Of a stretch of 64,000 nt of DNA, positions 1 through 64,000 are shown piece after piece. Source of the DNA: Gordonia desulfuricans NBRC 100010 (GTDB lineage Bacteria > Actinomycetota > Actinomycetes > Mycobacteriales > Mycobacteriaceae); NCBI RefSeq assembly GCF_001485495.1, contig NZ_BCNF01000026.1, positions 1 through 64,000 on the forward strand. Direction: 5' to 3'. Below the pieces are notes generated by a model that ran no database searches, was not told the DNA's origin, and worked only from the letters and a program-made list of their open reading frames with translations. The translations under genes were made by a program, and so were the position numbers. The first letter of the stretch is position 1; each line of letters opens with the position of its first letter.

Positions 1-66
1 TCTCCGCAGCCTTCGTCGAGTGGCGGCCACCTCGGAGGTGGTTGGGTTGGCGAGTTCGGCCGTCTG

Positions 67-110
67 AGGTTTCGACACGACTTGCCGCTTCGCTCCTCGT
101 CGGCTCAACC
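67..110. repeat. Dispersed extragenic repeat with inverted GGTT/AACC ends
   Basis: The segment starts GGTTTCGACAC and ends GTCGGCTCAACC, with a purine/pyrimidine-biased centre built on GCTTCGCTCCTCG. From memory this resembles a short intergenic repeat common in Gordonia, Rhodococcus and related genomes. A short perfect inverted repeat (CCACCT-cgg-AGGTGG) lies just upstream at 27-41. I see no gene in bases 1-186. Confidence 0.5.
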
Positions 111-186
111 ATCAACGGGCAGTTGATGATTGCTCCGGGACCGGGCATCGCGAAGCTATCAGCGGCCAGCCACCGGGAGTCACGCG

Positions 187-1323
187 TCAGCCGACCAACT
201 CGAAGATGGTCGCGTTGGCCATGCCGCCTGCCTCGCACATGGTCTGCAGGCCGTAGCGGATTCCGTTGTCGCGCATGTGATGGATCAGGCGGGTCGCGAG
301 GATGGCGCCGGAACCACCCAGCGGATGGCCGACGGCAATCGCCCCGCCGAGCGGATTCAGCGCCTTGTCCGCGGCACCGGTCTCGATCTGCCAGGCCAGG
401 GGAACCGGCGCGAAGGCCTCGTTGACCTCGAACGCACCGATCTCGTCGATCGTCAGACCCGAACGGGCCAAGGCCTTGGCGGTGGCCGGGATCGGGCCGG
501 TCAGCATGATGACCGGATCGTCGGCGGCGACCACGGTGGTGTGCACCCGTGCAATCGGGGTGAGCCCGTGCGCCGCAGCCGTCTCACTCGACATCACCAG
601 CAGCGCGCCGGCGCCGTCGGAGATCTGTGAGGCATTGCCCGCATGGATCACACCGTTCTCGTCGAAGACCGTCTTGAGCTTGCCCAACGACTCCAGGGTG
701 CCGCCACGACGGATACCCTCGTCACCCTCGAGAACACCGGGCAGGGTGGCGAGTTGTGCATCGAAGGCACCGGAATCGGCTGCGGCCGCCGCCAGCTCAT
801 GCGACCGCAACGAGTACTCGTCCACCCGGGTACGGTCCAGATCCCAACGGCGGGCGACCATCTCCGCACCGATCCCCTGACTGAACCGATCGACGCCGAA
901 GCGGTCGAGCACCGTCGCCGGCTGGCTCTCCCCGTTCGGCGCGGCACTGCCCATCGGAACCCGGGACATCGACTCCACGCCACCGGCCACGACGATGTCG
1001 AGCTGGCCGGAGATCACCGCGGCAGCAGCCATCGCCAGCGTCTGCTGACTCGATCCGCAAGCACGGGTGACGGTGGTACCCGGAACGGACTGTGGCCAGC
1101 CCGCGGCGAGCACCGCGGTGCGGGCGATGTTGCCCGCCTGCTCACCGCTCTGGCTCACGCAACCCCACATCACGTCGTCGACGACTGCCGGATCGACACC
1201 GGTACGGGCGGCCAGCGCCTCGAGCACATGCGCCGACAGATCGGCCGGATGGATTCCGGAGAGCGCACCCCCACGGCGTCCGATCGGGGTGCGGACTGCG
1301 TCCACGATCACTGCATCTGTCAT
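187..1323 (-). CDS. Acetyl-CoA C-acyltransferase (thiolase)
   Basis: A 378-residue thiolase that condenses or cleaves 3-ketoacyl-CoA, probably in beta-oxidation. The nucleophilic cysteine is Cys89 in TRACGSSQQ. The C-terminal half carries NEAFAPV, the active-site histidine in GHPLGGSGA and the second catalytic cysteine in MCEAGGMAN. The usual CxGGG block is therefore CEAGG here, a mild deviation. A longer frame reaches further upstream, but the extra N-terminus is low complexity and the thiolase fold begins at MTDAVIVDAVRTP, so the ATG at 1323 is chosen. It is divergent from the acyl-CoA dehydrogenase at 1642, which fits shared fatty-acid control. Substrate chain length cannot be read from the sequence. 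Confidence 0.9.
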   Translation of the reverse strand: MTDAVIVDAVRTPIGRRGGALSGIHPADLSAHVLEALAARTGVDPAVVDDVMWGCVSQSGEQAGNIARTAVLAAGWPQSVPGTTVTRACGSSQQTLAMAAAAVISGQLDIVVAGGVESMSRVPMGSAAPNGESQPATVLDRFGVDRFSQGIGAEMVARRWDLDRTRVDEYSLRSHELAAAAADSGAFDAQLATLPGVLEGDEGIRRGGTLESLGKLKTVFDENGVIHAGNASQISDGAGALLVMSSETAAAHGLTPIARVHTTVVAADDPVIMLTGPIPATAKALARSGLTIDEIGAFEVNEAFAPVPLAWQIETGAADKALNPLGGAIAVGHPLGGSGAILATRLIHHMRDNGIRYGLQTMCEAGGMANATIFELVG

Positions 1324-1641
1324 GTCACGACTTCCTCGGGTATCGGCGATCTCGGGTACAGGCGATCTCGGGTGCGGGTGTGTTCCGGCGGCGCCGGTCG
1401 CCACTGCCATCGAATCGACCATGAAGCGACGACGATCTCAAGGAGTTTGATGCTCATACAGACATAGCCACGACCTATAGTGCCCGGTGATCCGCCCACA
1501 CATTGCCTGCCCCTAAGGCACCGTTAGCCGAACAGCGGTACCAAGCACCCCCGACGCGGGGCATGGTGGGTGCATCGCACGGGACCGGCGAGTACCCGCC
1601 GCGGCCGATCCACATCACTCACCAGGGGGAGACGACAACCG
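1324..1641. promoter_or_regulatory. Divergent thiolase/acyl-CoA dehydrogenase promoter region
   Basis: A 318-bp gap between divergent genes. It holds two direct copies of GGCGATCTCGGGT (1345-1357 and 1361-1373, 16-bp period) close to the thiolase start, and a good -10 hexamer TATAGT at 1476-1481 reading rightward. No intact small gene is visible. The tandem copies are a candidate operator, but no family could be assigned. Confidence 0.4.
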
Positions 1642-2799
1642 ATGCAGCGCACCGTGTTCAACACCGATCATGAGGCCTTTCGCGCCACCGTCCGCGACTT
1701 CATCGCCAAGGAGGTGGAACCGGTCCACCACGAGTGGGAGAAGCAGGGCCACCCGCCACGCGAGTTCTACAACAAGCTCGGCGAACTCGGCGTCCTCGGC
1801 ATCGAGGCACCCGAGGAGTTCGGGGGTGGCGGGGCCTCGGACTTCACCTACTCGATGGTGATCAGCGAAGAATGCGCCCGGGCCGGGGTGACCTTCGGCA
1901 GCTACTCGGTACACGCCAACCTGATCCTGCCGTACCTGATGGAGTACGCCACCGACGAGCAGAAACAGCGGTGGATTCCCGGATTCTGTTCCGGTGACCT
2001 CATGTTCGCCATCGCGATGACCGAGCCCGGCACCGGATCGGATCTGGCCAACATCGCCACCACCGCCCGGCTCGACGACGACGGCAGCCACTACGTCCTC
2101 GACGGTGCGAAGACCTTCATCACCGGCGGTGCACTCGCCGACCGCATCCTCGTGGTCTGCCGCACCTCCCCCTTCGACCCCGCCGACCGGCGCGCCGGAC
2201 TCTCGATCCTGGTGGTGGACACCACCTCCGAGGGATTCAGCGTGGGCCGGCGACTGGAGAAGATCGGCCTCAAGGCCTCCGACACCGCCGAACTCTCGTT
2301 CAGTTCGGTGCGGGTACCGGTGACCGACCGCCTCGGCGACGAGGGAGCGGGCTTCACCTACCTCACCCACAACCTCGCCCAGGAACGGCTGACCATCGCG
2401 ATCGGCGCCGCCGCGACCGCAGCCGCCGCCCTGCAGCACGCCCTCGCCTACACACGCGAACGCGACGTGTTCGGCAGGCCGGTGGCGTCGTTCCAGAACA
2501 CCAAGTTCGTCCTCGCGGAATGCTCCGCCGAGGTCGAGGCCGTCCAGCAGTTCGTCGACCGCGCCCTCACCCTGCACAACGCGGGCGAACTCAGCGTGCC
2601 GGACGCCGCACGCGCCAAGCTCTTCGCCACCGACACCGCAGGCCGCGTCATCGACAAATGCCTGCAACTCCACGGCGGCTACGGCTACATCACCGAGTTC
2701 CCGATCGCCCGGCTCTACGCCGACACCCGCGTCTCCCGGATCTACGGTGGCACCAGCGAGGTGATGAAGACGATCATCGCGAAAGATCTGGGACTCTAG
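1642..2799 (+). CDS. Acyl-CoA dehydrogenase (LCAD/FadE type)
   Basis: A 385-residue flavoprotein that alpha,beta-dehydrogenates acyl-CoA, passing electrons to ETF. FAD and substrate signatures are MTEPGTGSDLA and the C-terminal LHGGYGYITEFP and IYGGTSEVMK. The MCAD catalytic glutamate position (YEGT) is glycine here. The helix motif LAQERLTIA, with Glu near residue 248, matches the position of the base in long-chain and isovaleryl enzymes, so I place it in that branch. The ATG at 1642 follows an AGGGGGA Shine-Dalgarno sequence. An upstream in-frame extension to 1570 is basic, low complexity and not family-like. It faces the thiolase, suggesting one fatty-acid or branched-acid pathway. Confidence 0.92.
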   Translation: MQRTVFNTDHEAFRATVRDFIAKEVEPVHHEWEKQGHPPREFYNKLGELGVLGIEAPEEFGGGGASDFTYSMVISEECARAGVTFGSYSVHANLILPYLMEYATDEQKQRWIPGFCSGDLMFAIAMTEPGTGSDLANIATTARLDDDGSHYVLDGAKTFITGGALADRILVVCRTSPFDPADRRAGLSILVVDTTSEGFSVGRRLEKIGLKASDTAELSFSSVRVPVTDRLGDEGAGFTYLTHNLAQERLTIAIGAAATAAAALQHALAYTRERDVFGRPVASFQNTKFVLAECSAEVEAVQQFVDRALTLHNAGELSVPDAARAKLFATDTAGRVIDKCLQLHGGYGYITEFPIARLYADTRVSRIYGGTSEVMKTIIAKDLGL

Positions 2800-2806
2800 C
2801 GGGTTC

Positions 2807-4867
2807 TCACTCCATGCTGCGCAACTGGTCCAGCCAGACACGCGCCGACGCATCCGACGGCGACCGCCAGTCACCGCGCGGCGACAAGGAGCCGCCCGAC
2901 CCGATCTTGGGGCCGTTGGGCATCGCGGTGCGCTTGAACTGGTTGCCCATGAACCGCTTGAGGAACACCCCCAGCCAGTGCTCGATGGTGTCGTCGTCGT
3001 AGCTGTTGCGGGACTCGACGGCCTCGGAATCCCACGGCAACCCCCGCGACCGCGGACCCCACGTCTGCTGTGCGAGGTAGGCGATCTTGGACGGCCGGTT
3101 GCCGTAGCGCGTCAGGTGATAGAGGAAGAAGTCGTGCAACTCGTACGGCCCGACGGTGTCCTCGGTGGACTGGACCGCCCCGTCCTCCCCCGGCGGGATC
3201 AGCTCGGGGCTGATCACGTCCTCGAGGATCTCCACCAGCGCCGCCGTGGTCTCCGACGCATAGGTACCGGTCGAGATCATCCAGCGGATCTGATGCTGGA
3301 CAAGGGTTTTCGGTACCGACGAGTTGACATTGTAGTGCGACATCTGGTCGCCGACACCGTAGGTGCACCATCCGAGCGCGAGCTCGGACAGGTCACCGGT
3401 ACCGAGCACGATCCCGCCATGGTGGTTGGCCAGCCGGAACAGGTGCGAGGTGCGCTCACCGGCCTGCACGTTCTCGAAGGTCACGTCGAAGACCTTCTCG
3501 CCCCGCGAGTACGGGTGCCCGAGATCGGCCAGCATCTGCTCACACGACGGCCGGATGTCGAGCTCGGCCCCACTCACCCCGAGCGTGTCCATCAGCACGT
3601 GGGCACGGGCCAGGGTCGCACCACCGGTGGCGAACCCCGGCATGGTGTAGGCCAGGATGTTGGTGCGCGGCAGGCCCAGTCGGTCGAAGGTGTCCACCGC
3701 GACCAGCAGCGCGAGGGTGGAGTCCAGTCCCCCCGACACCCCGATCACGATCTTGTCGAGACCGGTGGACCGCAACCGGGCGGCCAGACCCTGGACCTGG
3801 ATGTGCCCGACCTCGGCACATCGCTCGTCACGGTCTGCGAGCCCGCTGGGCACGAACGGGAACCGCGGCACCGTCCGGCGCAGGCTGTCGGCGTGAGCGA
3901 ATCCCGGTTCGGCGGATTCGACAGCAGCGGTGTCGCGCCCGTCGAAGGCGAACTCGATGCGCCGCAACGACTTCAGCTCGGCGGAGAGGTCACCGGCCTG
4001 ATCGCGCAGGCTGATCATCCGCATCCGCTCCTGCCGGAGCCGGTCGAGGTCGACGTCGGCGCTGATGATCTGGGAGTCCATCGCGAATCGTTCACTGCGG
4101 GCCAGCAGCGACCCGTTCTCGGTGATCAGCGCGTCGCCGTCCCAGGCGAGATCGGTGGTGGACTCGCCGAAACCGGCGGCGACGTAGAGATGAGCGGCGA
4201 CGCAGCGCGCGGAATGGCTGCTGCACAACGACAGTCGGTAGGCCTCCTTGCCGACGGTGACCGGGCTGCCGGACAGGTTGGCCAGCACCGTGGCCCCGCC
4301 CAGCGCCGCCGGCACACTCGGCGGGATCGGCACCCAGCCGTCCTCGCAGACCTCCAGGTGCAGGACGAACCCGGGCAGGTCGGCGGCGGTGAACAGCAGA
4401 TCCGGGCCGAACGGGACCCGTTGCCCCAGAACCACACAGGTGTCGACGGTGGCGTCACGTGCGGCCGCGAAGTACCGCTGCTCGTAGAACTCGCGGTAGT
4501 TCGGCAGATACGACTTGGGCACCACGCCGAGGATCACGCCGTCCTGGATCGCGACCGCTGTGTTGAACAGACCGTCACCGACCACCAGCGGTAGCCCGAC
4601 CGCCACCACCGACCGGATCCCGCGACTCGCCTCGACCACCGCGGCGAGGGCCTCCAGGCAGCCGTCGAGCAGCGCGTCCTGCTGGACGAGATCGTCGATG
4701 CTGTAGCCGCACAGGCCCAGTTCGGGGAAGACGATGAGCGCCGAGCCGTCGGCGGCGGCCCGCCGCATCAGCTCGATCGTCGCCTCGGCGTTGGCACGCG
4801 GATCGGCGATGCGCACGACGGGTACGGCACCGCTGACCCGCACGAATCCATGGTCGTAGACAGACAC
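2807..4867 (-). CDS. nadE: Glutamine-dependent NAD+ synthetase
   Basis: A 686-residue two-domain enzyme, close to the 679 residues of the mycobacterial form. The N-terminal nitrilase-like glutaminase domain (about 1-300) shows the Glu-Lys-Cys triad in [20 protein letters not shown] and [10 protein letters not shown]. The C-terminal amide synthase domain carries the PP-loop ATP signature [12 protein letters not shown]. Ammonia from glutamine is channelled to deamido-NAD+ in the last step of NAD synthesis. The start codon is GTG. The gene converges on the acyl-CoA dehydrogenase with 7 bp between stop codons and appears monocistronic. Confidence 0.97.
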
Positions 4868-4946
4868 GGGTCAAAGCCTAGTGCCCAGGGCACGCCACGC
4901 GGTCACCACCGCGACGACACCACCGCCCGACGACACCGTCACACGC

Positions 4947-6350
4947 TCAGTCGTCGCACGCCTCGATGAGCTCCTTGAGCTGGCGGTCGAAGGCGGCGGC
5001 GATCTCCTCGACGTCGGGCACCTCGTCCGGGCAGGTCAGGATGCCCACGTTGAGGTGACCGTCCACCGAGAACACGGTGATGTTGAGGGCCAGCCCGTGG
5101 AAGATCGGGCCCAGCGGGTAGATCGCCGCGATCCGGGCGCCGCAGAAGTACAGCGGGAAGTCCGGTCCGGCCACGTTGGACACGGTGACGTTGTAGACCG
5201 GCGGATGGTTCATCGACAGTTTCCGGTCGCCGTAGAACTTCATCAGCGTCGACAACGTCATCCCGGGCGCGAACTGCGCCCACGCCCGCAGGATGTTGGG
5301 GTCGATGTCGGCGTGGTGTTCCTTGGCGCGCCGGGAGAGCTCACCGGCCTTCTCCAGCCGTTCGACCGGATCGGCGATGTCGGAGGGCAGTTCGGTGAAC
5401 ATGCCGGTCACCTTGTTGGTGCCGTTGACCACCAGGCCGCTCTCGTCGGCGCCGTGCACCGACACCGGGACCAGCGCGACGAGCGGCCGGTCGGGCAGGT
5501 CCTGATGGGACTCGAGGTAGTCGCGCAGCGCACCGCCGACCATGGCGAGCACGACGTCGTTGATCTTGACACCGAACCGGTTCTTCACCCGTTTGACGTC
5601 GGCGAGGGAGAGCTGGGTGGTCGCGATCGCCCGGTGCGGGGAGATCGGGCCGTTGAACACGGTGCGCGGGGCGGCGAACGGCACCGGCATGCTGGTCTTC
5701 GACCGTGACCGCCGGAGCCACTCGAACGGGACCGCGGCGGTGGTGGGGAGCAGCTTGGCCATCGAGATCGGCCGCTGCACGAAGTAGTTGACCGCACCCC
5801 GCAGCACCATTGCGGTGCGGTTGGAACCGCCGGCGGTCTGCATCAGACGGTCGGGGTCGGGGTCCGGCTCGTCGGGACTGAGGGTGCACAGCTGGGCGAG
5901 GACGTCGGCGGTGGTCACGCCGTCGACGCCGGCGTGGTGCATCCGCAGCATGGCCGCGATCCGGCCGTCGGCACTGCCCTCGATGATCCACAGCTCCCAC
6001 AGCGGTTTGCCCCGGTCGAGGGTCTGCCCGGCCAGATGGCCGCACAGTTCGGCGAGTTCGGCCTTGCCGCCCGGCGCGGGCATCGCCACCCGGTGCACAT
6101 GCCGTTCGATGTCGAAGTCGTCGTCCTCGATCCACACGGGGTGGTCGATGTTCAGTGCGGAGTTGTCGAGTTTGCGACGCAGCATCGGCATCCCGGCCAC
6201 CCGGTGGGCGATCTGCGTCCGCATCCGAACGAAGGAGTACCCGCCGGACATCGTGGACGTGTCGAGTTCCATGATCCCGACCACATGCATCAGCTGCGAC
6301 CTGGTCTCCATGTACAGAAATGACGCATCCAGGCCACTCAACCGCTGCAT
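4947..6350 (-). CDS. Wax ester synthase/diacylglycerol acyltransferase (WS/DGAT)
   Basis: A 467-residue member of the WS/DGAT family, which transfers acyl-CoA chains to fatty alcohols or diacylglycerol to make storage wax esters and triacylglycerol. The catalytic HHxxxDG motif is intact in RMHHAGVDG at about residues 137-143. The N-terminus MQRLSGLDASFLYMET is the canonical family start. Genomes of this group carry many paralogues, so the physiological acceptor (DAG, alcohol or none) is not predictable. The ATG at 6350 is the only sensible start. Confidence 0.92.
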   Translation of the reverse strand: MQRLSGLDASFLYMETRSQLMHVVGIMELDTSTMSGGYSFVRMRTQIAHRVAGMPMLRRKLDNSALNIDHPVWIEDDDFDIERHVHRVAMPAPGGKAELAELCGHLAGQTLDRGKPLWELWIIEGSADGRIAAMLRMHHAGVDGVTTADVLAQLCTLSPDEPDPDPDRLMQTAGGSNRTAMVLRGAVNYFVQRPISMAKLLPTTAAVPFEWLRRSRSKTSMPVPFAAPRTVFNGPISPHRAIATTQLSLADVKRVKNRFGVKINDVVLAMVGGALRDYLESHQDLPDRPLVALVPVSVHGADESGLVVNGTNKVTGMFTELPSDIADPVERLEKAGELSRRAKEHHADIDPNILRAWAQFAPGMTLSTLMKFYGDRKLSMNHPPVYNVTVSNVAGPDFPLYFCGARIAAIYPLGPIFHGLALNITVFSVDGHLNVGILTCPDEVPDVEEIAAAFDRQLKELIEACDD

Positions 6351-6519
6351 CTTGCCACCTCGTTCTGCTCACCCATGGGTGTCACCCCGACCCACCCGGG
6401 TCGGCACCACGCCCACCCCGTTGTCCATTCTGCTCTCCACCGGGCCGGATGCGCCGTCGGATCGCCGGAGAATTCGCGATCGGCCACGGCGATCGGCCCC
6501 ACTCCCCTAGCGTGGACAC

Positions 6520-7053
6520 GTGTCCACCACCTTCACCGCGACCGAACTCCACGACGCCTTCGCCGACTTCCAGGAGACGGTCGCCGAGATCGGCGACACC
6601 CGCGACTGGGATCGTTTCGCCGAGTTGTTCACCCCGGATGCGGAGTACATCGAGCACGCCCTGGGCACCATGCACGGCCGCGAGGAGATCCGGGAGTGGA
6701 TCTGGCGCACCATGACCGCCTTCCCCGGCAGCCACATGACCGGGTTCCCGGCGCTGTGGCACGTCGTCGACGCCCCGACCGGCCGGGTGATCTGCGAGGT
6801 GGACAACCCGATGCGTGACCCCGGGGACGGCACCCACATCACTGCGACCAACATCACCATCCTCACCTACGCCGGTGACGGTCTCTGGTCCTGCGAAGAA
6901 GACGTCTACAACCCGATGGAGTTCGGGCACGCCGCGATGCGGTGGTGCGAAAAGGCCGCCGACCTCGGTACCCTCGACGACAGCGCAGCTCGATGGATGC
7001 GCCGGATCGGCCCGGCTTTCGCCTCTGGCCGGCCGGCTGCGGATCGGCTGTGA
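6520..7053 (+). CDS. NTF2-like/SnoaL-fold protein
   Basis: A 177-residue protein of the nuclear-transport-factor-2-like superfamily. It shows the cone-fold pattern DWDRFAELFTPDAEYIEHALGTMHGREEIREW near the N-terminus, followed by the beta-sheet half. Such domains act as small isomerases, hydratases or binding proteins, and nothing here fixes a substrate. The start is GTG at 6520. The gene stands alone between the divergent WS/DGAT gene and the desaturase. Confidence 0.75.
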   Translation: MSTTFTATELHDAFADFQETVAEIGDTRDWDRFAELFTPDAEYIEHALGTMHGREEIREWIWRTMTAFPGSHMTGFPALWHVVDAPTGRVICEVDNPMRDPGDGTHITATNITILTYAGDGLWSCEEDVYNPMEFGHAAMRWCEKAADLGTLDDSAARWMRRIGPAFASGRPAADRL

Positions 7054-7260
7054 GTAGTCCGACGGATGTGGACGGGGCCCCATCCGCCGGAGCACGATGG
7101 TGGCCGGCCCGGCCGACGTAACGCCGGCGGGCCAGGTTACGACTGCGTAGGTACGGGCTTGGGTTGATCTCCGAAGTGCCGTAACCTTGACCACTGATCA
7201 TTTGACGTGCGGCCTGCCGAAGACCGGCTTTCACGCACGAACACCGTTCGGAGGAAATCA

Positions 7261-8253
7261 ATGGCACGTGAACTGACACAGCTGGAGCTCCTGCAGGAAC
7301 TCGCTCCGGTTGCAGAGGAGAACGTGAACCGGCACCTCAAGATCGCCCGCGACTGGAACCCGCACGACTACGTGCCCTGGGACGAGGGCCGCAACTTCGC
7401 CGCACTGGGCGGCGACGACTGGGACCCCGAGCAGTCCCGACTCGACGAGGTCGCCAAGGCGGCGATGGTCACCAACCTGCTCACCGAGGACAACCTGCCC
7501 TCGTACCACCGGGTGATCGCCGACAACTTCTCGATGGACTCCGCGTGGGGCCACTGGGTCGGTCGCTGGACCGCCGAGGAGAACCGCCACGGCATCGTGA
7601 TGCGTGACTACCTCGTGGTGACCCGCGGCGTGGACCCGGTTGCCCTCGAAGAGGCCCGCATGATCCACATGACCAACGGCTACGACCCGATGCTGGCCGC
7701 CGCCGGGCGCGCCGACGAGCTCGAGGAGCACGCCGACGAACTCGGCCTGCTGCACTCGGTTGCCTATGTCACCTTCCAGGAGCTGGCCACCCGCGTCAGC
7801 CACCGCAACACCGGCAAGGCCTGCAACGACCCGATCGCCGACAAGATGCTGCAGCGCATCGCGGCCGACGAGAACCTGCACATGATCTTCTACCGCAACA
7901 TCTGTGGTGCGGGCATGGACATCTCCCCGGATCAGACGTTGCGCGCGGTCACCGACATCGTCACCAACTTCCAGATGCCCGGCGCCGGTATGCCCAACTT
8001 CCGTCGCAACGGCGTGCTGATGGCCAAGCACGGTATCTACGACCTGCGTCAGCACCTCGAAGAGGTCATCCAGCCGGTTCTGCGCAAGTGGAACGTCTTC
8101 GAGCGCGAGGACTTCTCCGCCGAGGGCGAGAAGACCCGCGAGGAGCTCGCGGCCTTCCTCGAGCAGCTCGAGAAGGACACCGTCCGCTTCGAGGAGATGC
8201 GCGACCGTTCGCTCGCCCGCGAGGCCAAGAAGCGGGAGCAGCAGGCATCCTGA
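7261..8253 (+). CDS. desA: Acyl-[acyl-carrier-protein] desaturase (DesA family)
   Basis: A 330-residue soluble di-iron acyl-ACP desaturase. The metal-binding ExxH-type motifs are EENRHG near residue 106 and DENLHM near residue 203, on the usual four-helix scaffold. Relatives DesA1/DesA2 of M. tuberculosis introduce double bonds into mycolic-acid precursors. The ATG at 7261 is preceded by GGAGGAAATCA, an excellent ribosome site; a longer frame from 7207 lacks support. The gene sits directly upstream of dus and the LCP gene, the same order as Rv0824c-Rv0822c. Its TGA overlaps a possible CTG start of dus. Confidence 0.93.
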   Translation: MARELTQLELLQELAPVAEENVNRHLKIARDWNPHDYVPWDEGRNFAALGGDDWDPEQSRLDEVAKAAMVTNLLTEDNLPSYHRVIADNFSMDSAWGHWVGRWTAEENRHGIVMRDYLVVTRGVDPVALEEARMIHMTNGYDPMLAAAGRADELEEHADELGLLHSVAYVTFQELATRVSHRNTGKACNDPIADKMLQRIAADENLHMIFYRNICGAGMDISPDQTLRAVTDIVTNFQMPGAGMPNFRRNGVLMAKHGIYDLRQHLEEVIQPVLRKWNVFEREDFSAEGEKTREELAAFLEQLEKDTVRFEEMRDRSLAREAKKREQQAS

Positions 8254-8339
8254 GTACCACAGCACCCCTGACCGCGCCGGCGTCCTCGAGTTCTGACGAG
8301 GGCGCCGGTGCGCTGTCGTCTGCCCGACGACGCGCACCG

Positions 8340-9473
8340 TTGCGGATCGGGTCGATCGAACTGGCCAGTCCGGTGGTCCTGGCGCCGATGGCCGGGGTCA
8401 CCAATGTCGCCTTCCGCACCCTGTGCCGCGAGCTGGAGCTCGCCCGGACCGGCACCGTGTCGGGCCTCTACGTCTGTGAGATGGTCACCGCCCGTGCGCT
8501 GGTCGAGCGCCACCCGGTGACGATGCACATGACCGCATTCGGCCCGGACGAGAACCCGCGGTCGATGCAGCTCTACACCGTCGACCCGCGCTACACCTAC
8601 GAGGCCGCCAAGATGATCGTCGACGAGGGGCTCGCCGACCACATCGACATGAACTTCGGCTGCCCGGTGCCCAAGGTCACCCGCAAGGGTGGCGGCTCGG
8701 CGATCCCCTACAAGCGCACCCTGTTCCGCAAGATCGTCGCCGCGGCGGTGCGGGCCACCGAGGGCACCGACATCCCGGTGACCGTGAAGTTCCGCATCGG
8801 CATCGACGACGAGCACCGCACCCACCTCGACGCCGGCCGTATCGCCGCCGAGGAGGGCGCGAAAGCCGTTGCGCTGCATGCCCGTACCGCGTCGCAGCGA
8901 TATTCGGGCGAGGCCGATTGGGACGAGATCGCCCGGCTCAAGGAGCATGTGACCGACGTCCCGGTGCTCGGTAACGGTGACATCTTCGAGCCCGCCGACG
9001 CGGTCCGGATGATGGCGCGGACCGGATGCGACGGCGTGGTGATCGGCCGCGGCTGCCTCGGACGACCGTGGCTGTTCGCCGAACTCGCCGCCGAACTGGG
9101 TGGCCTGCCCGCACCGGCGGCGCCGAACCTCGGCGAGGTGTCGAAGATCATCGTCCGGCACGCCGAGCTGCTCGCCGATCACCACGGCGAGGACAAGGGA
9201 TGCCGGGAGATCCGCAAGCACGTCGCGTGGTATCTCCGCGGCTTCCCGGCCGGCTCGGATCTGCGCTCGCGGCTGTCGCTGGTCAAGACCCTCGACGAGC
9301 TGCGCGAACTGTTGTCGACGCTGCCCGCCGACGCCCCGTTCCCCGAGGACGGACACGGCCCCCGCGGCCGGCAGGGCACCCCGGCGAAGGTCGCACTGCC
9401 CGAGGGATGGCTCGACGATCCGTACGAGGACGTCGTCCCCGAGGGTGCCGAAGTGATGCACTCGGGCGGCTGA
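8340..9473 (+). CDS. dus: tRNA-dihydrouridine synthase (DusB/Nifr3 type)
   Basis: FMN-dependent reductase that makes dihydrouridine in tRNA. The TIM-barrel domain begins LRIGSIELASPVVLAPMAGV, and the catalytic cysteine is in MNFGCPVPKVTRKGGGSA. Homologous in position to Rv0823c. The start is uncertain: no ATG or GTG lies near the fold boundary. TTG at 8340 (377 residues) begins exactly at the conserved domain but lacks a ribosome site. The reading frame stays open upstream to a CTG at 8250 that overlaps the desA stop (CTGA) behind a purine-rich stretch, adding 30 residues. I report the conservative start. Confidence 0.9.
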   Translation: MRIGSIELASPVVLAPMAGVTNVAFRTLCRELELARTGTVSGLYVCEMVTARALVERHPVTMHMTAFGPDENPRSMQLYTVDPRYTYEAAKMIVDEGLADHIDMNFGCPVPKVTRKGGGSAIPYKRTLFRKIVAAAVRATEGTDIPVTVKFRIGIDDEHRTHLDAGRIAAEEGAKAVALHARTASQRYSGEADWDEIARLKEHVTDVPVLGNGDIFEPADAVRMMARTGCDGVVIGRGCLGRPWLFAELAAELGGLPAPAAPNLGEVSKIIVRHAELLADHHGEDKGCREIRKHVAWYLRGFPAGSDLRSRLSLVKTLDELRELLSTLPADAPFPEDGHGPRGRQGTPAKVALPEGWLDDPYEDVVPEGAEVMHSGG

Positions 9474-9545
9474 TCTGCGCAGGCCGGAGGCCGGTGAGGG
9501 CCCTGGCGGCTTCGGTGACCGTCGTGGCCGCCGGGCGATCAGTAT

Positions 9546-9583
9546 GATGACGCAAGGCCCTTGCCATGGCAGGGGCCGTCATC
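9546..9583. terminator. Imperfect inverted repeat in the LCP leader
   Basis: GATGACG (9546-9552) pairs with CGTCATC (9577-9583), enclosing a GGCCC/GGGGCC arm and a self-complementary TGCCATGGCA core. It lies 70 bp after dus and 70 bp before the LCP start, so it could end the desA-dus transcript or shape the LCP 5' leader. There is no T-tract on the coding strand. Confidence 0.45.
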
Positions 9584-9653
9584 GTGAGGTGCCGCAGCGT
9601 TTCTCCCCGACGCAGCGGGAGCACACCGGCAGAGGGAATGAGGATCTTTCACA

Positions 9654-12059
9654 GTGAGTCGTTGGACGCCGAAACCGCGCCGCCGCGGGTCGGGTGATGA
9701 CGCGGGCGACGACGCCCGCGCCGCCCGCCGCGAGCACTCCCGGGGCGGGTCCGACGATTCGTCGAGGTATGCCGCCCCGCCCACCGGCGAGATGCCTGCC
9801 GCCGACCGTCTCCGCGAACCCCGCTCGGCCGACCGCTTCGTCCGCGGCCGGACCCGGCTGACCGTCCGCGAGCTGATGGAGCAGATGAACGCGGCCGAGC
9901 CCGAGGCCGGCACCGCCCCCTCCGCACCGGACGAGTCCCCCACCCAGGCGATCCCCACCACCCGCGGCCGCCGCAACCGGCCGCCGCGCCCCCAGACTCC
10001 TTCGGTATCCCAGACTCCCCCGGCATCCCAGACTCCCCCGGCACCGATCCCGGATCACCGGTCACCGGCTCCACGCCACGTCGACGACCCGAGCCGGCAG
10101 TTCGGCACCGGGATACCCGTCGGCAACGACGTCACCCAGAGGATCCCACCGGTGGACGCCGGTGCCGAACCCGGTGTGGACCTGTCCGACCGGGCGACCA
10201 CCCGCCGCGCGATCGAGGAGTCCCGGGCACAGGGCAGCCATGTCGCCCCGCCGGGTGCCGCGGTCCCGAACGGCCCGGGTGCCCAGCCCCCCAGCTCCAC
10301 CGGCGGTGCCGACACCGCGGGCGCCGACGACGTACCGACCGGCTTCGTCCCGGTCCCGGCCGACACCCCCCGCGCCGATACCTCTCGCGCCGATGCCCCC
10401 GCCGACGCTCCGCCCGCCGATACCTCCGCCGCGGCCGGTACCCCCACGGTCGGCGAACCCGAACCGCTGCAGCGCACCCCCGACCTCACCGAGATCGCCC
10501 GCGGCCGGCCCCGGCGTGTGGCCGGGCGTTCCGCGGACCGGTCGCTGGCCCGGTCGGCCACGGTCACCGGCCGCATCCTGGTGTCGGTGGCCTGCGTCCT
10601 CGCCCTCGTCGGCACCGGCTTCGTCTGGGGTTTCCTCAAGTCGACCAACGGCAACTGGCACACGATCATGGCCGTCGACCCCGACGACACCAACATCCGC
10701 AACAAGGATGCGCAGTACGGCGACGAGAACTATCTGATCGTCGGCACCGACACCCGTGCGGGGAACAACTCCAAGGTCGGTGCGGGCACCACCGCCGACG
10801 CCGACGGCGCGCGCTCGGACACCGTCATCCTGGTGAACATCCCGGCCGACCGCAGCCGCGTCGTGGCCGTGTCGTTCCCGCGTGACCTGCAGGTCGACCG
10901 CCCCGAATGCCAGCAGTGGGACAACGCGAACGGCACCTACGGCGAGACCCTGCCCGCCGAGACCCACGTCAAGCTGAACAGCGTCTACGCGCTCGGCGGC
11001 CCGCAGTGTCTGGTGCGGGTGATCACCCAGATGAGCGGTCTGAACATCAACCACTTCATCGCGATGGACTTCTACGGCTTCGAGAAGGTCGTCAACGCGG
11101 TCGGCGGCGTCGAGGTGTGCTCGACCGCCCCGATGTACGACTACGAGCTCGGCACCATCCTGAAGAAGCCGGGCACACAGAAACTGACCGGACGACGCGC
11201 CCTGAACTATGTGCGGGCACGCACGGTGTCCACCGAGGGCAACGGCGACTACGGCCGCATCAAACGCCAGCAGCTGTTCATGTCGTCGCTGCTGCGCGCC
11301 ACGCTGTCGGGCAATGTGCTGTCCAACCCGGCGAAACTCAACTCGATCATCAAGACGTTCATCGAGTACAGCTACGTCGACAACGTCGACACCAACTCGT
11401 TGATCCAGCTCGCCGAATCGATGCAGGGCATCGACGCCGGCCGGGTCACATTCCTGACCATCCCCACCTCGGGGACGTCCACCGACGGCGAGAACAACGA
11501 GATCCCGCGCACCGACGACGTCGACGCGATCTTCAACGCGATCATCGACGACCAGCCGTTGCCGGGTGAGCAGAAGCGCAAGTCCTCGACGACGTCGTCG
11601 GCCGGTCCCAGCTCGCCGACCGTCACCGCCACCACGCCGAGCCGGGCCTCGGCCACCGCTCAGAACCCGGGCAACGTGGGTGTGCGGGTGCTCAACGGCA
11701 CCGGGCGCACCGGTGCCGCCAGCGAGGTCTCCGACCAGCTCAGCGCCCAGGGCTTCGACGTCCGCGGCGTGGCCGACGCCTCCGAGAACCGCACCGACAC
11801 GGTCATCCGCTACGGTGTCGGCGAGCTGGACTCGGCGGCGACCCTGGCCGAGATGTTCCCGGGTGCGAACGTCCAGCTCGACCGCACCGTGCGGTCCGGC
11901 GTCGAGGTGATCCTCGGCAGCGACTTCGACGGATCGGTGGGGTCGGCCCCCTCGGTGGGCACCACCCTGTCGGTCGAGCAGTTGCCGCAGGCGTCCAACA
12001 GTGGCAGTCTCCCCAATGACCTCGCCGTCACCAACGCCGGGGACACCACCTGCTCCTGA
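9654..12059 (+). CDS. LytR-CpsA-Psr (LCP) family cell-wall glycopolymer ligase
   Basis: An 801-residue membrane-anchored protein. A long Pro/Ala/Asp-rich disordered cytoplasmic tail fills about residues 1-300. A single transmembrane helix (about 307-328) follows. The LCP domain (about 357-540) has the family motifs ENYLIVGTDTRAG, SDTVILVNI and the Arg-rich VAVSFPRDLQVD and NYVRARTV. A LytR_C domain (about 675-765, VGVRVLNGTGRTG) closes the extracellular part. LCP enzymes attach arabinogalactan or other glycopolymers to peptidoglycan. Position matches Rv0822c. The start is GTG at 9654. The cytoplasmic tail is unusually long and repetitive (runs of PP, ADTS and QTPP). Confidence 0.93.
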   Translation: MSRWTPKPRRRGSGDDAGDDARAARREHSRGGSDDSSRYAAPPTGEMPAADRLREPRSADRFVRGRTRLTVRELMEQMNAAEPEAGTAPSAPDESPTQAIPTTRGRRNRPPRPQTPSVSQTPPASQTPPAPIPDHRSPAPRHVDDPSRQFGTGIPVGNDVTQRIPPVDAGAEPGVDLSDRATTRRAIEESRAQGSHVAPPGAAVPNGPGAQPPSSTGGADTAGADDVPTGFVPVPADTPRADTSRADAPADAPPADTSAAAGTPTVGEPEPLQRTPDLTEIARGRPRRVAGRSADRSLARSATVTGRILVSVACVLALVGTGFVWGFLKSTNGNWHTIMAVDPDDTNIRNKDAQYGDENYLIVGTDTRAGNNSKVGAGTTADADGARSDTVILVNIPADRSRVVAVSFPRDLQVDRPECQQWDNANGTYGETLPAETHVKLNSVYALGGPQCLVRVITQMSGLNINHFIAMDFYGFEKVVNAVGGVEVCSTAPMYDYELGTILKKPGTQKLTGRRALNYVRARTVSTEGNGDYGRIKRQQLFMSSLLRATLSGNVLSNPAKLNSIIKTFIEYSYVDNVDTNSLIQLAESMQGIDAGRVTFLTIPTSGTSTDGENNEIPRTDDVDAIFNAIIDDQPLPGEQKRKSSTTSSAGPSSPTVTATTPSRASATAQNPGNVGVRVLNGTGRTGAASEVSDQLSAQGFDVRGVADASENRTDTVIRYGVGELDSAATLAEMFPGANVQLDRTVRSGVEVILGSDFDGSVGSAPSVGTTLSVEQLPQASNSGSLPNDLAVTNAGDTTCS

Positions 12060-12182
12060 GGCGCGAAAGCCCTGGTCGGCGGCGGGTGGACCGGTGCTGC
12101 CCCGGACTCGACGGCGAGCGTTCACGGTGTGTTCACCACGTGGGCGCCCGGGTTGTTCCCCCGATGGCAGTAACCTTGGTCC

Positions 12183-12839
12183 ATGCGCACCGCTTATCAG
12201 GAACAGCTGCACTCACTCAACGTGATCCTCGGTGAGATGTGCGACCTCGCCGGCTCGGCAATGTCCCGCGCCACCCAATCACTTCTGCAGGCAGATCTCG
12301 CCATCGCCGAGGACGTGATCTCCGAGAACGAGCGGATGAACGATCTGACCGGGCGGGCCGAGGAACAGGCCTTCGGTCTGCTGGCCCTACAGGCACCCGT
12401 CGCGGGTGATCTCCGCGGTGTGGTCAGTGCCCTGCAGATCGTCGCCGACGTCGACCGGATGGGGGCGCTGGCGCTGCACGTCGCGAAGGTCGCCCGCCGC
12501 CGCCATCCCGCGAAGGCCCTCCCCGAGGAGGTCGCCGGCTACTTCGCCGAGATGGGTCGCCTCGCGGTCCAGCTGGCCGAGAACGCCCGCGAGGCCCTCG
12601 ACACCCAGGACCCCGCCTCCGCGATCCGCCTCGAAGAGGACGACGACGCGATGGACGACCTCCACCGTCACCTGTTCACCGTGCTGATGGATCGCGACTG
12701 GAAGCACGGTGTGGCCGCAGCGGTCGACATCACCCTCCTCGGCCGCTACTACGAGCGTTTCGCCGACCATGCGGTGCTGATCGGCCGCCGGGTGGTCTTC
12801 CAGGCCACCGGCAAGACCCCCGAGCAGCTCAACGCCTGA
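12183..12839 (+). CDS. phoU: Phosphate-specific transport regulator PhoU
   Basis: A 218-residue PhoU protein made of two three-helix repeats; the characteristic metal-binding acidic motifs include [17 protein letters not shown] and the second-half [10 protein letters not shown]. PhoU couples the Pst transporter to a SenX3/RegX3-type two-component system and represses the Pho response in high phosphate. Closest positional match is phoY2 (Rv0821c). The ATG at 12183 begins [13 protein letters not shown], the usual family start. It converges with the pst operon across a small gene and a strong terminator. Confidence 0.95.
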
Positions 12840-12932
12840 TCCAGGTCACACGCCTCACCCCACTGACGGCTTCGCCCCACCGGAACACCATGGACGTGCA
12901 TCCGGGCGGGCGGAGCCGTTAGTGTTACCGGC

Positions 12933-13079
12933 ATGGGCGTCCATTATCCGAGCGAACCGGATTTCAATGCCGAGTCCGACGACGAACCGTCGCACCCGCG
13001 TGCACGTCAGATCATCATCTACACCGGCGCCATCGCGTCGCTGTTGGCGCTCCTGGTGATCTTGTACCTCAACATGTGA
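12933..13079 (+). CDS. Small single-pass membrane protein, 48 residues
   Basis: ATG at 12933 to TGA at 13077-13079. The first half is hydrophilic and acidic (MGVHYPSEPDFNAESDDE), followed by a basic stretch (HPRARQ) and one hydrophobic helix rich in Ile/Leu/Ala ending LYLNM at the C-terminus. The charge pattern predicts the N-terminus in the cytoplasm. It lies 93 bp after phoU on the same strand and before the shared terminator, so it is probably co-transcribed with phoU. No function is recognised. Codon use and third-position GC fit a real gene. Confidence 0.65.
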   Translation: MGVHYPSEPDFNAESDDEPSHPRARQIIIYTGAIASLLALLVILYLNM

Positions 13080-13123
13080 GCCCCTCCCGGCTCACCCTCC
13101 CCTACGACATCTGATCACCACAT

Positions 13124-13178
13124 CTGCATACGACGACGCCCCGGCCGCCTGTGGCGACCGGGGCGTCTGCGTATGCAG
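13124..13178. terminator. Bidirectional terminator between phoU side and pst operon
   Basis: A nested inverted repeat: outer arms CTGCATACG (13124-13132) and CGTATGCAG (13170-13178), inner arms GACGCCCCGG (13135-13144) and CCGGGGCGTC (13158-13167). It sits between convergent transcripts and can serve both. Confidence 0.85.
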
Positions 13179-13222
13179 TCCACGCGGGTGTGCGGTGACC
13201 GGGGTGGACCCGGTGGTGCCGC

Positions 13223-13999
13223 CTAGCCGAAGCGACCCGAGATGTAGTCCTCGGTCTCCTTCTTGGTCGGATTGGAGAACATGGTCTCGGTGTCGTTGAT
13301 CTCCACGAGCTGGCCGGGCTGGCCGACGGCCTCGAGGTTGAAGAACGCGGTCTGGTCGCTGACACGGGCGGCCTGCTGCATGTTGTGGGTCACGATGACG
13401 ATCGTGTACTCCTTCTTGAGCTCGCCCATCAGGTCCTCGATCGCCAGGGTCGAGATCGGGTCGAGTGCCGAGCAGGGCTCGTCCATCAGGAGCACGTCGG
13501 GCGAGACCGCGATCGCGCGGGCGATGCACAGACGCTGCTGCTGACCACCGGACAGGCCGCCACCCGGCTTGTCCAGACGGTCCTTGACCTCGTCCCACAG
13601 GTTGGCGCCGCGCAGGCTGCGCTCGGCGACCTCGTCGAGCTGGGACTTGTTGCGCACGCCCTGCAGCTTGAGGCCGGCGACGACGTTGTCGCGGATCGAC
13701 ATGGTGGGGAACGGGTTGGGGCGCTGGAACACCATGCCGATGGTCGCCCGCACGCTCACCGGGTCGACGCCCTTGCCGTAGACGTCCTCACCGTCGAGCA
13801 GCACGGTGCCGGTCGCGTAGGCGCCCGGGGTGACCTCGTGCATGCGGTTGAGGGTGCGCAGCACCGTCGACTTGCCACAGCCCGACGGTCCGATGAAGGC
13901 GGTGATGCAGCGCGGCGGGACCTCCAGGCTGACCTCCTTCACCGCGTGGAAGTTGCCGTAGTAGATGTTGAGGTTCTTGATGTCGAGTCGCTTGGCCAT
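13223..13999 (-). CDS. pstB: Phosphate ABC transporter ATP-binding protein
   Basis: A 258-residue ABC ATPase that energises high-affinity phosphate uptake. Walker A is GPSGCGKST at residues 37-45, the signature is LSGGQQQRL, Walker B is [12 protein letters not shown] and the switch histidine is in [16 protein letters not shown] is diagnostic of PstB. It is the last gene of pstS-pstC-pstA-pstB; the ATG at 13999 lies 55 bp after pstA. Positional counterpart is phoT (Rv0820), but here the whole operon is present. Confidence 0.97.
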
Positions 14000-14054
14000 G
14001 GGAGTTCCGTGAAGTCCGTTCTGGGAAGATCTGGTTCGGGAGGTGTCGGTGCGG

Positions 14055-14951
14055 CTAGCCGCGTGGTCCGGTGAAGCGGCTGACCACCTTGGCGCCGAAG
14101 TACACGATCGCCACCAGGATCACCAGGGTCAGTGCACCGCCCCAGACCTGGTCGAAGGCACCGGGGCCGTTGTTGTACTGCTGCACCATCATCAGCGGCA
14201 GCGACTGCTGGTTGCCCGCGAACGGGTCCCAGTTCATCGCCCTGGTCGCGCCGACGAGGATCAGCACCGGGGCCGATTCACCCATCACGCGGGCGATGGC
14301 CAGCATGACGCCGGTGATGATGCCCGACATCGCGGTGGGCAACACGATCCGCGCGATGGTCTTCCACTTGGGGATACCCAGCGCGTAGGACGCCTCTCTC
14401 AGGTCCTGCGGAACGATCTTGAGCATCTCCTCGGTGGAGCGCACGACCAGCGGAACCATCAGCAGCACCAGCGCGATCGCGACCAGGAAGCCCATCCGGG
14501 GCAGGCCCAGGGTGGTCCGCCAGACCGCGTAGACGAACAGGGCGGCGACGATCGACGGGACACCGGAGAGGATGTCGACCATGAAGGTGGTGAACCGGGC
14601 GAGGAACGACTTCCCGTTGCTGTACTCCACCAGGTAGATCGCGACGAAGATGCCCAGCGGGATCGAGATCACCGCGGCCAGTGCGGTCTGCACGATGGTG
14701 CCGACGATGGCGTTGGCGGCACCGCCCTTGCGCTCGGGCAGGGTCCACCAGTCGACGTCGAGGATGGGGCCGATACCGCGGGCGACGAGCGTCACGATGA
14801 GCCATACCAGCGGGACGAGGGCGACGACCAGGGCCAGCACCACCAGCACCGACACGGACTTGTCGGTGACCCGGCGCCGCAGCGACATCGGGGTGAAGCC
14901 GGGCGGCCGGCGCTTGACGGGATCGTGTGCTTGATCGGTGGTCAGGGTCAT
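14055..14951 (-). CDS. pstA: Phosphate ABC transporter permease PstA
   Basis: A 298-residue inner-membrane subunit with six predicted helices and the permease EAA-type loop [16 protein letters not shown]. It pairs with PstC to form the phosphate channel. The start ATG is at 14951, 4 bp after the pstC stop, so translation is probably coupled. Confidence 0.95.
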
Positions 14952-14955
14952 GTCG

Positions 14956-15975
14956 CTACTTCCTTCCGGCGACCACCGCGCGTGCCGCGGCGTTGACGAT
15001 GAAGGTCAGGACGAAGAGGGTGAGGCCGGCCGAGATGTAGGCACCGGTCTTCGCCGGCGAGTCGAACTCGGCGGCGTTGTTGGCGATCTTCGTGGCGAAG
15101 GTCTCGCCGCTCTCCATCAGGTTGAAGTTCATCGGGCCCACCGTGGAGATGATCAGCAGCAGGGCCATGGTCTCACCGAGCGCGCGGCCGAGGCCGAGCA
15201 TCGCACCGGAGATGTAGCCGGAGAAGCCGAACGGCAGCACCGCGATCTTGACGACCTCGAACTTGGTGGCACCGAGCGCCAGGGCCGCCTCGCGGTGGCC
15301 GACCGGGGTCTGGGTGAACACCTCACGGGTGACGGCGGTGATGATCGGCAGGATCATGACGGCCAGGACGATGCCGCCGGTGAGCAGCGTGCCGCCGGTG
15401 GACATGTTGGCCACCTGCGACGGTTCCTGGAAGAACGGCAGCCAGCCGACGTTGCCGACCAGCCAGTTGTTCAGCGGCACCAGGGCGGGGCCGAGCACGA
15501 GGATGCCCCAGAGGCCGTAGACGATCGAGGGCACCGCGGCCAGCAGGTCGACGGTGTAGGAGATCGGTCCGACGAGACGCTTCGGTGCGTACTCGGTGAG
15601 GAAGATCGAGATTCCCAGGGCCACCGGCATGGCCAGCAGCAGGGCGATCACCGAGACGACGACCGTGGCGTAGAACAGCTGCGGGATACCGAACTTGAGG
15701 CTGTCGCCGCTGGTCTCCCAGGGACCGGTGTAGGTGAAGAAGTTCTCGGAGTTCTTGGCCAGCGACGGGATCGCCTGCGCGAGCAGGAACACCGCGATCA
15801 GGAAGATCACGAGGGAGACCACGAATCCCGAGCCGACCGCGAGGGTCCGGAACACCTGGTCACCGACTCGGTGGTGCACGCTTCGATTCAGGGTGGCTTG
15901 GTTGTCGTCAGGCGGAGGCGGGCTCTGTGTGGGATCCCCACCTTGGGTCACCCCACCCTTGTCCAGCGTGGTCAT
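14956..15975 (-). CDS. pstC: Phosphate ABC transporter permease PstC
   Basis: A 339-residue permease. A hydrophilic N-terminal segment rich in Pro/Asp precedes the first helix, and the EAA loop reads HREAALALGATKFEVVKIA. An in-frame ATG ten codons upstream (16005) lacks a ribosome site, whereas the ATG at 15975 has AGAGGAAC at correct spacing, so the shorter form is chosen. It forms the phosphate channel with PstA and is separated from pstS by a strong hairpin. Confidence 0.94.
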   Translation of the reverse strand: MTTLDKGGVTQGGDPTQSPPPPDDNQATLNRSVHHRVGDQVFRTLAVGSGFVVSLVIFLIAVFLLAQAIPSLAKNSENFFTYTGPWETSGDSLKFGIPQLFYATVVVSVIALLLAMPVALGISIFLTEYAPKRLVGPISYTVDLLAAVPSIVYGLWGILVLGPALVPLNNWLVGNVGWLPFFQEPSQVANMSTGGTLLTGGIVLAVMILPIITAVTREVFTQTPVGHREAALALGATKFEVVKIAVLPFGFSGYISGAMLGLGRALGETMALLLIISTVGPMNFNLMESGETFATKIANNAAEFDSPAKTGAYISAGLTLFVLTFIVNAAARAVVAGRK

Positions 15976-16060
15976 GTGTTCCTCTGTTGGTTGTGCCTTG
16001 GTCATCAGATGCGCCCGTTCATCTTGTCCGCAGGTGACGATCGTCGCCGTGGTCCGTCCA

Positions 16061-16102
16061 CGCCGGTGGCCGGCGACCCGTAGGGGTCGCCGGCCACCGG
16101 CG
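16061..16102 (-). terminator. Perfect 19-bp stem-loop between pstS and pstC
   Basis: Arms 16061-16079 and 16084-16102 are perfectly complementary around a four-base loop. It lies 12 bp beyond the pstS stop with no T-tract. Such hairpins after a binding-protein gene usually cause partial termination or protect the pstS mRNA, giving more PstS than channel subunits. Confidence 0.8.
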
Positions 16103-16114
16103 GGACGTCACACA

Positions 16115-17185
16115 TCAGGACCCGGTCAGAGCGTCGACGGTGCCCTGCAGGGTGTTCTTGTAGGCGGTCGGCAGCGGGACGTATCCGAGGTCCGCCAGGC
16201 CGTCCTGCCCCTGGTTGAGGATCGTGGTGAACGCATCCTTCAGCGTGGTACTGATGGCGCTGTCACTGTATCCGGTCGAGCAGACGATCTCGTAGGTCGT
16301 CAGCAGCAGCGGGTAGGCACCCGGGGTCTTCGACGCGAACAGCGCCGGGGTGTCGACCACGAGGTTCTTGCTACCCGGGTTGGTGAACTTCACGGCGTCG
16401 AGCGCCGCGCCGGCCGACTCGGAGGTCAGCTTGACCGGTCCGGCACCGAAGTCGATCGCCGCGACACCGAGGTCGTTCTCGGTGGCGAAGCCCCACTCGA
16501 CGTAGGTGACCGCGCCGGAGGTCTTCTTCACCGTGTCGCCGACACCGGTCGACTTGGAGGCAGCCGAACCGCCGGTTCCCTTGAACTCCTTGCCCGCCCC
16601 CTTGGTCCATGCCTGGGGGGCCGACGCGGTCAGGAACTTCTGGAAGTTGTCGGTGGTGCCCGACGAATCGCTGCGGTGGACCGGGACGATGGCCAGGTCC
16701 GGCAGGGTCTTGCCCGGGTTGAGGGCGGCGATCTCCGGGGCGTTCCACTTGGTGATCTTCGAGTCGAAGATCCCGGCCAGAACGGTCGGGTTGAGATTCA
16801 GGTCCGAGACACCCGGCACGTTGTAGGCGATCGCGACCGGTCCGGCGACCAGCGGGATGTGCCAGGCGTCGTTGCCCGAGCAGCGCTCCTTGGCCTTGAC
16901 GGCCTCCTCGTCGGACAGCGGCGAGTCCGAACCCGCGAAGTCGACGTCGCCGGCGATGAACTTCTTGACTCCGTCACCGGAGCCGCTTCCGGTGTAGTCG
17001 AGGACGATATTGCCGTTGTTGGTCAGGACATCGGCGAAGTGCTGCATGGCCTTCTGCTGTGCGGTCGAGCCCTCACCGCTGATGGTCCCGCCGCTGTCGC
17101 CGCCGCTGTCGCCACATGCAGCGATCAGCGAGACAGCCGCCACTGCGGCCGCGGCCGACAGAGCACCCTTCCGGTTGATGTTCAC
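16115..17185 (-). CDS. pstS: Phosphate-binding lipoprotein PstS
   Basis: A 356-residue extracytoplasmic phosphate receptor. The signal peptide ends in the lipobox SLIAAC, with Cys24 the lipidated residue, followed by a Gly/Ser/Asp linker. Phosphate-ligand motifs typical of PstS are GEGSTAQQ at the mature N-terminus and VHRSDSSGTTDNF in the middle. The start is GTG at 17185. First gene of pstSCAB, transcribed leftward from the region at 17186-17340. Confidence 0.97.
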   Translation of the reverse strand: MNINRKGALSAAAAVAAVSLIAACGDSGGDSGGTISGEGSTAQQKAMQHFADVLTNNGNIVLDYTGSGSGDGVKKFIAGDVDFAGSDSPLSDEEAVKAKERCSGNDAWHIPLVAGPVAIAYNVPGVSDLNLNPTVLAGIFDSKITKWNAPEIAALNPGKTLPDLAIVPVHRSDSSGTTDNFQKFLTASAPQAWTKGAGKEFKGTGGSAASKSTGVGDTVKKTSGAVTYVEWGFATENDLGVAAIDFGAGPVKLTSESAGAALDAVKFTNPGSKNLVVDTPALFASKTPGAYPLLLTTYEIVCSTGYSDSAISTTLKDAFTTILNQGQDGLADLGYVPLPTAYKNTLQGTVDALTGS

Positions 17186-17288
17186 GCGTGTGTCGCCCTT
17201 TCAGTTCATTCAAGTCGGGACAGCACAATGCTGTCCGCAACGACCGAATTGACGCTAGGTCGACGCGATGGCCGACCTCTCTACCCCG

Positions 17289-17305
17289 GGTTAACCAGAG
17301 ATGAA
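17289..17305 (-). promoter_or_regulatory. Candidate Pho-type direct repeat upstream of pstS
   Basis: Read in the pstS direction the site is TTCATC-tctgg-TTAACC, two related six-base half-sites in an 11-bp period. Response regulators of the OmpR/PhoB family bind such spacing. It is the only site of this kind I see in the pstS upstream region; assignment to RegX3 or PhoP is inference. Confidence 0.35.
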
Positions 17306-17346
17306 TTGGGGGTTGACGATCGGGGAACCGACCTCGCGACATGCGA

Positions 17347-17365
17347 TTAGGTAAGGCTTGCTAAA
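17347..17365. promoter_or_regulatory. IdeR/DtxR iron box upstream of acyltransferase-pobA
   Basis: TTAGGTAAGGCTTGCTAAA matches 14 of 19 positions of the IdeR consensus TTAGGTTAGGCTAACCTAA, with the AGGCT core intact. It is centred 25 bp before the ATG at 17381 and overlaps the likely -10 region (TAAACT, 17362-17367), the normal geometry for iron-dependent repression. Confidence 0.7.
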
Positions 17366-17380
17366 CTCGCCGGGAGCATC

Positions 17381-18700
17381 ATGGCGAGACAACAGAGCGG
17401 ACAAACCGCACCAGAGCACGTGCGCAGCACCGCCGTCGACCGGCATCACAGTCGGTTGCGCTCGGCCTTCGTCCTCGGCCCGGTCGACGTACCGACCGTC
17501 GAGCAGGCACGTGATCGGTTGTGTGCCATGGCCGCCGCCGGACCGCACACCAGGGTCGGACTGCATCCCCGCGCCGACCGGTGGATCTGGGAACACGAGC
17601 GTGATGCAGATCTCATCGTGGTGACCGAGGCCGACGACCCCGGAGACGATCCGCTACGTCTGCTCGACGCGGTCCGCACCGACGGCACCGAGCCGCTGCG
17701 GGTGGCATTCGGCGGTGACCACGTCGCCGTCGACTTCGATCACGGACTCGGCGACGCCGGAATGCTGCACACCCTGTTCGACGTCATGATGGGTGTCACC
17801 GATCCCGCCGATCCCGGTTCCTGGCAACGTTTTCGGCATCGGGTCCCACCGCTGGCCCTGGCCGCGGCGCGGGTCGGCGCCGATCCGCGCCGGCTGATCG
17901 CCCTGGCCCGGCTGCTCCGCAAGCAGCCCGACCTGCCGCAGGCGGGTGAGCCGGCCTCGGAGTCCGGCGCGATGCCCGGTCCGGTCCTGGCCTCGCTGCG
18001 GCCCCGGGGTGCGGGCGTGGGGATCGACGCCGACACCCTCACCGCGGTCCGCGCGGCGCGCGACACGACCATGCCGGGCGTGAGCCTCTACACCCTGACC
18101 ACCGTCGCTCTCGTCGATGCGCTCACCGAGGCGGGCGTACACCTCGCCCCCACCGTGACCGCCCCCTTCGACGCCCGGGTGTATCTGCCGAAGTCCTGGG
18201 ACACCCTCGCCAATTTCTCTGCGGGACTGGCTTTCCCGGTTCCCGCGGGCAGTGACCCGGTGGATTTCCAGAACGCATTGCGTACCGCGGCGGAGATCGG
18301 GCGACCGGTGGCGAACCTCCTGATCACCACCGTCAAGACACTGCGGGCGGGTACCTCGCCGGCCCACCTCGCCGAGGCCGCGCCGGCCCCGGCGACCGGT
18401 ACCACCGACCTGTTGCACTCCAGCGTCGGGTACGTGCCGCGTGCGGGCCGGTGGCGCTGGCTCGACGACGACCGCGCCCAGGTGCTCGCCGTCGCCGATC
18501 CGCCACACCGGTCGGGGTTGACCGTCACCTCGGCCCTGGTCGGCGGGCGGATGTGCCTCGCCGCCGCCTTCCATACCGAACACCTTGCCGCCGAGACCAT
18601 CTCGCGGGCCCTGTCCCGGGTTCCCGACCATCTGCTTCGGCTGTCCGGGGCACGCCCGGAACCGACCGCCAACCATCCCACAGGAGGTACCGGCGAATGA
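17381..18700 (+). CDS. Iron-regulated condensation/WS-DGAT-like acyltransferase, unknown substrate
   Basis: A 439-residue protein of the CoA-dependent acyltransferase (CAT/condensation-domain) superfamily. The catalytic HxxxDG motif appears as DHGLGDAG near residue 127, and a later segment FDARVYLPKSWDTLANFS resembles the second-lobe floor loop of these bilobal enzymes. It lacks a carrier-protein domain, so it would act as a free-standing acyl or aryl transferase. Its TGA overlaps the ATG of the hydroxylase gene (ATGA), and an IdeR box precedes it. Together these suggest that it acylates something with, or downstream of, a hydroxybenzoate in low iron. That role is inference; I do not recognise the exact family. 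Confidence 0.7.
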   Translation: MARQQSGQTAPEHVRSTAVDRHHSRLRSAFVLGPVDVPTVEQARDRLCAMAAAGPHTRVGLHPRADRWIWEHERDADLIVVTEADDPGDDPLRLLDAVRTDGTEPLRVAFGGDHVAVDFDHGLGDAGMLHTLFDVMMGVTDPADPGSWQRFRHRVPPLALAAARVGADPRRLIALARLLRKQPDLPQAGEPASESGAMPGPVLASLRPRGAGVGIDADTLTAVRAARDTTMPGVSLYTLTTVALVDALTEAGVHLAPTVTAPFDARVYLPKSWDTLANFSAGLAFPVPAGSDPVDFQNALRTAAEIGRPVANLLITTVKTLRAGTSPAHLAEAAPAPATGTTDLLHSSVGYVPRAGRWRWLDDDRAQVLAVADPPHRSGLTVTSALVGGRMCLAAAFHTEHLAAETISRALSRVPDHLLRLSGARPEPTANHPTGGTGE

Positions 18701-19890
18701 CCCGCTGCCAGGTCGCGATCATCGGAGCGGGGCCGGCCGGCCTGACCCTCGCCCACATGCTCGCCCGCCAGGGCATCGACGCCGTGGTGATCGAGGCACG
18801 CTCGGAGGAGTACGTGCGGGCCCGCGTGCGCGCCGGGGTGATCGAGAACTCCACCGTCGACGTCCTCACCGACCTCGGCGTGGCCGACAGGCTGCATCGG
18901 GAAGCACTGGTACACAACGGTTTCTATCTCCGATTCGACCGGACCACCCATCACCTCGACTTCCATCGGTTCGACGGGCGGCATGCCTATGTCTACGGCC
19001 AGGCGCAGATCGTCGCCGACCTGATCGACGCCCGCAAGGCCGCGGGCCTGCCGCTGGTGTTCGAGGCATCCGACGTCACGATCGACGGCATCGACACGGC
19101 GACCCCGGAGGTGTCCTACACCGTCGACGGACGCCGGGAGCACATCGTCGCCGACGTCGTCGCGGGCTGTGACGGGTTCCACGGAATCTCGCGCACCCTG
19201 CTGCCTGCCGACGTCCGCACCCTGGAGCGGGTCTACCCGTTCGCCTGGCTCGGCATCCTCGCCCACACCACCCCGGTCACCGAGGAGGGCATGTACTGCG
19301 CCCACCCCGACGGACTCTCGGTGCACAGCATGCGCGGCGAGCACATCACCCGGCAGTACCTGCAGGTTCCGGCCGACACCGACCTCGCCGACTGGTCCGA
19401 CGACCGGATCTGGGCCGAGCTCAAGCACCGCAGCGCCTCCGACGACCACCCGGAACTGGAGACCGGCGAGATCTTCGACCGGAGCCTGGCCCCGCTGCGC
19501 AGCGTGGTCACCGAACGGATGCAGACCGGGTCACTGTTCCTGCTCGGTGACGCCGCCCACATCGTCCCGCCCACCGGCGCAAAGGGTTTGAACCTCGCGG
19601 TGTCGGATGCATGTGTCCTGTCCCACGCCCTGGGGCAGTTCTACCGCAGCGGCGACCGCTCATGGCTGGAGTCCTACACCGACACCGCACTGCCGCGGAT
19701 CTGGGCGGCCCAGAACTTCTCCTGGACCCTCACCTCGATCCTGCACCGCTTCACCGACGACCCGTTCGACGAGGGCCTGCGTCGTGCACGGCTGCGCCGC
19801 TGGGCGTCCTCCGACGCCGAGCAGCAGGCCCTCGGCGAGGTCTACGTGGGACTGCCGTTCCCTACCCCGTGGCGGCCGGAACAAGGGTGA
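18697..19890 (+). CDS. pobA: 4-hydroxybenzoate 3-monooxygenase (PobA type)
   Basis: A 397-residue group A flavoprotein monooxygenase, close to the 394 residues of Pseudomonas PobA. The Rossmann FAD motif is IIGAGPAGLTLAHML. Other family blocks are RARVRAGVIENSTVDVL and the C-terminal GDAAHIVPPTGAKGLNLA. It converts 4-hydroxybenzoate to protocatechuate (3,4-dihydroxybenzoate). The ATG has CAGGAGGT upstream and overlaps the stop of the acyltransferase. PobA usually sits with beta-ketoadipate genes; here there are none, and the operon is iron-box controlled. The product may therefore serve as an iron-binding catechol rather than a carbon source (inference). The 3' end overlaps the convergent nat gene by 29 bp. 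Confidence 0.88.
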   Translation: MTRCQVAIIGAGPAGLTLAHMLARQGIDAVVIEARSEEYVRARVRAGVIENSTVDVLTDLGVADRLHREALVHNGFYLRFDRTTHHLDFHRFDGRHAYVYGQAQIVADLIDARKAAGLPLVFEASDVTIDGIDTATPEVSYTVDGRREHIVADVVAGCDGFHGISRTLLPADVRTLERVYPFAWLGILAHTTPVTEEGMYCAHPDGLSVHSMRGEHITRQYLQVPADTDLADWSDDRIWAELKHRSASDDHPELETGEIFDRSLAPLRSVVTERMQTGSLFLLGDAAHIVPPTGAKGLNLAVSDACVLSHALGQFYRSGDRSWLESYTDTALPRIWAAQNFSWTLTSILHRFTDDPFDEGLRRARLRRWASSDAEQQALGEVYVGLPFPTPWRPEQG

Positions 19891-20653
19891 TCCCCTCGAA
19901 TCGGGCCGCAGTCAGCGGTATTCCGTCGATGTCGAGCCCGATCACCCGGGACAGCACATCCCGCGCGCCGGCGATGTCGAGTTCGGAGGTGCGTCGCCCG
20001 GCGGCATCGGTGACCACCAGCCGGTAGACGCCCGGATCGTCGGCGTCACCGAGTGTCCAGCGCGCACCGTCGACGACGAGGGTGCAGATCAGCGACCGGG
20101 TGAACCGTGATCGGGGAGAGGTGCTGTGCCACCAGGCCATCGCCTCGAACTCGACCAGGTCACGACAGTGATCCTCCAGCACATAGGTGGCCGAGCCGAC
20201 CTCGACCCGGAGGTCGGCCTCGGATGTGAGATCGATGGGACGCCAGACCATCTCGCCGCCGAAGCCGACGTCGACCAGCAACGGCGACCCGTGGCCGAAC
20301 ACGATCAGCGCCATATGCCCCAGGGGCGGACCGAGCCGGTCACCGGCGTCGACCCGGGCGCCGATCGCCGCGACGTCCACCCCCAGGGCCTGCAGGGCCA
20401 GCAGCAACAGCCCGTTGAGGTCATAACAGCAGCCACCACGCCGGCCGTACAGCAGCCGGGCGACGATCCGCCCGGGGTCGACCTCGTACGGAATCCCCAG
20501 GTGCACATCGAGATTCTCGAACGGAAAGACCGCGTGATGGGCGGTGGCGATGCGCTGCACCTCATCGAGCCCCACGCGTTCGGGGCGATCCAGTCCGATC
20601 CGCGCCAGATAGTCGGAGATCGGGAACGGGGCGGAAATGTCTGATTCGAACAC
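19862..20653 (-). CDS. nat: Arylamine N-acetyltransferase
   Basis: A 263-residue NAT. The catalytic triad is visible as Cys76 (RGGCCYDLN), His113 (LGHMALIV) and Asp128 (LLVDVGFG). NATs move acetyl or propionyl groups from CoA to arylamines or hydrazines; the mycobacterial enzyme is linked to sterol catabolism and isoniazid acetylation. The GTG at 20653 lies six bases after the -10 hexamer TATCCT, so the mRNA is probably leaderless. It shares an iron box with the divergent monooxygenase. Confidence 0.92.
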   Translation of the reverse strand: MFESDISAPFPISDYLARIGLDRPERVGLDEVQRIATAHHAVFPFENLDVHLGIPYEVDPGRIVARLLYGRRGGCCYDLNGLLLLALQALGVDVAAIGARVDAGDRLGPPLGHMALIVFGHGSPLLVDVGFGGEMVWRPIDLTSEADLRVEVGSATYVLEDHCRDLVEFEAMAWWHSTSPRSRFTRSLICTLVVDGARWTLGDADDPGVYRLVVTDAAGRRTSELDIAGARDVLSRVIGLDIDGIPLTAARFEGITLVPAATG

Positions 20654-20657
20654 TCTA

Positions 20658-20676
20658 AAAGGATAGGCTAACCTGC
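20658..20676. promoter_or_regulatory. IdeR/DtxR iron box shared by nat and the LLM oxidoreductase
   Basis: AAAGGATAGGCTAACCTGC matches 14 of 19 IdeR consensus positions, including TAGGCTAACCT without interruption. It lies in the 29-bp gap between two divergent starts and overlaps the -10 elements of both, so one repressor dimer pair could control both genes. Confidence 0.72.
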
Positions 20677-20682
20677 GTAGAT

Positions 20683-21789
20683 ATGGCTCCTGAGGTCTTC
20701 TGGTACATCAATCCCGCCGACGGAGAGGTCCCCTGGGAACCCGGGCACCGCGTGACGCCCTCGTTGTCGACGCTCGTCGAGCAGGCACGCAACCTCGACT
20801 CCCTCGGCTTCGACGGAGCGCTGACCACCGCCCGCGAACCCATCGCGCTCGTTCCCGGCACCCGGGATCTGCGGTTCCTGATCCCGGTCTACCCCGGTGT
20901 CACCCCGCCCGCACTGCTCGCCGAGCAGGCGCAGGTCTTCGACCACTATTCGGGTGGACGCCTCATCTACAACCAGGTCAACGGTGCCGATCCGGTCCTC
21001 GCCCGTTACGGCCAGTTCACCTCCAAGGAGCAACGGTATCGGCTGTCGGCGGAGTACTGGCGGCAGGTGAAGCGGCTCTACGCCGACGAGACCGACGCCT
21101 ACGACGGCGAGTACCTCTCCTACGGCCCGCGCTACAAGCCCGCGATACCGGGCCCCCGGCAGCCGGGCGGGATCGAGGTCTGGGGCACCGGGGCGTCCCC
21201 GGAGGGCATCGAGCACGCCGCCGAGGTCCTCGACGCCTACCTGGCGTTCCTGTCCACCCCCGACCAGCTCGCCGGATTGTTCTCACGGGTCCGTGCGGCC
21301 ACCGCCGAACGGGGCCGGACCGTGCGGTTCGGCGCCCTGGCCAGCGTGATCGTCCGCGAGACCGAGGAACAGGCCTGGGATCGGTTCGCCGAGCAGCTCG
21401 CGGCCACCTCCCGGGACACCGTCCTGGCCACCGCCGACCGCAATCTCCGCAGCTTCGGTTTCCCCGGCCTCGACGAACTCGTCGCCGACGACCCACAGGT
21501 GCAGGCCCGGATCGACGCCCTGCGCGCCGGCCGCATCCCGGACATCGACTCGCTGCGCTTCGGTCCCAACATGGCCGCCGGGCTCACCACGTGGACGGCG
21601 GCCGAGCCGCCCTTCGACATCGCGGGCAAGGGCACCGGGACCTATTTCGTCGGCAGCGCCGAGAACGTCGCGGCCACGATGAACGCCGTCGCCGAACAGG
21701 CCGGGGTGGACATCTGGTTGCTGTCGGGGTGGCCGTTGGCGTCGGAGGCACGACATGTCGCCGAACTGCTGATCCCCCGGTTGCGCTGA
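20683..21789 (+). CDS. LLM-class flavin-dependent oxidoreductase (SsuD/bacterial luciferase-like)
   Basis: A 368-residue TIM-barrel monooxygenase using FMNH2. Family features are the early SLGFDGALTTA strand, GGRLIYNQVNG and EVWGTGASPEGIEHAAEV, as in alkanesulfonate monooxygenases. The ATG at 20683 follows the iron box by only six bases, so the transcript is probably leaderless. Iron control argues against simple sulfonate scavenging. A role in modifying or opening an iron chelator is possible but unproven. Confidence 0.85.
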   Translation: MAPEVFWYINPADGEVPWEPGHRVTPSLSTLVEQARNLDSLGFDGALTTAREPIALVPGTRDLRFLIPVYPGVTPPALLAEQAQVFDHYSGGRLIYNQVNGADPVLARYGQFTSKEQRYRLSAEYWRQVKRLYADETDAYDGEYLSYGPRYKPAIPGPRQPGGIEVWGTGASPEGIEHAAEVLDAYLAFLSTPDQLAGLFSRVRAATAERGRTVRFGALASVIVRETEEQAWDRFAEQLAATSRDTVLATADRNLRSFGFPGLDELVADDPQVQARIDALRAGRIPDIDSLRFGPNMAAGLTTWTAAEPPFDIAGKGTGTYFVGSAENVAATMNAVAEQAGVDIWLLSGWPLASEARHVAELLIPRLR

Positions 21790-21807
21790 GCGACCGCCGT
21801 TCCCGGA

Positions 21808-22809
21808 TCAGGCCGGGCGCACCGTCGCGATCACACCGCGGTGATCCGATCCGGGCAGCGCCACGGTCCGGAACGACGTCGGCTGCGGTCCGCCACGGGT
21901 GAGGATGTGATCGATCGCGATCAGCGGCGGCAACGTCGAATTGGCCGGGTAGGTGGGCGCGAATCCCGCTCCGACCCGCTCGGCGGCGTCGATCAGCCCC
22001 GGGGTGTCGGAGGTGACGTCGAGCAGGTCGCGGTAGCGGCTGTGATCCCATGTCGAGTTCATGTCCGCACCGATGATCAGCGGCAGCCGTTCGGCGGTCA
22101 ATCGCTCACTGAGACGGTCGAGTTCGGCATACCAGCGCCATGCCTCCTCCGGCCACGGCGGCAGCGGGTGCAACGCATACAGTGCGTGGGTGCCGTGTCC
22201 GGGGAGCTCGATCTCGGCCCGGATGTTGCCGAGCCGATACCCTTCGAGCAGTTCGCCGTCGGTGATCGGATACCGCGCGAACACCCCCACCCCGCGGCCG
22301 TCGGGTCCGGGCGAGGTGAACGAATACGGCAGGGTGGCAACGAGTTCGGACGCCTGAATCCGTTCGAGTGCCGCCGGGGTCAGCTCCACCACGGTGAGCA
22401 CGTCCACCCGGTTCTCGCGAACCGTGTCGGCGAGTGCGGCGGTGTCGGCGCGACCGAGGTAGACATTGGCCTGCATGACGACGAGATCGCCGTCGGCAGG
22501 CGAACTCTCGCCGATGTAGAGCGGCGCCTGGGTGACGATCCCGACCGCCAGCACCAGCACCCCGACGATCCCGAGCACCCAGCGCCGGGCCACCAGCAGG
22601 ATCACCGTCCCCACCGCACCGACGACGATCAGCACGGGGGTGAACGCGGCCACCCGGCTCGCCGTGGTGGAGACCCACGACGCATAGTGGGCGGCCACCG
22701 CGAGAATCCCGACGCAGACCCCGGCGACCCCCACGAGGGTCGCCGCCCAACCGACCACCGTGCGCAGGCCCGAACGCTGCCCCGCCGGCGCGACCCCCGG
22801 ATCAGCCAT
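21808..22809 (-). CDS. Endonuclease/exonuclease/phosphatase-family membrane protein
   Basis: A 333-residue protein. Three N-terminal hydrophobic helices (within residues 15-95) anchor an EEP-fold catalytic domain outside. Family motifs are MQANVYLGRAD, the catalytic VVELTP, IIGADMNSTWDH and the terminal AIDHIL and SDHRGVIA. Substrates of this fold range from nucleic acids to phosphoinositides and sphingolipids; none can be assigned. The ATG overlaps the mshD stop by 8 bp, so it is the last gene of a regulator-mshD-EEP operon. Confidence 0.85.
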   Translation of the reverse strand: MADPGVAPAGQRSGLRTVVGWAATLVGVAGVCVGILAVAAHYASWVSTTASRVAAFTPVLIVVGAVGTVILLVARRWVLGIVGVLVLAVGIVTQAPLYIGESSPADGDLVVMQANVYLGRADTAALADTVRENRVDVLTVVELTPAALERIQASELVATLPYSFTSPGPDGRGVGVFARYPITDGELLEGYRLGNIRAEIELPGHGTHALYALHPLPPWPEEAWRWYAELDRLSERLTAERLPLIIGADMNSTWDHSRYRDLLDVTSDTPGLIDAAERVGAGFAPTYPANSTLPPLIAIDHILTRGGPQPTSFRTVALPGSDHRGVIATVRPA

Positions 22810-23689
22810 AGGCGACGTCGACGGCGTACCGGGTGAACCCGAGTCGCTCGTAGGTGTGTAGTGCGGCGGTGTTGTCCCCTTCGACGTAGAGCAGGACCTC
22901 GTCCACGCCGCGTTCGGCGAAGTAGTGCAGACCCGCCAGGGTCAGCAGCCGACCGAGCCCGCGGCCCTGCGCCGCCGGATCGACGCCGACGATGTAGACC
23001 TCACCGAGCCCGGGGCCCTGGCGCTTGGTCCAGTGGAAGCCGAGCAGGGTGTCCGGGTCGGCGGCATCGAACGCCAGGAACAACCCGGCGGGATCGAACC
23101 AGTCGGCGGCCGTCCGCTCGGTGATCTGCCCGAGGTCCCAGCCACCCTGTTCCGGATGCCAGTCGAATGCGGCGTTGTTGACCCGCAGGATCTCCGCGTC
23201 GTCGGCCGGACCGGCATACACGCGCAGCACCACGTCGTCGGCGACGACGATCGGGCCGAGCCCGGCCGAACCACCGGTTCGCCTCAGCTGCAACAGTTCT
23301 CGACGCTTGCCCAACCCCAGGGAGGCGGCCAGCGCGACCGCTCCGGGAAGGTCGCCGTGCGCCCACGCCCGTGGGCCGTCACCGAGTTCCCCGGCGACGG
23401 CGAATGCCGCGGTCAGCAACGCACGACCGTGACCGGCGCGGCGTGCCGCGGGATCGACGACCGCCTCGATCATCGGCGGCTCGCCGTCACGACCGGGCGT
23501 GACGTTGGCGTATCCGGCCGAGGACACCACGTGCCGCACCGTGCCCGACGGGGCGTCGACGGCGTGCACCGACTGCTCGGACAGGGGTGCGACGCCGTCG
23601 GCGGCGGTGGCGGCGTCGACGACGCGGTGGACCCACGCCCTCTGGTCTGCGGTGAGTGCGTCGAGCACCACCGGCGCGTCAGTGGGCAC
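22802..23689 (-). CDS. mshD: Mycothiol synthase
   Basis: A 295-residue tandem GNAT acetyltransferase that completes mycothiol by acetylating Cys-GlcN-inositol. The C-terminal active GNAT domain has the acetyl-CoA loop [14 protein letters not shown] and the terminal [10 protein letters not shown]; the N-terminal domain is the degenerate copy. A frame open to 23761 adds low-complexity residues. The GTG at 23689 has GAGGAG upstream, overlaps the regulator stop by 11 bp and gives the family length, so it is preferred. Mycothiol marks the organism as actinobacterial. Confidence 0.95.
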
Positions 23690-24452
23690 TGAACTCCTCG
23701 TCGAAGGACTCGTCGTCGGACAGCCCGGCATCCTCGGGCGCATCGTCGGCAGCGGTGTCACCGGCGTCGGCCCGACCGCCCCGCGAGGCGGGTCGCACGG
23801 CCTTGTAGCCCACGTTGCGCACGGTACCGATCAACGACTCGTGGTCGGCGCCGAGTTTGGCGCGCAGACGCCGGACGTGCACGTCGACGGTACGGGTACC
23901 GCCGAAGAAGTCGTATCCCCAGACCTCCTGCAGCAGCTGCGCGCGGGTGAACACCCGACCTGCGTTCTGCGCCAGGTACTTCAGGAGTTCGAACTCCTTG
24001 TAGGTGAGGTCGAGCGGACGGCCACGCAGCCGCGCCGTGTAGGTGCCCTCGTCGATGACCAGCTCACCCAGGGTGACCTTGCCCGACATCTCCTCGGTGC
24101 TGACCCCGCGGGTCCGCACCACCAACAGTCGTAGACGTGCATCGAGTTCGGCCGGTCCCGTTCCGGGCAGCAAGAACTCGTCGAGGCCCCAGTCGGCGTT
24201 CACCGCCACCAGGCCACCCTCGGTCAACACCGCAGCCACCGGAACCGCCGATCCCGTACTGCCCAGCAGGCGACACAGCCCGCGTGCAGCGGCGAGATCG
24301 GACCTCGCGTCGACGATCGCGACGTCGGCGTTACCGGCCTCCATCAGCGACGACACCTCGGTCGGTGCGACCCGCACCGTATGTGCCAACAGCGACAACG
24401 ACGGCAACACCGATTCCGGATTGGGGTCTGCGGTCAACAGCAGGAGATCCAC
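23679..24452 (-). CDS. GlnR-like orphan OmpR-family regulator
   Basis: A 257-residue response-regulator-like protein. The receiver domain keeps Asp48 (AIVDAR) but lacks the usual acidic pocket and switch lysine, as in GlnR-type regulators that act without a kinase. The C-terminal winged helix is intact ([18 protein letters not shown] and [14 protein letters not shown]), followed by an acidic tail. Positional match is Rv0818. The start is GTG at 24452. Gene order suggests co-transcription with mshD. Targets are likely nitrogen-assimilation genes, by family knowledge only. Confidence 0.88.
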
Positions 24453-24600
24453 GAATCACTCCGATCTTCTACGCTCCGCTTCGGTTATCCACCCCGTCCG
24501 ACCGGCCTCGACGCTGAGGCGAACGATCAGCTCGCACCCACTCGGCGGATGTTTACGCCGCCTTACCAACGTGTGCGCGATAGATGACAGAATAGCCGCA

Positions 24601-25605
24601 ATGCCGGGACACGCTGTTAACAAGGCGGAGCCGCACGGCCCCGCCGCCGATGCCACTGCCCCGCCGCCGACCCCACCACGACTGCGCCGCGCCGTTCTCG
24701 TCGCGGTGGCCGTCGTGGTGGCGGTGAGTGCGGCCGGACTGATCACCGACACCGTCGCCGCCTCTCGCGCCGAACACCGACTGTCCGAATCGCTCGCGTC
24801 GTCTGACCTGCCCGGTTCCGCCGGTCTGCCCTATCACCCCGAGGTCACCCTCGGCGGTTTCCCATTCCTCACCCATGCCCGTGACGGCGAGTTCACCGGC
24901 GCCACCATCACCGCCCGGGGCGTGCCCGCCCTGGGCTGCACCCACACCGGCGGTGATGTGCCGGGCTGTTTCGCGGAGCTGGGCGTCACCCTCGGCCCGT
25001 TCTCGGTCGGTGACGGTTTCGACATCCGCCCCGGATCGGTGATCCGCGCCTCATCGGTGCAGGCGTACTCGTTGCTGAACTCGGTGAACCTGGGCCGCTT
25101 CCTCGGAATCCTGGATCTGACCGTCAACACCCCGGCCGCCGCCGACCGGGTCGGTGGCGGTGGGCCGCAGTTCGGCAACCTCGAGCGGACCTCCGGTGTG
25201 GTCCTGGCCGGGACGGTGGCACTCCCGCCGGGGTCGGCCCCCGCGGCCGACGGCCGGCCCACCCCGCAGAACTCGCCGTCGGCGTCGGGCTACGCCGACC
25301 CCACCGTGCGGGTCAGCGTCAGCGTGGACCTGTCGGTGGTCGACGGCCGGCTCCATCTGCAAGCAGTCGACTTCTACCGCGGCCCGGAGGAGCATCTCGA
25401 CGTCCCCGATCTCGACGCGCCGCTGCGCCAGGCGGTCCTCGACCGCTTCACCGCAACCCTCCCGCGGCTGCCGATGCCGTGGGATCTGCCCGCCACCGGC
25501 GCCCACAGTGCGGGTAGCGACGTGGTACTCGAGGCCCACGCCGATGCCCGTGACCTGCAGGTCGACCGGTTCGCTGCCCCCTCGACGGCCACCGTCACAC
25601 CCTGA
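24601..25605 (+). CDS. lmeA: LmeA family phospholipid-binding protein (DUF2993)
   Basis: A 334-residue secreted or membrane-anchored protein. A Pro/Ala-rich cytoplasmic segment is followed by one hydrophobic helix (about residues 30-52) and a DUF2993 domain containing EVTLGGFPFLTHARDGEF and AVDFYRGPEEHLDVP. The mycobacterial homologue (Rv0817c) was described as a periplasmic factor for lipomannan elongation. It diverges from the GlnR-like gene. An insert rich in Pro/Ser/Ala near residue 215 lengthens it relative to the 270-residue mycobacterial form. The thiX gene that follows in M. tuberculosis is missing here. Confidence 0.85.
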   Translation: MPGHAVNKAEPHGPAADATAPPPTPPRLRRAVLVAVAVVVAVSAAGLITDTVAASRAEHRLSESLASSDLPGSAGLPYHPEVTLGGFPFLTHARDGEFTGATITARGVPALGCTHTGGDVPGCFAELGVTLGPFSVGDGFDIRPGSVIRASSVQAYSLLNSVNLGRFLGILDLTVNTPAAADRVGGGGPQFGNLERTSGVVLAGTVALPPGSAPAADGRPTPQNSPSASGYADPTVRVSVSVDLSVVDGRLHLQAVDFYRGPEEHLDVPDLDAPLRQAVLDRFTATLPRLPMPWDLPATGAHSAGSDVVLEAHADARDLQVDRFAAPSTATVTP

Positions 25606-25662
25606 TCGGCCCGCCGCGCGCGAAAGGCGGGCCCACACGTCGAGCCACCGCGATCGCTGCTG

Positions 25663-25668
25663 TAGGCT
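25663..25668 (+). promoter_or_regulatory. -10 element of a leaderless transcript
   Basis: TAGGCT lies seven bases before the ATG at 25676, the spacing that places the transcription start on the A of ATG. This predicts a leaderless mRNA beginning with the cysteine-rich leader peptide. Confidence 0.65.
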
Positions 25669-25675
25669 GGCCTCC

Positions 25676-25756
25676 ATGCAACTGCGCCGTGAGTTCTTGC
25701 TCACCCGCCGCCGGGCGATCGACTTCTGTCGTGTCGCCGACTGTTGTTGTCGCTAG
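25676..25756 (+). CDS. Poly-cysteine leader peptide (cysteine attenuator uORF), 26 residues
   Basis: A short leaderless ORF that begins MQLRREFLLTRRRA and ends C-R-V-A-D-C-C-C-R, so four of its last nine residues are cysteine, three of them consecutive. Its stop is 191 bp before cysA2. Published work in mycobacteria describes leaderless poly-cysteine uORFs in front of the cysA2 operon. There, ribosome stalling at the Cys codons when cysteine is scarce exposes the downstream ribosome site. Position, leaderless promoter and Cys run all fit that model. The leader after it contains several hairpins (for example CACAGG-cct-CCTGTG at 25825-25839 and GCCGAG-gtc-CTCGGC at 25868-25882) that could form the switch. 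Confidence 0.85.
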   Translation: MQLRREFLLTRRRAIDFCRVADCCCR

Positions 25757-25947
25757 ACGGTGATCGTGGCGCATTCCTGCCGGCGCGTTCACCGATAGAT
25801 GCCGGCCGGCGCCAGCGCACCCTCACAGGCCTCCTGTGCCCCGAGCGAACGTCATCCGTCATCTTCCGCCGAGGTCCTCGGCTCCTGACGCCGAGATCCT
25901 CATCTCTCGTTCCCACCCCTTGAAAACCCATTCCGGGAGGAAAACCC

Positions 25948-26787
25948 ATGGCACGTTCCGACGTCCTGGTCAGCGCTGATTGGGCTGAGCAGAACCTGCA
26001 CACCGACAAGGTCGTTCTCGTCGAGGTCGACGAGGACACCAGCGCCTACGACGGCGGCCACATCGAGGGCGCCGTGAAGATCGACTGGAAGACCGATCTG
26101 CAGGATCCGGTTCGTCGTGACTTCGTCGACCGTGAGCAGTTCTCCAAGCTGCTCTCCGAGCGCGGCATCGCCAACGACGACACCGTCGTCCTCTACGGCG
26201 GCAACAACAACTGGTTCGCGGCCTACGCCTACTGGTACTTCAAGCTGTACGGCCACGACGACGTGAAGCTGCTCGACGGCGGCCGCAAGAAGTGGGAGCT
26301 CGACGGGCGCCCGCTGTCGACCGAGTCGGTCGCCCGCCCGGCCACCGAGTACAAGGCCGCCGACCCGGACAACACCATCCGCGCGTTCCGCGACGAGGTC
26401 GTCGACGCCATCGGCGTGAAGAACCTGGTCGACGTCCGGTCGCCCGACGAGTTCTCCGGCAAGATCCTCGCCCCGGCCCACCTCCCGCAGGAGCAGAGCC
26501 AGCGCGCCGGCCACATCCCGACCGCGATCAGCGTGCCGTGGAGCAAGGCCGCCAACGAGGACGGCACCTTCCGCTCCGACGACGAGCTCGCCGAGCTCTA
26601 CAAGGAAGCCGGTCTGGACGGGGCGAAGGAGACCATCGCCTACTGCCGCATCGGTGAGCGCTCGAGCCACACCTGGTTCGTGCTGCAGGAGCTGCTGGGC
26701 CACAAGAATGTCAAGAACTACGACGGCAGCTGGACCGAGTACGGCTCACTCGTCGGCGTTCCGGTCGAACTGGGAGAAGGTAAGTAA
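25948..26787 (+). CDS. cysA2: Thiosulfate sulfurtransferase (rhodanese)
   Basis: A 279-residue two-domain rhodanese. The N-terminal domain is inactive, and the C-terminal domain has the active-site loop CRIGERSSHTW with catalytic Cys near residue 233. It moves sulfane sulfur from thiosulfate or similar donors to thiols. The ATG at 25948 has GGGAGGAAAA ahead. It forms an operon with sseC (2-bp gap), the same pair as Rv0815c-Rv0814c, under the cysteine leader. Confidence 0.94.
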   Translation: MARSDVLVSADWAEQNLHTDKVVLVEVDEDTSAYDGGHIEGAVKIDWKTDLQDPVRRDFVDREQFSKLLSERGIANDDTVVLYGGNNNWFAAYAYWYFKLYGHDDVKLLDGGRKKWELDGRPLSTESVARPATEYKAADPDNTIRAFRDEVVDAIGVKNLVDVRSPDEFSGKILAPAHLPQEQSQRAGHIPTAISVPWSKAANEDGTFRSDDELAELYKEAGLDGAKETIAYCRIGERSSHTWFVLQELLGHKNVKNYDGSWTEYGSLVGVPVELGEGK

Positions 26788-26789
26788 TC

Positions 26790-27095
26790 ATGTGTGCAGC
26801 ACCCAAGCAGGGGCAGAACCTGCCCGCAGGCGTCGACGTCGAGAAGGAGACCGTCCTGACCGGACAGGTCACCGACTCGGCCGGCAGCCCCGTTGCCGGT
26901 GCCTTCGTCCGGCTGCTCGACTCGACCGGTGAGTTCACCGCCGAGGTCGTCGCCAGCCCGACGGGTGATTTCCGCTTCTTCGCCGCCCCCGGCACCTGGA
27001 CGCTGCGTGCGCTCAGCTCGGTCGGCAACGGTGACACCACCGTGAGCCCCGAGGGCCCGGGCGTGCACACCCGCGACATCACCGTCGCCAAGTAA
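26790..27095 (+). CDS. sseC: SseC-like DUF1416 protein
   Basis: A 101-residue DUF1416 protein with a beta-sandwich resembling a carboxypeptidase regulatory-like domain (VLTGQVTDSAGSPVAGAFVRLL and GDFRFFAAPGTWTLRAL). Actinobacteria keep it next to CysA2, and it is thought to act in sulfur transfer, but no activity is established. It has a single cysteine at position 2. Separated from cysA2 by 2 bp. Confidence 0.9.
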   Translation: MCAAPKQGQNLPAGVDVEKETVLTGQVTDSAGSPVAGAFVRLLDSTGEFTAEVVASPTGDFRFFAAPGTWTLRALSSVGNGDTTVSPEGPGVHTRDITVAK

Positions 27096-27112
27096 GGCAT
27101 CACCGAAGGTCC

Positions 27113-27153
27113 CACAGGGCCCCGATCACCATCCCGGTGATCGGGGCCCTGTG
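27113..27153 (+). terminator. Strong terminator of the cysA2-sseC operon
   Basis: CACAGGGCCCCGATCACC (27113-27130) pairs with GGTGATCGGGGCCCTGTG (27136-27153) as an 18-bp perfect stem with a five-base loop, 17 bp after the sseC stop. Confidence 0.9.
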
Positions 27154-27250
27154 ACGTTCACGGCGTCGTGCATCACAGTCGTGGTCACCGCCGGCGCCAA
27201 ACGGGTGGCCGTGGTGAACGGCCGCGAGCCGGAGCGGTAAACTGTCCGAC

Positions 27251-27349
27251 GTGGTCATCTTCTTCGAGGTTCTGCTCGCACTGGCGTCGGTCCTGATCAT
27301 CTGGTTCGCGCTCTACGTCCTCTACCGCCTGGTCACCGACGAGTCGTGA
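27251..27349 (+). CDS. Small membrane protein, 32 residues
   Basis: GTG at 27251 to TGA at 27347-27349, coding for one hydrophobic helix ([20 protein letters not shown]) with a short basic then acidic tail ending TDES. Its stop overlaps the GTG of the nitrobindin-like gene as GTGA, so the two are translationally coupled. No function is known. Composition, coupling and lack of overlap with other genes support a real mini-gene. Confidence 0.65.
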
Positions 27350-28023
27350 CCCTTCCCCCCGAAGGGCCCGGCCCCGACCCGGACGACGCCACCCCGGCGT
27401 CCCGGCGGTCGGGCGACGAGGCGATCGGTCAGGCAGAGGCACGCGCCGTCGAGTCCGGCAGCCGCGAACGCAATCTGCCGACCTGGGACGACATCCCGCT
27501 CCCCCCGGACACCGCCAACCTGCGTCTGGGCGCCGACCTGCATCCGGGTCTGCTCGCCCTGCTGCCGATGGTCGGTGTGTGGCGCGGCGAGGGCGAGGCC
27601 AACGATCCCGAGTCCGGCGAGGACTATCACTTCGCCCAGCAGATCGTGGTCAGCCACGACGGCCAGAACTTCCTGAACTGGGAGTCGCGGTCGTGGGTGA
27701 TCGACGAGGACGCCAACTATGTGCGCCCCGACCTGCGCGAGACCGGGTACTGGCGGATCGGTGAGGACGACACCATCGAGCTGCTGCTGGCACACGCCGA
27801 GGGTTCGGTGGAGCTGTTCTACGGGACACCGCTCAACCAGACCGCGTGGGAACTGGCGACCGACGTCGTGATCAAGTCCGAATCCGGCTTCCGGACCGGC
27901 GGCGCCAAACGTCTCTACGGTCTGGTCGAAGACGGCGACCTGGCCTACGTCGAGGAACGCGTCGACTCCGACGGCGACCTCATCCCGCGGCTGTCGGCCA
28001 AACTGCGCCGCCACGTCGGCTAG
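27346..28023 (+). CDS. Nitrobindin-like/FABP-type beta-barrel protein
   Basis: A 225-residue protein. A disordered N-terminal 60 residues precede a ten-strand barrel of the DUF1794/THAP4 family. The diagnostic GxWxGxG motif is VGVWRGEGE, and the last residues RRHVG hold the candidate proximal heme histidine. The homologue Rv0813c has a fatty-acid-binding-protein-like structure, and heme-bound relatives detoxify peroxynitrite. The start is GTG at 27346, overlapping the small membrane gene. It converges with the ferric ABC operon with a 4-bp overlap. Confidence 0.87.
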
Positions 28024-29201
28024 ACCGGCCCACCCGGCCGGTCGCCGGCGACGAAATGCAGGGGGCGGCGCACCTCCAGGACGACGTCGTCCCCGGGTCG
28101 CAACGGTTCCAGCGCCTCGGCGAGTACGGTCCCGGTGACCTGGTTCGCGGTTCCTGACATCCCGGTGACCTGTGCGGTGACCCCGGTGATCTGTGCGGTC
28201 ACCACCGTGCGATCTCCGGCGTACTCGGTGCCGGTCACCACCGCGGCCACCGTGCCGGCGCCCGCGTCCATCTCGTGTGCGCGCCTGCAGCCCACATCGG
28301 CGGCACGGATCAGCAGCCGCCCCGGTCCGTGACCGCGGGTCGCGAGATCCACCTCGCCGAGCGTGCACCGCGCACGGTCGGTGTCGGCGACGGCATCCAC
28401 CACCGAGACCGGCCCGAACAGGGCGGCCACCTCCGCATCGCGCGGTGACGCGTAGACCTCCTGCGGGGTCCCGATCTGGCGGATCCGTCCGTCGATCAGC
28501 ACCAGCACCTGATCGGCCATCGCGAGGGCCTCCTCCCGGTCGTGGGTCACGAGCAGTCCGGTACCCCCGTCGTCGAGGATCATCCGCCGGACCTCGGTGC
28601 GCAGACTCGCCCGCAGCGACGCATCGAGTGCCGAGAACGGTTCGTCGAGGCAGGTCAGCGCCGGTCGTGGGGCGAGCGCGCGGGCCAGCGCGACGCGCTG
28701 TCGTTGCCCGCCGGACAATGCGGCGGGTCGCCGGTCGGCCAGCTCGCCCATCCCGATCAGGTCGAGCAGTCGGGCCACCCGCGCGCCGCGATCAGCCCGG
28801 GGCACACCGAATCCGATGTTGCGCGCCACCGACAGATGCGCGAACAGGGATCCGTCCTGCGGCACCAGACCGATCGAGCGTCGTTCGGGTGGTACCCAGG
28901 TGTGTGCGGCGGCGACGGTGCGCAGCCGGCCGCCGGCGGTCCCGCCGGCACCGGCCACCTCGACGGTCCCCCGGCGGATCGGTTCCAGTCCGGCGACCGC
29001 CCGCAGCAGGGTCGACTTGCCACAGCCGGACGGGCCCACCACCACGGTGATCGTCGAGCGCGGCACCGTGAAGCAGATGTCACCGATCACGTCGGTGGTG
29101 CGGGCGGCACCGGTCCGGTATCCGACGGCCAGGTCGGCGACGCGCAGGACGAGATCGTCGGCCGATCCTGCGGTGACGGCTGCGGTCGTGGCGTCGGTCA
29201 T
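28020..29201 (-). CDS. Ferric iron ABC transporter ATP-binding protein (FbpC/AfuC type)
   Basis: A 393-residue ABC ATPase with a C-terminal TOBE regulatory domain. Walker A is GPSGCGKST near residues 54-62, the signature [15 protein letters not shown], and Walker [11 protein letters not shown]. The long C-terminal portion with [10 protein letters not shown] and EYAGDRTVV strands is the TOBE fold of FbpC-like proteins. An open frame extends to 29321, but the ATG at 29201 has GAGGAGAGCC upstream and overlaps the permease stop (ATGA). Third gene of a binding protein-permease-ATPase operon. Confidence 0.9.
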
Positions 29202-30667
29202 GGCTCTCCTCGGGGCAGGAATCGGGTCGAGAGCACCACCGTGGGCACCGACGACACCGCGATGAGCACCAGACCGAGGACTGCGGCCTGGCCGTGGTGC
29301 AGTTCGTTGACGGCGCTCCACATGTCGGTGGCCAGGGTGCGGGTGCCGATCGGGGCCAGCATCAGCGTGGCGGGCAGTTCCTTGGCGATCGACAGGGCGG
29401 CCAGGCCCGCCCCGGCCAGCAGCGCCGGTGCGGTGGCGGGCAGCGTCACCCGCAGCAGGGTGCCGACGGCGCCGACCCCGAGGGTGCGCGATGCCCCCTC
29501 GACGCCTCCGGGCAACGCGTCGAGTTCACTGCGCAGCGGTCCCAGGCACAGCGGCAGGAACAGGATCAGATAGGCCACGACGAGCAGGGTGGTGGTGAGG
29601 TAGAGCCCCGGGGCCGCCCGCACCCCGAAGAACACCAGCGCCACCGCGACGGTGATCCCAGGCAGGGCGAAGCCCAGATACACGATCACCTCGACGAGAT
29701 GTGCGGTGCGACTGCGTGGGCGCCGCAGGAACAGTGCCACCCCCACGGCGATCACCGCGATCACCGCGGCGGCCACGACGGCGAGCCGAAAGGTGTTGAT
29801 CGCCAGCGGCCCCACCCACTCGAGGACGGTGCGGCCGTCGGGTGTCGCCCGCCGCGAGGCGACGATCTCGCGGATCAGGGCGAGAACCGGGGCCAGCACA
29901 CCGATCCCGACGACGCCGGCCATCGCGACCCAGGCGAGTGTCGAATCACGCTGCACCACAGGACGGCCCACCGCGGTCACCGCAGACCCCGCCGGCCGGA
30001 TCAGTCGTTCGAGCAGGGCGAGGCCGACGGCCATCGTCACCAGCAGGCAGGCGTACACCGCGGCCAGGGACCGGTCGACGGAACCGTTGTACGCGTTGTG
30101 GATTCCCACCGTGAACACGTCGTATCGGACGACCGCCGGACCACCGAAGTCGCTGATCGCATACAGCGCCACCAGCAGTGCCCCACCGAGGACCGCCGGG
30201 GCGATCCGGGGCCCGGTGGTGCGCAGGAAGGCCACCACGGGTGTGCAGCCGAGGGTGCGGGCCACGTCCTCGGCCGAACGCCCCGTCCCCGACAGCGCCG
30301 CAACGGCCGGGAGCATGACCAGCGGATAGCAGGTCATGGTGAGGACCAGCACGGCGGCACCGAACCCCTCGAACCCGGGAACCAGCCGGCCCCAGGCGAA
30401 TCCGGCGATGTAGGAGGGGATCGCGAGCGGGGCGGCCAGCATCGTGACCCAGATCGGTCGGCCCCGGGAGACACCGCGGCTCACCCCCACCGCCAGGCCC
30501 ACCCCGATCAGCACCGACAGCACCGTCACGGTGAGCGCCAGCCGGGCCGTGTTGGTGACCAGATCGAGGGTCCGCGTCCGGAACACCGCGGCCCGCACGG
30601 TGTCACCTCCGGCACCGCCCGCGCGGATCACCAGGTACACCACGACGAGCGTCACCAGCATCGCCAC
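29198..30667 (-). CDS. Ferric iron ABC transporter permease (FbpB/AfuB type)
   Basis: A fused double permease (489 residues from GTG 30667) with about twelve helices and two EAA-type loops, EDVARTLGCTPVVAF and EGASRTLGVGAVGTL. It forms the channel for iron delivered by the upstream binding lipoprotein. With the GTG start, the first helix is cut short. The frame is open back to a CTG at 30742 that overlaps the binding-protein stop (CTGA) and has GAGGTG at good spacing. That start would restore a full first helix and give 514 residues. The annotated 5' end is therefore tentative. Confidence 0.9.
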   Translation of the reverse strand: MAMLVTLVVVYLVIRAGGAGGDTVRAAVFRTRTLDLVTNTARLALTVTVLSVLIGVGLAVGVSRGVSRGRPIWVTMLAAPLAIPSYIAGFAWGRLVPGFEGFGAAVLVLTMTCYPLVMLPAVAALSGTGRSAEDVARTLGCTPVVAFLRTTGPRIAPAVLGGALLVALYAISDFGGPAVVRYDVFTVGIHNAYNGSVDRSLAAVYACLLVTMAVGLALLERLIRPAGSAVTAVGRPVVQRDSTLAWVAMAGVVGIGVLAPVLALIREIVASRRATPDGRTVLEWVGPLAINTFRLAVVAAAVIAVIAVGVALFLRRPRSRTAHLVEVIVYLGFALPGITVAVALVFFGVRAAPGLYLTTTLLVVAYLILFLPLCLGPLRSELDALPGGVEGASRTLGVGAVGTLLRVTLPATAPALLAGAGLAALSIAKELPATLMLAPIGTRTLATDMWSAVNELHHGQAAVLGLVLIAVSSVPTVVLSTRFLPRGEP

Positions 30668-30738
30668 GGCGATACCGGTGACGCCCGCGAGGACTCGGAT
30701 GCCCCGGTCGGCACGCGACCCCGACGAGACCGAGAACC

Positions 30739-31773
30739 TCAGACCGCACCCACCTCGGTGAGCATCCGTTCGGTCCCCGCGACATCGGCGAGGTCGTCGA
30801 GATCGACGGTCGGCGGATGCAGATCGGCGAGCAGCGGCGGGATGCCGGCCACCGGGATCGGGATGTCACCGGTGATCGCATACTCGCCGACCTCGGTGGT
30901 GAAGTACTTCTGGTTGTCGGCGGTGAACATCGCCCGGACGAAGTCGAAGGCTTTCTCCTTGTTCGGCGAGCTCTTGAGCACCGCGATGCCCGCGACGTTG
31001 ACCAGCGCTCCGGGGTCGCCGTCGGCGAAGAAGTGCAGGCGCGAGGCCACCGCGTCGATCCCCTTCTCCTCCACCTCCTGCACCCAGTAGTAGTGGTTGG
31101 TCAGTCCGGTCGCGACGGTCCCGTCGTCGACCGCCTTGACCAGCGGCCCGTTGCCGTCGAATGCCTTGGGCTCGTTGGCCATGAAGCGGGTCAGCCAGTC
31201 GCGTGCGGCGTCGTCACCGCGGATCAGGCGCAGTCCGGTGACGAAGGACTTGAACGACGGGTTGGTCGGCGCATAGCCCACCTGGCCGCGGAAGCGCGGA
31301 TCGAGCAGACCGTCGATCCCGGCGGGCAGATCGGCGGCCGGCACCTTCGACGGGTTGTAGAGCAGCACGCGTGACCGTGCCGACGTGGCAGCCCAGCCAC
31401 CCGACTCCGACCGGTAGGTCGCCGGAACCCGGTCGACGATGTCGGCAGGCAGCGGCTCGAGTAGCCCGGCCATCGCGAGGGCGCCCAGTTCGCCTGCATC
31501 CTGCGCGAAGAACAGGTCGGCCGGGGAGTGCTCCCCCTCCTCGAGGATCTGTGCGGCCTTCTTGTCGTAGGCGGGGGTGACGGTCACGCCGACGTCGACA
31601 CCCTCGACGAGCGGACCCACCAGGGACTCCGACCGGCCCGAGTACAGCGTCAGCGAGCCGTCACCGTCGCCTGTCCCGCCGCCCTCGTCCGACCCGCCGC
31701 TGCAGGCGACGGTTCCCGCCAGCACCACCGCCAGCACTGCGGCCACCAGGCCCGCTCGTCTGGTTCGCTTCAT
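30739..31773 (-). CDS. Ferric iron ABC transporter substrate-binding lipoprotein (FbpA/AfuA type)
   Basis: A 344-residue extracytoplasmic binding protein. The signal peptide ends in the lipobox AGTVAC followed by a Gly/Asp-rich linker. The mature protein begins SLTLYSGRSESLV, typical of the family 1 iron-binding fold, and carries the adjacent tyrosines NHYYWVQEV that coordinate Fe3+ in FbpA proteins. First gene of a three-gene operon. A weak iron box lies 45 bp upstream. Confidence 0.92.
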   Translation of the reverse strand: MKRTRRAGLVAAVLAVVLAGTVACSGGSDEGGGTGDGDGSLTLYSGRSESLVGPLVEGVDVGVTVTPAYDKKAAQILEEGEHSPADLFFAQDAGELGALAMAGLLEPLPADIVDRVPATYRSESGGWAATSARSRVLLYNPSKVPAADLPAGIDGLLDPRFRGQVGYAPTNPSFKSFVTGLRLIRGDDAARDWLTRFMANEPKAFDGNGPLVKAVDDGTVATGLTNHYYWVQEVEEKGIDAVASRLHFFADGDPGALVNVAGIAVLKSSPNKEKAFDFVRAMFTADNQKYFTTEVGEYAITGDIPIPVAGIPPLLADLHPPTVDLDDLADVAGTERMLTEVGAV

Positions 31774-31817
31774 CGAATCCCACTCCCATCGGTCAATTCG
31801 GACATCGCGATGAGAGT

Positions 31818-31836
31818 AAAGAGAAGCCTTGCCTCA
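31818..31836 (-). promoter_or_regulatory. Weak IdeR-box-like site upstream of the ferric ABC operon
   Basis: AAAGAGAAGCCTTGCCTCA keeps the AGCCT core and matches 11 of 19 consensus positions. It is poorer than the three other boxes and is listed because an iron transporter follows. Confidence 0.3.
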
Positions 31837-31863
31837 CACGAGGTCCCGGCACTCAGGAAGTTT

Positions 31864-31885
31864 CAGCGTTCTCACAGGAACGCTG
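31864..31885 (-). terminator. Stem-loop downstream of the unknown gene at 31898
   Basis: CAGCGTTC and GAACGCTG form an 8-bp stem with a six-base loop, 12 bp past the stop codon, separating the gene from the ferric operon promoter. No clear T-tract. Confidence 0.6.
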
Positions 31886-31897
31886 TGAAGCGGCAGG

Positions 31898-32629
31898 TCA
31901 GGCGAATACCTGGAGCACGTCGACGACGACCGGACGGCGGTGGCGACGAGCCGCCTGCACATAGTGCAGGCCCGGACCGGGCGGGATCGGGACCCGCTCT
32001 CCCGGCCGGGCGACGACCAGATCGAAGGCTCCGCCGATCCCGGTCATCAGCACCGCGATGCGGACGCAGCCGTCGTTGTGGACCACCACCATCCCCCCGA
32101 CGTCGGTGTAGTGCACGCCCACATCGGCCGGGCACAGGCGGTGATCGTCGCGCCCGGGCCGCGGGGCGGTGCCGGGGGTCCAGAACTCGTCGGCCCCGGG
32201 CATCTGCGACCAGTCGACGGCCTCCGGTCGAGGCGGGTGCACGAGCACGATGGGATCGTCGTCGGTGCGGACCGGGTCGTCGACGATCTGGCCGACCAGC
32301 ATCGGTCGGCCATCCCGCCGTTCGCCTTGCAGGATGTGGAACTCGCTGTCGGGCAACGCCGCCGACGACCCGCTCGGCAGATGGGTGAACCGTGTGCCGG
32401 TGGTGCCGGTGAATCCCGGCAGGGAGAGTACGGCCAGGTCACCGCACCCGCGGTTGTGCAGGGTCAGGCGCGAGTCGGCGCGCCCCGGGGTGCAGGTGTA
32501 GGTCAGTCCGCCGGCGTGCCCGGTCAGCCAGGTGGCGGCGCCGTCGTCGGTCCACTCCGGGTCGCCCGGGGTGAGGAAGCGGTCGGCGACGCGTCGAGGT
32601 GCGCCGATCTCGGTGGTGATCACGGTCAT
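31898..32629 (-). CDS. Unknown 243-residue protein with an internal HN-x-GC repeat
   Basis: I do not recognise this family. The ATG at 32629 has GGAG nine bases upstream; a frame open to 32857 translates the structured leader and is rejected as N-terminus. Two segments about 126 residues apart look duplicated: residues 56-68 with H58-N-R-G-C62 then LAVL, and 182-194 with H184-N-D-G-C188 then IAVL. Each is followed by a Gly/Thr-rich loop and a Pro-Gly turn, suggesting a two-fold beta-rich domain with paired cysteines. There is no signal peptide or helix. It is preceded by a roughly 300-nt leader with promoter, mini-ORF and terminator, and followed by iron-transport genes. Confidence 0.65.
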   Translation of the reverse strand: MTVITTEIGAPRRVADRFLTPGDPEWTDDGAATWLTGHAGGLTYTCTPGRADSRLTLHNRGCGDLAVLSLPGFTGTTGTRFTHLPSGSSAALPDSEFHILQGERRDGRPMLVGQIVDDPVRTDDDPIVLVHPPRPEAVDWSQMPGADEFWTPGTAPRPGRDDHRLCPADVGVHYTDVGGMVVVHNDGCVRIAVLMTGIGGAFDLVVARPGERVPIPPGPGLHYVQAARRHRRPVVVDVLQVFA

Positions 32630-32740
32630 CGCAGTACTCCTCGTTCCGGACGCCGGATCGGTATGGTGCCGCCGGCTGTTCCAGTGCACCGCGCACGGGC
32701 GGGCCGGACACGAGTAGTGCGCTACCCGCAAAACGTGAAA

Positions 32741-32801
32741 CGGCCCCCGCACCGCCCGAGGCATCGGGCGTGTCGACCGGACGGGTCGGGTGCGGGGGCC
32801 G
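32741..32801 (-). terminator. Attenuator-like terminator in the leader of the 31898 gene
   Basis: Arms CGGCCCCCGCACC (32741-32753) and GGTGCGGGGGCCG (32789-32801) form a 13-bp GC stem around a loop that itself holds a GCCCGA/TCGGGC hairpin. In the leftward direction it is followed by TTTCACGTTTTG, so it resembles a factor-independent terminator placed 110 bp before the start codon. Confidence 0.7.
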
Positions 32802-32863
32802 GGTGACCACCTGGTATTCGCGGTGCAGAGACCTCCTGAGCGGATATCAGATGGCACTCCGCG

Positions 32864-32902
32864 TCAGCGGATGGTCACCTCACATGTCCCTGAGTAACTC
32901 AA
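32864..32902 (-). CDS. Possible leader mini-ORF (12 codons)
   Basis: TTG at 32902 starts MSYSGTCEVTIR and stops at 32864-32866. A perfect-looking ribosome site AAGGAGG lies nine bases upstream. It falls just after a predicted promoter and before the terminator. The stop codon lies inside a small hairpin (TCCGC-gtca-GCGGA, 32858-32871). Translation is plausible but unproven. Confidence 0.4.
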   Translation of the reverse strand: MSYSGTCEVTIR

Positions 32903-32933
32903 CTCGGACCACCTCCTTCCTCGTGTACTCCCG

Positions 32934-32963
32934 AAGTTACGCCCGATCTTCGGGGCGCGGCAA
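32934..32963 (-). promoter_or_regulatory. Predicted promoter of the structured leader
   Basis: Leftward reading gives TTGCCG, an 18-bp spacer, then TAACTT, close to the sigma-70-type consensus of this group. The start would be near 32927, so a leader of about 300 nt precedes the gene at 32629. A CCCGAAG/CTTCGGG inverted repeat (32930-32954) overlaps the spacer and may be an operator or the cydC terminator. Confidence 0.5.
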
Positions 32964-32991
32964 CGGGTTTTCGCGAAGCGGCCCGCACGGC

Positions 32992-34743
32992 TCATCCGAG
33001 GACGGCCGGCTCCAGCCGGATGACGTCGGCGGCGACGCCGTCGGGCAACTGATGGGTGACCACGATGACCGTCCGGTCGGGCCCGAACAGCGCGTCCGTC
33101 GGGTCGAGCAGGCGGTCCAGCAGACGCTGCGCATCGGCGGTGTCGAGATGCTCGGTCGGTTCGTCGAGCAGGACCACCGGTGCGCGATGGATCAGGGCGC
33201 GCGCCAGCAACAGTCGCCGACGCTGCCCGCCGCTGAGGGCCTCCGCCCCGCCGGTGAGGTCGGTGTCGAGCCCCTCGGGCAGCCGCGCCACCCAGCCGTC
33301 GAGGCCGACCTCGGTGAGCGCGGCATCGATCTCGGCGTCGGTGACGTCGCCGCGGGCGACGCGCAGGTTCTCCCGCACCGACGTCGAGAAGATATGCGCC
33401 TCCTCGGCGAAATAGCAGGCGGCCGAGCGGAGTTCGATCCGATCTCCGTTCTGCGCGCCGGTCGCGGCGGCGGTCACCGTGCCCGCGCACGGGGTGAGCA
33501 GCCCGGACAGGGTGAGCAGCAGCGTCGATTTCCCCACCCCGCTGGGACCGACGACGGCCAGCCGGGAACCGGGCGGCAGGGTGCGGGTGAGACCGTCGGC
33601 GGGGCCGAGGGTCTGCTCGGTCGACCACCCCCAGCGCATACCCCGCAGGTCGAGGGCGACCGGTCCGGGATGGACGGCGACGTCGTCGATCTGCTCGATG
33701 TCGTCCGGCTCGCCCGGATGTGCCCGCCCGTGGCCGGCGGCGCCGTCGACCAGTGCCATCACCCGGGCCGCCGCCTGGCGGCTGCGTTCGAGTTGGATAC
33801 CGGCCTCGGTGAGCGGTGCCGTCGACTCGAAGGACGAGAGCGGGAGCAGGATCAGCACACCGAGCAGCATCGGGGTGAGCGCTCCGGTCACCGAGGACAC
33901 GTCGGCCAGCGATCCGGTGACCTGCCCGGCCAGACCGATTCCGATCAGGCAGGCCGCCAGCAGGGAGACACCCAGCGACAGCGGGGTGGCGGCTCGCGCC
34001 GCGGCCTCGATCCGACGGCCACGGTCGGTGGCCACGATCGCGTCGGCATCGGCACGGCGGGCGGCGTCGAGCACGCTCTCGCGGCGACGGGCCACGACGA
34101 GTTCGGACGCATGCCACAGCGCGGTGGTGGTGGCGTCGGCGGACCGGTGCACGGCCTGCGCACCGTCGGCCAGTGTGCGGGCCGATCCGCGGGCCGCCAG
34201 CCAGGGCGCGATCACCCCGGACACGATCAGGGCCACGGCCAGCACCACTGCGGCCCAACCGGATACGAGGGCCATGATCGCGACCGCCGACGCGGAGGTG
34301 GTCAGTCCCACCCCGATCGGGATCATCGCGCGGATCAGTGCATTGCCGATCTCGTCGATGTCGTCGCCGGTGCGGGTCAGCAGTTCGCCGCGGCGCAGGG
34401 TCACCGAGTACGCGGGTGAACCCGACGCCAGCGCCAGATAGACACGCTCGCGGGCGGTGGCCATCGCGCCGAGCGCCAGATCGTGGGTGGCGAGGCGTTC
34501 GAGATAACGGAACAGGCCGCGCGAGATGCCCAGTGCCCGAACCGCGGTGATGGCGATCGACAGGTACAGCACCGGCGGCATCTGCCAGGCACGGGTGATC
34601 AGCCAGGCCGACAACGCGGCCAGCCCCAGCGCCGACAGCGCCCCGGCCACGCCCAGGATCAGCGGCAGCACGATCGCCCGGGCCCGCAGGCCCAGCAACC
34701 CCAGTGCGCGGATCAACGGGTCGGAACGCAGTTCAGCCCACAT
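32992..34743 (-). CDS. cydC: Thiol reductant ABC exporter subunit CydC
   Basis: A 583-residue half-transporter: six helices (about residues 15-310) then an ATPase with Walker A GPSGVGKST near residue 398, signature LSGGQRRRLLLARAL and Walker B VVLLDEPTEHLDT. CydDC exports glutathione or cysteine-like thiols and is needed to assemble cytochrome bd. The first 11 bp overlap the cydD end. Last gene of cydA-cydB-cydD-cydC. Confidence 0.93.
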   Translation of the reverse strand: MWAELRSDPLIRALGLLGLRARAIVLPLILGVAGALSALGLAALSAWLITRAWQMPPVLYLSIAITAVRALGISRGLFRYLERLATHDLALGAMATARERVYLALASGSPAYSVTLRRGELLTRTGDDIDEIGNALIRAMIPIGVGLTTSASAVAIMALVSGWAAVVLAVALIVSGVIAPWLAARGSARTLADGAQAVHRSADATTTALWHASELVVARRRESVLDAARRADADAIVATDRGRRIEAAARAATPLSLGVSLLAACLIGIGLAGQVTGSLADVSSVTGALTPMLLGVLILLPLSSFESTAPLTEAGIQLERSRQAAARVMALVDGAAGHGRAHPGEPDDIEQIDDVAVHPGPVALDLRGMRWGWSTEQTLGPADGLTRTLPPGSRLAVVGPSGVGKSTLLLTLSGLLTPCAGTVTAAATGAQNGDRIELRSAACYFAEEAHIFSTSVRENLRVARGDVTDAEIDAALTEVGLDGWVARLPEGLDTDLTGGAEALSGGQRRRLLLARALIHRAPVVLLDEPTEHLDTADAQRLLDRLLDPTDALFGPDRTVIVVTHQLPDGVAADVIRLEPAVLG

Positions 34744-36466
34744 GGACGACCTCCGGGAACTCGATCACCTCGTCGGCGAGGCCGCGCGCGACGTCGCGGT
34801 GGGCGACGACGATGACGGTGTCACCGGCGCGGGCACGGGCGGCGAGGGCCTCGAGCACGGTGCGTTCGGCGGCCGCGTCGAGGTGGGCGGTCGGTTCGTC
34901 GAGCAGCAGCAGCGGTGCGGGTGCGGCCAGCACGCGGGCCAGCGCCAGGCGTTGTCGCTGACCGGCCGACAGCCCCACTCCCCCGGCACCGAGCACGGTG
35001 TCGGGGCCGTCGGGCAGCGCGGCGAGCACCTCGTCGAATCCGGTGGTGGCACAGGCCCGTCGCAGGCCCTCCGGGTCGAGGGCGCCGAACAGGGCGAGGT
35101 TGTCGGCGACGGTCCCGGGGACCACCACCGGATGCTGTGGGAGCCAGGCGATCTGTTCGTGGTAGGCGCCGGGCTCGAGTTCGGCCACCGAGATCGGACC
35201 GACGAGCACAGACCCCTCCTCGGGGGCGAGCAGACCGAGGATCGCGGCGATCGCGGTGGACTTGCCGGAACCGTTCGGTCCGGTGAAGACCGTCAGCGCA
35301 CCCGGATTCGCCGTCGCCGACAACTCGTGCGGCGCCCATCCGTCCCGGCCGTGCACGCCGACATCGAGCAACCGGATCGGTTGTCCGGCAACGGTGCACG
35401 TGCGATTGCGGGCGTGTGGCGCATCGTCGTCGCCCGACTCGATGAGGTCGAGCACCTCGCGGGATGCGGCGACACCGTCGGCGGAGTTGTGGAACTGCGC
35501 ACCCACCTCACGCAACGGCTGATAGGCCTCCGGGGCCAGGATCAACGCGAGAATGCCTGCGTACAGACTCATCTCGCCACCCACCAGACGCAGGCCGATA
35601 CCCACTGCGACCAGTGCCACGCACAGGGTCGACAGCAGTTCGAGCACACCGCCGGACAGGAATGCCACCCGCAGCGCCGACATCGTCGAACGCTGGTGTG
35701 CGCGGCCGAGTTCGGCCACCTGGACCGCCGGTGCGCGGGCCCGGTTGAGTGCACGCAGGGTGGGCAGACCGGCGATCAGGTCGAGGAGCTGACCGGTCAG
35801 GCGGCTCATCGTGGCCAGTTTGCGTTCGGTGCGGTCGCGGGTCGTCACCCCGATCAGCACCATGAACAGCGGGATCAGCGGGAGCGTGATCAGGATGATC
35901 ACCGCCGACAGCCAGTCGGTCACCGCGATCACCGTCACCACGGTCGGGGTGACGAGCACCGTCACGATCAGGGCCGGCACGTACCCGGACAGGTACGGGC
36001 CGAGCGCATCCAGCCCACGCAGCAGTGTGGTGGTGGCATGATCGCGGCGCCGCAACAACTCTCGCGGCGAGGTGTGGTCGGGGTCGGTCAGACCCTCCAG
36101 CGCCCGCCCGCGGAGCTCGGTGATCGCCTGCGCGGCCGACCGGTGCGCATATCGGTCGTGGGCGTAGGAGGCGCCGACACGCACGGCGACGGCGGCCACC
36201 AGCACCCACAGGTGCCAGGCCTGGGCGCCGAGGCTGCGCCGGGACGGATCGGTGACCAGTTCGGACAGGATCGACGCGGTCATCGCCGCGGTGACGATCA
36301 CCGCCACCACGGTGACCGTGGCGAACAGGGCCGTCACCACCACATAGTGACGGGTGGTCCGGGAGTACCGCAGCAGTCGCGGGTCCAGCGGCGGCGCCGC
36401 ACGTCGGGCGCCGCCGCCGGCCGCTTCGGTCACCACCGGTGAGCGAGTGGTGATCGCTGGTGGCAC
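34733..36466 (-). CDS. cydD: Thiol reductant ABC exporter subunit CydD
   Basis: A 577-residue half-transporter with an N-terminal six-helix domain and an ATPase domain (Walker A TGPNGSGKST near residue 395, signature LSAGQRQRLALARVL, Walker B LLLLDEPTAHLD). Partner of CydC. The GTG at 36466 lies 4 bp after cydB. In mycobacteria cydD and cydC sit directly behind cydAB, as here. Confidence 0.93.
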   Translation of the reverse strand: MPPAITTRSPVVTEAAGGGARRAAPPLDPRLLRYSRTTRHYVVVTALFATVTVVAVIVTAAMTASILSELVTDPSRRSLGAQAWHLWVLVAAVAVRVGASYAHDRYAHRSAAQAITELRGRALEGLTDPDHTSPRELLRRRDHATTTLLRGLDALGPYLSGYVPALIVTVLVTPTVVTVIAVTDWLSAVIILITLPLIPLFMVLIGVTTRDRTERKLATMSRLTGQLLDLIAGLPTLRALNRARAPAVQVAELGRAHQRSTMSALRVAFLSGGVLELLSTLCVALVAVGIGLRLVGGEMSLYAGILALILAPEAYQPLREVGAQFHNSADGVAASREVLDLIESGDDDAPHARNRTCTVAGQPIRLLDVGVHGRDGWAPHELSATANPGALTVFTGPNGSGKSTAIAAILGLLAPEEGSVLVGPISVAELEPGAYHEQIAWLPQHPVVVPGTVADNLALFGALDPEGLRRACATTGFDEVLAALPDGPDTVLGAGGVGLSAGQRQRLALARVLAAPAPLLLLDEPTAHLDAAAERTVLEALAARARAGDTVIVVAHRDVARGLADEVIEFPEVVHVG

Positions 36467-36470
36467 ATGC

Positions 36471-37547
36471 CTACTCCCCCACCCGCAGGGAGGGCAGGCC
36501 GGCCGGCTTGGGGATCTGCTCGACGCTGATCCGCTTGCGGAACACCCAGTACGTCCACGCCTGGTAGCAGATCACCACCGGGGTGACGATCACCGCCGCC
36601 CAGGTCATCACGGTGAGGGTGTAGTTGCTCGACACGGTGTTCTCGATGGTCAGGTTCCAGGCCGGATTCGTCGTCGACGGAAGCACATTCGGGAACAGCA
36701 CCGAGAACAGGGTGGCCACGGTACCGGCGATGGCGATACACGTCGCGGCAAAGGCGATGCCCTCACGCTGCACCTGGGTGGCGGCCACCATCACGACCGC
36801 GGCGACCGCGGCGATCAGCACCGGAATCCAGGTCCACCCGTTGCCGTAGGCGAACTGCGTCCACAGCAGGAAGGCCGCCGCGACCACCAGGGTCGGGATC
36901 GCGAGGACCTTCGCGTACTTCATCGCGTCCTGCTGCAGCACACCACTGGTCTTGAGGCCCAGGAAGATCGCGCCGTGGGTGAGGAACACCAGCAGGGTGG
37001 TGAGCCCACCGAGCAGGGCGTACGGGTTGAGCAGGTTGAAGAACCCGGCGGTGTACTGGTGATCGGCGTCGATCGGCAGGCCGCGGACCACATTGGCGAA
37101 GGCCACACCCCACAGGATCGCGGGAATCCATGAGCCGAGCCCGATCCCGATGTCACACCACTTCCGCCACCGGGGATCGTTGATCTTGCCGCGCCATTCG
37201 ATCGCGACGACACGGGTGATCAGACCGATCAGGATGATGAACAGCGGCAGATAGAACGCGGTGAACATGGTGGCGTACCACCCGCCGAAGGCGGCGAACA
37301 GTGCGCCGCCCGCGGTGAGCAGCCACACCTCGTTGCCGTCCCAGACCGGACCGATCGTGTTGAGCAGCACGCGCCGTCGTTTGTCGGGGTCGGCGACCTC
37401 GTCGGTGGCCGCGACCTGTTCGTCGCCACCGGTGTGGGTCCGCCCCAGGAACGGCATGAGCATGCCGACCCCGAAGTCGAAGCCCTCGAGCACGAAGTAG
37501 CCGATGAACAGGACGGCGACGAGGATGAACCAGAAGTTAGCCAGCAT
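36471..37547 (-). CDS. cydB: Cytochrome bd ubiquinol/menaquinol oxidase subunit II
   Basis: A 358-residue, eight-to-nine helix membrane subunit. The N-terminal FWFILVAVLFIGYFVLEGFD and GPVWDGNEVWLL are family hallmarks. It packs against CydA to complete the high-affinity oxygen-reducing oxidase. The ATG at 37547 follows cydA by 13 bp. Confidence 0.96.
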   Translation of the reverse strand: MLANFWFILVAVLFIGYFVLEGFDFGVGMLMPFLGRTHTGGDEQVAATDEVADPDKRRRVLLNTIGPVWDGNEVWLLTAGGALFAAFGGWYATMFTAFYLPLFIILIGLITRVVAIEWRGKINDPRWRKWCDIGIGLGSWIPAILWGVAFANVVRGLPIDADHQYTAGFFNLLNPYALLGGLTTLLVFLTHGAIFLGLKTSGVLQQDAMKYAKVLAIPTLVVAAAFLLWTQFAYGNGWTWIPVLIAAVAAVVMVAATQVQREGIAFAATCIAIAGTVATLFSVLFPNVLPSTTNPAWNLTIENTVSSNYTLTVMTWAAVIVTPVVICYQAWTYWVFRKRISVEQIPKPAGLPSLRVGE

Positions 37548-37560
37548 CAGTCGTCACTCC

Positions 37561-39132
37561 TCAGTACGCGAACGAGAGTTGTTTGGGCTCATCGGCATCG
37601 GAGTCGTCGTCGTCGGACCTGACCTCCGGGGCGATGTGGTCATAGGCGGCCGGTCCCTCCAGCGCATAGCGGCGTTGCAACATGAACCAGATGACGCCGA
37701 GCGCACCGTAGAGGATGGTGAAGCCGATCATCGTCACCCACAGCACCGGTGGCGTGTGGTTGGAGACGCCGTCCTGCACCATCATGCTGATCTGACGCGG
37801 ATCGAGGTTGTCCTGGAAGTTCGGGGCGACGACCCACGGCTGACGACCCATCTCGGTGAAGATCCAGCCGGATGCGTTGGCGAGGAACGGGGTCGGGATC
37901 ATCCACAGGGCGAGGATGCCGAACCGTCTGGACTCCACCACCCGCTTCTTGCGGGTGAGCCACAGGCCGCCGAGTGCGACCACCACCGAGCCCAGCGCCC
38001 AGGTGATCATGGCGCGGAATCCCCAGTAGGTGACGAACAGGTTGGGTGCGAAGTTCGCGCCCGGCATGTCGAAGTACTCCTGGTACTGCGTCTGGAGTTC
38101 GTTGACACCCTGCAACTCGGCATCGAACCGGTGGGTGGCCAGGAACGACAGCATGTTGGGGATCTCGATGACGTGATCGATGTTGTCGCAGTTGTTCTGC
38201 CGGCCGATCGACAGGACCGAGAAGCCGGCACCGGTCTCGGTGTTGCACAACGACTCCGCCGAGGCCATCTTCATCGGCTGCTGTTTGAACATGATCTGGG
38301 CCTGGAGGTCACCGGTGATGAACAGTGCGACACCGGCGACGATGGTGACCCACAAGGCCAGTCGGGTGACCGGTCGCCACAGGTGATGGGCATCGTGCTC
38401 GAGATCCTCAGGGGTGGCGTCGACCTGACTCGGTGCGGTGGTCGGCGGCAGATCCGGTGTCTCTCCGGTCTCGGCGGCGGCCCGCAATTTCCTGGCGCGC
38501 CACATGTTGCGCGACATCCACCAGATGCCGATCGCCGCGACGAAGGTGGCCGCGGTCAGCCAGGCACCGGCGAGGACGTGCGGGAACGCCGCAAGGGTCG
38601 TGTTGTTGGTGATGACGGCCCAGAAATCGTTCATCGCAGGGCGATCCCGGGTCTCGTCCCACACCACACCCACCGGGTGCTGCATCCACGAGTTGGCGGC
38701 GATGATGAAGTACGCCGACGCGGTCACGCCGATCGCGGCCAGCCAGATGGTGGCCAGGTGGATCTTTCGGGGCAGTCGATCCCAGCCGAAGATCCAGAGT
38801 CCGAGGAAGGTCGACTCCAGGAAGAAGGCCACCAGCCCCTCGAGCGCCAGTGGCGCGCCGAAGACGTCGGCGACGAATCGGCTGTACTCGCTCCAGTTCA
38901 TGCCGAACTGGAACTCCTGCACGATGCCGGTCGCGACACCGAGCGCGAAGTTGATCAGGAAGAGCTTCCCGAAGAACTTGGTCGCCCGCAGCCACTGCTC
39001 GTTGCCGGTCTTGTGCCAGACGGTCTGCATGATCGCCACCAGGGGCGCGAGACCGATCGTCAACGGCACGAAGATGAAGTGATAGACGGTGGTGATACCG
39101 AACTGCCACCGGGACAGATCCAGAGCGTTCAA
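37561..39132 (-). CDS. cydA: Cytochrome bd oxidase subunit I
   Basis: A 523-residue heme-bearing subunit. It opens NALDLSRWQFGITTVYHF, with the heme b595 histidine in TVYHF. It carries the quinol-binding GRQNNC region and the usual FTEMGRQPWVV block, and ends LSFAY as in M. tuberculosis CydA. The Q-loop is of the short actinobacterial type. A frame extends to 39213, but homology starts at the TTG at 39132, which has GAGG five bases upstream. The oxidase supports respiration in low oxygen and under nitric-oxide or sulfide stress. The region upstream holds a perfect palindrome. Confidence 0.95.
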   Translation of the reverse strand: MNALDLSRWQFGITTVYHFIFVPLTIGLAPLVAIMQTVWHKTGNEQWLRATKFFGKLFLINFALGVATGIVQEFQFGMNWSEYSRFVADVFGAPLALEGLVAFFLESTFLGLWIFGWDRLPRKIHLATIWLAAIGVTASAYFIIAANSWMQHPVGVVWDETRDRPAMNDFWAVITNNTTLAAFPHVLAGAWLTAATFVAAIGIWWMSRNMWRARKLRAAAETGETPDLPPTTAPSQVDATPEDLEHDAHHLWRPVTRLALWVTIVAGVALFITGDLQAQIMFKQQPMKMASAESLCNTETGAGFSVLSIGRQNNCDNIDHVIEIPNMLSFLATHRFDAELQGVNELQTQYQEYFDMPGANFAPNLFVTYWGFRAMITWALGSVVVALGGLWLTRKKRVVESRRFGILALWMIPTPFLANASGWIFTEMGRQPWVVAPNFQDNLDPRQISMMVQDGVSNHTPPVLWVTMIGFTILYGALGVIWFMLQRRYALEGPAAYDHIAPEVRSDDDDSDADEPKQLSFAY

Positions 39133-39236
39133 ATTCGCCTCAAATCGCTTGGCCGCGCCTCGGGCTGCGAGACGCGAACAGGGACGCAAGCATAGGCACT
39201 GACGCAGCGACACCGGTACGACACCACTGACGCTAT

Positions 39237-39255
39237 GTACTACGGCACGTAGTAC
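39237..39255. promoter_or_regulatory. Perfect 8-3-8 palindrome upstream of cydA
   Basis: GTACTACGGCACGTAGTAC is an 8-bp perfect dyad around a three-base centre, about 105 bp before the cydA start. It does not fit Rex, CRP or IdeR consensus sites as I know them. The size and symmetry suggest a TetR- or MarR-type dimer. Confidence 0.6.
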
Positions 39256-39376
39256 CTATGTCGGCGACGTTACGCCGGCCCGAAAAGCCCGACAAGCGAC
39301 CAAGGTCCCGCCACCATGGATTCAGTTGTGGGCCGAGTCTCTCTTGTGGTACGAGTCACGCATTTCGGACTCAACC

Positions 39377-40252
39377 CTATTCTGGCTGAACGCAAATCGC
39401 GCGGTTGACCAAATCGACGAATTTCTTCGCGTCCTCGGGCTCGGGCATCGCACGACCGTTGAGCGCGGTGACCCGTGCGGCCAGGGTGACGCTGCTGATC
39501 AGCCATACCGAGTCGGCCACCAGCAGGTCGGCCGGCCGTAGCACCCGGGTCTGCGTCGCCCACCCCTCGGACTCCGCGAGCGCGAAGGTCGCGAGCTGGG
39601 TGGTCCCGGGCAGGATGCCCACCTCGACCGGGGGCGTGACCAGCGTCTCGCCGGTGACGGCCACCACGGTCGACCGCGGACCCTCCAGGACGGCCCCCTC
39701 GCTGCTGACATAGATCACGTCGTCGTAGCCGAGTGAGCCGGCGTACCGCAGTGCGGCCATGTTGGTCGCATAACTCAATGTCTTGGCGCCGAGCAGCTGC
39801 CAGGGCGCGGCCTCGGCCAGATCGAGGGAGAAACCGCGATCCAATGTCACCACCGACACCCCGGACTCCCGCGCGGCCGCAGCACGCGGGGCCACCTCGC
39901 CGACGGTCAGATAGGCGGTGGGCGGACCGGCCGGGGTGCTCTCCCGGCCGCGCGAGTACACCAGGCGCAGCAGTCCCTCGGTCCGGTTCCCGGCACGCTC
40001 GGTCCAGGTGGTGGCGGCCACGTCGATGGCCGCCTGCCAGGCGGCACGGTCCGGGGCGGGCAGGTCCAGCATGACGGCGCTGCGGGCGAGCCGGTCGAGG
40101 TGCAGGTCGACGCAGCGCGCGTGTCCGTCGCGGATCAGCAGGGTCTCGAAGATGCCGTCGCCCCGCACCGCCGCGAGGTCGTCGGCATGGAGGAACGGGG
40201 TGTCCGGATCGAGAACCGTGCCATCGAGGGTCACCAGGATCGACTGCGCCAT
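39377..40252 (-). CDS. pabC: Class IV aminotransferase/4-amino-4-deoxychorismate lyase
   Basis: A 291-residue PLP enzyme of fold type IV. The PLP lysine lies in LGAKTLSYATN, and VSSEGAVLEGPRSTV is the class IV consensus. It would release 4-aminobenzoate from aminodeoxychorismate for folate synthesis; branched-chain or D-amino-acid transaminases are close relatives. The ATG at 40252 is family-like; upstream extension is basic filler. It diverges from ygfZ, another folate-linked gene, as Rv0812 does from Rv0811c. Confidence 0.88.
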   Translation of the reverse strand: MAQSILVTLDGTVLDPDTPFLHADDLAAVRGDGIFETLLIRDGHARCVDLHLDRLARSAVMLDLPAPDRAAWQAAIDVAATTWTERAGNRTEGLLRLVYSRGRESTPAGPPTAYLTVGEVAPRAAAARESGVSVVTLDRGFSLDLAEAAPWQLLGAKTLSYATNMAALRYAGSLGYDDVIYVSSEGAVLEGPRSTVVAVTGETLVTPPVEVGILPGTTQLATFALAESEGWATQTRVLRPADLLVADSVWLISSVTLAARVTALNGRAMPEPEDAKKFVDLVNRAICVQPE

Positions 40253-40318
40253 ACCGCCAAGGGTATGCGGGCAGGCACGACGGTGTGGCATCGGCATCGA
40301 AGTGTCTAGACTCGAGGC

Positions 40319-41545
40319 GTGACCCGCTCACCCATCCTGACCAGGTATTCCGGCGAGGGAGCGGTCGGTTCGGCCGTCGCTGCCGATCCCGCAGGCACCG
40401 GCAGTCCAGAATCCGACAGCTCCCCGCACGAGACCCCGGGGTACGAGACCCCGTGGCACTACGGCGACCCGCTGGGCGAACAGCGTGCCGCGATCACCGG
40501 TGCGATCGTCGTCGACCGCAGTGACCGCGCGGTGCTCGAACTCACCGGCCCCGAACGGCTGAGCTGGCTGCACACCATCTGCAGCCAGTACCTCACCAAC
40601 CTCGCCGACCGCCACAGCGCCGAGGCACTCTCGCTGGACACGAACGGCCGGGTCGAGGACCACTTCGTCCTCACCGACATCGACGACGTCACCTGGGTCG
40701 ACACCGAGCCGGCGCGCGGGCGGGCACTGCTGGACTTCCTCACCAAGATGGTCTTCTGGGCCAAGGTGGAGCCGGCCGACCGGCCGGATCTGCGGGTGCT
40801 CACCCTGATCGGCCCCGACGCCGTGCGCGGACCGATCGCCGACGTGCTCGGCGTCCCCGCCGACGCCGCGGTCTATCAGGCCGGAGACCTGCCGGAGACC
40901 CACCACGACGACGAACCGCTCGGGTTCTGGCGGATCATGCCGCCGCTGTCGGAGGGACCGCACTCCGACGCCCTGCTGCCCGTCGTCGACGTGGTGGTGC
41001 CCGAACCCGATCTGCTGACCTGGTGGGCCGAGCTCGTGGCGGCCGGCGCCCGGATGGCCGGCAGCTGGGCCTTCGATGCGCTGCGCGTGGCCGGGCTACG
41101 GCCGCGTCTGGGCGTCGACACCGACGAGCGCACCATCCCGCACGAGGCCCACTGGATCGGCGGTCCCGCCGAGTTCGGGGCGGTCCACCTCGACAAGGGC
41201 TGCTATCGCGGGCAGGAGACGGTGGCCCGGGTGCACAACCTCGGCAAGCCGCCCCGCCAACTGGTCCTGCTACACCTCGACGGCTCCAGCGACCACCGGC
41301 CCGCACCGGGTGGCCCGATCACCGCGGGCGGACGCACGGTCGGCCGGCTCGGGACCGTCGTCGACCACTTCGACCTCGGTCCGGTGGCGCTCGGTCTGGT
41401 CAAGCGCGGGATCGGTGCCGACATCGATCTCGTCGTCGGCGACGAGGACGCCATGGCCGCGCGGATCGATCCCGATTCGGTGGCCGCCGACGAGCACGTC
41501 CAGGCCGGGCGGGCCGCCGTCGAACGACTCCGTGGACGGGCCTGA
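40319..41545 (+). CDS. ygfZ: Folate-binding Fe-S maintenance protein YgfZ (GcvT-like)
   Basis: A 408-residue GcvT-family protein. The YgfZ signature is KGCYRGQETVAR, with the conserved cysteine. It uses tetrahydrofolate to help assemble or repair Fe-S enzymes such as MiaB. The start is GTG at 40319. Neighbour to pabC across a short divergent promoter. Its stop lies 25 bp before the MOSC start. Confidence 0.92.
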   Translation: MTRSPILTRYSGEGAVGSAVAADPAGTGSPESDSSPHETPGYETPWHYGDPLGEQRAAITGAIVVDRSDRAVLELTGPERLSWLHTICSQYLTNLADRHSAEALSLDTNGRVEDHFVLTDIDDVTWVDTEPARGRALLDFLTKMVFWAKVEPADRPDLRVLTLIGPDAVRGPIADVLGVPADAAVYQAGDLPETHHDDEPLGFWRIMPPLSEGPHSDALLPVVDVVVPEPDLLTWWAELVAAGARMAGSWAFDALRVAGLRPRLGVDTDERTIPHEAHWIGGPAEFGAVHLDKGCYRGQETVARVHNLGKPPRQLVLLHLDGSSDHRPAPGGPITAGGRTVGRLGTVVDHFDLGPVALGLVKRGIGADIDLVVGDEDAMAARIDPDSVAADEHVQAGRAAVERLRGRA

Positions 41546-41570
41546 GGTGGGCGGGACCGAAGCACTGCCG

Positions 41571-42197
41571 ATGGGCCGGGTCCTCGCCGTGTGCGTGGCG
41601 ACCGACGACGTCGACCTCGGCGCGGTCGGGGTGAGCGCCATCGACAAGCACCCGCAGCCGGATCGCGTCGTCGTCGGGGAGCTGGGCCCGGTGACCGACC
41701 ACGTGTGTGACACGAAGCACCACGGCGGTGCGGATCAGGCGGTCTACGCCTACGACGACGCCGAGGCACGGCGCTGGGCCGGCGAACTCGGGCGTGAGCT
41801 TGCTTACGGCTGGTTCGGCGAGAACCTCCGGATCGAGGGGATGCCGGTGACCGACGCCATCGTCGGTGAGCGCTGGGCGGTCGGCGACGACGGCCTCGTC
41901 CTGGAGACCACCATCCCCCGTATCCCGTGCCGGACCTTCGCGGCGTGGGCGGAGGAACCGCAGTGGGTCAAGCGGTTCATGCAGCGCGGTGATTCCGGCG
42001 CCTACCTGCGTGTTCTGACACCGGGAACGGTCGGCGCGGGCGACGAGGTGCGGGTGGTCCATCGACCCGATCACGGTGTGAGGGTTCGCGACCTGATCTT
42101 CGGCACGTCCGCGGCAGACCTGCGGGCCCTGCTCGCCGGCGACGATCTCCCGCCCAAGGTACGGCGCGAGGCGACCAAGCATCTGGCCCGTGCCTGA
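41571..42197 (+). CDS. MOSC-domain protein (YiiM type)
   Basis: A 208-residue protein. The MOSC domain is recognised by the hydrophilic KHHGGADQAVYAY, GWFGENLRIEG and the cysteine in IPRIPCRTFAAW. MOSC proteins handle molybdenum-cofactor sulfur or reduce N-hydroxylated substrates. Possible upstream GTG starts (41532 and 41547) overlap or abut ygfZ; ATG 41571 is chosen as the domain start. It is tightly linked to ygfZ and likely co-transcribed. It is not part of the M. tuberculosis order at this point. Confidence 0.85.
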   Translation: MGRVLAVCVATDDVDLGAVGVSAIDKHPQPDRVVVGELGPVTDHVCDTKHHGGADQAVYAYDDAEARRWAGELGRELAYGWFGENLRIEGMPVTDAIVGERWAVGDDGLVLETTIPRIPCRTFAAWAEEPQWVKRFMQRGDSGAYLRVLTPGTVGAGDEVRVVHRPDHGVRVRDLIFGTSAADLRALLAGDDLPPKVRREATKHLARA

Positions 42198-42286
42198 CCG
42201 GGTCGGCGTGCCGTAACCAGGGGAGTCAACGGAATCGGCAAGAGCGCGCTAGACTGGTCCCCACGACATACTCAACTACCTAGAGA

Positions 42287-42315
42287 ACGGGGCCGCCACA
42301 CATTGGCCGCCCCGT
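42287..42315 (+). promoter_or_regulatory. Short stem-loop in the DUF3073 leader
   Basis: ACGGGGC and GCCCCGT form a 7-bp stem with a 15-base loop, 22 bp before the DUF3073 start and about 30 bp after a -10-like TAGACT. It may affect translation or mRNA stability. Confidence 0.35.
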
Positions 42316-42336
42316 CATTGTGCGAGGGGGTCCCAT

Positions 42337-42519
42337 ATGGGCCGCGGCCGGGCTAAAGCAAAGCAGACGAAGGTTGCTCGTCAGCTCAAGTACTCCACTC
42401 CCCACACCGACTTCGAGAGCTTGCAGCGCGAGCTGTCGGGGTCGGGGGATTCGGTTGATCATCACCCGGATCCTGTGGTGGAGGAGTGGGCCGAAGAGGA
42501 CGAGTGGCGCCACGCTTGA
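42337..42519 (+). CDS. DUF3073 small conserved protein
   Basis: A 60-residue protein, basic at the N-terminus (MGRGRAKAKQTKVARQLKYS) and acidic at the C-terminus (VVEEWAEEDEW). It matches the DUF3073 family, which sits next to purM in many actinobacteria (Rv0810c). No function is established. The charge polarity suggests a nucleic-acid or ribosome-associated protein, but that is speculation. Confidence 0.88.
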   Translation: MGRGRAKAKQTKVARQLKYSTPHTDFESLQRELSGSGDSVDHHPDPVVEEWAEEDEWRHA

Positions 42520-42781
42520 CGGCGTGGAGTCGAGTGCCTCTTGACCTGGACCTGACGTCGACCACCCCGACGCAGGCACGGTAGCTTCCGAATCGCAAGC
42601 GACGACGCCGGTCACCGGTTGTGAGCCCCTGCCCGGGCCACGCCGGTGGCCGGTGCCGTCGCTTGTGGTCGTTGCCCGGCGGCTGTTGCCGCTCCCCTGT
42701 CAGTCGCGCTCCCGCTGCGTCTGCTCCCGCTGCTCCTGCCGCGCGTCTGTTCCTGAAACTAGGGGAAAGTGACTTTCCCCT

Positions 42782-43067
42782 ACTTTCGTCACCTTCCCCG
42801 TGTTGTAACCAGGGGAAAGCCACGAATCTAGGGGAAGGACACCTTCCCCGGGTTTCGGGACACCGGGAAGTGCGATCCCGGACGACCCGTCGTCGACGAC
42901 GAGCTCCCACTCGATCCTCACCCACCCCGTCCCCGACCGCCCGAAACCCGACTGCCCGAAACCCACCGACAGAAACCAGGGGAAAGCGGACCTTCCCCCA
43001 CTTTCGTCACCTTCCCCGTGTTGCAACCAGGGGAAAGCCACGAATCTAGGGGAAGGACACCTTCCCC
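42782..43067. repeat. 68-bp direct repeat pair with GGGGAAAG/CTTTCCCC hairpins
   Basis: Copy 1 at 42782-42849 and copy 2 at 43000-43067 differ at one base. Each contains inverted AGGGGAAGG and CCTTCCCC arms and ACCAGGGGAAAG blocks that can pair with flanking CTTTCCCC stretches. The 218-bp offset holds more partial copies (GGGAAG, CCCGAAACCC). This is most of a 720-bp gap (42520-43240) between convergent genes, in which I see no coding potential. Confidence 0.8.
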
Positions 43068-43070
43068 TGG

Positions 43071-43142
43071 TTTCGGGCCGTCCCCGAGTTTCGGGCCGTC
43101 CCCGGGTTTCGGGCCGTCCCCGGGTTTCGGGGCGTCCCCGGG
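43071..43142. repeat. Four tandem 18-bp repeats
   Basis: Four contiguous units of TTTCGGGCCGTCCCCGGG with one- to two-base variants, followed by a truncated TTTCCCC. The array directly abuts the second 68-bp copy and stops 17 bp before the purM terminator. Confidence 0.85.
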
Positions 43143-43158
43143 TTTCCCCACAGACATA

Positions 43159-43206
43159 CGACAGAGCCCGTCGACACCGATCTCTCGGCGTCGACGGGCT
43201 CTGTCG
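43159..43206 (-). terminator. purM terminator
   Basis: CGACAGAGCCCGTCGAC (43159-43175) pairs perfectly with GTCGACGGGCTCTGTCG (43190-43206), with a further ACAGACA/TGTCTGT outer stem. It starts 35 bp past the purM stop. Confidence 0.9.
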
Positions 43207-43240
43207 TTATCGTGTCTGTGTTGCCGTGTCCGGCAGGCAC

Positions 43241-44338
43241 TCAGAAGCGCGGGTGCTCGCCGACCAGTGTCGCGCGCGGGGCGGCGTCGGAGGACCGCTT
43301 GATGGTGCCCAGCACCCAGTTGTCGACGTGGCGTGCGGTCAGGACCGCCTGTGCCCGGTCGGTGTCCTCGGGAGCGACGACGGCGACCATGCCCACACCC
43401 ATGTTGAAGGTGCGCTCCATCTCGGCCTGCGCCACGCGACCGCGCTGCGCGATCATCGCGAAGATCGGTGCGGGGGTCCAGGTGTTGCGTTCCAGTTCGG
43501 CGACGAGTCCTTCCGGGATCACCCGGGCCAGATTCTCGGCCAGTCCGCCACCGGTGACGTGGGCAAAGGTGCGCACATCGGTCTCGGCGGCCAGGGCCAG
43601 GCAGTCGCGGGCGTAGATACGGGTCGGCTCGAGCAGCTCCTCACCGAGGGTGCGGCCGAACTCCTCCACGTGCCCACCGAGATCCATGTGACCCCAGTCC
43701 AGCAGGACCTTGCGGGCCAGCGAGTAACCGTTGGAGTGCAGTCCCGACGCACCCATCGCGATCACCGTGTCGCCGGCCCGGACCTTCTCCGGCGACAGCA
43801 CCTGATCGGCCTCGACGACGCCGATCGCGGTCGCCGACAGATCGTAGTGGTCGTCACGCATCAGACCCGGGTGCTCGGCGGTCTCACCGCCGAGCAGGGC
43901 ACAGCCGGCGATGACACAGCCGTCGGCGATACCGGCGACGATCTCGGCGACCGTCTCGGGCACCACCTTGCCGATGGCGATGTAGTCCTGCAGGAACAGC
44001 GGCTCCGCACCGCAGACGACGAGGTCGTCGACGCACATGGCGACGAGGTCCTGGCCGACGGTGTCGTGCTTGCCGACCGCCTGGGCGACGGCGAGCTTGG
44101 TGCCGACGCCGTCGCTCGCCGCGGCGAGCACCGGCTCACGGTAGTTGCCCTTCAGGGCGAACAGACCGGAGAAGCCGCCGAGTCCGCCGAGTACCTCCGG
44201 GCGCGTGGCCCGCTTGGCGTGACTCGAGATCAGCTCGACAGCGCGCTCACCGGCGTCGATGTCCACACCTGCGGCCGCATACGACAGGCCCTCGGGCGTG
44301 GTGTTCGTGTTCTCGGTGGCCGAATCCTGTTCGCTCAT
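43241..44338 (-). CDS. purM: Phosphoribosylformylglycinamidine cyclo-ligase
   Basis: A 365-residue AIR synthetase for step five of purine synthesis, ATP-dependent ring closure of FGAM. Family motifs are GLSYAAAGVDIDAGE at the N-terminus, ASDGVGTKLAVA and GASGLHSNGYSL. It lies 108 bp after purF on the same strand, as in Rv0808-Rv0809. Confidence 0.96.
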   Translation of the reverse strand: MSEQDSATENTNTTPEGLSYAAAGVDIDAGERAVELISSHAKRATRPEVLGGLGGFSGLFALKGNYREPVLAAASDGVGTKLAVAQAVGKHDTVGQDLVAMCVDDLVVCGAEPLFLQDYIAIGKVVPETVAEIVAGIADGCVIAGCALLGGETAEHPGLMRDDHYDLSATAIGVVEADQVLSPEKVRAGDTVIAMGASGLHSNGYSLARKVLLDWGHMDLGGHVEEFGRTLGEELLEPTRIYARDCLALAAETDVRTFAHVTGGGLAENLARVIPEGLVAELERNTWTPAPIFAMIAQRGRVAQAEMERTFNMGVGMVAVVAPEDTDRAQAVLTARHVDNWVLGTIKRSSDAAPRATLVGEHPRF

Positions 44339-44446
44339 CTCCGGCGAAGCACCCCTTGTTCGAATCAGGTCAGGAAGATCGCCGCCGATCGGCGATCTCG
44401 TCCCTGGCGGACCAATCCGCCGGATATACGCTACCCGAGACCGAGG

Positions 44447-46039
44447 TCAGGGCCGCATCACGGCACTGACGTTGTCGTTCTTTGCGCTCAACGGGTTGCC
44501 GCGATCCTCGCCGGCCGCATTCGCGAGCATGTGCTCGAGGACCGCCTTGCCCATCGAGGTCTCCTTGGGGAGCTCGATGGGATAGTTGCCGTCGAAGCAG
44601 GCCGCGCACAGATTCGAGGCCGGCTGATCGGTGGCCCCGATCATCTCCTCGATGCTGATGTAGCCGAGCGAATCGGCACCGATCGCCTGCCGCACCCCCT
44701 CGACCATGTGCTCCTCGGAGTCCATGCCGTTGGCGATGAGTTCGGCCGGCGACGCGAAGTCGATGCCGTAGAAACAGGGCCAGCGCACCGGGCTCGAGGC
44801 GATCCGCACGTGGATCTCGGCCGCGCCGGCCTCCCGGAGCATCCGGATCAGCGCCCGCTGGGTGTTGCCACGCACGATCGAGTCGTCGACGACGACCAGG
44901 CGTTTACCGCGAATCACCTCACGCAGCGGATTGAGCTTCAACCGGATACCCAGCTGGCGGATGGTCTGCGACGGCTGGATGAACGTGCGCCCGACGTAGG
45001 CGTTCTTCATCAGGCCCTGCCCGTAGGGGATGCCCGATTCCTGGGCGAACCCGACCGCGGCCGGGGTCCCCGACTCCGGCACCGGGATCACCAGGTCACC
45101 GATGGCCGGATGTTCCTTGGCGAGGCGGCGGCCGATCTCGACGCGGGTGGAGTGCACCGACCGGCCGTGGATCACGCTGTCCGGGCGGGCGAGGTAGACG
45201 TACTCGAAGACGCAGCCACGCGGGGTGGCCGGGGCGAACCGGGTGCTGCGGACGCCGTCGGCGTCGATCGCGAGGAGCTCACCGGGCTCGATGTCACGGA
45301 CGAAGGACGCGCCGACGATGTCGAGGGCGGCGGTCTCCGAGGCCACCACCCAACCGCGGTCGAGACGGCCCAGCGACAGCGGACGCACACCGTGCGGGTC
45401 GCGGGCCGCGTACAGGGTGTGCTCGTCCATGAAGGTCAGGCAGAATGCACCGCGCAGGGTCGGCAGGAGCGCCATCGCGGCCTGCTCGAGGCTGCTGTCG
45501 GCGGCGCCGTGCGCGAGCAGTGCGCCGACGATGTCGGAGTCGGAGGTGGCGGCGGTGGACTTGATGCCGAGTTCACGGGCGCGGCTGGCGAGATCGGCGG
45601 TGTTGACCAGGTTGCCGTTGTGCCCGAGCGCGACGCCGGTGCCGGCGGCGGTGGTGCGGAAGATCGGCTGGGAGTTCTCCCAGGTGGTGGAACCGGTCGT
45701 GGAGTATCGGCAGTGGCCGATCGCGACGTGCCCGGACATCGAGCCGAGGGTCTGTTCGTCGAAGACCTGACTGACCAGGCCGAGATCCTTGAAGACCAGC
45801 ACCTGCGAGCCGTCGCCGACAGCGATTCCGGCGGCTTCCTGACCGCGATGCTGCAGCGCGTAGAGGCCGTAATAGCTCAGCTTGGCGACGTCCTCACCGG
45901 GCGCCCACACTCCGAAGACACCGCACTCCTCGCGCGGCTCGTTCTCCATCTCCTCGGCCGGTTCGGGACTGTGGCCGGGTGACGTGTGGCAGGGCGGGGT
46001 GGGTACCGGGTGGTGGCCGGCTGGCGACATTTCGGTCAT
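44447..46039 (-). CDS. purF: Amidophosphoribosyltransferase
   Basis: A 530-residue committing enzyme of purine synthesis. Glutamine provides ammonia to PRPP. The Ntn-hydrolase nucleophile Cys39 in EECGVFGVW becomes N-terminal after loss of a 38-residue propeptide. The PRPP loop VVVDDSIVRGNT and Fe-S ligand cysteines near the C-terminus (NLCAACFDG) are present. The ATG at 46039 has GGAG upstream; a longer frame to 46135 is not family-like. Confidence 0.96.
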   Translation of the reverse strand: MTEMSPAGHHPVPTPPCHTSPGHSPEPAEEMENEPREECGVFGVWAPGEDVAKLSYYGLYALQHRGQEAAGIAVGDGSQVLVFKDLGLVSQVFDEQTLGSMSGHVAIGHCRYSTTGSTTWENSQPIFRTTAAGTGVALGHNGNLVNTADLASRARELGIKSTAATSDSDIVGALLAHGAADSSLEQAAMALLPTLRGAFCLTFMDEHTLYAARDPHGVRPLSLGRLDRGWVVASETAALDIVGASFVRDIEPGELLAIDADGVRSTRFAPATPRGCVFEYVYLARPDSVIHGRSVHSTRVEIGRRLAKEHPAIGDLVIPVPESGTPAAVGFAQESGIPYGQGLMKNAYVGRTFIQPSQTIRQLGIRLKLNPLREVIRGKRLVVVDDSIVRGNTQRALIRMLREAGAAEIHVRIASSPVRWPCFYGIDFASPAELIANGMDSEEHMVEGVRQAIGADSLGYISIEEMIGATDQPASNLCAACFDGNYPIELPKETSMGKAVLEHMLANAAGEDRGNPLSAKNDNVSAVMRP

Positions 46040-46259
46040 CGACGAGCTCCCTGGGGCTGGGCGGCGGGGTCGGACATACGGCGCTACCGCGGCCCCGTGG
46101 ATCAACGGGTCGATGTGGATCCAGGGTCGATGCAACGTCGGGCTGGGAGACCTCCCCGGAGTTTACCGGCCGTCACCGACCGAAGGCGAACCGTTCAGCA
46201 TCGTGGCGCGGTCCGAAGTTCCCCGGCCAGCGCCCGTGCGGGGCGCGGCGTGATGTGTC

Positions 46260-46667
46260 TCACCGCAGATCGAGCGGCACCAGCGGCATCCAGTGGGCCA
46301 CCTCACCGGCCCGGCTGCCCGATGCGCTCACGGTGCCGTCCTCGACGAGATCGTCGAATCCGACGGCACCGACGACGAGCAACAGCCATGACCGCGGGTC
46401 GGTCTCGACGACGTTGGGCGGGGTACCGCGGGTGTGCCGCGGCCCCTCGATGCACTGCACGGCCACGAACGGCGGCACCCGCACCTCCACGGAGTTGCCG
46501 GGGGCGACGTCCTCGAGGGTGCGGGCGGTCAGGCGCACGGCGGCGGCGAGCTCGGCTCGGGCCGGGGCGGGCAGGGACTGATCCCGCAGCCACGGCCCCA
46601 CGGCGACGACGGCGGCGCGGGCGGCGGCGGGATCGATGGGTTTACGCGCGGGCACGCCAGTGATCAT
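46260..46667 (-). CDS. Sterol-carrier-family protein
   Basis: A 135-residue protein resembling the actinobacterial SCP2-like family found next to purF (Rv0807). It has an alpha-helical N-terminal half, then a beta-rich core VEVRVPPFVAVQCIEG and SWLLLVVGAVGFDDLV. Ligand unknown. The 220-bp gap before purF shows no gene. Confidence 0.75.
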   Translation of the reverse strand: MITGVPARKPIDPAAARAAVVAVGPWLRDQSLPAPARAELAAAVRLTARTLEDVAPGNSVEVRVPPFVAVQCIEGPRHTRGTPPNVVETDPRSWLLLVVGAVGFDDLVEDGTVSASGSRAGEVAHWMPLVPLDLR

Positions 46668-46725
46668 GCCCCGGCATGCGGGACATGATCACCGGCGCCT
46701 TCCCCCACACCGGGCCCCCACCCGG

Positions 46726-47247
46726 TCAGGCCAGGGTGATCTCCACCGGAACCCGGTTGCCGATGGTGTGTCCCACCGGGGAGCTCGCCTGGACCTTGGC
46801 ATGCAGGGCCTCGAGCTGCTCGCGCGGCGCGTCGGAGTCGATGGTCACCGTCGCCGTGACCGAGTCGAAGCCCGCGTGACCCTCCCCGAGCCCGAGGAAC
46901 ACCGTGAGGTCGACGTCGCCCTTCACGTCCACCCGCAGATCCTTCAGTTCGATCCCGGCGACCGTCGCATTGGCGGCATAGCCCACCGCGAGGCAGTTGC
47001 CGAGCGCGCCCAGCAACTGCTCGACCGGATTCGGTGCGGTGTCGGCGCCGCCCAGTCCGGCGGGCTCGTCGGAGGCGATCGGGTCGAATCCACGCACCCT
47101 GGCCTGCGAGGCGAACGCACGATTCCACTGGACCCGGGCCGCCCAGGTGGTCCGGGCCTTGGCGGGATCGGCCTGGATCGATTCGACGAGCCGGCCCACG
47201 GCCGCGATGTCGACGTCGTTGAGCGCGGTCAGTGATTCTGTGGTCAT
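46726..47247 (-). CDS. OsmC/Ohr-family protein lacking the second redox cysteine
   Basis: A 173-residue OsmC-fold protein (AARVQWNRAF and NPVEQLLGALGNCLAVGYA). The first redox cysteine is present in GNCLAV. Where peroxidase members have the second cysteine, the sequence reads ASSPVGHTI with serine. Peroxidase activity by the two-Cys mechanism is therefore doubtful, and it may act as a thiol-dependent hydrolase or binding protein. Monocistronic. Confidence 0.85.
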   Translation of the reverse strand: MTTESLTALNDVDIAAVGRLVESIQADPAKARTTWAARVQWNRAFASQARVRGFDPIASDEPAGLGGADTAPNPVEQLLGALGNCLAVGYAANATVAGIELKDLRVDVKGDVDLTVFLGLGEGHAGFDSVTATVTIDSDAPREQLEALHAKVQASSPVGHTIGNRVPVEITLA

Positions 47248-47409
47248 GCGCCGGACACTAGGTGCCGTCGGGGCGGAGATGACCTGTCTGCCTCACGTCG
47301 GGTTCAAGTGTGGACACACCTGCCAAGACGTGGTCAAGATCCGGCCACGACGCGGATTATCCGTCCGGCGCACGGATTCGAGCCAGGTTGTGGACCGTTC
47401 TGGGCGACT

Positions 47410-48927
47410 ATGGACCGCATGGGCACCGACGTCAGCCGCCAACAGTTCACCGGCGCCGACCGCGTGCGGTTCCGCCGACAGGTCGGACGCGGCACCGAGG
47501 CCATCGCCCGCATGCTCGCCGACGGCCTGTTCACCGATCAGGGCCGGCCACCGCAACCGCTCCTCGGGATGGAGGTGGAGCTCAACCTCGTCGACGACGA
47601 CATGGAACCGGCGATGGCCAACGCCGAGGTGCTCGACGCCATCGCCGACCCCGACTACCAGACCGAACTCGGCCAGTTCAACATCGAGATCAACGTCGCG
47701 CCACGCCCGTTCACCACCGATGACACGATGTCGCTCGAGCAGTCGCTGCGGACCTCGCTCAACCGCGCCGAGGGCCACGCCGCGCAGGTGAACAGTCACC
47801 TGGTGATGGTGGGCATGCTCCCGACGCTGCGCACCGAACATTTCGCGCACCACTGGATCTCGGCCAACCCGCGCTACGACCTGCTCAACCAGCAGATCTT
47901 CGCGGCCCGCGGCGAGGACATCGAGATCGACATCACCGGCGTGCCGCTGGGCGATCACCACGACGTCGAGCGGCTGCACACCGAGACCGACTCGATCCTG
48001 CCGGAGGCGGCGTGCACGTCGCTGCAGCTGCATCTGCGAGTGGCGCCCGAGGACTTCGCCGCACACTGGAACGCCGCACAGGCGATCGCCGGAGTCCAGG
48101 TGGCCCTGGCCGCGAACGCGCCGTTCCTCGCCGGGAACGCACTGTGGCACGAGAGCCGGATCCCGGTCTTCGAGCAGGCCACCGACACCCGGCCGCTGGA
48201 ACTGAAGAACCAGGGTGTGCGGCCGCGGGTCTGGTTCGGCGAGCGGTGGATCACCACGATCTTCGACCTCTTCGAGGAGAACACCCGCTACTTCCCGGCG
48301 TTGCTTCCGGTGTCGACCGACGTCGATCCGCTCGCCCGGCTCGACGCCGGAGAGATCCCCGCCCTCGACGAACTGCGCCTGCACAACGGCACCGTCTACC
48401 GCTGGAACCGCCCGGTCTACGACGTCGTCGACGGCCATGCGCACCTGCGGGTGGAGAACCGGGTGCTGCCGGCGGGGCCGACCGTCGTCGACACCATGGC
48501 CAACGCCGCCTTCTATTACGGCCTGGTCCGTGGGCTGGTCGAGGCCGACCGCCCACTGTGGTCGCAGATGTCGTTCGACGCCGCGGCGGAGAACCTGCAC
48601 GCCGGTGCACGACGCGGCCTGGACGCCCAGCTGTACTGGCCGTCGATCGGCTGGGTCCGCCCCGACGAGCTGACGTTGCGCCGGCTGTTGCCGATCGCCG
48701 ATCACGGGTTGCAGTCGTTCGGGGTGTCCGACAAGGCCCGCAACCGGTACCTGTCGGTGATCGAGGGCCGGTGCCTGAACCGGCAGACCGGGGCGGCGTG
48801 GCAGCGCCGAGCCGTCGCCGAGCGTGAACAGGCCGGTGACCACCGATCGGATGCACTACGTGGGATGCTGCGCGACTATGTCGGCCTGATGCACGAGGGC
48901 GAACCCGTGCATTCGTGGGGAATCTGA
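47410..48927 (+). CDS. Glutamate-cysteine ligase family 2 protein
   Basis: A 505-residue ATP-dependent carboxylate-amine ligase (GCS2 family). The glutamate-binding block GMEVELNLVDD and FNIEINVAPRPF, plus the HLRVENRVLPAGPTV loop, are typical. Actinobacteria use mycothiol, so the product is likely a gamma-glutamyl compound other than glutathione; EgtA of ergothioneine synthesis is a distant relative. The ATG at 47410 is taken, with another three codons later. Upstream frame to 47308 has no support. Confidence 0.87.
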   Translation: MDRMGTDVSRQQFTGADRVRFRRQVGRGTEAIARMLADGLFTDQGRPPQPLLGMEVELNLVDDDMEPAMANAEVLDAIADPDYQTELGQFNIEINVAPRPFTTDDTMSLEQSLRTSLNRAEGHAAQVNSHLVMVGMLPTLRTEHFAHHWISANPRYDLLNQQIFAARGEDIEIDITGVPLGDHHDVERLHTETDSILPEAACTSLQLHLRVAPEDFAAHWNAAQAIAGVQVALAANAPFLAGNALWHESRIPVFEQATDTRPLELKNQGVRPRVWFGERWITTIFDLFEENTRYFPALLPVSTDVDPLARLDAGEIPALDELRLHNGTVYRWNRPVYDVVDGHAHLRVENRVLPAGPTVVDTMANAAFYYGLVRGLVEADRPLWSQMSFDAAAENLHAGARRGLDAQLYWPSIGWVRPDELTLRRLLPIADHGLQSFGVSDKARNRYLSVIEGRCLNRQTGAAWQRRAVAEREQAGDHRSDALRGMLRDYVGLMHEGEPVHSWGI

Positions 48928-48933
48928 TCCGGG

Positions 48934-49175
48934 CCGCCGATCTGGTGTTCCTGTCGGCGATGCAGATCCACCCGACCGACTCCACCCGCGGATACGACGC
49001 CGTCGCCGCACATTTCCCCACTCGGACATCTCGCCCGAGTACCTGATCATCCGATCCGACCACGACCTGCGTGACACCACCGATCCGGCCGCCTGGAGCT
49101 CGCCGCAATACCCACAGCCGTTGCGGTGCAATCGATCACACGTCCGGACCGTCCTGGTCCCGGCCGCGATGGCCG
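48934..49175 (+). pseudogene. Decayed MmpL/RND transporter fragment
   Basis: Successive reading frames give MmpL-like pieces: VFLSAMQIHPTDSTRGYDAV then, after a one-base shift near 49020, SDISPEYLIIRSDHDLRDT, and, after another shift, VAVQSITRPD. The blocks SPEYLxIxSDHDLR and VxSITRP occur in that order in actinobacterial MMPL transporters. No open frame joins them and the rest of the gene is absent. Confidence 0.6.
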
Positions 49176-49188
49176 TCATCGGACACCG

Positions 49189-49563
49189 TCACCGGACGGC
49201 CATGAGGAGTTCCGACATCCACACCGATTCGGCGCGCCAGCACGCAAAGGCCAGCAGTGCCAACACAAGTGCCCGCACCACCGCGGCACCGCGCGGCCGG
49301 AGTCCGCCCGCGGCGGGTATCCCCAGAGCGGCCAGTCCCGCGGCGGTCGCGGCATAGCCGGCGAACACCCCGGGGCGCGCCAGACCGCCGTGTCCGGTCA
49401 GCCACGTCACGAACCCGCCTGCGATCCAGGCCAGGACCGCGACGACGATCACCAGGGTCACCCGCTCCGGCCACCGCCCCCATCGCGGCACCACACCGGC
49501 CAGCGACCAGCATGCGGCGAGTCCGCACATGGCGGTGATGATCAGCGCAACCGACGGATTCAT
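49189..49563 (-). CDS. Small four-helix membrane protein linked to a PepSY gene
   Basis: A 124-residue hydrophobic protein with four predicted helices and short loops. The ATG at 49563 lies 10 bp after the PepSY-TM gene, so it is the second gene of an iron-box operon. Small membrane partners of this kind accompany PepSY iron-uptake proteins elsewhere, but the family was not identified. Confidence 0.65.
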   Translation of the reverse strand: MNPSVALIITAMCGLAACWSLAGVVPRWGRWPERVTLVIVVAVLAWIAGGFVTWLTGHGGLARPGVFAGYAATAAGLAALGIPAAGGLRPRGAAVVRALVLALLAFACWRAESVWMSELLMAVR

Positions 49564-49573
49564 CCGCGGGGCT

Positions 49574-50878
49574 TCACGCGGGGGCCACCGATGCCGACTG
49601 CGCCCGATCCCGGGCCACCCGACGCCGACGTCGCGCCGTACGCATCCTGATCTGCCAGGTGCTCAGCCCGGTGATCAGCAGTGCCAGCGGCGCCAACCCG
49701 AAGACGAACCACAGGGCACGCCACCATCCGTTCACCGAGACCCCATAGTGCAGTGTGGGTTTCGCCCATTCGTCGATGATCGTGTTGGACACCGTCGGAG
49801 GCGCACCGGCGAACTCCTTGATCAGGGTGAGATCGTGCGCGTCGATGCCGATCTCGCGGTTCGCGTGGTAGGTGGCATTGGCCGACCACAGATCGGGCCC
49901 GCCCACGACGAGATCCACCGAGTAGTAGTCACCGTCGGTGGGCAGGCCCACCCAGGTCGCCTGCGATCCGGGGTAGTAGGCCTGCGCCGCGGCGATCGCC
50001 TCGTCCAGCGAGATCTCCGGCCCCTCGGCACCGGATGAGGGCATGTCGTAGACGTCGTCGGCGGGGGCCACCCCGCCGGTCGCGGCATACCAGACCTTCC
50101 CGACGCCGGGGATCTCGAAGTTCATCCCGGTCAGGCCCCAGATGAGCAGCGGGATCGCCGCGACGATCCCGATCACGTTGTGCAGGTCGGTGTCCCGCGC
50201 GAACCGACCCTTGCCGATACGGACCCGGAAACCGTTGCGCCACTTGCGTAGCCCCGGGAACCAGATGACCACCCCGGAGATCGCCAGGATCACCAGCAGC
50301 AGTCCGGTCAGCCCGAGGATCACCGCACCCCAGGTCATGTCGGCGGTGAACCATCCCCAGGTGGCCGGCGGTGCCGGCTGCGCCAGCCAGTCGATGTAAC
50401 CCGGGTAGCCCTCACAGGTGAGACCGCAGTCGTGCAGGTTCACCAGGAAGCCGAGCACCGCACCGTCGATGTCGCCGTGCCCGTTGACCTTTCCGGTCCC
50501 GGAGTCCACCGTCCAGGTGCCCGCCCCCTCGTCGGCGGAGTCGACGAAGTAGACGCCGTCCTTGTAGGACAGGTACATCGGGTCGAAGTCCGGATCGGCC
50601 GCGCGGACCGCCGCGACCGCGGCCGAGAACGACACCGGATGATCGGACGGGGTCGAGGCGAACAGCTGACTGTGGCTCGCACGTGCGAGTTCGGGCTCGT
50701 AGACGAGGACGGCCCCACTGGTGCAGATCACCACCAGCACGAGACCCAGCACGATCGACATCCATCGATGCGTGACGACGAGAGCACGCCGGACCGGCTT
50801 GCGGGCGGCTCGGCTGCGCCGCTCCGGGCGCGGACGAACCGCCGAATCTTTCGCCGGGACAACCTCTTCGGTGACCAT
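49574..50878 (-). CDS. PepSY-associated membrane protein, candidate ferric-siderophore reductase
   Basis: A 434-residue protein with four helices. The first (LVVTHRWMSIVLGLVLVVIC) carries the histidine of the PepSY_TM family, the LVNLHDCGL and TDLHNVIGI blocks hold further candidate heme histidines, and a PepSY domain lies in the extracellular loop. Relatives include inner-membrane siderophore reductases. The ATG at 50878 is immediately next to an IdeR box and has no ribosome site, suggesting a leaderless mRNA; an in-frame ATG at 50896 lies inside the box and is unlikely. Operon with the small membrane gene. Confidence 0.82.
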   Translation of the reverse strand: MVTEEVVPAKDSAVRPRPERRSRAARKPVRRALVVTHRWMSIVLGLVLVVICTSGAVLVYEPELARASHSQLFASTPSDHPVSFSAAVAAVRAADPDFDPMYLSYKDGVYFVDSADEGAGTWTVDSGTGKVNGHGDIDGAVLGFLVNLHDCGLTCEGYPGYIDWLAQPAPPATWGWFTADMTWGAVILGLTGLLLVILAISGVVIWFPGLRKWRNGFRVRIGKGRFARDTDLHNVIGIVAAIPLLIWGLTGMNFEIPGVGKVWYAATGGVAPADDVYDMPSSGAEGPEISLDEAIAAAQAYYPGSQATWVGLPTDGDYYSVDLVVGGPDLWSANATYHANREIGIDAHDLTLIKEFAGAPPTVSNTIIDEWAKPTLHYGVSVNGWWRALWFVFGLAPLALLITGLSTWQIRMRTARRRRRVARDRAQSASVAPA

Positions 50879-50879
50879 G

Positions 50880-50898
50880 GTAGGCGAGGCTAACATAA
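50880..50898. promoter_or_regulatory. IdeR/DtxR iron box of the PepSY operon
   Basis: GTAGGCGAGGCTAACATAA matches 15 of 19 IdeR consensus positions, the best of the boxes in this window. It touches the start codon and overlaps the -10 element. Confidence 0.75.
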
Positions 50899-50999
50899 CC
50901 GGCCCGGCCACCGGCACCAGATGGGATGATGTCCGATTGGGCCGATTCCATTGCCGGAACGGATATTTCAGGCCAAACGACCAGATGGATCGGCGAGGG

Positions 51000-52091
51000 C
51001 TACTCCGCGGCGGCCGACCCTGCGACCAGCCCCCGGCCGGTCACCAACGGCAGATCGAGGGCCGTGACCAGTCCGGGTGGTGCCGCCACCACCGCGGGAA
51101 CCGAGTTCACCAGCCGCATGGCGGTGACGATCATGCCCGAGACATTGTGGTCGCCGTGCTCACCGTGGTGACCGAACTCCACCTGCATCTGCGGTTCCCC
51201 GCTGATCTGGATGCGATAGCAGCCGTCCCCCTCGGCCGGGCGTGGCCACGCCGGACACTGGTCGGGGTGGGTCCGGGTGTAGTGCTCGAGCACCACGCGA
51301 TCGACGCCGTCGACCTGGCCGACGACCTCGAACCGCAAGGCGGCCATCGTCCCCGCAGCGATCTCCACCGACACCGTCGAGTAGTCGCGGTCGGCGGCGA
51401 CCCGCTCGACCCGTTCGACCAGCGGCTCGTCGAGCGTGATCGAGAGCCCGGCGGCGATCTGGCGGACCACACTCCCCCACGCCAGCGACAGCACGCCCGG
51501 GGTGAGCAGCATCGGCACCGAGTCCATCGGTCCGCCGAAGCCGAACAGGTCGGCCATCACGACCGGCTGATAGTAGGTGGAGTAGTCGGCGATCTCCTGG
51601 CACCGCACCTCGTCGATGCGCCGGGACAGACTGGTCTTGGCCAGCGGCAGGACGTCGTTGGCGAATCCCGGGTCGATGCCGTTGACGTGCAGGCTCGCCC
51701 CACCCTGCTTCGCGGCGGCGACGATGTCGTCGACCATCCCGCCCGGCAGCACCCCGTGCGGGAACTGCAGCACCACCGGACCGGAGGAGACGACGTCGAT
51801 CCCGGCGCGGACGAAGGCGGTGAGGTCGGCGATCGCCTCCACCACGCGGTCGTCGGTCATCGCGGTGTGCACGATCGCATCCGGGCGCAGGGCGAGCAGG
51901 GCGTCGCGGTCGTCGGTCGCAAGCACCCCGAGGTCGCGGCCGAGCCCGGCGAGTTCACCGGCATCGCGTCCCACCTTGGCCGGGTCGGAAACCCACACCC
52001 CGACGAGTTCGAGGTCCGGATGGGCATCGATCCCGGCGATCGCATGCCGTCCGACGGTTCCGGTGGACCACTCCACCACGCGCAAGGTCAT
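51000..52091 (-). CDS. NAD(P)-dependent dehydrogenase, DapB/diaminopentanoate-dehydrogenase-like
   Basis: A 363-residue protein with a Rossmann N-terminus (VVEWSTGTVGRHAIAGID) and a DapB-like C-terminal domain. Gordonia, Rhodococcus and mycobacteria have many such paralogues, often annotated as dihydrodipicolinate reductase. Substrate unknown; the gene is alone. Confidence 0.8.
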   Translation of the reverse strand: MTLRVVEWSTGTVGRHAIAGIDAHPDLELVGVWVSDPAKVGRDAGELAGLGRDLGVLATDDRDALLALRPDAIVHTAMTDDRVVEAIADLTAFVRAGIDVVSSGPVVLQFPHGVLPGGMVDDIVAAAKQGGASLHVNGIDPGFANDVLPLAKTSLSRRIDEVRCQEIADYSTYYQPVVMADLFGFGGPMDSVPMLLTPGVLSLAWGSVVRQIAAGLSITLDEPLVERVERVAADRDYSTVSVEIAAGTMAALRFEVVGQVDGVDRVVLEHYTRTHPDQCPAWPRPAEGDGCYRIQISGEPQMQVEFGHHGEHGDHNVSGMIVTAMRLVNSVPAVVAAPPGLVTALDLPLVTGRGLVAGSAAAE

Positions 52092-52153
52092 GCCCTCAAA
52101 CTAGAACACGTTACAGTTCGTCGTGGGGGTTTCGGCGGTAGTGTTCTGACCCA

Positions 52154-53011
52154 ATGACCCGACCGGCACCGGTGGCGATCGACGTGGACGGCCACCGCAC
52201 TCTCCTGAAATGGCATCGGGGACGACGCACCGCCACCGATGCCCCGTTCACCCCGACCCGCATCGCCGACGGCCTGCGTGCCGGCGCGAGTGTGGAGATC
52301 GACCTCCGCGTGCACGCCCCCGATCCCGGTGGGCGCGGTCACGGTTTCGTGGTGTTGCACGACGACCTGCTCGACCATGCGACCACCGGGACCGGCCCGG
52401 TCGCGCTCGCCACGTCGTCGCAGCTACGCCGACTGCACCTGCGGGACAACGATTCCCGGCCGACCACCGAACCGGTCCTGCTGCTCGCCGACCTGGCCGC
52501 ACTGCTCGCCGACATCGCGCTCGGTGACGGTGCGATGCTGCAGCTGGATTTCAAGGACGATGCGTCGGTGCTCGACGCCGGCACGGTCGCGAACTTCGCG
52601 GACGCGGTCTCCCCCGTCGCCGACGCCGCGATCCTGTCGTGCGGCGACGCCGCAGCGGTCCGCATCCTCACCGATGCCGTTCCCGCGCTGCACGTCGGCT
52701 ACGACCCGTGCCACCACGGCGCGATCGACCGGGTGTTGCGGTGGCGCACCTACCGTCGGTTCGTCGACGACGCGATCGCGAAATCGCCTCGCGCCGAGAT
52801 GATCTACCTCGACAAACGCCTGGTGCTGACCGCCGCCGACCGCGGCGTCGACCTGATCGGCGCCTTCCATAGGCGGGAGCGGGCGGTGGACGTGTACACC
52901 GTCGCCGACGTCGATGCGGGGTCGGTGGCGATCATCCGGCGGCTCGGCGCACTCGGCGCCGACCAGATCACCACCGACGACCCGCAGCGCGTCGTCGAAC
53001 TGTTGGGGTAG
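52154..53011 (+). CDS. Glycerophosphodiester phosphodiesterase-family protein
   Basis: A 285-residue TIM-barrel protein. The GDPD catalytic HR pair is in KWHRGRR, the metal acids in VEIDLRV, the general-acid His in VVLHDDLLDH and QLDFKDD beyond. It would hydrolyse glycerophosphodiesters to glycerol 3-phosphate and alcohol. It converges on purL with 9 bp between stops. Divergence from standard motif spacing makes activity uncertain. Confidence 0.78.
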   Translation: MTRPAPVAIDVDGHRTLLKWHRGRRTATDAPFTPTRIADGLRAGASVEIDLRVHAPDPGGRGHGFVVLHDDLLDHATTGTGPVALATSSQLRRLHLRDNDSRPTTEPVLLLADLAALLADIALGDGAMLQLDFKDDASVLDAGTVANFADAVSPVADAAILSCGDAAAVRILTDAVPALHVGYDPCHHGAIDRVLRWRTYRRFVDDAIAKSPRAEMIYLDKRLVLTAADRGVDLIGAFHRRERAVDVYTVADVDAGSVAIIRRLGALGADQITTDDPQRVVELLG

Positions 53012-53020
53012 GAGCGGCGG

Positions 53021-55333
53021 TCAGCCGAAGAGCTTCGGCAGGGTGCCCTCGTGGACCTCGCGCAGTTCGGTGAGCGGCACGTCGAACAGGTCCTGCACGC
53101 TCACCGAGTCGCTGCCCTGATCGACCACGCCGATCCGCGTCCACGGCATGCCGCGGGCGTCGAGCATCGCCGAGAAGCGGGACTCCTCGGTGCGCGGCAC
53201 GGCCACCAGCACACGGCCGGTGGACTCGGAGAACAGCCACACGAACGGGTCGGCCCCCTCGGGCAGCAGCACGCGGCAGCCGGTCTCGCCGGCCAGCGCC
53301 GACTCGACGACCGCCTGGATCAGGCCACCCTCGGAGAGGTCGTGTGCCGCCGACACCAGGCCGTCGCGGGAGGCCGCGACCAGGATGTCCGACAGCAACT
53401 TCTCGTGGTCGAGGTCGACGGTCGGGGCGGCGCCGCCGAGGTGATCGTGGGCGACCTGCGCCCAGATCGAGCCGTCGAACTCGTCGCGGGTCTCACCCAG
53501 CAGGATCAGCGTCTCGCCGGGTTCGGTGCCGAATCCGGTGGGCAGTCGGCGGTGGACGTCGTCGATCACGCCGAGCACGCCGACCACCGGGGTGGGCAGG
53601 ATCGCGGTGGAGCCGGTCTGGTTGTAGAAGCTGACGTTGCCGCCGGTCACCGGGATGCCGAGCTGGGCGCAGCCGTCGGCGAGGCCGCGGACGGCCTGCT
53701 GGAACTGCCACATCACGGCCGGGTCCTCGGGGGAACCGAAGTTGAGGCAGTTGGTGACGGCCCGCGGGCTCGCCCCCGAGGCCGACACGTTGCGGTAGGC
53801 CTCGGCGAGGGCGAGCTGCGCACCGCGGTACGGGTCGAGGTAGGTGTAGCGCCCGGACGCATCCGTCGACAGCGCGATGCCGCGGCCGGTGGACTCGTCG
53901 ATGCGGATCACGCCGGAGTCGGCGTTCTCGGCGAGGACGGTGTTGCCGCGGACGTAGCGGTCGTACTGCTCGGTGATGAACTTGCGGCTGCACAGCGCCG
54001 GCGAGGCCAGCATCTGCAGCAGGGTCGCGCGCAGTTCGTCGGCGCCGGCCGGGCGTGCCAGCGACGCAGTGGTCGAGGCGGTCACCTCGTCCTGCCAGTC
54101 GGGGCGGGCCACCGGACGCTCGTACACCGGGCCCTCGTGGGCGACGGTGCGCGGCGGGACGTCGACGACGGTCTCGCCGTGCCAGTCGATCACCAGGTGG
54201 TCACCGTCGGTGACCTCACCGATCACGGTGGCCAGCACGTCCCACTTGCGGCAGACCTCGAGGAAGGCCTCGACGTTGTCCGGGGTGACCACGGCACACA
54301 TGCGTTCCTGCGACTCGCTGGAGAGCACCTCGGCGGGGGTCATACCCACCGCACGCATCGGCACCTGCTCCAGGTCGATGTGCATGCCGCCGTCGCCGGC
54401 GGAGGCGAGTTCGGAAGTGGCACAAGACAAGCCGGCACCGCCGAGGTCCTGGATACCCACCACCAGGCCGGCGTGGTAGAGCTCCAGACAGCACTCGATG
54501 AGCACTTTCTCGGTGAACGGATCGCCCACCTGCACGCTCGGCAGCTTCTTGCGGTTGGGTCCGGTGGAATCACCGTCGTCGTCGAAGGTCTCCGACGCCA
54601 GCACCGACACACCGCCGATACCGTCGAGGCCGGTCCGCGCGCCGAACAGGATGATCTTGTTGCCCGCGCCCGAGGCGAAGGCCAGCTGCAGGTCCTCGGT
54701 GCGCAGCACACCCGCACACAGTGCGTTGACCAGCGGGTTGCCCTGGTAGCTGGGGTCGAAGACCGTCTCGCCGCCGATGTTGGGCAGGCCGAGGGAGTTG
54801 CCGTAGCCGCCCACGCCGCGGACCACACCGTCGACGACGCGACGGGTGTCGGGGGCGTCGGCCGCACCGAAGCGCAGCTGATCCATCACCGCGATCGGGC
54901 GGGCACCCATGGCCATGATGTCGCGGACGATGCCGCCGACGCCGGTCGCCGCACCCTGGTAGGGCTCGACGTAGCTGGGGTGATTGTGCGATTCCACCTT
55001 GAAGGTGACGGCCCAGCCGTCGCCGACGTCGACGACGCCCGCGTTCTCGCCGATACCGGCGAGCATCCCGGCACGCATCTCCTCGGTGGTGGTCTCACCG
55101 AAGTAGCGCAGGTGCACCTTGGACGACTTGTAGCTGCAGTGCTCGGACCACATCACCGAGTACATCGCCAGTTCGGCGTCGGTGGGGCGGCGGCCGAGAA
55201 TCTCCCGGATGCGCTCGTACTCATCGTCCTTGAGTCCGAGTTCCCGGTAGGGCTGCGGATGATCGGGGGTCTGGGCTGCCGCCGAGACGGTATCGAGTGC
55301 ACTGGTGGCGGTCGCTGCGCTCTTGTCGCTCAC
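53021..55333 (-). CDS. purL: Phosphoribosylformylglycinamidine synthase subunit PurL
   Basis: A 770-residue small-type PurL that converts FGAR to FGAM with PurS and PurQ. The N-terminal [12 protein letters not shown] motif, [21 protein letters not shown] and the duplicated PurM-like core with [13 protein letters not shown] are diagnostic. PurS and PurQ are outside the window. It diverges from eccA, with 72 bp between starts. Confidence 0.97.
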
Positions 55334-55405
55334 CGGCCCATTCTAGCCGTCCAGGCATTACGCTTTCGGCGGGGACGGCGGGTAGGCGGGCACGGGGGAG
55401 GTTCG

Positions 55406-57223
55406 ATGGCCGACATCGGCAAGGCGAGACAACTGTTCGAGCTGGGGGTGCTCTCGTCGGGCATCGCGATCGACGGCACCGAGCCGGTCGACGACGCCGC
55501 TCAGGCGGCCAAGGCGTTCACCCGCGCGAGCGAGTGGGACCCGCAGATGGCCGACGCCTGGATCGGCCGGCTGGCGTCCGGCGACACCTCCGACGAGGCC
55601 CTGCTCGGGCTCTACCGGGCCCGCGGTGCGATCGGCGTCGAACAGCGGCGACTGGGGCTTCCGCCGGGTCTGCTGGTGGGCCGCTGGTACACCGGGATGT
55701 TCCTCGACTATCCGCTCGTCGACGCGGTCCACGCGACCGCCGCCTACGCCTCGACGCTGATCCGCGGGCGCGATCTGGCCGGGGCCGCCGACGTCCTGGC
55801 CACCATCCCGCCGACTCCGCGGGTACCGATCGCCGAGTTCATGACGGCCGTGCTGCATTTCACCGCGCAGCGCTGGCCGGACGTGCTGTCGGCGTTGTCG
55901 GGGGCCGACGGCTGGAACGACCCGCACCTGGCGTGTGCCGCCGACTATCTGGGCGGGAGCGCCTGCATCCAGCTCGGCCTGTTCGGCGAGGGCGCCCGCC
56001 GGTTGCAACAGGCCGTCGACGGCCCGATCCCGACGTGTGCGACCCGCGCCATGTACGGCCTGGGTCTGGCCCTGCGCGAGCAGGGACAGGAGGACAAGGC
56101 CCGGGCCATGTTCGAGGCGGCCTTCGCCCGCGACCCGTCGTTCGTCGCGGCGGGCAAGGCCCTGCGCTCGCCGAGCGTCCGGCTGTCGGTGACGTCGGCC
56201 GAGGAGATCGCCCGGCGCAGCGATCCGTGGGATCCGGGGTCGGTTCCCGGGTCGGCGGAGTCGGGTACCCCCGGACCGGCCGGTTCCGGTGCCGACGGGG
56301 TGGGGCCACAGGTCGACGGCTCGCCGTCGGATCTGGTCGACACCGCGCAGACCGAACTCGACGCGCAGATCGGATTGGAGTCGGTGAAGGAGCAGGTCGC
56401 ACGCCTGCGCTCGGCCGCGACCCTGGCGCGGGTGCGCGCCGACCGCGGCCTGACCACCGCGGCCCGCAGCCTGCATCTGGCATTCACCGGGCCACCCGGC
56501 ACCGGCAAGACGACGGTGGCGCGGGTGATCGCCAAGCTGTACTGCGGGCTCGGGTTCATCGCCACCGACAAGGTCGTCGAGGCCACCCGCCGCGATCTGG
56601 TCGGCGAGCATCTCGGCAGCACCGCGATCAAGACCGCCGCGCTGATCGACTCGGCGATGGACGGGGTGCTGTTCATCGACGAGGCGTACACACTGATCCA
56701 GCAGGGGCTCTCCGGCGGTGACGCCTTCGGCCGCGAGGCCGTCGACACGCTGCTCGCCCGGATGGAGGACGACCGTGACCGCCTCGTCGTGATCATCGCC
56801 GGCTACGACGCCGAGATCGACCGGTTCCTGGCCGCCAACGACGGTCTGGCATCCCGGTTCGCCCGGCGCATCCGCTTCGACTCCTACACCCCGGCCGAGC
56901 TGGCCCGGATCGGGTCACACCTGGCCTCGCGCCGCGACTCGGTCCTCACCGCCGAGGCCGCCGCCGAACTCGAACTGGCCTGCACTCCCCTGTATCACGA
57001 TGTGCGCGAAGGGCCGTCGGGGTCACTGCGCGCCACCGACCTGGCCGGCAACGGCCGGTTCATCCGCAATGTCGTCGAGGCCGCCGAGGAAGAACGCGAG
57101 CACCGGCTGTCGGCGTCGTCGGATCTCGACGCCCTGACCCACGACGACCTCGTCCGGATCGAGGCGGTCGACCTCCGTGCCGCACTCGGGTCGGTGCTCT
57201 CGGGGTTCGCGGTCCGGCGCTGA
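55406..57223 (+). CDS. eccA: Type VII secretion AAA+ ATPase EccA (orphan)
   Basis: A 605-residue EccA. The N-terminal TPR-like domain (about 1-290) is followed by a Ser/Gly/Pro linker and a CbxX/CfqX-type AAA+ domain with Walker A GPPGTGKTT near residue 362 and Walker B VLFIDEA near residue 422. EccA recognises ESX effectors in the cytosol. No eccB, eccC, eccD, mycP, esx or PE/PPE gene is within the window, so it appears detached from an ESX locus. The ATG at 55406 has GGGGGAGG upstream. A hairpin (57292-57330) follows. Confidence 0.94.
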   Translation: MADIGKARQLFELGVLSSGIAIDGTEPVDDAAQAAKAFTRASEWDPQMADAWIGRLASGDTSDEALLGLYRARGAIGVEQRRLGLPPGLLVGRWYTGMFLDYPLVDAVHATAAYASTLIRGRDLAGAADVLATIPPTPRVPIAEFMTAVLHFTAQRWPDVLSALSGADGWNDPHLACAADYLGGSACIQLGLFGEGARRLQQAVDGPIPTCATRAMYGLGLALREQGQEDKARAMFEAAFARDPSFVAAGKALRSPSVRLSVTSAEEIARRSDPWDPGSVPGSAESGTPGPAGSGADGVGPQVDGSPSDLVDTAQTELDAQIGLESVKEQVARLRSAATLARVRADRGLTTAARSLHLAFTGPPGTGKTTVARVIAKLYCGLGFIATDKVVEATRRDLVGEHLGSTAIKTAALIDSAMDGVLFIDEAYTLIQQGLSGGDAFGREAVDTLLARMEDDRDRLVVIIAGYDAEIDRFLAANDGLASRFARRIRFDSYTPAELARIGSHLASRRDSVLTAEAAAELELACTPLYHDVREGPSGSLRATDLAGNGRFIRNVVEAAEEEREHRLSASSDLDALTHDDLVRIEAVDLRAALGSVLSGFAVRR

Positions 57224-57291
57224 GTCCACGACCGGACACCGGGCACGATCCGACACCGAGAACTGCGTGGAACCGCAGCCTGCGCGGGCGA

Positions 57292-57330
57292 CTACCCCCT
57301 ACGCGGTGGGCCTACCGCGCAGGGGGGTAG
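57292..57330 (+). terminator. eccA terminator
   Basis: CTACCCCCT and AGGGGGGTAG form the outer stem and GCGGT/ACCGC the inner one, 69 bp after the eccA stop. No T-tract. Confidence 0.75.
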
Positions 57331-57404
57331 GTGGTGGGGATCAATCCCCTTGTCCCGTGCGCGACACGACGAATCACGCTGCGGCTCACACCGAGTGGGG
57401 ATGA

Positions 57405-57548
57405 GTGCTGCACCGCGGAAACCGCTCGGGACCACGCGATTCACGACGGCGCCAGAACGTGTATTTCGACGTCGATCATCGAGAGGAACCCCAAGACGAT
57501 GAGCTCGAGGAGATGGCACAGCTGATCGCAATCGACCTCGGGCCGTGA
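57405..57548 (+). CDS. Possible acidic mini-ORF, 47 residues
   Basis: GTG at 57405, or GTG at 57459 (29 residues), with a C-terminus rich in Asp/Glu (EEPQDDELEEMAQLIAIDLGP). Neither start has a strong ribosome site. Base composition here is lower in GC than neighbours. It is listed as a weak candidate; the rest of this 359-bp gap holds only the eccA terminator. Confidence 0.25.
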   Translation: MLHRGNRSGPRDSRRRQNVYFDVDHREEPQDDELEEMAQLIAIDLGP

Positions 57549-57582
57549 GGTAGATGCCCACGCAGTTGTCGTCGGACGGTCC

Positions 57583-58338
57583 TCAGCCCTGCGATGTCAC
57601 CGCGATGATCGCCTCGCGCAGTTCCGGCCGGCAGATCACCAGGTCGGGCAGGTAGGTGTCGTCGTTGTTGTAGACCAGCGGCGAGCCGTCGATGCGTCCG
57701 CACCACAGTCCCTTCGCGGTGGCGACGGCGACCGGGGCCGCCGAATCCCACTCGTACTGTCCCCCGGAGTGCACGTAGGCGTCGGCCTCACCGCGCACCA
57801 CGGCCATCGCCTTGGCCCCGGCCGATCCCATCGACAGCACCTCACCGCCGATCGCGTCGGCGACGGGCTGCGAGAAGGCCGGGGGCCGTGACCCGCTGAC
57901 GACGACGCGGGGCACGTCACCGCGGGCGGTGGCGGCCAGTCCGTGCGTCGGGGTGACCGGGTCGGCGTCATCGACATAGGTGATCCCCAGGCCGGGCAGG
58001 GCGACGGCCCCGGCGATCAGGCCGTCGGTCTTCGACCACAGCGCCACGTGCACCGCCCAGTCGGAGTGGCCCGCCATGCCGTACTCGCGGGTGCCGTCCA
58101 CCGGGTCGACGATCCACACGCGCGCCGCGGTGAGCCGGGACTTGTCGTCGGCGGACTCCTCCGAGAGCACCGCGTCGTCGGGGCGTTCGGCGGCCAGGCG
58201 TTCCAGCAGGAAGTCGTCGGAACGCCGGTCGCCCTCCTTGCCGAGCGCCTTACCGCTCAACCCGCTGGTGGCGCGGATCTCCAGCAGCAGCTTCCCCGCC
58301 TCGGTGGCGAGCTGTCCCGCGAGTGCGCGGTCGTCCAT
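57583..58338 (-). CDS. cysQ: 3'(2'),5'-bisphosphate nucleotidase
   Basis: A 251-residue lithium-sensitive phosphatase of the IMPase superfamily. Metal ligands are in SEESADD and VDPVDGTREY, and WDSAAPVAVATAKGL is the C-terminal motif. It removes PAP made when PAPS is used. It is downstream of cysNC on the same strand. Confidence 0.94.
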   Translation of the reverse strand: MDDRALAGQLATEAGKLLLEIRATSGLSGKALGKEGDRRSDDFLLERLAAERPDDAVLSEESADDKSRLTAARVWIVDPVDGTREYGMAGHSDWAVHVALWSKTDGLIAGAVALPGLGITYVDDADPVTPTHGLAATARGDVPRVVVSGSRPPAFSQPVADAIGGEVLSMGSAGAKAMAVVRGEADAYVHSGGQYEWDSAAPVAVATAKGLWCGRIDGSPLVYNNDDTYLPDLVICRPELREAIIAVTSQG

Positions 58339-58377
58339 CCAGACCTCCCTGGTCGTTCCCGTCGTTCCTGCCGGCCT

Positions 58378-60252
58378 CTACAGTCCCAGATTCCGCAGGA
58401 CCGTGTCGGCGGCCTCGGCCGGGGTGCCGTCGGTCGGGGTGACCACGACGTCGGCGTTCTCGGGTCGCTCGTACGGCGAGTCGATCCCGGTGAACTGGCT
58501 GATCTCACCGCGGCGCGCCCTGGCATACAACCCTTTGGGATCACGCCGCTCGCATTCGTCGAGCGGGGTGTCGATGAAGATCTCGTAGAACGGCAGGCCG
58601 CGCTCGGCGTGGATCTCACGCGCCCGGACCCGCTCGCCGGCGAACGGTGAGATCAGCGACACGATCGCCACCGCCCCGGAATCGGCGAACAGGGCGGCCA
58701 CCTCGGAGGTGCGCCGGATGTTCTCGCGCCGGTCGTCGTCGCCGAAGCCCAGGTCGGAGTTGAGGCCGTGACGCAGGTTGTCGCCGTCCATCAGGTACGC
58801 CGGCCGCCCCTCGGCGACGAAGCGGCGTTCCAGTTCGATCGCCAGCGACGACTTCCCCGACCCGGACAGACCGGTCAGCCAGATGGTCGCCCCGTGATGC
58901 GGCCGGTGTTCGCGGCTCACCTTGGTGGTCTGCCACACGATGTGGCTGTCGTGGCTGACCGGGGCGGTGATCATGCCCGCCGCGACGGTGGCATTGGTGG
59001 CCTCGTCGATCAGGATGAAGCTGCCGGTCTCCCGGTTGCGACGGTACGAGTCGAACATCACCGGCTGCTGGGTGCGCAGGGTCAGCCGGCCGATCTCGTT
59101 GAGCGCCAGCTTCTTCGACTCGGTGTCCCGGTGCAGCGTGTTGACGTCCAGGCGGTAGTTGACGCCGGTGACCTCGGCCTTGGTGGCGCGGGTGCCGGTG
59201 AGCAGGACATAGCGCGAGTGCTCGGTGAGGGGTGCGTCGTCGGCGAACCAGCAGACCATCGCGTCGATGTCCCGGGCGACATACGGGCGGTTGTTGGGCC
59301 GGGCGAGCATGTCCCCGCGGACGATGTCGATCTCGTCGGCGAGTTCCACCGACACCGCCATCGAGGCGAACGCCTCGTCGACGCGGGTGCCGCCGGGACC
59401 CCAGATGTCGGTGATGGTGGTGGTGAAACCGCTGGGCAGGACGACGATCTCGTCACCGCGGGCGAACACACCACCGGCGACGGTACCGCCGTAGGCCCGA
59501 TGGTCTGCGCCGTCCGCGGTCTGCGGGCGGATCACATACTGCACCGGCAGCCGCGCGTCGATCAGGTTGCGGTCCGACGCGATGTGCACGTTCTCGAGAT
59601 GACTGAGCAGCGGGCGCCCCTCGTACCACGGCATCGCGGCGGACTTGTCCACCACGTTGTCGCCCCGCAACGCCGAAAGCGGGATGAAGGTCAGGTCACC
59701 GACGTTCAGCTTGGCGGCGAAGTCGACGAATTCCGAACAGATCTCGTCGAACCGTTCCCGCGACCAGTCCACCAGGTCCATCTTGTTGACGCAGATGGTC
59801 AGATGCGGGATACCGAGCAGCGACGAGAGGAAGGCGTGCCGCCGGGTCTGCTCGAGGACCCCCTTGCGGGCGTCGATCAGGATGATCGCGAGGTCGGCGG
59901 TCGACGCACCGGTCACCATGTTGCGGGTGTACTGCACATGCCCCGGGGTGTCGGCGATGATGAATTTCCTTCGCGGCGTGGCGAAGTACCGGTAGGCGAC
60001 GTCGATGGTGATGCCCTGCTCACGCTCGGCGCGAAGCCCGTCGGTGAGCAGTGCGAGGTCGGCCTGGGTGTCGCCGCGGGCCGCCGAGGTGGCCTCGATC
60101 GACTCCAGCTGATCGGTGAAGATCGACTTGGAGTCGTAGAGCAGCCGGCCGATCAGCGTCGACTTGCCGTCGTCCACCGATCCGGCGGTGGCCAGTCGCA
60201 GCAACTCCCCCGACCGGACGAGTGGTTGTGCGGCAACGGAATCGGTGCTCAT
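58378..60252 (-). CDS. cysNC: Bifunctional sulfate adenylyltransferase subunit 1/adenylylsulfate kinase
   Basis: A 624-residue fusion. The N-terminal EF-Tu-like GTPase (SVDDGKSTLIGRLLYDSK, DTPGHVQYTRN, NKMDL) drives APS formation with CysD. The C-terminal kinase (about 460-624, GLSGSGKSSLA) phosphorylates APS to PAPS. Product serves sulfolipid/sulfated-glycan synthesis or reduction. The ATG overlaps the cysD stop by one base (ATGA). Confidence 0.96.
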   Translation of the reverse strand: MSTDSVAAQPLVRSGELLRLATAGSVDDGKSTLIGRLLYDSKSIFTDQLESIEATSAARGDTQADLALLTDGLRAEREQGITIDVAYRYFATPRRKFIIADTPGHVQYTRNMVTGASTADLAIILIDARKGVLEQTRRHAFLSSLLGIPHLTICVNKMDLVDWSRERFDEICSEFVDFAAKLNVGDLTFIPLSALRGDNVVDKSAAMPWYEGRPLLSHLENVHIASDRNLIDARLPVQYVIRPQTADGADHRAYGGTVAGGVFARGDEIVVLPSGFTTTITDIWGPGGTRVDEAFASMAVSVELADEIDIVRGDMLARPNNRPYVARDIDAMVCWFADDAPLTEHSRYVLLTGTRATKAEVTGVNYRLDVNTLHRDTESKKLALNEIGRLTLRTQQPVMFDSYRRNRETGSFILIDEATNATVAAGMITAPVSHDSHIVWQTTKVSREHRPHHGATIWLTGLSGSGKSSLAIELERRFVAEGRPAYLMDGDNLRHGLNSDLGFGDDDRRENIRRTSEVAALFADSGAVAIVSLISPFAGERVRAREIHAERGLPFYEIFIDTPLDECERRDPKGLYARARRGEISQFTGIDSPYERPENADVVVTPTDGTPAEAADTVLRNLGL

Positions 60253-61175
60253 CAGAAGTACCCCTCCCGTTTGCGGTCTTCCATCCCGGCCTCGGAGATG
60301 CGGTCGTCGGCGCGGGTGGCGCCACGCTCGGTGAGGCGGGTGACCGAGATCTCCTCGATCACCTCGGCGACGGTGACGGCGTCGCTGCGCACACAGCCGG
60401 TGCAGGTGGCGTCGCCGACGGTACGGAACCGGACCCGCTCGACATGCGACTCCTCCCCCGGTTTGCGTTCCAGGAATCGGGTGTCGGCCAACAACATCCC
60501 GTCGCGCGGTACCACCGCCCGCTCGTGTGCGTAGTAGATCGGCGGCAACTCGATCTGTTGTGCGGCGATGTATCCCCAGATGTCGAGTTCGGTCCAGTTG
60601 CTCAGCGGGAAGACCCGGATGTGCTCACCGGCGTGGTGGCGGCCGTTGTAGAGGTGCCACAGTTCCGGGCGCTGCGCCCGCGGATCCCAGGTGCCGAACT
60701 CGTCGCGGAAGCTGAACACACGCTCCTTGGCGCGAGCCTTCTCCTCGTCGCGGCGGGCACCACCGAACACCGCGTCGAAGCGGTTCTCGGTGATCCCGCG
60801 GAGCAGCGCCGTGGTCTGCAGCCGGTTGCGGCTGGTGCCGGGACCGGTCTGCTCCACGACGCGCCCGGCGTCGATGTCGTCCTGCACCGAACTGACGATC
60901 AACCGCACCCCGGTCTCGGCGACGACGCGGTCACGGTAGGTGATCACCTCGTCGAAGTTGTGGCCGGTGTCGACGTGCATGAGCGGAAACGGGATCGGTG
61001 CGGGCCAGAACGCGCGGCGGGCGATGTGGAACATCACCACCGAGTCCTTGCCGCCGGAGAACAGCAGCACCGGTCGCTCGAAGGTGGCCGCCACCTCCCG
61101 GAAGATGTGGACCGACTCGGCCTCGAGCGCGTCGAGATGGCTCAGCTCGTAGTGCGCCCTGCCCGGTGCGGTCAT
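60252..61175 (-). CDS. cysD: Sulfate adenylyltransferase subunit 2
   Basis: A 307-residue PP-loop ATPase (FSGGKDSVVMFHIA) that adenylates sulfate, partner of CysN. Conserved REGYF C-terminus and VFPLSNWTELDIW. The ATG at 61175 overlaps the stop of an upstream mini-ORF. First gene of cysD-cysNC-cysQ. Confidence 0.96.
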   Translation of the reverse strand: MTAPGRAHYELSHLDALEAESVHIFREVAATFERPVLLFSGGKDSVVMFHIARRAFWPAPIPFPLMHVDTGHNFDEVITYRDRVVAETGVRLIVSSVQDDIDAGRVVEQTGPGTSRNRLQTTALLRGITENRFDAVFGGARRDEEKARAKERVFSFRDEFGTWDPRAQRPELWHLYNGRHHAGEHIRVFPLSNWTELDIWGYIAAQQIELPPIYYAHERAVVPRDGMLLADTRFLERKPGEESHVERVRFRTVGDATCTGCVRSDAVTVAEVIEEISVTRLTERGATRADDRISEAGMEDRKREGYF

Positions 61176-61209
61176 GCCGTCTCCCTGCTCATGCCGTCCC
61201 CCTGCTCAT
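61172..61209 (-). CDS. Two tandem coupled mini-ORFs in the cysD leader
   Basis: A 17-bp unit, ATGAGCAGGGGGACGGC and its copy with one change, is repeated just before cysD. Each copy starts an ORF of six codons (MSRGTA and MSRETA) whose TGA overlaps the next ATG; the second stops on the cysD ATG. A duplicated ATCAGGAGGCG with two AGGAGG sites lies upstream. The layout suggests ribosomes could pass from one to the next by reinitiation. Confidence 0.45.
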
Positions 61210-61422
61210 GTCGCCTCCTGATGATGACGCCTCCTGATGCTGCTGTCTCGTGATGATGCCGCGTGTCGATGATGCCGCCGCGCCGGCCGCACCCATCCGA
61301 TTGTCCCCCGGCGCGCCGGTGGTCCGTTCGACAGACAGCCTTGCTAACGATCTCATCGCCCCGACCGGTATTCCCTGTGAACCCGCTGGAAACCAGCTGC
61401 ACCCGCACACAGGAGGATCGAC

Positions 61423-61896
61423 ATGCCCCGCACCACCACGCGCCGACTCGCCGGAACCGCCGTCGCCGCCGCCATCACCGCGACCGGACTGCTCGGCACC
61501 GGGACCCTCGGCACCGGCACCGCCTCCGCCGAGACCGTCGCCCCGCTCGACCGATGCTGGGGGATCAGCCCCAACATCGTCGACCAGCCGTACAGCACCG
61601 CCCGGCTGTTCGTCAGCCCGGACGGCCCGGGACGCGTCACCGCCGCGGTCCGCGACATCTCCAGCTTCTGGGGCGGCGGATACGAGTCGGTGGGGCGCCT
61701 CGACTGGCACAACCTGCGCACCGGCAAGCGCGGTACCGCCGTCGACGCCGCGCCGATCCGCCTCTACGTCAACGGCCCCACCTTCCGCCTGAACACCGGG
61801 ACCGGACCGGTCCGGGTGACGTTGTCGGCGGTCAATCGCAATGCACTGTGGTCGATCCCCACCACCTCGTGCAGCGGCACCCTGCAGGTGCGCTGA
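61423..61896 (+). CDS. Small secreted protein, unknown function
   Basis: A 157-residue exported protein. A basic N-terminus (MPRTTTRRLAG), a hydrophobic core and the signal peptidase I site TASAET place the mature protein outside the membrane. Two cysteines (RCWGISP and TTSCSGT) may form a disulfide across an all-beta domain. CAGGAGGATC precedes the ATG. No family recognised; such small beta proteins are common in Gordonia-type secretomes. Confidence 0.75.
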   Translation: MPRTTTRRLAGTAVAAAITATGLLGTGTLGTGTASAETVAPLDRCWGISPNIVDQPYSTARLFVSPDGPGRVTAAVRDISSFWGGGYESVGRLDWHNLRTGKRGTAVDAAPIRLYVNGPTFRLNTGTGPVRVTLSAVNRNALWSIPTTSCSGTLQVR

Positions 61897-61950
61897 GCCC
61901 GGACCGGCGACGCGGTGCCACGGGAGCGTGATTCCCCCACCCGGCTACCA

Positions 61951-61964
61951 ACCAAGCACTTGCT
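61951..61964. promoter_or_regulatory. KstR2-like palindrome
   Basis: ACCAAGCACTTGCT fits the published KstR2 consensus AnCAAGnnCTTGnT at every fixed position. It sits immediately upstream of, and touches, the -10 element TAGGTT (61964-61969), so binding would block transcription of the crotonase gene. Confidence 0.5.
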
Positions 61965-61975
61965 AGGTTACGCTC

Positions 61976-62893
61976 GTGGGCATGAGCGACGCCGTCATCC
62001 CCCCACCCCTGGGTCCCGACGATCTCGGACCCGACACCACCCCGGTCGCATACGAGACCGGCGGCGACGCGAACGCGATCGCCTATGTGACGCTCAACCG
62101 CCCCGAGTACCGCAATGCACAGAACTCGGTGATGACCTATTCGCTCGACGCCGCCTTCCGCAAGGCCGTCGACGACCCGGCGGTCAAGGTCATCGTGTTG
62201 CGCGCCAACGGCAAGCACTTCTCGGCCGGCCACGACATCGGCACGCCCGAACGCGATTTCGACACCTTCTACGACAACGTCGCGGTGCTGCACTGGGATC
62301 ACAGCGACAAGACCGGCGCCGACCAGCGCCTGGCCCGCGAGATGGAGGTGTACATGGGGATGTGCCGCCGCTGGCGCGACATCCCCAAGCCGCTGATCGC
62401 CCAGGTCCACGGCGCCTGCATCGCCGGCGGCCTGATGCTCGCCTGGACCTGCGATTTCATCGTCGCCTCCGACGACGCGTTCTTCTCCGATCCGGTCGCC
62501 CGGATGGGCATCCCCGGCGTCGAGTACTTCGCACACGCCTATGCGCTCGGCACCCGCCGGGCCAAGGAGATCCTGTTCACCGGTGAGCGTTTCACCGCCG
62601 CACAGGCCGCCGACTGGGGAATGGTCAACCACGTCGTCCCGCGCGACGAGCTGGCCGCCAAGGTCGACGACATCGCCGGACGTGCCGCCGCCATGCCGAT
62701 GCAGGGACTGTTCCTGTCGAAGAAGGCGGTCAACATCTGCGAGGACCAGATGGGTATGCGCAATGCGATGGACTCGGTGTTCGGGTGGCACCACTACGCA
62801 CACTCGGCCAACGCCGAGACCGGCGACTCGCTCGGCGGGATGGATGCCAGGTCGATGAAGGCGGCCGGTTCCGGGAACGGTGCGGGGGCCTGA
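61976..62893 (+). CDS. Enoyl-CoA hydratase/isomerase (crotonase) family
   Basis: A 305-residue crotonase. The oxyanion-hole segments are KHFSAGHDIG and VHGACIAGGLMLA. The catalytic glutamate region reads ARMGIPGVEYF. Length and sequence feel closest to EchA13-type proteins. The GTG at 61976 lies seven bases after TAGGTT, so a leaderless transcript is likely (ATG 61982 is the alternative). Followed at once by an acyl-CoA dehydrogenase; both probably act on one acyl-CoA, perhaps from sterol or long-chain catabolism. Confidence 0.88.
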   Translation: MGMSDAVIPPPLGPDDLGPDTTPVAYETGGDANAIAYVTLNRPEYRNAQNSVMTYSLDAAFRKAVDDPAVKVIVLRANGKHFSAGHDIGTPERDFDTFYDNVAVLHWDHSDKTGADQRLAREMEVYMGMCRRWRDIPKPLIAQVHGACIAGGLMLAWTCDFIVASDDAFFSDPVARMGIPGVEYFAHAYALGTRRAKEILFTGERFTAAQAADWGMVNHVVPRDELAAKVDDIAGRAAAMPMQGLFLSKKAVNICEDQMGMRNAMDSVFGWHHYAHSANAETGDSLGGMDARSMKAAGSGNGAGA

Positions 62894-62894
62894 C

Positions 62895-64000
62895 ATGGAT
62901 CTGCTGTTCGACGACGCCGCACACGAATTCCGCGCCGAGGTCCGCGCCTGGCTGGCCGATCACGTTCCGGCACAGCCACTCCCGTCGATGGACACCGCCG
63001 AGGGATTCGAGGCACACCGGCAGTGGGAGGCCACCATGGCCGCCGACGCCATGTCGGTGGTGAGCTGGCCGGCCGAGTTCGGCGGCCGGGACGAGCCGCT
63101 GCTGCACTGGCTGATCTTCGAGGAGGAGTACTACCGTTCCGGGGCGCCCGGGCGGGTCAGCCAGAACGGCATCTTCCTGCTCGCCCCCACCCTGTTCGAG
63201 CACGCCCATCCCGAACAGTTGCAACGGATCATGCCGCGCATGGCACGCGCCGACGACATCTGGGGCCAGGCCTGGAGCGAGCCCGAGTCGGGCAGCGACC
63301 TGGCGTCGCTGCGGTCGACGGCCACCCGCACCGACGGCGGCTGGCTGCTCAACGGGCAGAAGACCTGGAGTTCGCGGTCGAGTTTCGCCGACTGGGGATT
63401 CGGGCTGTTCCGCACCGACAAGCAGGCCCAGCGGCACAAGGGCATCACCTACTTCATGTTCGATCTGCGCAGTCCCGGGGTCACCGTCCGTCCGATCGCC
63501 CAGCTCGACGGCGAGGCGGGCTTCGCCGAGTTGTTCCTCGAGGACGTCTTCGTCCCCGACGATCCCTCCGCCCCTGGCGAATCCGGGGTGATCGGCGAGG
63601 TGAACAACGGCTGGAAGGTGGCGATGAGTACCGCCGCCAACGAGCGCGGTCTCTCGCTGCGGTCCCCCGGGCGCTTCCTGGCCACCACCGATCGCCTGCT
63701 CGATCTGTGGCGGTCGCGGCGCGACGACGTACCGCCGACCGCGGGCACCGATGCCGCCGTCGCCGACGCCTGGATCGGTTCGCGCGCCTACGAGCTGTCG
63801 ACGTATCAGACCGTGAGCCGGCTGGCCGCCGGCGGACAACTCGGCATGGAGTCGTCGATCAACAAGGTGTTCTGGTCGCAGTGGGACATCGCCGCCCACG
63901 AGACCGCCCTCGACCTGCAGGGCGCCGACGCCGAACTCGACGACGCCTGGCTGGACGGCTATCTCTTCTCGTTGTCGGGGCCGATCTACGCCGGCACCAA
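62895..64000 (+). CDS. Acyl-CoA dehydrogenase (partial, runs off the window)
   Basis: The first 368 residues of a FadE-type dehydrogenase: N-terminal helical FRAEVRAWLADH, FAD/substrate loop AWSEPESGSDLASL and GQKTWSS. The open frame reaches the window end with no stop, so the C-terminus is missing. The ATG at 62895 follows the crotonase stop by 1 bp, so the two are co-translated. Closest in order to the echA13-fadE17 pair of M. tuberculosis, from memory. Confidence 0.9.
   Translation, partial: MDLLFDDAAHEFRAEVRAWLADHVPAQPLPSMDTAEGFEAHRQWEATMAADAMSVVSWPAEFGGRDEPLLHWLIFEEEYYRSGAPGRVSQNGIFLLAPTLFEHAHPEQLQRIMPRMARADDIWGQAWSEPESGSDLASLRSTATRTDGGWLLNGQKTWSSRSSFADWGFGLFRTDKQAQRHKGITYFMFDLRSPGVTVRPIAQLDGEAGFAELFLEDVFVPDDPSAPGESGVIGEVNNGWKVAMSTAANERGLSLRSPGRFLATTDRLLDLWRSRRDDVPPTAGTDAAVADAWIGSRAYELSTYQTVSRLAAGGQLGMESSINKVFWSQWDIAAHETALDLQGADAELDDAWLDGYLFSLSGPIYAGT

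Follow-up and report, generated by a model that had tools for sequence, protein, structure and literature searches.

The repeat-rich region between the convergent DUF3073 and purM genes of the window, the 64,000-nucleotide stretch of Gordonia desulfuricans DNA analyzed here, is best read as two copies of a dispersed palindromic element that probably belongs with a single-gene partner, an AbiEi-like and nuclease-like protein that would recognize the palindrome and likely cut and spread it. The association of gene and element is apparent in the dispersal of the element, the co-occurrence of the two, the bracketing of all ten partner genes, the resemblance of gene-flanking copies to others in their own genome, and the presence or absence of the whole unit at one site; we infer that the protein binds, cuts, and moves the palindromes.

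The first-pass annotation of this region had described a 68-bp block present twice, and the two occurrences (42782–42849 and 43000–43067) do differ by one mismatch at a spacing of 218 bp; a repeat-family search covers the pair with a 98-nt family of the same spacing. The tandem 18-bp units said to follow are likewise present (4.7 copies with 93% matches), and the ORF positions agree with the placement between DUF3073 (a family name taken from that annotation) and purM (Table 1). The 68-bp block belongs to a larger element of about 103 bp, composed of six 15–16-nt half-sites in the orientation + − − + + − that form three hairpins; the second hairpin has its half-sites reversed relative to the first, with a TTGCAA-like center, and is followed by the third. 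The whole element is nearly palindromic and therefore matches itself on both strands: W2 scores 81.4 bits on the minus strand and 80.8 on the plus strand with covariance model R1, W1 and W2 both being among the 19 copies used to build it. Tandem half-hairpin arrays also adjoin other copies of the element, and the 15- and 18-bp arrays are probably later, secondary slippage products of its ends.

Table 1. Features of the DUF3073–purM region, in window coordinates
Feature	Position	Strand	Basis or remarks
DUF3073 gene (60 aa), left neighbor	42337..42519	+	ORF; MGRGRAK start at same position in relatives
Inverted repeat, probable terminator of DUF3073 gene, outside element	42596..42665	.	Repeat search
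Element copy W1	42755..42856	.	Hairpins 42755-42787, ~42789-42822, 42824-42856; model R1 88.1 bits
Spacer W1/W2, outside element core	42857..42931	.	
15-bp tandem array left of W2, sense opposite to right array	42932..42977	.	Tandem-repeat search and inverted pairs
Element copy W2	42972..43074	.	Hairpins 42972-43005, ~43007-43040, 43042-43074
18-bp tandem array, repeats of W2 terminal half-hairpin	43063..43146	.	Begins inside W2
Near-perfect inverted repeat, probable purM terminator, outside element	43158..43207	.	23-nt arms, 96%
purM, right neighbor	43241..44338	-	ORF; homologue in 59/59 genus genomes

Model R1 drew its 19 copies from five genomes. For the three-hairpin structure across these copies, 79.6% of cells are paired (a level reached in 0/500 shuffles), 55 cells are changed on both sides (1/500), and the covariation score is 0.177 (0/500). 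The numbers of pairs in which both sides changed (19 vs. 17.4; 139/500 shuffles) and of pair types (44 vs. 45.6; 395/500) are ordinary, and these two counts are the measures rated least prone to false signal by the covariation tool. A single long hairpin gave a covariation score of 0.157 (75/500) with 76.9% of cells paired (107/500), and one long concentric hairpin was rejected as the conserved structure on these weaker shuffle statistics. The shuffle comparisons thus indicate that three local hairpins fit better than a single long one, and leave selection for pairing incompletely proven. Copies in one relative (G006) show, by eye, an additional stem outside the three hairpins, which would make a cloverleaf. 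By eye, GTAG was not found as a terminal tag common to all copies; it lies inside the stems of many.

The first-pass annotation had proposed comparing the 68-bp unit by BLAST with its own genome and relatives. In its own genome, the segment gave at least 26 matches at E ≤ 0.001 with 40 of 108 candidates scored, more than chance would produce; they lie in the window and eight other stretches. Copies in relatives of the genus are built alike, with a sequence particular to each species. Contig ends of the window genome fall within the element at the end of G000:C36 (L014), the start of C115 (L012), and the end of C47 (L016), so that its copy number there may be underestimated. At E ≤ 0.01, R1 matched 12 of the 59 genus genomes and none of the other 47. 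Ten genomes have 15–68 matches each (the counts for G006 and G016 being lower bounds), G001 has 2, and G078 has 1; the scan used strict filters, scored at most 68 candidates per genome, and counted both strands, so element copies number about half of these matches. Five of the ten element-rich genomes (G010, G069, G035, G029, and G079) contributed no sequence to R1.

The hairpin pattern was also found in 69 stretches of named records (52 from Gordonia sp. ABSL49_1, 5 from other Gordonia, namely G. otitidis, G. sputi, G. polyisoprenivorans, and G. oryzae, and 12 from other organisms) and in four viral contigs. On re-scoring with R1 at E ≤ 1e-4, none of the four viral contigs passed, the two G. 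oryzae stretches failed, and L087 alone remained of the 12 from other organisms. This weak match (6989–7067; E 9.5e-6; GC 0.41), in Lachnospiraceae bacterium IMSAGC_011 of an unrelated phylum, is perhaps merely a similar hairpin. In the own genome, the strict hairpin pattern gave one match, as it did in the control. A phage or plasmid origin was considered and rejected: blastn of the segment against phage and plasmid collections returned no match, tblastn with the partner protein found none in phages and five weak records in plasmids, and two scans of viral contigs found no partner protein. One of the five plasmid homologues is labeled AbiEi antitoxin, three are hypothetical, and one has no label. 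Gordonia sp. ABSL49_1 carries a composite repeat of about 355 bp, with the hairpin core of the element within longer conserved flanks (L045, L082, L108, and 23 other loci). Its 26 copies, some truncated, are mostly 87%–98% identical to L108 over the aligned part, look like a recent amplification, and show no target-site duplication apparent by eye.

The DUF3073–purM intergenic region, inspected by eye in 27 of the 59 genus genomes, is without the element in 25, the exceptions being the window genome (727 bp) and G006 (465 bp, with its own copy inside); among genomes where the element is absent by eye, it measures 264 bp in G016, 187 bp in G035, 185 bp in G001, and 218 bp in G029.

The partner gene was first met between elements in contig C37 of the window genome (frameshifted) and in G010 (intact, 329 aa); in both, the stop codon touches the element, and the surroundings differ. 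The element–gene–element unit measures about 1.3 kb. Between two genes that we take, from their sequences, to encode a thiolase and CMD, the intergenic distance is 1282 bp in G010, 1308 bp in G016, and 1270 bp in G006, where the unit is present, vs. 39 bp in the window genome and 180 bp in G023, where it is absent; the window genome carries the partner gene at another place. The flanks of the partner gene that were viewed hold palindromes and the genes read as thiolase and CMD. In G006, the partner gene is inverted relative to its neighbors, and the gene of another clade is inverted in G066 as compared with G018, G022, and G014.

Ten of the 59 genomes, the element-rich ones, have a partner homologue of at least 56% identity (in the window genome, the gene is in two pieces of 58% and 50% identity). 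The next-best homologues stand at 52% (partial, G003) and lower, and some relative at E ≤ 1e-20 is present in 58 of the 59. Every one of the ten genes in the ≥56% group has an R1 match next to it, and eight have one on each side; in L184 and L185, the remaining side carries what is, judged by eye, a degenerate copy, and with these all ten genes are bordered by the cognate element, 2 of 20 sides being degenerate. The flank scan covered 30 loci (L191 and L206 are one gene), and beside the other 19 it gave no R1 match at E < 0.01, the nearest being L190 at 0.018. Two of the ten genes (G000 and G029) look frameshifted. In the loci viewed, the downstream copy lies past the stop codon, and in some touches it. 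The partner protein of G069 is identical to a G. otitidis protein, and G. otitidis has a partner gene of 56% identity with the element (L046); in G. polyisoprenivorans, the element adjoins the start of a 51% gene that is cut by the locus end (L070).

In G001, a sister of G035 and G029, the partner gene is truncated and the unit rearranged, with 2 R1 matches vs. 16 and 15 in the sisters, although BLAST detects short stretches resembling the element at five places. The 5′ part of the gene lies inverted beside the presumed thiolase gene on one contig, and on another a half element is joined to unrelated DNA (L304/L305), the breakpoint falling inside the element. An exact insertion junction was sought in G001 by way of two G035 loci; in G001, the solitary one of these also carries the element, and the unit with the gene is disrupted and rearranged. 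Neither a target-site duplication nor an exact insertion junction came to light.

In a phylogeny built from purM and its flanking DNA (30 of 59 genomes), gene and element presence requires only three changes; the match of the two therefore does not represent ten independent events and rests on few. In a comparison of 20 gene-flanking with 64 dispersed copies, similarity of the flanking copies is 0.45 within the own genome vs. 0.29 with other genomes (1/2000 label permutations); the own genome is best in six of ten cases, and G079 or G035 is best in the other four.

The partner protein, of about 330 aa, has an N-terminal part like AbiEi, a winged-helix antitoxin family, and an invariant C-terminal pattern E..D..ExDxxxK. 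The PADLOC AbiEi model matched all 36 aligned proteins (best 4.3e-19), and Pfam AbiEi_4 was found in 8 of the 36 at E ≤ 0.1. When 24 of 27 outside-genus loci were aligned with the 36 family proteins, E212, D244, E259, and K265 were kept in 59 of the 60 sequences. We take this conserved acidic/lysine pattern to be that of PD-(D/E)XK-like nucleases. Searches for a nuclease domain in the partner family found none in Pfam, Pfam and NCBIfam searches with the close group gave nothing, and PDB profile searches with the family returned no match; an AF2 model from one sequence reached a pLDDT of 35 and was useless. The nuclease reading thus rests on the motif.

Paralogue clades have their own, different repeats on both sides of the gene, mostly hairpin-forming. 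A repeat common to the two flanks, at a score above 45, was found at 37 of 42 family loci (9/10 partner genes and 28/32 paralogues), vs. 0/30 purM loci and 0/47 window ORFs; the five loci that missed this score are L189, L199, L215, L219, and L220. The test took 25 of 30 loci (without L190, L205 [contig edge], and L204 [partial], and with L191 and L206, the G000 gene, replaced by a reading from L009) and 16 of 19 paralogue-search loci (without L222, which is the L190 gene, and the duplicates L228 and L229). A 14-mer of the palindrome of a second clade is matched 52 times, across 11 of the 59 genomes (14 in G028, 12 in G080, 7 each in G026 and G003, 5 in G075, 2 in G032, and 1 in each of five others), where both arms of one palindrome may count; its reversed control has none. 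Gene and 14-mer occur together in seven of the eight genomes inspected (G028, G080, G074, G075, G026, G003, and G078); G077 has the gene and no 14-mer. The 14-mer occurs once or twice in G032, G073, G035, and G029, genomes without a listed gene of this clade. Across the order, 95 of 121 genomes have a member of the family. Beyond the genus, the flank score is passed at 17 of 27 loci and missed at 10, some of the bracketing repeats are not palindromic, and cross-locus maxima reach 78–293 in five rows; this test took 28 of 30 loci (without L242 and L243, whose genomes were already counted), one of the 28 lying within the genus.

Among known systems, the closest likeness is to REPtrons, REP/BIME elements with RAYT (TnpA-REP) genes (PMC3733652, PMC8266576). 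Short palindromes, high-copy intergenic dispersal, a single partner gene bordered by cognate copies, and a repeat particular to each system are common to both. However, the Gordonia partner is no HUH tyrosine (Y1) transposase, the element is about 103 bp with three hairpins rather than the 20–40 bp of REPs, and its copies, by eye, have no universal terminal GTAG tag. Identity with REP/RAYT was rejected: none of the 59 genus genomes had a match to PF01797 (IS200/RAYT transposases) at E ≤ 0.001, in a search whose control matched 5 of 14 known genomes. The system is thus REPtron-like, but its non-HUH partner means that it is not a REPtron. The partner pattern D..ExDG..K, followed by EKxRE and RWxW, presumably resembles that of Vsr/DUF559-type endonucleases, but the family has no Pfam nuclease match and no profile similarity to one E. 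coli Vsr sequence (hhalign probability 0.1, in a weak test). With AbiE systems, it has in common the N-terminal similarity to AbiEi, a protein that in Streptococcus agalactiae binds to long inverted repeats (PMC3985639); it differs in its nuclease-like C-terminal motif and in the position of the gene between two palindromes in the loci viewed, where no AbiEii-like gene stood out in the flanks.

Sixty-one of 69 listed copies could be placed, at 50 distinct sites, by simple ORF picks with an 80-aa cut: 35 convergent, 13 co-directional (the window site among them, since its 60-aa left gene falls below the cut, though it is truly convergent), and 2 divergent. The list holds one strand each and excludes the duplicates L132 and L129 and one weak L010 match; eight copies at locus edges were dropped, and L118 and L119 are one site in two genomes. 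No site lies inside an ORF, and many copies are 10–60 bp from a gene end. Such positions would suit palindromes acting mainly as bidirectional terminators or insulators, which spread through their usefulness at convergent 3′ ends and bracket the partner gene as they do others. However, two other inverted repeats already stand at terminator positions in the window, control genes are without matching bracketing repeats (0/30 and 0/47), and the convergent site of the window is itself without the element in 25 of 27 genomes, all of which make this account distinctly unlikely. The palindromes might alternatively be operators of the AbiEi-like part, the bracketing pair being autoregulatory, the dispersed copies a regulon or decoys, and the nuclease-like part serving, for example, defense. 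That the PADLOC AbiEi model matched every aligned protein is in keeping with this, as is the reported autoregulation of AbiEi via inverted repeats (PMC3985639), but the downstream copy follows the stop codon at the loci viewed and is not in a promoter position, the majority of classed dispersed sites are convergent 3′ ends, and element number varies widely among relatives; we consider this role unlikely.

MITEs are small, palindromic, non-coding, and multi-copy, and the Gordonia element is all of these. An unrelated transposase, of the DDE or another type, could have mobilized it in trans, with the gene captured once between two copies and then inherited; the ABSL49_1 composite family looks MITE-like, and the differing gene positions suit mobilization of any segment between two copies. 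However, the cognate gene has entire solo copies on either side instead of only terminal repeats in common with them, and the paralogues (30%–52% identity) are bracketed by unrelated repeats, for which a single capture cannot account; we judge this origin very unlikely. Growth of the region in place by slippage, one of the routes named in the first-pass annotation, fits the flanking 15- and 18-bp arrays of terminal half-hairpin repeats, but is refuted for the 103-bp copies, which are dispersed and common to several species, and as the sole process it has next to no chance of being correct. The other route, insertion of a repetitive palindromic element, holds for the 103-bp copies, given their dispersal in the genome and their absence at this locus in nearly all genomes inspected. 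A structured RNA found no backing, as none of 26 Rfam matches up to E 5 reached the gathering score, and the idea of a mini-transposon relic came near in spirit, the partner gene having lain outside the earlier reader's view. The interpretation first offered is thus partly supported.

If the palindromes do belong with a protein that recognizes and spreads them, its AbiEi-like N-terminal part would bind the inverted half-sites, and its nuclease-like C-terminal part would nick or cut the palindrome, as duplex or extruded hairpin. Repair or replication would copy the palindrome to new intergenic places, the whole element–gene–element unit would occasionally be copied too, and the 15- and 18-bp arrays of the window would be later tandem duplications of element ends. 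Together, the palindrome and the nuclease-like gene that it brackets appear to form a selfish or mobile repeat system of a kind not described before; literature searches on palindromic repeats, AbiEi, REP/RAYT, MITE, and Gordonia, with subscription papers mostly outside their scope, returned no report of it. More tentatively, and with slightly more doubt than belief, the reading may extend to an order-wide selfish class, an HUH-independent counterpart of REP/RAYT in which each AbiEi/PD-(D/E)XK-like protein would recognize and cleave its own bracketing multi-hairpin palindromes and seed them across the genome by repair-coupled copying, many unrelated palindrome sequences each having evolved with their own protein. 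The two REP papers describe an HUH transposase as the dedicated partner of dispersed bacterial palindromes and report that CGTC REPs have none (PMC3733652, PMC8266576). A second, unrelated partner family with cognate palindromes of its own would, if true, show that repeats of this kind evolve again and again through coupling to other enzymes, and would suggest a function for a large, little-annotated protein family; palindrome spread would become testable with one protein and one DNA.

Elsewhere in the window, a 16–17-bp tandem array of about 6.5 copies lies at 61172–61279, with a consensus that differs from the 103-bp element. DnaA-box-like motifs (TTATCCACA-like) lie upstream of family genes, in the interval from the 5′ palindrome to the start codon (e.g., L009 5580–5714), as an inverted pair in some loci; the DnaA-box-like 8-mer is present upstream in 21 of 42 loci, vs. 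0 of 42 downstream and 0 of 30 before purM.
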